NCBI RefSeq assembly: GCF_021648855.1 | Contig: NZ_JAKJHX010000057.1 | Coordinates: 10,746-31,915, forward strand | Length of the DNA: 21,170 nucleotides | DNA from: Tychonema litorale BBK16 | GTDB lineage: Bacteria; Cyanobacteriota; Cyanobacteriia; Cyanobacteriales; Microcoleaceae | Reading direction: 5' to 3' | Part shown: positions 1 through 21,170 of the stretch, piece after piece | Layout: the number at the start of each line of letters is the position of its first letter | Numbering within the stretch: position 1 is the stretch's first letter | Made by a program: the position numbers and the translations under genes | Notes under the pieces: generated by a model | Databases searched by the model: none | The model's input: only the letters and a program-made list of their open reading frames with translations | What the model was told of the DNA's origin: nothing

Positions 1-108
1 CCCCCCTTGGTAAGGGGGGGAGGCAATTTGGATAATCCCCCCTTGGTAAGGGGGGGAGGCAATTTGGATAACCCCCCCTTGGTAAGGGGGGAAGGCAATT
101 TGGATAAA
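1..108 (+). repeat. Three tandem copies of a 36-bp G/C-tract repeat inside the glycosyltransferase gene
   Basis: Copies run 1-36, 37-72 and 73-108. Each begins CCCCCCTTGGTAAGGGGGG, which can fold on itself (CCCCCCTT against AAGGGGGG), and ends in a shared GGCAATTTGGATAA part. The third copy differs slightly (one G fewer in the tract, then AAGG). The period is a multiple of three, so copy-number change keeps the reading frame, but a slip in the 6-7 base C or G tracts would not. The array may continue upstream of the window. Similar C-tract/G-tract palindromes are common dispersed repeats in cyanobacteria. Confidence 0.9.
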
Positions 109-879
109 ATAACCATTCGCCACTTCACCGAAAACCAGATTCAAAGTTCCTACGCCGCCCGCAACAAAGGCATTCACAACTCGAAAGGTGAAATCATTGC
201 TTTTACCGATGCAGACTGTCGCCCGGAATCTCAATGGTTGGAAAATTTAGTTAAGCCTTTTGTCAATCCCGAAATCGCGCTTTCCGCCGGCGAAATACTC
301 GCATTACCCGGTAAAACTATTTTAGAACAGCACGCAACCCGCCAAAATACTTTATCTCAAAAACATACTCTCGCTCACCCTTTTTGTGCCTACGGTCAAA
401 CTGCCAATTTAGCTGTACGCAGACAAGTTTTAGCAGAAGTCGGTTTATTTCGCCCGTACCTTACGAGTGGTGGCGATGCGGATTTGTGTTGGCGGATTTT
501 GCGGGAAACATCCTATAAGTTGCATTTTGTGGAAAATGCGATCGTCCGACACCGCCACCGTTCTACAATAAAACAGTTACAAAGTCAATGGTATCGGTAC
601 GGCGAATCTAATAAATACTTGCACGAACTTCACGGTGTCGATTTGATGCGAGAATTGACAACACAGGAATATTTGTATCGGCTGGCTAGGTGGCTGTTGA
701 AGGAGTTGCCAGTTGCTGCGATCAAAAGTGCGTTAGCGAAGCCCTCGAAGAGGATCGGTAAAGCGGAACTGGTAGACTTGTTGGATACACCGATCGGTCT
801 AGTGAATGTGAGGTCAAGGGCGATGGGACAGCGCCAAGCCAAACTTCCAGCAGCCGCTTGGGAAATTGAACCCTTCTAA
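1..879 (+). CDS. Glycosyltransferase family 2, 3' part (partial at window start)
   Basis: The frame is open from base 1, so the true start lies outside the window. The visible part matches the second half of a GT-A fold family 2 glycosyltransferase: a segment with SSYAARNKG, then GEIIAFTDADC, whose DAD (208-216) is the likely metal and sugar-nucleotide-binding DxD. A later GGDADLCWR stretch is the usual acceptor/base region. These enzymes transfer a sugar from a nucleotide donor, typically to a polysaccharide or lipid acceptor at the cytoplasmic membrane face. The first 108 bases are three 36-bp repeats read in frame as LVRGGGNLDNPP units. They sit where the family normally has the loop between the donor-binding strand and the AARN helix. 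The stop at 877-879 is followed by a 325-bp non-coding gap. The family call is firm; the sugar and acceptor cannot be told. Confidence 0.8.
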   Translation, partial: PPLVRGGGNLDNPPLVRGGGNLDNPPLVRGEGNLDKITIRHFTENQIQSSYAARNKGIHNSKGEIIAFTDADCRPESQWLENLVKPFVNPEIALSAGEILALPGKTILEQHATRQNTLSQKHTLAHPFCAYGQTANLAVRRQVLAEVGLFRPYLTSGGDADLCWRILRETSYKLHFVENAIVRHRHRSTIKQLQSQWYRYGESNKYLHELHGVDLMRELTTQEYLYRLARWLLKELPVAAIKSALAKPSKRIGKAELVDLLDTPIGLVNVRSRAMGQRQAKLPAAAWEIEPF

Positions 880-1204
880 GATTTTAGAGAAATCAATCAT
901 AGAGTCGATCGAAAGTGCGATCGAGCAATATTTCTTTACAAAGAATCCACTGTTTAAATACCTATAAGCATATTCATAGGTAGAGATAGATATACCAAAT
1001 CAGAAATATGAAAATTTAACGTAATAGTTAATATAAAATTAATAAGTCTATGCTGAAGCGCCTAGTCTCAAAACAACGAGCAACTAGAAGACTGACGCCA
1101 AAATAGCCTACAATTATTAGGTTCTGGCTTTGCACTACTGTAGTCAGCGCGATCGAGATTATTCTCAGATTTTTAAAGTTTTGTAACATTTACAGGTAAT
1201 GCCA
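880..1204 (+). promoter_or_regulatory. Upstream region of the ndhF3 cluster with two dyads
   Basis: About 325 bases without a gene. It holds a perfect inverted repeat TACCTAT-N10-ATAGGTA at 959-982 and a smaller dyad ACTAC-T-GTAGT at 1134-1144. The arms-with-10-base-spacer shape resembles LysR-type operators. In cyanobacteria the low-CO2 repressor NdhR (CcmR) controls ndhF3-ndhD3-cupA, so the 959-982 dyad is a candidate operator by position only; its sequence is not one I can match to a published site. The region is AT-rich after 1000 and no -35/-10 pair stands out clearly. Confidence 0.4.
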
Positions 1205-3064
1205 ATGGCTCAAATCCTACTCCAGACCGTTTGGTTTATACCTTGCTATCCACTCATCGGCGCATTTCTGTCGATACTGTGGTTCCCCGCTGTTACCCGC
1301 CGCACGGGGCCAAGACCATCCGGTTATGTGAACGCCATCTTAACATTCTGCGGTTTCCTACACGGGGTCATCGCCCTGACAGCTATCTGGAACCAACCCG
1401 CACAACAGCAGTTCATTCCCTGGCTGAATGTCGCAGGTTTAGACTTAACCATTCCCGTCGAAATCTCTAGTGTCACCGTTGGGGCGACAGTTTTAATTAC
1501 TGGCTTGAACTTGCTGGCGCAGATTTATGCCTTTGGCTACATGGAAATGGACTGGGGCTGGGCAAGGTTCTTTTCGCTGATGGGGCTGTTTGAAGCCGGG
1601 ATGTGCGGCTTGGTGTTGTGCAATTCCCTGTTTTTCAGCTACATGATTTTGGAAGTTCTCACCTTGGGAACCTATTTGCTAATCGGGCTGTGGTTCAATC
1701 AGTCTCTGGTGGTGACAGGAGCTCGCGATGCTTTCTTAACCAAGCGGGTAGGAGACTTATTCCTGCTGATGGGAGTAGTCTCAATTTTGCCTCTGGCTGG
1801 AACTTGGAATTTTGACGAGTTGGCTGTGTGGGCTCAGACTGCAAACCTAAACCCGACTGTAGCGACGTTGTTGGCCTTGGCTTTAATTGCCGGCCCGATG
1901 GGCAAATGCGCTCAATTTCCCTTGCACCTGTGGCTGGATGAGGCAATGGAGGGCCCTTTACCGGCAACGGTTTTGCGGAACACCGTTGTTGTGGAAACCG
2001 GTGCTTGGATTTTGATTAAATTGCAGCCGGTGATTGCTTTGTCGCCGATCGCACTGAAGACAACTATTATTGTAGGTGCTGCGACGGCCGTTGGTGCTTC
2101 TTTAATTGCGATCGCCCAAATCGATATCAAACGCACGCTTTCCTATATAGTCAGCTCATACATGGGCTTAGTTTTTATCGCCGTCGGTACTGGACAAATC
2201 CAAACAGCCCTGACATTAATGTTTGCCTACACTTTGGCAATGGGTTTGTTGGTGATGAGTATCGGTTCGGTAGTTTGGAACAGCATCACTCAGGATGTCC
2301 GTTCTCTCGGCGGTTTGTGGGCCAAGCGGCCGATATCTGCCATATCATTTCTTGTCGGCGCGGCTGGATTGGTAGGACTTCCGCCCTTCGGCTGTTTCTG
2401 GGCTTTGGAAGAATTCACATCAGAACTTTCGGAAACTCATCCTTCCTTGTTAGTAGTAGTCCTATTTGTTAACGGTGTCACTGCTTTTGGCTTGGTGCGT
2501 GTCTTCGGTTTAGTTTTTGGTGGCAAACCAAAGCAAATGACCGAACGTTCACCAGAAGTTCACTGGCCTTTCATTTTACCAATGACTGTTTTAATGGGCT
2601 TTACTTTGCACGTTCCGCACTTGCTGGCGGCGTGGCAATTGTTACCTGTGGCAAGTTTGAATTATACCGCAACTGGGCTGCTCGTTTTGTCAACGGCGAT
2701 CGGCATCGGTACAGGAGCATTTGTTTATCTGAATGAGAAATGGGAAAAACCAGTGCGAATTGGTTCTCAAGCTGTGCAAGACTTTTTTGCCTACGACTTT
2801 TACACCGCTAAACTTTACCGCATCACCATCATATTTGGAGTTGGTCTAGTTGCTCAAATTGTCTCTTGGGTCGATCGTAATATTGTTGACGGATTCGTAA
2901 ATCTCATCGGTTTTGCAACGGTTTTTGGCGGGCAAAGCCTCAAGTACAACGTTAACGGTCAAACTCAGTTTTACGCCTTGACAATTCTCTTCGGAGTTGG
3001 ACTTTTAGGACTAATTGTAAGCTGGCCATTACTAGCCCGTTTGTCGCTGATTGTCGGTGGGTAA
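1205..3064 (+). CDS. ndhF3: NDH-1 subunit NdhF3 (inducible CO2-uptake complex)
   Basis: A 619-aa, almost wholly hydrophobic protein of the NuoL/NdhF/Mrp antiporter-like family, with many predicted membrane helices. NdhF3 is a distal proton-channel subunit of NDH-1MS in the thylakoid membrane and forms the docking side for CupA. The call rests on the family hallmarks (GARDAFLTKRVGD, GPMGKCAQFPLHLWLDEAMEGP, IDIKRTLSYIVSSYMGL) and on ndhD3 and cupA downstream. The start at 1205 (MAQILL) is preferred over an ATG at 1199, because AGGT at 1194-1197 is 7 bases from 1205 but only 1 base from 1199, and NdhF3 proteins usually begin MAQ. Length is normal for NdhF3. A 13-bp stem-loop lies just after the stop. 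Confidence 0.95.
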   Translation: MAQILLQTVWFIPCYPLIGAFLSILWFPAVTRRTGPRPSGYVNAILTFCGFLHGVIALTAIWNQPAQQQFIPWLNVAGLDLTIPVEISSVTVGATVLITGLNLLAQIYAFGYMEMDWGWARFFSLMGLFEAGMCGLVLCNSLFFSYMILEVLTLGTYLLIGLWFNQSLVVTGARDAFLTKRVGDLFLLMGVVSILPLAGTWNFDELAVWAQTANLNPTVATLLALALIAGPMGKCAQFPLHLWLDEAMEGPLPATVLRNTVVVETGAWILIKLQPVIALSPIALKTTIIVGAATAVGASLIAIAQIDIKRTLSYIVSSYMGLVFIAVGTGQIQTALTLMFAYTLAMGLLVMSIGSVVWNSITQDVRSLGGLWAKRPISAISFLVGAAGLVGLPPFGCFWALEEFTSELSETHPSLLVVVLFVNGVTAFGLVRVFGLVFGGKPKQMTERSPEVHWPFILPMTVLMGFTLHVPHLLAAWQLLPVASLNYTATGLLVLSTAIGIGTGAFVYLNEKWEKPVRIGSQAVQDFFAYDFYTAKLYRITIIFGVGLVAQIVSWVDRNIVDGFVNLIGFATVFGGQSLKYNVNGQTQFYALTILFGVGLLGLIVSWPLLARLSLIVGG

Positions 3065-3086
3065 ACATTTGTAAAGAAAGATAAAG

Positions 3087-3126
3087 TTTAAGATTTTAGG
3101 TGACACTTTTAATCTAAAATCTTAAA
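3087..3126 (+). repeat. Perfect 13-bp inverted repeat between ndhF3 and the carbonic-anhydrase-like gene
   Basis: TTTAAGATTTTAG at 3087-3099 pairs exactly with CTAAAATCTTAAA at 3114-3126, with a 14-base loop. The stem is nearly all A/T and no T run follows, so it is not a classical intrinsic terminator. It could be an RNA-processing or stabilising hairpin that separates ndhF3 from the rest of the cluster. Confidence 0.7.
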
Positions 3127-3178
3127 ATCATGAATTCTTCTACAAAGATTTCAAATATTCTCAAATAAGGCAGCATCC

Positions 3179-3616
3179 ATGAATCCAAATGACAAAAAAG
3201 TAAATCTTTCTCGCCGCAATTCGATTAAATTTGCCGCAGGGGCAATTGGTACAGGAATACTCGCAGCACGAGTAGGCGCTGATGTGGTTGCACCGGAACC
3301 AGCCATTGCTCAAAATGACTTGACTCCCGATGCAGCCATGGAAAAGTTGATGGACGGGAATAAGCGGTTTGTTGACAGAAAACGTCAAAGTCCCAATCAA
3401 AGCTTACCCCGCCTCGCCGAAGTTGCAAAATCTCAAAAACCCTTTGCTGCGATTCTCGGTTGTGCAGATTCCCGCTTTCCTTCCGAGATTATTTTCGATC
3501 AACGATTGAAAGCATCTCCAGTTATCTCTAAGCTAATTGAGGAGAATAAGCTGAAAGTAATTGGTGGATACTACGATTTAGATACGGGCGCAGTTAATAT
3601 TTTAGTTGAGTCTTGA
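3179..3616 (+). CDS. Beta-carbonic anhydrase-like protein with twin-arginine leader, internally deleted (zinc site incomplete)
   Basis: The 145-aa product starts with a twin-arginine-type leader (SRRNSIKFAAGAIGTG, residues 11-25) ending near APEPAIAQ (38-45), so a mature form would sit in the lumen or periplasm. Residues 50-108 match the first half of a beta-carbonic anhydrase, including GNKRF and CADSR (Cys95, Asp97, Arg99). At about residue 108 (base 3502) the protein jumps straight to the family's C-terminal end, RLKASPVISKLIEENKLKVIGGYYDLDTG in parts. The roughly 90-100 residue middle is missing, including the His-x2-Cys that completes the zinc site. The join is in frame and the stop is at the normal place. 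A Shine-Dalgarno AAGG (3167-3170) is 8 bases from the start. CO2/bicarbonate activity is therefore unlikely. It could be a decaying gene, a non-catalytic reduced protein, or an assembly error. Confidence 0.8.
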   Translation: MNPNDKKVNLSRRNSIKFAAGAIGTGILAARVGADVVAPEPAIAQNDLTPDAAMEKLMDGNKRFVDRKRQSPNQSLPRLAEVAKSQKPFAAILGCADSRFPSEIIFDQRLKASPVISKLIEENKLKVIGGYYDLDTGAVNILVES

Positions 3617-3628
3617 TCCAATTTGGGA

Positions 3629-3674
3629 TTGATAATTTATAGAAAAGTTAACATCTTAACTCTCAAATTATCAA
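3629..3674 (+). repeat. Nested inverted repeat upstream of ndhD3
   Basis: TTGATAATTT (3629-3638) pairs perfectly with AAATTATCAA (3665-3674). Within the loop GTTAA-CATC-TTAAC (3647-3660) forms a second small hairpin. It lies in the 104-bp gap between the carbonic-anhydrase-like gene and ndhD3. It may be an RNA structure in the transcript or a regulator site. Confidence 0.6.
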
Positions 3675-3720
3675 GCAAAACGTGAGAAATTAATTTTTTA
3701 CTCTTTACTCTTCACACATT

Positions 3721-5250
3721 ATGCTTAGTGCCTTGCTCTGGTTGCCCGCGTTGGGTGCTGCGGTAGTCGGGTTCCTACCCGGAAATATGAGTGGAATGCG
3801 CCTGCGTTCAATAGCCTCAGCTTTTGCTCTTGCTGTTCTCCTGTTAAATATATGGCTGCTGACTCAATTCGATCAAGCCAATTCGGGACTGCAATTTCAA
3901 GAATATTTGCCTTGGATTCCCCAGTTAGGTTTGAGCTACAATTTAGGCATTGACGGCTTGTCTTTGCCACTGCTAGTTTTAAGTTCATTACTAACACTAT
4001 TAGTTATTTATGGCACCGGCGAAGTGGTGGCTCGTCCCCAGTTGTACTACGCATTAATTCTGTTAATCAATGCGGGTGTTGCCGGAGCTTTGATGTCTCA
4101 GAACTTGCTGCTGTTCGTACTATTTTACGAACTAGAATTAATTCCTTTCTACCTGTTGATTGCGATTTGGGGCGGCAAGCAGCGAGAATATGCTGCTATG
4201 AAGTTTCTCATTTACACGGCTGTTTCAGGATTTTTAGTTTTAGGAGGATTTCTAGGAATTGCTTGGCTAAGTGGTTCTTTTAACTTTGATTACAGTGCGA
4301 TGAATACTCAGGATTTGCCCTTTACAACACAATTGACGTTGTTAACAATTGTGGTAGTTGGGTTTGCAATCAAAATTCCCTTAGTACCCTTACATACCTG
4401 GCTACCTGATGCCTATGTCGAAGCTTCACCAGCAACCGCAATTTTGCTGGGCGGCATTTTGGCAAAGTTGGGAACTTATGGTTTAGTCCGATTTTGCTTG
4501 CAGTTGTTCCCCGAAACTTGGTCAATTGTGGCTCCAGGTTTGGCGATTATCGGGACTGTGAGTGTGATGTACGGGGCTTTGAGCGCGATCGCCCAAAAAG
4601 ACATCAAGCGCATGGTAGCCTATAGTTCGATCGGGCATATGGGATACATCATGGTTGCTTGCGCCGCCGGCACGAAACTCGCCTTAATCGGCGCAGTCGG
4701 ACAAATGGTTAGCCACGGCTTGATTCTAGCTTTGCTATTTTATTTAGTAGGCATCATCGAATCCAAAGTCGGTACGCGCGATTTGGATGTACTCAATGGC
4801 TTAATGAACCCGATGCGGGGTTTACCCACGGCTAGTTCACTGTTAGTATTAGGTGGAATGGCAAGCGCCGGAATTCCCGGTTTGGTGGGTTTTATTTCCG
4901 AATTCTTAGTATTTCAGGGCAGTTTTGCGGTCTTTCCAATTCCAATCTTAATCTGCATTTTAGCCTCTGGTTTAACCGCAGTTTATTTTGTAATTTTGCT
5001 CAACCGTACCTGTTTCGGGAAGTTGGATAATGCCACAGCTTATTATCCAGCAGTTACGTTTGCCGAAAATATACCAGCGCTGGTTTTGGCGAGCATCATT
5101 TTTGTGTTGGGAATTCAACCTGCTTGGCTGCTAAAATGGAGTGAATCGACAACAACTGCGATCGCAGCTACTCTTCCAAAAGACAGAATTGCTCAAGTAG
5201 CGATTAGCTATAAGCCGATGCAATCAGAGCAGATTTTGATTAATCATTAG
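3721..5250 (+). CDS. ndhD3: NDH-1 subunit NdhD3 (inducible CO2-uptake complex)
   Basis: A 509-aa membrane protein of the NuoM/NdhD antiporter-like family, one of the proton-pumping subunits in the membrane arm of NDH-1MS. Family segments are clear: GIDGLSLPLLVLSSLL, the LFYELELIPFYLLI helix with its conserved acidic residues, KIPLVPLHTWLPDAYVEASP, and AIAQKDIKRMVAYSSIGHMG. Assignment to the D3 form, rather than D1, D2 or D4, rests on the MLSALLWLPALGAA start and the ndhF3/cupA context. The length is normal. No Shine-Dalgarno sequence is visible before the ATG. NdhD3 partners NdhF3 and CupA in converting CO2 to bicarbonate using photosynthetic electron flow. It is probably co-transcribed with the rest of the cluster under low inorganic carbon. 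Confidence 0.95.
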   Translation: MLSALLWLPALGAAVVGFLPGNMSGMRLRSIASAFALAVLLLNIWLLTQFDQANSGLQFQEYLPWIPQLGLSYNLGIDGLSLPLLVLSSLLTLLVIYGTGEVVARPQLYYALILLINAGVAGALMSQNLLLFVLFYELELIPFYLLIAIWGGKQREYAAMKFLIYTAVSGFLVLGGFLGIAWLSGSFNFDYSAMNTQDLPFTTQLTLLTIVVVGFAIKIPLVPLHTWLPDAYVEASPATAILLGGILAKLGTYGLVRFCLQLFPETWSIVAPGLAIIGTVSVMYGALSAIAQKDIKRMVAYSSIGHMGYIMVACAAGTKLALIGAVGQMVSHGLILALLFYLVGIIESKVGTRDLDVLNGLMNPMRGLPTASSLLVLGGMASAGIPGLVGFISEFLVFQGSFAVFPIPILICILASGLTAVYFVILLNRTCFGKLDNATAYYPAVTFAENIPALVLASIIFVLGIQPAWLLKWSESTTTAIAATLPKDRIAQVAISYKPMQSEQILINH

Positions 5251-5270
5251 TCATTATTAACTAACCGCCG

Positions 5271-5864
5271 ATGATGAAATTCATTCCTGGTATGCTGGTT
5301 GCCGTCCGTGCTGCGATCGCGCCACTTCTATTATGGGATGCTATTGATGGCACAATCAGTGTCTGGTTCATCATCGGTTACTTAGTCGGTTTTTTGTCAG
5401 ATATCTTCGACGGCGTTATTGCCAGACGCATCGGTGTCAGCACTGCACAACTGCGCCAAGCTGATAGTTGGGCTGATGTCTGCTTCTATATCTGCGTATT
5501 TGCCAGTGCATGGCTGGTACATCAAGAAGTAGTAATAGCCTTTAGAGTGCCACTGCTTGCTGTTGTTTTTGTACAGTTAGTCTGGTGGATTGTTAACTTG
5601 GTAAAATATGGTAAACCAGCCAGCTACCACACGTACTCCGCTAAATTTTGGGGAATAACTCTGTTCATTGCTACTGTTGCTCTTTTCGGCTTTAACTATT
5701 CTGGAATTACCCTTTGGCTAGCTATTATTTCTGGAATCATTCATACTGTAGAAGAGATTGCCATGACACTGCTATTACCAGAGTGGAAGCATGATGTTTT
5801 GAGTATCTTTCATGCTTTACGGTTGCGTCGCGAATTGAGTCTTTCTTCCCCAAATAACGAGTAA
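5271..5864 (+). CDS. CDP-alcohol phosphatidyltransferase-like membrane protein
   Basis: A 197-aa protein with about six hydrophobic segments. The signature of the CDP-alcohol phosphatidyltransferase family (D-x2-D-G-x2-A-R-x8-G-x3-D-x3-D) is present with exact spacing at residues 44-69: Asp44, Asp47, Gly48, Ala51, Arg52, Asp65 and Asp69. The second conserved glycine is Leu61 here. Family members swap an alcohol for CMP on a CDP-linked lipid (for example in phosphatidylglycerol synthesis), but the substrate cannot be told. The gene begins 20 bases after the ndhD3 stop, so it is very likely in the same operon, an unexpected guest between ndhD3 and cupA. The start could be either of two consecutive ATGs (5271 or 5274), and no Shine-Dalgarno sequence is seen. 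A link to the lipid around NDH-1 is speculation. Confidence 0.75.
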   Translation: MMKFIPGMLVAVRAAIAPLLLWDAIDGTISVWFIIGYLVGFLSDIFDGVIARRIGVSTAQLRQADSWADVCFYICVFASAWLVHQEVVIAFRVPLLAVVFVQLVWWIVNLVKYGKPASYHTYSAKFWGITLFIATVALFGFNYSGITLWLAIISGIIHTVEEIAMTLLLPEWKHDVLSIFHALRLRRELSLSSPNNE

Positions 5865-5875
5865 ATTCTACTCGT

Positions 5876-5999
5876 TTAACTGGTTCCCAGGCTCTGCCTG
5901 GCAAGGCAGAGCCGGAGGCTATGCCTCCAATTTTCCTTTCGCTATTCGAGGCATAGCCTCTAGATATTGGTTCCCAGGCAGAGCCTAGGAACCAGTTAA
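5876..5999. mobile_element. MITE-like 124-bp palindromic element before cupA
   Basis: The ends form an inverted repeat of 26 bp with one mismatch: 5876-5901 (beginning TTAACTGGTTCC) and 5974-5999 (ending GGAACCAGTTAA). Inside are two further short palindromes, GGAGGCTATGCCTCC (5914-5928) and GAGGCATAGCCTC (5948-5960), plus a GGCTCTGCC/GGCAGAGCC pair, so the whole piece can fold into a branched hairpin. It has no coding capacity. Dispersed GGTTCCCAGGCTCTGCCTGG-type repeats occur in filamentous cyanobacteria. No clear target-site duplication is seen. It fills most of the gap between the phosphatidyltransferase-like gene and cupA and would be part of the transcript. Confidence 0.7.
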
Positions 6000-6035
6000 T
6001 CAGCATCAACAGTTCAAATAATATTGCTATTGATT

Positions 6036-6040
6036 AGGAG
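6036..6040 (+). promoter_or_regulatory. Shine-Dalgarno of cupA
   Basis: AGGAG, 9 bases before the ATG at 6050. It is the only strong ribosome-binding site in the NDH-1MS cluster, so cupA translation may start independently of the genes before it. Confidence 0.7.
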
Positions 6041-6049
6041 AAACAGAAA

Positions 6050-7372
6050 ATGGTACAAACACCTACTAAACCAGCAACAAAACTACCTCCTTCCAAGCAC
6101 GAATTTGCCGACGTAATTCACAGGCTGGAAGCTGGCGGCGCAATGATTCCAGATACGCCAGAAAACCTGATGCAAATCATTGCCATCTGGAAAGCCTACG
6201 CGGTGCCAATGGACTTCTATTGGCGAGATTTGCTTTACATCGCCGAACGGGTATTTTTACAACCGCTCCCCTTCTTTAAATACTTCATACCCCAGGAGTA
6301 TTTAGACTTGCAAAATCACTATTCAGGCGATGGTGCAGATTTGCGGATTTGGCGCGGTACTGGAAGTGCTCACCCCGAACTTTTGGAGTTCATGGAAAAT
6401 GGAGAAACTGGTAAAAAGCCACGATTGTTTCACCATTTGTGGCACGATCGCATTAACATGGAATTTGCCGAAGAGTGCATGAGGGGAATGCTTTGGCACC
6501 GGGGCTTGTACGTGCCGACGAATCAATTCGATCCTTATTTGGACAGTGACGAATATAAAGCAAATGCCGATCGCGCCATTAAAGCTTACTTCAAAAAAGA
6601 CCCATTCATGCTAGGACTGCACAAAGCATTCCCCGAAATGTTTTTAGAACAGTGTCGCCAAATGTCTTACTACAGCAATCTCGGTTTATTCTGGGAAGTA
6701 ATGGCACCGGTGTTTTTTGAAGTGTCAGACTTGTATGATGAAGGGAAAGTTACCACAGTCCCGCAAGCAATGGATTTTTTGGTAAATGGCATATTTGCGA
6801 TCGCCGGAAGGCCCATTTACCACCACGTCCTAATCGACGGCGAAACATACGAAATTATCCCCAAATCCAAAGGTTTCACATGGCTTTACGAAGCAGCATT
6901 ACCCTACGTGGAAGCTGTATTTTACCGCACTTCACCGTTCCGAGGCACGAAATCTTACAATGCCCAAGCTAGGGAAGTTCCCGACGATCAAAAAGACTTC
7001 CACTACGGAGTTTTGTATGCAGACAAATTCCCCGTAGGTACTGCCGGAATTCCACCGACATTGCTAGCCCAAGATATGCTGCATTTCTTGCCGCCTTATT
7101 TGATGGATTTCTACAAACAGCGGTGTCGCGGGGAAGATGATATTCTCAATCAAATTGGAGTAACATTTCAGCGATCGATGTATTGTGTAACTTCGGCGGT
7201 GATTCACGCGCTGCGGGCTGCGCTGTTATATCCTTTGGATGACCCAAATCCGAAGCATTTGAAGGCAAATCGGGCATTTTTTGAGTCTCAGATCGATCGC
7301 TTCTGCCGCCCCGAATACGGCATGAAATACGCAGCTAAGTTGAAGGATATTCAGACTTCCGATTACAGGTAG
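6050..7372 (+). CDS. cupA: CO2 hydration protein CupA (ChpY) of NDH-1MS
   Basis: A 440-aa soluble protein of the CO2 hydration (ChpXY/CupA-CupB) family, at normal length. CupA docks on NdhF3/NdhD3 on the cytoplasmic side of the thylakoid NDH-1MS complex and is thought to hydrate CO2 to bicarbonate with a bound zinc ion. The motif LFHHLWHDRINMEFAEE is at about residues 126-141. His129 and Arg134 have the five-residue spacing I recall for the unusual His/Arg zinc ligands in the solved NDH-1MS structure (an assignment from memory). CupA rather than CupB is inferred from linkage to ndhF3 and ndhD3. The small CupS subunit gene that usually follows cupA is not found downstream. Confidence 0.95.
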   Translation: MVQTPTKPATKLPPSKHEFADVIHRLEAGGAMIPDTPENLMQIIAIWKAYAVPMDFYWRDLLYIAERVFLQPLPFFKYFIPQEYLDLQNHYSGDGADLRIWRGTGSAHPELLEFMENGETGKKPRLFHHLWHDRINMEFAEECMRGMLWHRGLYVPTNQFDPYLDSDEYKANADRAIKAYFKKDPFMLGLHKAFPEMFLEQCRQMSYYSNLGLFWEVMAPVFFEVSDLYDEGKVTTVPQAMDFLVNGIFAIAGRPIYHHVLIDGETYEIIPKSKGFTWLYEAALPYVEAVFYRTSPFRGTKSYNAQAREVPDDQKDFHYGVLYADKFPVGTAGIPPTLLAQDMLHFLPPYLMDFYKQRCRGEDDILNQIGVTFQRSMYCVTSAVIHALRAALLYPLDDPNPKHLKANRAFFESQIDRFCRPEYGMKYAAKLKDIQTSDYR

Positions 7373-7405
7373 TCATTGGGAATGGGGCATTGGGAATTGG
7401 GAATT

Positions 7406-7447
7406 GGGCATCGGGCATCGGGCATCGGGCATCGGGCATCGGGCATC
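7406..7447 (+). repeat. Heptanucleotide tandem repeat (GGGCATC)x6
   Basis: Six exact copies of GGGCATC, preceded at 7380-7405 by degenerate GGGAATT/GGGGCAT units. This is the short tandemly repeated repetitive (STRR) type known from filamentous cyanobacteria. It starts just after the cupA stop. Confidence 0.9.
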
Positions 7448-7489
7448 GTGGATTGGAAATTTGTTACTTGTTATTTAAACAAATCCTAG

Positions 7490-7577
7490 CCAGTAACCAC
7501 TAACCATTACCGATTACCGATTACCTATGCCCCATTCCCCATTCCCCCATTCCCCATTCCCCCATTCCCCATTCCCC
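7490..7577 (+). repeat. Two further short tandem repeat arrays (CCRATTA type and CCCCATT type)
   Basis: Bases 7490-7526 hold degenerate ACCATTA/ACCGATT heptads. Bases 7529-7577 hold alternating CCCCATT and CCCCCATT units, the complement of the GGGAATGGGG motif that opens the other array at 7380. The two C-rich and G-rich arrays could pair across the gap. Seven bases separate the array from the next start codon at 7585. Confidence 0.85.
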
Positions 7578-7584
7578 AAAAACT

Positions 7585-7791
7585 ATGAATAGCAAAGATG
7601 TAGCGCAATATATTGAAGCAACCGATGGAATTTCCAAACCTTGGCTGTTGGTACAATTACGTCTGAAAAAACTGCAAGAAAGGCGATCGGACATTTCTGC
7701 TGAAGAGTATATGACAGATCTTACTGACATTCACAAAGATTTGATGAATCTCGGCGAATGGTGGCTGGGAATCGAGGATGAAGTGTTCTAG
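7585..7791 (+). CDS. Small hypothetical protein (68 aa), cyanobacterial-looking
   Basis: The 68-residue product is charged and probably helical, with SKPWLLVQLRLKKLQERR in its middle and LGEWWLGIEDEVF at the end. I recognise no named domain, but the composition and the WLLVQLRLKKLQ segment look like a conserved short cyanobacterial protein rather than random sequence. No Shine-Dalgarno sequence precedes the ATG, which comes directly after a C-rich tandem repeat array. Its last four bases overlap the end of the convergent HicB-like gene (7788-8012). It does not resemble CupS, although it holds the place after cupA. Confidence 0.6.
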   Translation: MNSKDVAQYIEATDGISKPWLLVQLRLKKLQERRSDISAEEYMTDLTDIHKDLMNLGEWWLGIEDEVF

Positions 7792-8012
7792 GCGATTTGA
7801 AGAATGATGGGTGCGGGAATGAATTCACCTTCTTCTTGCCAAGCTTCGAGATACATTTCGATCACTTCTTCGCCATGTTGGATAGCTTCTGAGCGGGTTT
7901 TGCCGTGGGTACAGGGCATGATAACGCGATCGGCAAATTCTGGAATCGTCACGAGGAAAAGTTGATCCTCATCTGACCATTGGACGATCGTACTGTATTG
8001 GTTCATCGCCAT
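7788..8012 (-). CDS. HicB-like antitoxin family protein, no HicA partner
   Basis: A 74-aa protein with the HicB/UPF0150 fold pattern: YSTIVQWSDEDQLFLVTIPEF, then PCTHGKTRSEAIQHGEEVIEMYLEAWQEEG, ending IPAP. In type II toxin-antitoxin systems HicB neutralises the mRNA-cutting toxin HicA. HicB usually also carries a C-terminal DNA-binding part, which is missing here, and no HicA-like gene is found on either side. It is therefore a stand-alone HicB-fold protein, a type common in cyanobacteria, whose role is unknown. The start may be residue 1 (8012) or the second Met (8006); only a weak, distant AAGGA precedes. It converges with the 68-aa gene and overlaps it by 4 bases. Confidence 0.75.
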   Translation of the reverse strand: MAMNQYSTIVQWSDEDQLFLVTIPEFADRVIMPCTHGKTRSEAIQHGEEVIEMYLEAWQEEGEFIPAPIILQIA

Positions 8013-8068
8013 TTGTTTTAATTTTTCCTTTTCTCATTCTCGCAGTTGCTTCTCGGTGCGATCGCACT

Positions 8069-8539
8069 TTAAAAATTTTCCATCAAATCTTTTTCTTGGG
8101 AATAAACATCCCGTAGCTGTTGTAACCCCGTCCCAGAAATTGCCGATTTAACTTTGGCTACCAACAGTCCCCACTCCAACAACCTGTCAACAGAAACAGC
8201 CTCTTTGAACTTGCGCGTGTAGAATTTTGTCCAAAATGTCGGTGCTAGCTTGCTTTTCCAGCGTTTGTACCATCTGCCAAAATCTTGAAGTGCGGGTTCA
8301 TTTACTTCCACAATCGGCGGAAAATCGGCGTAGCTGACAAATCGACTGATGTGTTTGGCGTGTACATAAACCATATACCGACAGCATTCTATCCGGTAAA
8401 TGTCGTCTACTGCGATATTGAACAACAGTGCGACTGTTTCTTCGGTGACAAATCTCGCCAGCGGATGCAGGATGGGAGATTTATGAATTATCTTGGATTC
8501 TGCGATCGTCCGTGATTTTGTCGGAGTTTCTGATATCAT
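8069..8539 (-). CDS. Hypothetical protein (156 aa)
   Basis: I do not recognise a named family. The protein is soluble, with no signal peptide or membrane segment. The first 25 residues look disordered. Residues 27-125 contain regular hydrophobic spacing and several aromatic clusters (FGRWYKRWKSKLAPTFWTKFYTRKF), which suggests a folded, basic surface. An AGAGG 10 bases upstream supports the ATG at 8539. A start at the internal MVYV is possible but would lose conserved-looking sequence. It is transcribed away from the HTH gene and toward the HicB-like gene, 56 bases beyond its stop. The use of GCGATCGC-type sites and codons is like the rest of the window. Confidence 0.6.
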   Translation of the reverse strand: MISETPTKSRTIAESKIIHKSPILHPLARFVTEETVALLFNIAVDDIYRIECCRYMVYVHAKHISRFVSYADFPPIVEVNEPALQDFGRWYKRWKSKLAPTFWTKFYTRKFKEAVSVDRLLEWGLLVAKVKSAISGTGLQQLRDVYSQEKDLMENF

Positions 8540-8592
8540 GGCTGGTAGACCTCTGGATATGGTAAATGCACCTGTCTAGATTAGGTTTTACA

Positions 8593-8640
8593 GACGATCG
8601 CTCTTTAGTTTTCCAGGCCGGGGGGCGATCGGCTTTTTAG
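8593..8640 (+). repeat. Terminator-like hairpin repeat, left copy (upstream of HTH gene)
   Basis: CGATCGC (8595-8601) pairs with GCGATCG (8625-8631), followed by GCTTTTT. The sequence is clearly related to the hairpin at 8893-8936 after the HTH gene (shared CGATCGC-CTTTAGTT-TCCAG-GGCGATCG-TTTTT blocks). It lies between the divergent 156-aa gene and the HTH gene. Confidence 0.7.
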
Positions 8641-8655
8641 ATAAAATAACTATAA

Positions 8656-8669
8656 GGTGTTATAACACC
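8656..8669. promoter_or_regulatory. Perfect 14-bp palindrome, probable operator of the HTH gene
   Basis: GGTGTTATAACACC is its own reverse complement and ends 11 bases before the ATG of the small HTH regulator. Its TATAAC centre may overlap the -10 element. The position is typical for autoregulation, which is inferred. Confidence 0.65.
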
Positions 8670-8680
8670 CATTGTCAAGC

Positions 8681-8893
8681 ATGGGTTTAGTAAGAATTAA
8701 AGTTAGAGAACTAGCAGAAGAGAAAGGCTGGACATTTAAGGAAGTTTCAGAACGTTCTGGTGTTGTCTACAACACAGTCAAGCATTATGCTCGTTGTCCA
8801 GGGCTGACGACGGTTGACTTCACTTTGTTGCGGAAATTAGCTCGAACTTTTGATGTGATGATTGAGGATTTGGTTGAGGTTTTGGAAGAATAG
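8681..8893 (+). CDS. Small Cro/C1-type (XRE) HTH transcriptional regulator
   Basis: A 70-aa protein that is essentially one HTH domain. After VRIKVRELAEEKGWTFKEVSERSGV comes the recognition-helix region VYNTVKHYARCP, then LLRKLARTFDVMIEDLVEVLEE, the usual closing helices of the Cro/C1 fold. Such one-domain repressors often control their own gene or a neighbour or act as antitoxins. The ATG at 8681 is preferred over an upstream TTG at 8672, because the TTG start would place the operator-like palindrome (8656-8669) almost on the start codon. No partner toxin is next to it. Related hairpins with T runs lie on both sides (8593-8640 and 8893-8936), so it is a monocistronic unit. Confidence 0.8.
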   Translation: MGLVRIKVRELAEEKGWTFKEVSERSGVVYNTVKHYARCPGLTTVDFTLLRKLARTFDVMIEDLVEVLEE

Positions 8894-8936
8894 CCGATCG
8901 CCCTTAGTTGTCCAGACGTGAGGCGATCGCTTTTTT
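8893..8936 (+). terminator. Intrinsic terminator of the HTH gene (right copy of the hairpin repeat)
   Basis: CGATCGCC (8895-8902) pairs perfectly with GGCGATCG (8922-8929), followed by C and six T residues (8931-8936). It starts two bases after the stop codon. It contains HIP1-type GCGATCGC. Confidence 0.75.
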
Positions 8937-9046
8937 GTATTTTCTAGACTATAGCATGATTAACTGTGAATTGTCAAACATTATCGTACTCAATCTAACC
9001 TAGGATGCTAATATCAAGGAAAGTTATTAATAGTTGATTATTCTTC

Positions 9047-9241
9047 GTGGCAAAAACTAATACTGCGATCGCGGTCAGTTCCGTGATTAAGGAAGTCATT
9101 CAAAAACAAGCCCAAGCGACGAGACTCACCCAGAAGGAAGTCGTGTATTTGGGAATGCTGGCAATTGATGCACTGGATAAGGAAAGTCGCCAAGAGTTGG
9201 CGGACAAAGTGCATCAGATGCAAGTTAATGGTGAGATTTGA
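9047..9241 (+). CDS. 64-aa hypothetical protein, first of a tandem pair
   Basis: Starts with GTG; no Shine-Dalgarno sequence is seen. The product is helical, small and charged, with TAIAVSSVIKEVIQKQAQ, then TRLTQKEVVYLGMLAID, and an end VHQMQVNGEI. The size and helix pattern are a little like ribbon-helix-helix or antitoxin-type proteins, but I cannot name a family. It is 43 of 64 residues identical to the product of 9392-9586, and the similarity extends into about 40 bases upstream (the TGCTAATAT...AAGTT.TTAAT stretch), so the duplicated unit included its promoter region. The last 48 bases of the two genes are almost identical, which suggests recent duplication or gene conversion. No toxin partner is adjacent. 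Confidence 0.6.
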   Translation: MAKTNTAIAVSSVIKEVIQKQAQATRLTQKEVVYLGMLAIDALDKESRQELADKVHQMQVNGEI

Positions 9242-9292
9242 GGGGTTGAGGGCGATCGCTCTTTCCACATTTCCACTATAAACCTTGTGTCT

Positions 9293-9307
9293 CGTCTTGT
9301 CAAGACG
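9293..9307. promoter_or_regulatory. 15-bp dyad CGTCTTG-T-CAAGACG between the paralogues
   Basis: A perfect dyad with seven-base arms around one base. It lies 51 bases after the first paralogue's stop and 85 bases before the second's start. There is no T run, so an operator or part of a hairpin is more likely than a terminator. The first paralogue has no matching dyad upstream. Confidence 0.4.
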
Positions 9308-9391
9308 CGCTTAAACATTTTGCACCGCAGCTAAAACCTTAGCTTAAAGGTGCTAATATTTAATCGAAGTTGTTAATCTCCCGTTAGTTTT

Positions 9392-9586
9392 GTGACTAGA
9401 GCCAGTACCGCGATCGGAGTCAGCCCAATTATCAAGGATCTCGTGCAGAAAAAGGCGCTAGCAACCAGACTAACGCTGAAGGAAATTATATATGTCGGAA
9501 TGCTGGCGATCGACGAGTTGGACGAAAAGCGCCTGCAAGAGTTGGCGGACAAGGTGCATCAGATGCAAGTGAATGGTGAGATTTGA
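9392..9586 (+). CDS. 64-aa hypothetical protein, second of a tandem pair
   Basis: A GTG-initiated paralogue of the gene at 9047. It keeps TAIGVSPIIKDLVQKKALATR, GMLAIDELD and the identical last 16 residues, while the N-terminal third has drifted. Equal length and shared upstream sequence support both starts. The strong conservation of length and frame argues that both copies are real genes. Function is unknown. Downstream, at 9613-9676, is a long hairpin that probably ends transcription from both sides. The gene faces the NACHT gene tail to tail. Confidence 0.6.
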   Translation: MTRASTAIGVSPIIKDLVQKKALATRLTLKEIIYVGMLAIDELDEKRLQELADKVHQMQVNGEI

Positions 9587-9612
9587 ACATGAAGAAAACC
9601 AGGTGGGCGTCC

Positions 9613-9676
9613 AGAAACCGGGTTTTTTACGAAAATACTTCGTTGTAACAGACAGATTAGGAAAAACCCGGTTTCT
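9613..9676. terminator. 15-bp inverted repeat, probable bidirectional terminator
   Basis: AGAAACCGGGTTTTT (9613-9627) and AAAAACCCGGTTTCT (9662-9676) are exact complements with a 34-base loop; T runs lie on the inner side of each arm. It sits between the convergent 64-aa gene and the NACHT gene. AGAAACCGGGTTTTT-type sequences are also widespread dispersed repeats in filamentous cyanobacteria, so it may be a repeat element used as a terminator. Confidence 0.6.
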
Positions 9677-9710
9677 TTAGTCGCAGTGCGTAACTCCCGT
9701 ATCGAGAATC

Positions 9711-11894
9711 TCAAATGGTAGAATTCTCTGGAAGTACCAACATCCGCGATTCTATTTCTTCCCAGGTTTTTGCTGATATTCTCACTGCTGCTTCTTTGCA
9801 TTGGATTATCAAATAATTGGCAGATAAATAATATCCCAGCGCCTTTGCTTCTTCGTAAGACAATTTTTTGACTATTTCTGGATTGAGATGGAGTGCATGA
9901 CACCAGGTATCTAAAAAGCGATCTAAAAATGCTAAGTATATTTGTATAGGTTTGTCAGCATCAGGCGATTGCTTCAGGAGTTCTTTCAGTTGAGCAATGA
10001 GTTGAGTCAAGTTCACCTCCTTGAAGATTTTAACGTTTTTAAATTTTTGGGCAAACTTAATGGCTTTTCTGATGGTGTAGTCGATGGTGTATTCATAGCG
10101 TAAGACGGTGAAGTTGCTGTAGCCGATAGTGATGCTATTGGCGTTGGCGATGCCGTTGGCATTGGCGATGTCATTGACATTGGCGTACCCGATCTCGTAG
10201 ACGCTGGCATAGCCGATGTTGTCGTCGTATCTGACTATACCATCCGCGATCATCAAGTAGTTGAAGTTCGTGTTTCCGATCAAGATCGCGATCGCCGCAG
10301 CACGTTTACCCACAGGCTTAAAATCACCTTCCGAGTCCTTAGTCGCTGCATCTGCCCATTGCAATAGCCCTTGCAACTTCGGCGTGTTAATGTACTTTTG
10401 AGCCTCTTTTTCCATTAACAGCAGCAAGTCATCAGCCCCATTTTTTGAACGAACCAACCCCGCTACCAACAAAAACACCTCTCGCCAGCGTGAATCTAAA
10501 AGATGATCGAAAACTAACTGCTCAATTAAATTATTATCAGCAATATATTGAGCCGTCAGATATTCCTGAAGCGTCAAATGCGAAAACGAGTACACATCCT
10601 CAGCTCGTTCTACCAAAATCCCCTGTTGAACTGCAATAGCTTTCAGAACCGCCTCACCGTCTAAATGCTTTGGTGCATTCAAATTGCCTGCTAAAAAAGT
10701 TTTGATTTCCTCAACCACTTCTCGCTGCGAAAAAAACAGCTTATCAGTCTCAAAACCACTATAAGCAATCTCCGATAACAAACTCTCCTCTAACTCCGTG
10801 CTGAGTCCTTGATAAATTTCCTCTTTCTGAATCCGCTTTTCCGCCGCCCATTCTTCCAACAATATCCGCAAAGCCTGTTTGTAAAGAACACTGCGATTAT
10901 TCGGAAAATTTTGCGATCGATCGTAATTGAGACAGAGGAAAGTTAGCAATAAAGGCGTGTGGGCTAACTCTTTAGCTGCTGCATATTCTGGCTTTTGCAA
11001 TAACTCCCAACATTTTTGAGCCGTTCCCGCTTGTTTATCGACCTCTGACTGAAACCAGTTACCAATAAATTGCTCAATTTGAGTATCGTCAAAGTCGGCA
11101 AGTTTTACATCGGTAAAGCGTTTAAAATTGTTTCGGTAGGCGGCTGTGCGACAAGAGACAATAAAGCGATTTTTGTCATAGCGATCGACAAAATTTTGAA
11201 TTTGACTAATCACCTCATTGGTGTTGACTGTCGGCACTTCATCCAATCCATCCAGCAAGATTAACAGTTTTCCTTGCTCTAATGCCTTAGTGATAAATTG
11301 CTCATAATGGGGAAATCCACAAATTTTAAACTCTTCAACAATTAATTTTTCTATGTCTATCTGGCTAGATATAAAACTTTTAAGTTCGATAAAAACGGGA
11401 ATACAATTATGTTTAAATCCGCCTTTTTTGCCCTTCAGTGCTTCGAGTCCCGTTTTCCGTAAAAAAGTTGATTTTCCCGCTCCTGGTTGCCCTAGAACCA
11501 TCAAATATTGCTTCTGATTAGCAATTTTTAGCCCTTCTTGCTTCTTGCAGTCTTGCTGCTGAAAACTTCGCTTGTTTGCTTTGCGGTAAGCTTCTTCTAA
11601 ATTTTGGATTGATTCAAAACTGCGGATTTGTTGCTCATCCAAAAACTGTACAGCAGTATAAACTGATTCTAATGGCACTGCTTCCCGCATTCCCAAGGCT
11701 TTCAGAATGCCGTGACGCTTGAAGTAGCGTTTGCCGTAGTCCCCCGATGCAGTGTGAATTAGCTCTTTAGTTTTGTCATCTAGCTTTTTGCCGATCAAAC
11801 CGAGAAACTTACCACCGCCTTCAAAGACTGACTGGAAAATGGGGAGGGCGATACCGCTAACACAAGCCAGACCAAATGCTTCAAATCCTGTCAT
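9711..11894 (-). CDS. NACHT-domain NTPase (bacterial NLR-like), candidate defence gene
   Basis: A 727-aa protein in the STAND NTPase class. Residues 1-125 form an N-terminal helical part with no recognised domain. The NACHT domain follows: Walker A GQPGAGKST (135-143), Walker B LILLDGLDE (211-219), and VSCRT (247-250). The winged-helix-side motif FSHLTLQEYLTAQYIA is at 437-452. Residues about 550-600 are a low-complexity stretch rich in Ala, Asn, Ile and Tyr, encoded by degenerate DNA repeats at 10110-10245. The C-terminal end contains AAVRISAKTWEEIESRML (702-719). Bacterial NACHT proteins are known antiphage sensors or signalling ATPases; no nuclease, TIR or protease effector is seen here. 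It is the last gene of a three-gene unit, 36 bases after the 68-aa gene. There is no good Shine-Dalgarno sequence before the ATG, so coupling is plausible. Confidence 0.85.
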   Translation of the reverse strand: MTGFEAFGLACVSGIALPIFQSVFEGGGKFLGLIGKKLDDKTKELIHTASGDYGKRYFKRHGILKALGMREAVPLESVYTAVQFLDEQQIRSFESIQNLEEAYRKANKRSFQQQDCKKQEGLKIANQKQYLMVLGQPGAGKSTFLRKTGLEALKGKKGGFKHNCIPVFIELKSFISSQIDIEKLIVEEFKICGFPHYEQFITKALEQGKLLILLDGLDEVPTVNTNEVISQIQNFVDRYDKNRFIVSCRTAAYRNNFKRFTDVKLADFDDTQIEQFIGNWFQSEVDKQAGTAQKCWELLQKPEYAAAKELAHTPLLLTFLCLNYDRSQNFPNNRSVLYKQALRILLEEWAAEKRIQKEEIYQGLSTELEESLLSEIAYSGFETDKLFFSQREVVEEIKTFLAGNLNAPKHLDGEAVLKAIAVQQGILVERAEDVYSFSHLTLQEYLTAQYIADNNLIEQLVFDHLLDSRWREVFLLVAGLVRSKNGADDLLLLMEKEAQKYINTPKLQGLLQWADAATKDSEGDFKPVGKRAAAIAILIGNTNFNYLMIADGIVRYDDNIGYASVYEIGYANVNDIANANGIANANSITIGYSNFTVLRYEYTIDYTIRKAIKFAQKFKNVKIFKEVNLTQLIAQLKELLKQSPDADKPIQIYLAFLDRFLDTWCHALHLNPEIVKKLSYEEAKALGYYLSANYLIIQCKEAAVRISAKTWEEIESRMLVLPENSTI
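10110..10250 (-). repeat. Degenerate short repeats coding a low-complexity segment of the NACHT protein
   Basis: On the + strand, near-copies of GGCGTTGGCGATGCCGTT-like 18-base units follow one another. In the protein they give YANVND, IANANG, IANANS and similar six-residue units (about residues 550-595). Many cyanobacterial NACHT proteins have alternating Ala-rich stretches at this place; this is recalled from general knowledge. Confidence 0.6.
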
Positions 11895-11930
11895 AGGAGT
11901 ATTAATAAGTTTTTTAGGATTATCGCACTT

Positions 11931-12137
11931 TTATTCCTGCTTGACAGACTCCGCCAACCGCTTCGCATTCTCCCGCCGATGAACATTAATCGGACTGTTG
12001 CGAATATCAGCTTCAACCATCGCAATTAGTTCATCTAAACTGAGAGTCAGAGCGTCAAGCCGTAGACAGACACCTCGCAGATTTCTCACAGTCTTTTCGA
12101 TTATTTCTGGTTCAGGGAGTTTCAGTTTTTCACTCAT
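11931..12137 (-). CDS. Small helical protein (68 aa) of the NACHT unit
   Basis: No recognised family. The sequence is predicted to be two helices: EIIEKTVRNLRGVCLRLDALTLSLDELIAMVEADIRN, then a basic tail (NVHRRENAKRLAESVKQE). Its ATG overlaps the stop of the preceding 121-aa gene in ATGA (12134-12137), which is typical of translational coupling, and the NACHT gene follows 36 bases after its stop. The tight packing suggests that it acts with the NACHT ATPase, as a regulator, adaptor or inhibitor, but this is inferred from position only. Confidence 0.65.
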   Translation of the reverse strand: MSEKLKLPEPEIIEKTVRNLRGVCLRLDALTLSLDELIAMVEADIRNSPINVHRRENAKRLAESVKQE

Positions 12138-12478
12138 GGCAGGTTAAAATCTCTTTTCGCTTCCCGGATAGTGGCTTCGATAGCCGAAGCGTCAGCTTCT
12201 GCTTGCTCAATCGTTTGAGCTAGTAAATTTAGCATAGCAGAAGAAGCTGTTGGCTGTGATTCAGAAATCCGCAGCAGCAATGTGTAAAAGCGAGAGTAAG
12301 GGTTTCTCAACCTTTGAGTAGCATTTTGAAGCTGCTCTAATACCGTAGCAGTCGCTTGTATCTCCCCATATTGCTGAAATATTGCAAATTCTGCGGATGA
12401 AGCTTGATCAATTCCTGCCAAAAGCCTCGCCTGCAAATTCAAGATAGTAGCAATTGTTTCCTGCGTTAACTTCGCCAT
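12134..12478 (-). CDS. Helical hypothetical protein (114 aa), first gene of the NACHT unit
   Basis: No recognised family. Most of the protein is compatible with long amphipathic helices (QETIATILNLQARLLAGID; IQATATVLEQLQNATQRL; LLAQTIEQAEADASAIEATI), so a helical bundle or coiled coil is likely. The start at the internal MAKLTQE is preferred over a TTG seven codons upstream, because the TTG extension (MLRRIFF) adds only a short hydrophobic/basic stretch; a weak GAGAAG lies just upstream of the ATG. It overlaps the next gene by 4 bases. The promoter must lie in the short gap up to the psaB terminator (12514-12544). Confidence 0.65.
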   Translation of the reverse strand: MAKLTQETIATILNLQARLLAGIDQASSAEFAIFQQYGEIQATATVLEQLQNATQRLRNPYSRFYTLLLRISESQPTASSAMLNLLAQTIEQAEADASAIEATIREAKRDFNLP

Positions 12479-12513
12479 AAAAAATATTCTTCTCAACAAT
12501 TAACTAGCCTATC

Positions 12514-12544
12514 AAAAAATCCCCCGCCAGAAGGCAGGGGATTT
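12514..12544 (-). terminator. Intrinsic terminator of the psaA-psaB operon
   Basis: Read on the minus strand: AAATCCCCTGCC, loop TTCT, GGCGGGGGATTTTTT. The 12-bp GC-rich stem has one mismatch and is followed by a T run. It begins 32 bases after the psaB stop. Confidence 0.85.
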
Positions 12545-12576
12545 GATTTAATTACCTACAAAACCAGAGTTCAGAA

Positions 12577-14805
12577 TTACCCGAATTTCCCGGCCGTCGA
12601 GGCAATTACAAAGGCGCCGAAAGTAAGGATGTTGCCCACAGTAAAGTGAACTAAACCAACCAAACGACCTTGGACAATAGAAAGAGCAACTGGCTTGTCC
12701 TTCCAACGAACCAAGTTCGCCAGAGGAGTGCGCTCGTGAGCCCAAACCAAAGTCTCGATCAATTCTTGCCAGTAACCTCTCCAAGAGATCAGGAACATGA
12801 AACCAGTTGCCCAAACAAGGTGTCCGAATAAGAACATCCAAGCCCAGACTGACAAGTTGTTAGTACCATACGGGTTGTAACCGTTGATCAACTGAGAAGA
12901 ATACAGCCAGAGGTAATCGCGGAACCAGCCCATCAGGTAGGTTGAAGACTCATTGAACTGAGCCACATTTCCTTCCCAGATGCCTAGGTGCTTCCAGTGC
13001 CAGTAGAACGTTACCCAAGCTAGGGTGTTCAACATCCAGAAGACTGACAAGTACATCGCATCCCAAGCAGAGACATCGCAAGTACCGCCACGGCCGGGGC
13101 CGTCACAAGGGAAAGCATAACCGAAGTCTTTTTTGTCCGGCATCAGCTTAGAACCGCGTGCATCCAGAGCGCCCTTGACCAAAATCAAGGTGGTGGTGTG
13201 CAAGCCTAGGGCGATCGCATGGTGAACCAAGAAATCGCCAGGTCCGATCGCCAAGAACAGAGAATTTGTACTACTGTTGATTCCTTCCAACCAGCCTGGG
13301 AGCCATACGTTGCCGTAGTTGGGCCAAGCGGTAGCAGCAATGCTGTCAGGGTTGGAAAGAAGCACGTCCATGCCGTACAGAGCCTTCCCGTGAGCAGCTT
13401 GGATGAACTGTGCGAACACTGGTTCAATCAAGATTTGCTTTTCAGGAGTTCCGAAAGCGACTACAACGTCGTTGTGAACGTACAAACCGAGAGTGTGGAA
13501 GCCCAAGAACAGCGATACCCAGCTCAAGTGAGAGATAATCGCTTCTTTGTGCTGCAACACGCGATCGAGCACGTTACCTTTGTTAGCTTCAGGATCGTAG
13601 TCCCGCACCAAGAAGATAGCTCCGTGGGCGAAAGCGCCGACCATGATGAAACCAGCAATGTATTGGTGGTGCGTATACAACGCAGCCATTGTCGTGTGAT
13701 CCTGCGCTATGAAAGCGTAAGGAGGCATCGCGTACATATGCTGTGCAACCAAGGATGTGATCACACCCAAAGCAGCGAGGTGAATTCCCAATTGGAAGTG
13801 CAGCGAGTTGTTGTAGGTTTCGTACAAGCCTTGGTGAGGCAAGTTGAACTGACCTTCACTCTTGCCGCCGACCAAACCGGCCTTAGAATCCAACATCTCT
13901 TTGATGTTGTGACCAATACCGAAGTTAGTCCGGTACATATGGCCAGCAATGATGAACAAAACTGCGATCGCCAAATGGTGATGAGCAATATCTGTCAACC
14001 ACAGAGATTCTGTTTGAGGGTGGAAGCCGCCCAAGAAAGTCAGAATCGCAGTTCCAGCGCCTTCGGCAGTACCGAATACGTGGCTAGCAGCATCTGGATT
14101 CTCGGCGTATACGCCCCAATTACCAGTGAAGAAAGGAGCCAAACCAGCCGGGTGAGGAGGGGTAGACAAGAAGTTTTCCCAACCTACGTGCTGTCCGCGA
14201 GATTCGGGGATAGCAACGTGAACCATGTGACCAGTCCAAGCCAAAGAGCTGACACCGAACAAACCAGCCAAGTGGTGGTTGAGGCGAGATTCAGCATTCT
14301 TAAACCAAGACAAGCTGGGGCGGTACTTAGGCTGGAGGTGTAACCAACCAGCGAACAGGAAGACAGAAGCCAGAAATAGCAAGAAGATAGCTCCTTGATA
14401 CAAGTCAGCATTCGTCCGAATTCCTTGAGTAAACCACCAATGGTAAACACCAGAGTAGGAGATGTCCACCGGATTGGAAGCACCAGCTTGAGTGAAAGCC
14501 TCAACTGCTGGAGCACCGAATTGCGGGTCCCAAATCGCGTGAGCGATCGGGCGGACGTTTAGAGGGTCTTTAATCCACTGTTCAAAGTTACCTTGCCATG
14601 CCACGTGGAACAAGCTGCCCGAAGTCCACAAGAAAATGATTGCTAGGTGGCCGAAGTGAGAAGCAAAAATCTTTTGGTAAAGATTTTCTTCGGTCATGCC
14701 ATCGTGGCTTTCAAAGTCGTGTGCTGTGGCAATCCCGTACCAGATCCGCCGTGTAGTCGGGTCTTGGGCAAGGTCTTGGCTAAATTTTGGAAATTTGGTT
14801 GCCAT
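12577..14805 (-). CDS. psaB: Photosystem I P700 apoprotein A2 (PsaB)
   Basis: A 742-aa core subunit of photosystem I in the thylakoid membrane. It binds half of the P700 chlorophyll pair, many antenna chlorophylls and, with PsaA, the Fx iron-sulphur cluster. The Fx loop [12 protein letters not shown] is intact. Start chosen at [12 protein letters not shown] (14805), which is the universal PsaB N-terminus; the frame extends 27 codons further upstream but that part is the psaA-psaB gap. Length is normal. It follows psaA by 108 bases and ends in a strong terminator. Only a weak AAGG lies before the ATG, so some translation may depend on psaA. Confidence 0.98.
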
Positions 14806-14913
14806 AAGCCTTGATAAATCCTGAATCCTGAACGTTGAAGGGGTTCGGTTCGGAGGTTTGGGTTCCGGGTTTGAGAGCAATCCCAAATCCAGAATCCAAA
14901 ACCTGGAGGTAGT

Positions 14914-17208
14914 TTAACCTACCGAGATGATTCGCGCTAAGAAGAATGCCCACGTTGTGACAATTCCTCCTAGGAGGTAGTGAGCTACACCCACAGCCCG
15001 ACCCTGAATAATGCTCAGAGCGCGAGGTTGAATCGAAGGAGCTACCTTGAGTTTATTATGAGCCCAAACAATGGACTCAATCAATTCTTGCCAGTAACCA
15101 CGACCGCTGAACAGGAACATCAAGCTGAATGCAAAGACGAAGTGTCCAGCTAGGAACATCAGACCGTAGGCCGACAAAGCCGAACCGTAGGACTGAATTA
15201 CCTGAGAAGCTTGCGCCCACAGGAAGTCCCGCAACCAACCGTTGATAGTGATCGCACTTTGTGCGAAGTTACCACCGGTGATGTGAGAGATTGTGCCGTC
15301 TGCATCGACGGTTCCCCACACGTCCGACTGCATTTTCCAGCTAAAGTGGAAAATCACGATCGAGATACAGTTGTACATCCAGAACAAGCCCAAGAAGACG
15401 TGATCCCAACCAGAAACTTGGCAGGTGCCGCCACGGCCGGGGCCGTCGCAAGGGAACCGGAAACCCAAGTTAGCTTTGTCAGGAACCAAGCGAGAACTGC
15501 GTGCGAACAACACGCCCTTCAAGAGGATCAGGACTGTAACGTGAATTGTGAAAGCGTGGATGTGGTGGATCATGAAATCCGCCGTACCCAACTCGATCGG
15601 CATCATCGCTACTTTGCCACCAACTACTACAGCACCGCCGCCAAAAGCATGACTGACGATTTCCATAGCATTAGGAGCTGTGTTACCCGGAGCCAAAGCG
15701 TGAATATTTTGTACCCATTGGGCAAATATTGGACGCAATTGAATCCCGGTATCCGAGAACAAATCTTGAGGACGACCGAAAGCCCGCATTGTATCGTTGT
15801 GAACGTACAAACCGAAGCTGTGGAAGCCCAAGAATATACAAACCCAGTTCAGATGGGAAATGATTGCATCACGATGCCGGATCATCCGATCCAACAAGTT
15901 GTTGACATTTCCAGCCGGATCGTAATCCCGAACCATAAAGATTGCTGCGTGAGCGGCTGCTCCAATAATCAGGAATCCGCCAATCCACATGTGGTGGGTG
16001 AACAGGGATAGCTGAGTTGGGTAGTCGGTCGCGATGTACGGATACGGAGGCATCGCGTACATATGGTGAGACACGATGATGCTGATCGAGCCCAGAATTG
16101 CCAAGTTAATGGACAATTGAGCGTGCCAAGAATTAGTCAGAACTTCGTAGAGACCTTTGTGACCTTCACCAGTGAAGGGGCCTTTGTGGTTCTCTAGGAT
16201 TTCCTTCATACTGTGGCCAATGCCCCAGTTCGTCCGGTACATATGACCAGCGACGATGAACAACACTGCCAACGCTAAGTGATGGTGTGCTGTATCGCTC
16301 AGCCACAAACCGCCTGTGGTGGGGTTTAGACCACCTTTAAAGGTCAGGAAGTCGGTGTAAGCGCCCCAGTTGAGGGTGAAGAAGGGCGTTAGACCTTGAG
16401 CAAAGCTTGGGTAGATATCTGCCATCAAGCCCGGTGTCAAAATCCACTCGTGTGGCAGAGGAATATCGGCAACTGTTTTAATCAGTTTGCCACCTACTGT
16501 CAACGGTGAGCCTGCATCGATCGCGTCCATACAAGCGTTAATCGGCAGAGCAACGTGAATTTGTTGTCCTGCAAAACCCAAGCAGCCGCAGCCTAGCAAA
16601 CCTGCCAAGTGGTGGTTCATCATCGACTCGACGTTCTGAAACCATTCCAGTTTCGGAGCGCGGACGTGATAGTGGAACCAACCGGCAAACAGCATCAAAG
16701 CTGCCATTACCAATGCGCCGATCGCAGTGCAATATAGCTGGTATGAGTTAGTGATGCCGTTGGCGCGCCACAGTTGAAACAGACCAGAAGTAATCTGAAT
16801 TCCGTGGAAGCCGCCGCCCACATCTGCATTTAAAATTTCTTGACCAAAAATAGGCCAGACCACTTGAGCGCTAGGTTTAATAGCCGTAGGGTCTGTTAGC
16901 CAAGCTTCGTAGTTGGAAAATTTTGCGCCGTGGAAATATGCGCCGCTTAACCAAACGAAAATTACTGCCAAATGGCCGAAGTGAGCGCTGAAGATTTTGC
17001 GCGAAACGTCTTCTAAATCACTGGTATGACTGTCGAAGTCGTGAGCGTTAGCGTGGAGGTTCCAAATCCAAGTGGTGGTTTTTGGTCCCTTAGCTAGAGA
17101 GCGATCGAAATGACCTGGTTTTGCCCACTTCTCGAAAGAAGTTGGAACTGGATCTTTATCGACTACTACTCTAACTTTTACCTCTCGCTCTGGAGGACTA
17201 ATGGTCAT
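14914..17208 (-). CDS. psaA: Photosystem I P700 apoprotein A1 (PsaA)
   Basis: A 764-aa core subunit of photosystem I, partner of PsaB in holding P700 and the Fx cluster. It has eleven membrane helices by family and the intact Fx motif [12 protein letters not shown]. The start at 17208 ([14 protein letters not shown]) matches the known PsaA N-terminus and has AGGAG (17216-17220) 7 bases before it; the open frame 36 codons upstream is not coding. Slightly longer than the usual 750-755 residues. It is first in the psaA-psaB operon, with a leader several hundred bases long that carries a series of small hairpins. In other cyanobacteria psaAB is repressed in high light through RpaB. Confidence 0.98.
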
Positions 17209-17260
17209 GAAGACTCTCCTCTCGGTAAGACAAGGAACGAGAACTGATATTGTTCGTGAC

Positions 17261-17289
17261 ACTCCCCGGGCTTTTGGTACGGGGATTCT
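17261..17289. repeat. IS605-type end hairpin in the psaA leader
   Basis: ACTCCCCGG-N10-CGGGGATTCT. The same conserved bases and exact spacing occur at the right end of the tnpB element (20441-20469), and the N10 loops differ. The stem is 5 bp plus flanking pairs. It lies 53 bases before psaA, in the transcribed leader, and has no transposase gene around it. Confidence 0.6.
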
Positions 17290-17592
17290 CGGTTCACCGA
17301 CACAGGCTGCATTCAACTCTTTACAGAATCAGACACAATTGCTGCATCTCCCCAAGCGTTGCGCTTCTTATAAAGAAGCCAGTTTCCCAGTGTCGCTGGG
17401 TACTGTGAGCTACTTTCGCTATTTGACGATCCGAGTCACAGCATTTATTTTGTGCTGCTCGTCTTACTCATTTAGTGGCAGTTTTATGAATTATAAGCTG
17501 GCTAGAGAAGTATTAATCGCTTGTTAACAATACTTAAAAAAGCCTAGTTTTCTGATGTGATCATCGGTTGATTTTCCACAGTGTCTCACAAA

Positions 17593-17623
17593 AGTCAAGG
17601 GGGATTGACATTAAGTTTACAAA
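17593..17623 (-). promoter_or_regulatory. Candidate HLR1-like site and -35 of psaA
   Basis: TTGACATT (17605-17612) and TTTACAAA (17616-17623) resemble the two halves of the HLR1 element ((G/T)TTACA(A/T)(A/T) repeated), the binding site of RpaB at light-regulated promoters. One base of the first half deviates and the spacing is one longer than consensus. Immediately downstream on the psaA strand is TTGACT (17593-17598), a possible -35. The matching -10 is poor, so this is tentative. Confidence 0.3.
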
Positions 17624-17854
17624 AATCAAAGCTCAGCATATTGAGGGATTTTTATTTGTATAGAGTTGTTTCCGAAAATACTGCCGGAGTTATTAGCTTG
17701 ATTCCCCCATCGGCATCAGCATTAGATTGATTGTCGGCAATCGCCTCAGTCGGGGTATTCGGTTGTCCCAAATTCTCGATCGCCCAAATCCCAATTACTC
17801 AACTCAGTTTTGGGCTATAGTTCCCTATGAGAAGGCTTGTAGGAGTATGGTTGC

Positions 17855-19129
17855 GTGATGGGAATCAATTGGCGGAGGAAGGCTGCGGGTAGACTACTGG
17901 TATTGCTCGCAGCAGTATTAATTTTGGGTTTAACCAGTTGTGGCAAGAATAATCCCGACTTGCCAAAATCCAGCAATAGCAGCAGTTCAGCCCCCAGCGA
18001 GGTCCAAAGAATCTCAGAGGTTTCCCCCCCGGCGGGCATTCAAAAACTGCGTCAGGCTTTAGAAATCTACCAACCTCAAGTTAGTATTTTGAATCCCAAA
18101 CCAGACCAAGTGCTTCAGGATACATATATATCTGTGCAGCTCCAAGTCAAGGACTTACCGATTTTCAAAGATGCTAACCTAGGCTTGGGCCCGCACCTTC
18201 AGGTGTTCTTGGACAACAAACCCTATCAGGCGGTGTACGACACAAACCAGCCTTTAGAACTCTCCGACTTAGAACCCGGAACCCACACCCTGAGAGTTTT
18301 TGCCTCGCGCCCTTGGGAAGAAAGCTTTAAAAACGAAGGTGCTTTCGCCCAAACCACCTTTCACGTTTTCACCAAAACTCAGGACAATAATCCCGATCGC
18401 ACTTTACCTCAACTTACCTATAACCAGCCCCAAGACACCTACGGGGGCCAACCCATCTTGCTAGACTTTTACTTGACAAATGCTCCCCTGCATCTAGCGG
18501 CTCAAGAAAACTCCCAAGATGAAATACTTGATTGGAAAATTCGAGCCACAGTCAACGGGGAAACTTTTGCGATCGACCAATGGCAACCTATATATCTTAA
18601 AGGCTTCAAACCAGGGAAAAATTGGGTACAGCTAGAATTTATCGACGAACAAGGAAATCTCGTCAAAAACGCCTTCAATAATACAGTCAGACTGATAAAT
18701 TACCAACCCCAAGGACAAGATACCCTGTCTAAATTAGTGCGGGGCGAACTAACAGCAGCAGAAACACGCGGTATAGTCGATCGCACCTACAAACCCGAAA
18801 CACCAAAACCCGCACCTGTATTAGAAACATCAATTGTCAAACCCTCTCCTGCGGTTCCAGAAACTCCAGTTACTAAACCCAGTCAAGATCAAAAAGTTGA
18901 TCCTGAAGTCGAGCAAATTCCAATAACTAAACCAACACCGACACCAACACCAGAAACCCCCAAAATTGTCGAGCAAGTTCCAGTAACTGAACCAACACCG
19001 ACAGCAACACCAGAACCAGAAACCCCCAAAATAGTTAAACCAATTAAAATAACAGAAATAACCGTCCCAGAACAAACCATTTCTGAACCAGAAAATCACC
19101 CCAAATCCGAACAGAAAGTCGAAAATTAA
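17855..19129 (+). CDS. Predicted lipoprotein with Pro/Thr-rich repeat tail
   Basis: A 424-aa protein with a signal peptide: basic WRRKAAGR, a hydrophobic stretch, and a lipobox LTSC with Cys29. It is therefore probably anchored in the membrane facing the periplasm or lumen. A Ser-rich linker follows. Residues about 70-175 and 185-285 look like two beta-sandwich (Ig-like) domains (LEPGTHTLRVFASRPWEESF in the first); I know no named family. From about 305 the protein turns into a Pro/Thr/Glu-rich tail with a 20-residue repeat pair at DNA 18911-19036. The start is GTG 17855 or ATG 17858; AGGAG at 17841-17845 suits either. It is divergent from psaA and precedes arsM with a 102-base gap. Function is unknown. 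Confidence 0.75.
   Translation: MMGINWRRKAAGRLLVLLAAVLILGLTSCGKNNPDLPKSSNSSSSAPSEVQRISEVSPPAGIQKLRQALEIYQPQVSILNPKPDQVLQDTYISVQLQVKDLPIFKDANLGLGPHLQVFLDNKPYQAVYDTNQPLELSDLEPGTHTLRVFASRPWEESFKNEGAFAQTTFHVFTKTQDNNPDRTLPQLTYNQPQDTYGGQPILLDFYLTNAPLHLAAQENSQDEILDWKIRATVNGETFAIDQWQPIYLKGFKPGKNWVQLEFIDEQGNLVKNAFNNTVRLINYQPQGQDTLSKLVRGELTAAETRGIVDRTYKPETPKPAPVLETSIVKPSPAVPETPVTKPSQDQKVDPEVEQIPITKPTPTPTPETPKIVEQVPVTEPTPTATPEPETPKIVKPIKITEITVPEQTISEPENHPKSEQKVEN
18911..19036 (+). repeat. Direct repeat of 60-66 bp in the lipoprotein tail
   Basis: 18911-18970 and 18971-19036 are near-identical (GAGCAA.TTCCA.TAACT, then ACCAACACCGACA); the second copy has six extra bases (CCAGAA). It encodes E-Q-(I/V)-P-(I/V)-T-(K/E)-P-T-P-T units. 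Confidence 0.85.
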
Positions 19130-19196
19130 ACCCAAAAAACATCTTTCCATATTCATCAGCATTCATCCGTATCAATCTGCCTACATCTGCGGTCAA

Positions 19197-19228
19197 AAAT
19201 CCCAAATCCCAAATCTAAAATCTAAAAT
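19197..19228 (+). repeat. Heptad repeat (AAATCCC/AAATCTA) directly before arsM
   Basis: Units AAATCCC, AAATCCC, AAATCTA, AAATCTA run up to three bases from the arsM ATG. It takes the place where a Shine-Dalgarno would be, and none is visible. Confidence 0.8.
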
Positions 19229-19231
19229 CGA

Positions 19232-20200
19232 ATGACCTACCTCGAAACAGCAGCCAAATTCTACAGCGACGTAGCCGAAACCCCGCAAATCGGACTTTGC
19301 TGCGTCCAAAGTAGCCCCTTGCAACTGCCAGGATTAAACATCCCCGAACAAATGCAGGAAATGAATTACGGCTGCGGTACAACAGTCCACGCCGCCGAAC
19401 TTGTCGGCAATCCAGTCGTCCTGTATGTAGGAGTTGGTGGCGGCTTAGAAGCACTCCAGTTTGCCTATTTTTCCCGCCAAAAAGGAGCAGTAATTGCCGT
19501 CGATCCAGTTTCAGCAATGCGAGACGCGGCCACACGCAATTTACAAATTGCCGCCCAAGAAAATGATTGGTTTGATGCTAGTTTCGTGGAAATCAGATCA
19601 GGCGATGCTTTTGCATTACCAATGCCCGATGCTTCTGTCGATGTTGTTGCCCAAAATTGCTTGTTTAATATCTTTGAACCTGCGGATTTAGCTAAAGCAT
19701 TAAAAGAGACTTATCGGGTGTTAAAACCAGGTGGTAGATTATTGATGAGCGATCCGATCGCAACTCGCACAATTCCGCAGCATTTAAAAGAAGACGATCG
19801 CCTGCGCGCCTTGTGTTTGTCCGGTGCTCTGACCTACGCAGAATACGTTCAACACCTTGTAGACGTAGGTTTTGGGCAAGTGGAAGTGCGGGCGAGAAGG
19901 CCTTATCGATTGCTCGACAAACACAATTACAAATTGGATGCGGATTTGCTGTTAGAAAGCCTGGATTCGGTGTCTTTCAAAGTGCCTGTACCGGATGACG
20001 GAGCTTGCATTTTCACTGGCAAGACGGCGATTTATGCGGGGATGGAAGAGCTGTTTGATGACGGGGCTGGTCACGTTTTGCAACGAGGAGTTCCGGCGGC
20101 GGTGTGCGATAAAACTGCTGGGAATTTGGGGGGATTAATGCCGGATAAGGTGTTGATTACTGATTCGACTTGGCATTATAACGGTGGCGGTTGCTGTTAG
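19232..20200 (+). CDS. arsM: Arsenite S-adenosylmethionine methyltransferase (ArsM)
   Basis: A 322-aa class I SAM methyltransferase of the cyanobacterial ArsM type, which methylates arsenite with SAM and thiols. It detoxifies arsenic and feeds arsenosugar synthesis. Seen: GLCCVQ (Cys23-Cys24), NYGCG (Cys48), the SAM-binding loop VLYVGVGGGLEAL (about 63-75), acidic Asp91 at the end of strand 2, QNCLFNIFE (Cys143) and LCLSG (Cys195). The C-terminal end is NGGGCC. These cysteines fit the arsenite-binding set of the family. Length is normal and the start MTYLETAAKFY matches the family. ArsS, the radical-SAM partner often found next to it in cyanobacteria, is not in the window. Confidence 0.9.
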   Translation: MTYLETAAKFYSDVAETPQIGLCCVQSSPLQLPGLNIPEQMQEMNYGCGTTVHAAELVGNPVVLYVGVGGGLEALQFAYFSRQKGAVIAVDPVSAMRDAATRNLQIAAQENDWFDASFVEIRSGDAFALPMPDASVDVVAQNCLFNIFEPADLAKALKETYRVLKPGGRLLMSDPIATRTIPQHLKEDDRLRALCLSGALTYAEYVQHLVDVGFGQVEVRARRPYRLLDKHNYKLDADLLLESLDSVSFKVPVPDDGACIFTGKTAIYAGMEELFDDGAGHVLQRGVPAAVCDKTAGNLGGLMPDKVLITDSTWHYNGGGCC

Positions 20201-20232
20201 GACAAAACCTACACCAACAAAAATGTATATAG

Positions 20233-20314
20233 TGTAGGTTGGGTTGAGGCTTTGCGAAACCCAACTCTTTCAAAATAATGTGTTGGGTTTCGCTGACGCT
20301 CTACCCAACCTACA
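20233..20314. repeat. MITE-like inverted repeat downstream of arsM
   Basis: TGTAGGTTGGGTTGAG (20233-20248) pairs with CTCTACCCAACCTACA (20299-20314) with one mismatch. An inner pair, CGAAACCCAAC (20255-20265) and GTTGGGTTTCG (20282-20292), is perfect. GTAGGTTGGGT-type hairpins are common dispersed repeats in cyanobacteria. It may also end arsM transcription; the strand cannot be told. Confidence 0.75.
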
Positions 20315-20433
20315 AAATCTATGAGAGAAACACCGCGAGTGCTGGTTTCAGAGATGAGTCGTAAAACCCCTCAGACATTCACCAACATTCTCTTTCCAAT
20401 CGCCCGGTAGATTTGGGAAGAATCAAGAGTCGA

Positions 20434-20580
20434 TTGACATACTCCCCGGCGTGAACGCGCGGGGATTCTTGACACTTCACGGAGATGTGCCACAAGTGGT
20501 CTTACCTTCTCTCTGTGTCCATTTAGAGTCGTGGCAATGCCCTATCCCGACTTTGTTTATATTCTTAGCTGCATTCTGAT
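20434..20580 (-). ncRNA. Probable omega/reRNA region and right end of IS200/IS605-family element
   Basis: The minus-strand sequence after the tnpB stop ends in the hairpin AGAATCCCCG-N10-CCGGGGAGT, then ATGTCAA. TCAA is the type of right-end cleavage tetranucleotide used by IS608-type transposases, so the element end is placed at 20434. In TnpB systems the guide (omega) RNA overlaps the tnpB 3' end and runs into the flank. The guide here would begin TCGACTCTTGATTCTT (20433 down to 20418). RNA limits are inferred. Confidence 0.4.
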
Positions 20581-21170
20581 CGCGATCGTGTTCGATGCCG
20601 CAATTCAAGCATTGAACCGATCGAATTTTCAAATCCAATTTCCCCCATCTAAAACCACAATTTGAACAAATTTGACTTGTGGGTTCCCAGCGACTAATTA
20701 CCCTAAACTCTCTGCCAAACTTTTCAGACTTAGCCTCGCACAAAGCTCTAAACTCGTACCATCCCTGTTGGCTAATCGCCCTGGCAAGTTTACGGTTTTT
20801 GACCATGCCAGACACGTTCAAATCTTCCAAAATAATAGTTTGATTCTCACTAACAACTTTCGTCGATAGTTTGTGTAAAAAGTCTTTACGGGTATCTGCA
20901 ATTTGATTGTGCAGTTTGGCTATTTTAATCCGAGTTTTGTTTCGGCGCTTTGAGTCTTTGGGCTGCCTTGCCAACTTGCGTTGCAGTCTGCGAATTTTTC
21001 GGTCTAACTGTTTGTAGCTTGGACTTTGGGCTGATGTTCCATCACTCATCACTGCAAAGGTCTTAATACCTAGATCGATGCCGATGCTGTGGTTTTTAGC
21101 TTCGACAATATCGGCATTAATCTCTACAACAAAGCTCAGGAAATAACGATTAGCGCAATCTTTAATTACT
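20477..21170 (-). CDS. tnpB: IS200/IS605-family RNA-guided nuclease TnpB (partial, 5' end outside window)
   Basis: About 230 residues are visible and the frame stays open to the window edge. The first RuvC motif GIDLGIKTFAV lies at about 21080-21050. The second catalytic Glu is in ILEDLNVSG, and the third Asp in HDRDQNAAKNI. The zinc finger CSNCG...CLNCG is intact, so the DED centre and zinc ribbon look functional. TnpB proteins are RNA-guided endonucleases that cut the donor site after transposition and help keep the element in the genome. No TnpA (Y1 transposase) is in the window. The tail after the last RuvC motif (GHCHDSKWTQREGKTTCGTSP) is the usual variable end, overlapping the RNA scaffold. 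Confidence 0.9.
   Translation of the reverse strand, partial: VIKDCANRYFLSFVVEINADIVEAKNHSIGIDLGIKTFAVMSDGTSAQSPSYKQLDRKIRRLQRKLARQPKDSKRRNKTRIKIAKLHNQIADTRKDFLHKLSTKVVSENQTIILEDLNVSGMVKNRKLARAISQQGWYEFRALCEAKSEKFGREFRVISRWEPTSQICSNCGFRWGKLDLKIRSVQCLNCGIEHDRDQNAAKNINKVGIGHCHDSKWTQREGKTTCGTSP

What the first reader, a model, noticed from the sequence alone, without database searches (positions are those of the whole stretch)
3179..3616. In-frame internal deletion removes half the zinc site of a lumen-targeted beta-carbonic anhydrase inside the NDH-1MS cluster
Seen: residues 1-108 and 109-145 match the two ends of a beta-CA; CADSR is kept, but the His-x2-Cys motif and about 90-100 residues between are missing. 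Frame, stop, leader and ribosome-binding site are all kept. Known: beta-CAs need both Cys and His-x2-Cys ligands. As I recall, a thylakoid beta-CA (EcaB) acts with CupA/CupB-type complexes in Synechocystis. Inference: a full-length operon CA was deleted recently, or a shortened non-catalytic version is kept as a structural partner.
Basis: partly seen in the sequence, partly recalled or inferred. Interest (0 to 1): 0.75.

Follow-up and report, generated by a model that had tools for sequence, protein, structure and literature searches.

The report
Half-deleted carbonic anhydrase in CO2-uptake operon
A gene for an exported carbonic anhydrase that normally sits inside a cyanobacterial CO2-uptake operon has lost its middle third, including half of its zinc site, and since relatives have broken or lost the same gene several times over, this is most likely a freshly dead gene rather than a new kind of protein.

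Summary
Window 3179-3616 encodes 145 aa; its residues 1-108 and 109-145 match residues 1-108 and 203-239 of a 237-239 aa Tat-type beta-carbonic anhydrase (CA) lying between ndhF3 and ndhD3 in relatives. Exactly 94 codons (282 bp) are missing in frame, with the His-x2-Cys zinc ligands. No short relative was seen among 23 distinct orthologous loci or the 119 other listed hits (of 1281) of a 5.8-billion-protein search. That search holds the short form on two contigs, so a one-off assembly collapse is unlikely.

Best reading: a recent loss-of-function deletion at a place where this gene is often lost. In the genus, 8 of 28 other genomes lack the CA while ndhF3 and ndhD3 remain; two trees each force at least 5 changes of presence/absence. 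Genome G048 has its own ~269-bp internal deletion in the same slot, out of frame. Three further species hold a C-terminal relic with dN about equal to dS. The 145 retained codons show no relaxed selection (omega 0.11; neutrality rejected), so the deletion is young or, less likely, the short protein is still used. A deep paralogue, 52% identical, is intact elsewhere in the genome.

The parts
1199..3064 (+). ndhF3, 621 aa, intact; 5' neighbour
3179..3616 (+). shortened Tat-type beta-carbonic anhydrase gene, 145 aa
3179..3313 (+). leader, residues 1-45, with twin-arginine motif SRRNS (reading of the sequence; the end of the leader and export were not tested)
3461..3475 (+). CADSR, residues 95-99: the kept half of the zinc/catalytic site
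3502..3503 (+). deletion junction; 282 bp (reference codons 109-202, with GH[K/E]xCG) missing; GATTG one base right of the junction also stands at the left edge in several relatives
3503..3616 (+). C-terminal piece, residues 109-145 = reference residues 203-239, and stop
3721..5250 (+). ndhD3, 509 aa, intact; 3' neighbour
5271..5864 (+). CDP-alcohol phosphatidyltransferase-like gene between ndhD3 and cupA
6050..7372 (+). cupA (ChpXY), 440 aa, intact

Best explanation
A full-length, Tat-type beta-CA encoded between ndhF3 and ndhD3 lost 282 bp from its middle in this lineage, probably by illegitimate recombination or replication slippage near a short GATTG repeat (inferred). The deletion removes two of the zinc ligands and the core between the first strand and the C-terminus, so the product should neither bind zinc as a beta-CA nor fold as one (inferred from family knowledge). 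The frame stayed open by chance (1 in 3). The gene is now a young pseudogene, one case of a repeated loss of this accessory CA in the family. The NDH-1MS genes beside it are untouched, and the cell keeps an older paralogous Tat-type beta-CA elsewhere that may cover the need (inferred).
For: Unshortened orthologues in the same slot: 20 named loci and 20 loci in 19 of 28 other same-genus genomes; the two sets share 17 contigs by length, so 23 distinct loci, one cut by its contig end. No short relative among the 119 other listed hits, all 237-239 aa (1161 weaker hits not listed). Absence with ndhF3 directly followed by ndhD3 in 8 of 28; presence/absence forced to change at least 5 times on the ndhF3 tree and on the rpoB tree. 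Independent out-of-frame deletion of ~269 bp in the same slot in G048, with the C-terminal remnant GYYNLETGMVKLVA readable in another frame. C-terminal relics on the cupA side in G039, G041, G042 with NG86 dN/dS pairs 0.021/0.023, 0.054/0.072, 0.061/0.073, and a frameshift in G040. Intact paralogue in the own genome and in 26 of 29 same-genus genomes (own included), among them all 8 without the operon CA. Short form on two contigs, the longest 106,529 bp, while the own contig is 31,915 bp.
Against: The 145 retained codons look constrained: omega on the window branch 0.11 (about 0.055-0.21 at 95%, read from a profile) against 0.206 background; omega = 1 is worse by 23 log-likelihood units, or by 15 on the CA's own tree. 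No stop or frameshift has yet appeared in it. That the 8 genomes without the operon CA all have the paralogue is no test of redundancy, since only 3 of 29 lack it. Reads were not available, so an assembly error shared by both contigs is not fully excluded.
Confidence: 0.83

Rival explanations
1. The short protein is kept for a non-catalytic purpose: still exported by Tat, it serves as a structural or regulatory partner of NDH-1MS or binds another CA.
For: Open frame, leader, stop and spacing all kept; purifying selection on the retained codons; only 5 of 145 residues are unique to it against 20 same-genus loci.
Against: Seen as a single sequence, with no second lineage sharing it in the hits listed; gene absent in 8 of 28 other genomes; the missing part is highly conserved in the 22 full-length rows aligned; the selection signal covers the whole terminal branch, most of which may predate the deletion. 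The AlphaFold model has no confident fold (mean pLDDT 36), but the full-length control is also poor (45), so this says little.
Confidence: 0.08
2. Assembly artefact: the strain has a full-length gene and the assembler dropped 282 bp.
For: Draft assembly of 226 contigs; short repeat at the break.
Against: The same 145-aa protein lies on a contig longer than the own one; the shared repeat is about 5 bp, too short to mislead an assembler; no full-length copy of this gene elsewhere in the genome. Whether the other contig comes from independent reads is unknown.
Confidence: 0.05
3. The short allele was acquired, already shortened, with the operon from another Microcoleaceae lineage.
For: Window CA synonymous distance to G002 and G008 is 0.58 and 0.72, against 0.25 between those two, although rpoB puts the window with them at 100/100; ndhF3 and rpoB trees disagree on G004/G024/G026.
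Against: No donor with the short form was found; the position of the window CA in its own tree has no support (36/0).
Confidence: 0.04

Closest known systems
Full-length ndhF3-ndhD3 beta-CA of Microcoleaceae (e.g. P0005, L006 Tychonema bourrellyi, L022 Microcoleus vaginatus)
   Same: L006 and L022: same operon slot; all three: same kind of leader with twin-arginine motif, 84-90% identical in the N-terminal 105-110 residues
   Different: Have the 94 codons with GH[K/E]xCG that the window lacks
EcaB (slr0051) of Synechocystis PCC 6803
   Same: Beta-CA with a twin-arginine leader, linked to NDH-1 3/4 function (passages of PMC11360081, passages and section 12 of PMC10096703)
   Different: EcaB is reported as an active enzyme; those papers mention a putative lipoprotein site, for which the window leader has no Cys; orthology not tested (no EcaB sequence at hand)
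G048 truncated CA (L091:4039-4440)
   Same: Same slot, N-terminal half with CADSR kept, His-x2-Cys lost by an internal deletion
   Different: Different breakpoints (~269 bp), out of frame, so the C-terminus is no longer read in frame
Beta-CA structures 2a5v/1ym3
   Same: Best solved relatives by sequence of the full-length form, E 2e-33
   Different: Complete enzymes; they align through the zinc site that the window lacks

Membership tests
Beta-carbonic anhydrase (Pro_CA, PF00484), active enzyme | Sequence homology over the family cut-off | tested here: met
   33.3 bits against 25.7, in two stretches
Beta-carbonic anhydrase (Pro_CA, PF00484), active enzyme | First zinc Cys and Asp-Arg dyad (CxDxR; role recalled) | tested here: met
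   CADSR, residues 95-99
Beta-carbonic anhydrase (Pro_CA, PF00484), active enzyme | His-x2-Cys zinc ligands (role recalled) | tested here: not met
   GH[K/E]xCG lies in the missing reference codons 109-202
Beta-carbonic anhydrase (Pro_CA, PF00484), active enzyme | Complete fold with dimer | tested here: inconclusive
   AlphaFold models of both short and full forms are of low confidence; dimer not modelled
EcaB-type thylakoid CA | Orthology with slr0051 | not tested
   Sequence of slr0051 not obtained
EcaB-type thylakoid CA | Twin-arginine leader | tested here: met
   SRRNS at residues 11-15, invariant in 23 of 23 aligned rows; actual export not testable
Pseudogene by deletion | Loss of essential residues relative to intact orthologues in the same place | tested here: met
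Pseudogene by deletion | Relaxed selection on what remains | tested here: not met
   omega 0.11 on the window branch, 1 rejected; also expected if the deletion is recent

The most novel reading that the evidence does not exclude
The 145-aa remnant is a kept, zinc-free, exported version of the operon CA that works as a non-enzymatic partner at the lumen side of NDH-1MS, which would mean that the CA's place in this operon is partly structural.
Probability: 0.08. Interest if true: 0.65.

Novelty: new member of a known kind. Interest (0 to 1): 0.3.

Why it matters
By itself the broken gene is an ordinary loss of function. The setting is more useful. A Tat-type beta-CA is encoded between ndhF3 and ndhD3 in many Microcoleaceae, doubled in some species, and absent or broken in others while the CO2-uptake genes stay. 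A review reports a channel in NdhF3 from the CA site to the thylakoid lumen (PMC13249358, passages). Closely related strains with, without and with a broken CA of this kind are a natural experiment on whether NDH-1MS draws CO2 from the lumen and whether a lumenal CA feeds it. I did not see this gene order described in the passages read or in the titles and abstract beginnings listed by my searches (one search listed none); that is far from a full check of the literature.

Tried and rejected
Structure: AlphaFold of the short and a full-length form gave mean pLDDT 36 and 45, with 23-row alignments of 90% mean column identity; not used for folds, and no fold search was made. The weak hit at G000:C6 (E 0.0075, 28% identity, two stops) was treated as chance; a tblastn of that stretch with the full-length CA showed nothing over 33% identity at 1e-3. 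The idea that the genus paralogue is the second of the tandem CAs in genus g10 was tested by a tree and rejected: the tandem copies group with the first copies of g10 (96/93), and the paralogue is a long separate branch. Rows left out of that tree: L023, G029 and 2 of 7 paralogue rows did not pass the motif filter, the G048 stub and the window CA were set aside, and only 9 of the 20 full-length same-genus loci were put in. The rpoB tree used 24 of 29 genomes: G005, G006, G010 and G016 had only partial matches, G009 none; so G016, one of the 8 without CA, is not on it. Selection on the G048 stub: omega 0.23 against 0.167 background, 1 rejected by 10 units, on a very long branch; this shows no relaxation either and does not help to call that stub dead, its frameshift does. 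My codon model is home-made and stopped at 40-50 iterations (15 for ndhF3), so small likelihood differences are not to be trusted. Two paper searches, for pseudogenes or gene loss around cyanobacterial CAs and for Tychonema CAs, listed nothing to the point.

The exact bases of the event could not be settled: several relatives read GATCAAGGATTGGGAGAT at the left edge and one reads AACAGATTGAAAGC at the right, the window GATCAACGATTGAAAGC.

Full report
WHAT IS THERE. Window 3179-3616 is a clean 145-codon frame between ndhF3 (1199-3064) and ndhD3 (3721-5250), with cupA at 6050-7372. The protein begins with a twin-arginine leader (SRRNS), carries CADSR at residues 95-99 and ends in GGYYDLDTGAVNILVES. 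Pfam Pro_CA matches in two stretches. The nearest relatives are 237-239 aa. Twenty named loci came from one scan of genome contigs; all 20 read on without a stop through the part that the window lacks (19 complete, L010 cut by its contig end). The window lacks exactly 94 codons, reference 109-202, holding GH[K/E]xCG, the His-x2-Cys zinc ligands of beta-CAs (their role is recalled family knowledge). At DNA level the window reads GATCAA|CGATTGAAAGC; several relatives have GATCAAGGATTG at the left edge and one has AACAGATTGAAAGC at the right, so a GATTG repeat lies beside the junction.

IS IT REAL. The own genome (G000, 5.27 Mb, 226 contigs, 99.9% complete) has no full-length version of this gene. 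Its other beta-CA of this kind is at C27:41077-41757, 52% identical to the full-length P0005 and intact (236 aa); the Pro_CA family search of the own genome listed only that one. In the 5.8-billion-protein collection the 145-aa sequence stands for one member sequence on two contigs, the longest 106,529 bp, while the own contig C57 is 31,915 bp. So at least one contig other than C57 shows it, though perhaps from the same organism or reads. The other 119 listed of 1281 hits are all 237-239 aa; the remaining 1161 were not shown.

RELATIVES IN THE GENUS. Of 28 other genomes, 19 carry the operon CA (20 loci, G009 twice; the one of G005 cut by its contig end), none shortened. Eight genomes (G004, G015, G016, G019, G020, G022, G024, G026) have ndhF3 followed by ndhD3 with a gap of 87-412 bp and no CA match; the blastn hits of these gaps to CA-bearing loci lie in the repeat-bearing flanks of the CA, with only chance-size hits (16 bases or fewer) inside the gene. 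For G010, 84% complete, this ndhF3 was not found. In 7 of the 8 gaps I count 4 or more heptamer-type words (AACTGT and kin), in G020 one; among the 21 CA-bearing loci (window included) 7 have 3 or more on at least one side and 1 (G018) on both (no chance control made, G005 lacks the 3' side). Recombination between such repeats could excise the gene cleanly; this is an inference. The ndhF3 tree needs at least 5 changes of presence/absence (30 rows), and so does the rpoB tree (24 rows; 7 of the 8 no-CA genomes). Since L023, L024 and genus g10 have a CA in the same slot, I read these changes as losses, although regain by recombination is possible. In rpoB the window groups with G002 and G008 at 100/100, both with a full-length CA.

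RELATIVES IN THE FAMILY. Among 61 family genomes (own included), 50 have a match to the full-length CA at E 1e-15. In genus g10, all 10 genomes have a CA or a piece of one between ndhF3 and ndhD3: 9 have an unbroken first CA, and 5 of these (G046, G047, G049, G050, G053) have two CAs in tandem. The tenth, G048, reads 130 codons up to TPEEM, then RLL and a stop; another frame gives GYYNLETGMVKLVA and a stop, the normal C-terminus. Measured against 234-aa relatives this is a separate internal deletion of about 269 bp, out of frame. In genus g9, G039, G041 and G042 hold only the C-terminal half, on the cupA side of the operon, and G040 the same with a frameshift; the ndhF3-ndhD3 gap of g9 was not examined. 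Pairwise NG86 dN and dS of the three are about equal (0.021/0.023, 0.054/0.072, 0.061/0.073), as for a dead relic. G056 has another piece with two stops.

SELECTION. With a home-made GY94-type branch model on 21 sequences and the 145 retained codons, omega on the window's branch is 0.11 against 0.206 elsewhere; equality is not rejected (gain of 1.6 log units), omega = 1 is worse by 23 units. The profile gives roughly 0.055-0.21. On the CA's own tree the values are 0.126, 0.192 and 15 units. ndhF3 as a control: 0.126 on the window branch, 0.119 elsewhere. If the gene had omega 0.1 before the deletion, at most about 12% of the branch could have been neutral; if 0.2, about 1%; if 0, 21% (my arithmetic). 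So either the deletion is recent or the short protein is still constrained. The data cannot tell these apart, because only one short sequence is known.

HOW IT WORKS. Shown: the zinc ligands and the core are missing; the neighbours are intact; the same gene is absent or broken in other lineages. Inferred: no CA activity; the Tat leader would still export the remnant if expressed; the operon tolerates the loss, perhaps because of the paralogue, which is present in 26 of 29 same-genus genomes (own included) and in all 8 without the operon CA (only 3 genomes lack it, so this is not a test). I put 0.83 on a young pseudogene.

AGAINST WHAT IS KNOWN. EcaB is described as a Tat-leader beta-CA, mostly at the thylakoid, which interacts with CupA/CupB (review PMC10096703, passages and section 12; research paper PMC11360081, passages). 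Two comparative papers report that ecaB is patchy: not detected in 12 alkaliphiles, scattered in thermophiles (passages of PMC5472144 and PMC9120777). A 2026 review describes a channel in NdhF3 toward the lumen (passages of PMC13249358). Patchy loss of such CAs is thus not new in kind; repeated breakage inside the ndhF3-ndhD3 slot was not seen in the passages read.

CAVEATS. The ndhF3, CA and rpoB trees disagree: G004/G024/G026 join G008 in ndhF3 but not in rpoB, and the window CA is far from those of G002 and G008 (dS 0.58 and 0.72). The operon may be exchanged between lineages, so the deletion cannot be dated against the species tree.

Noticed in passing
L097, L099, L100, L103, L105 (genus g10): Two beta-CA genes in tandem between ndhF3 and ndhD3 in 5 of 10 genomes of the genus; the second groups with the first copies of g10, on a long branch.
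   Followed up: partly
L092, L093, L094, L095 (genus g9): C-terminal CA halves downstream of cupA with dN about equal to dS in three, one with a frameshift; in L094 cupA itself matches in two frames.
   Followed up: partly
L103:7189-8654: ndhD3 of G049 matches in two pieces in different frames, so it is broken or mis-sequenced there.
   Followed up: no
window 5271-5864: CDP-alcohol phosphatidyltransferase gene between ndhD3 and cupA, matched in only some related loci (L009, L017, L020, L021).
   Followed up: no
window 7372-8069: No cupS (fasciclin) open frame seen after cupA in the window; three fasciclin matches lie elsewhere in the genome (G000:C31, C65, C122).
   Followed up: partly
window 9711-11894 (-): NACHT-domain protein with NCH2 C-terminus; no PADLOC match.
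   Followed up: partly
window 20477-21052 (-): OrfB-IS605-type piece with Cas12f1-like TNB domain, 191 aa; the Pfam transposase match starts only at profile position 44.
   Followed up: no
L056, L057, L059, L073, L079, L080, L081 (ndhF3-ndhD3 gap): Heptamer-type repeats fill the gap where the CA is absent.
   Followed up: partly
window 3179-3616 against L058 and L062: Operon CA and rpoB give different kinship for the window, hinting at exchange of the operon between lineages.
   Followed up: partly
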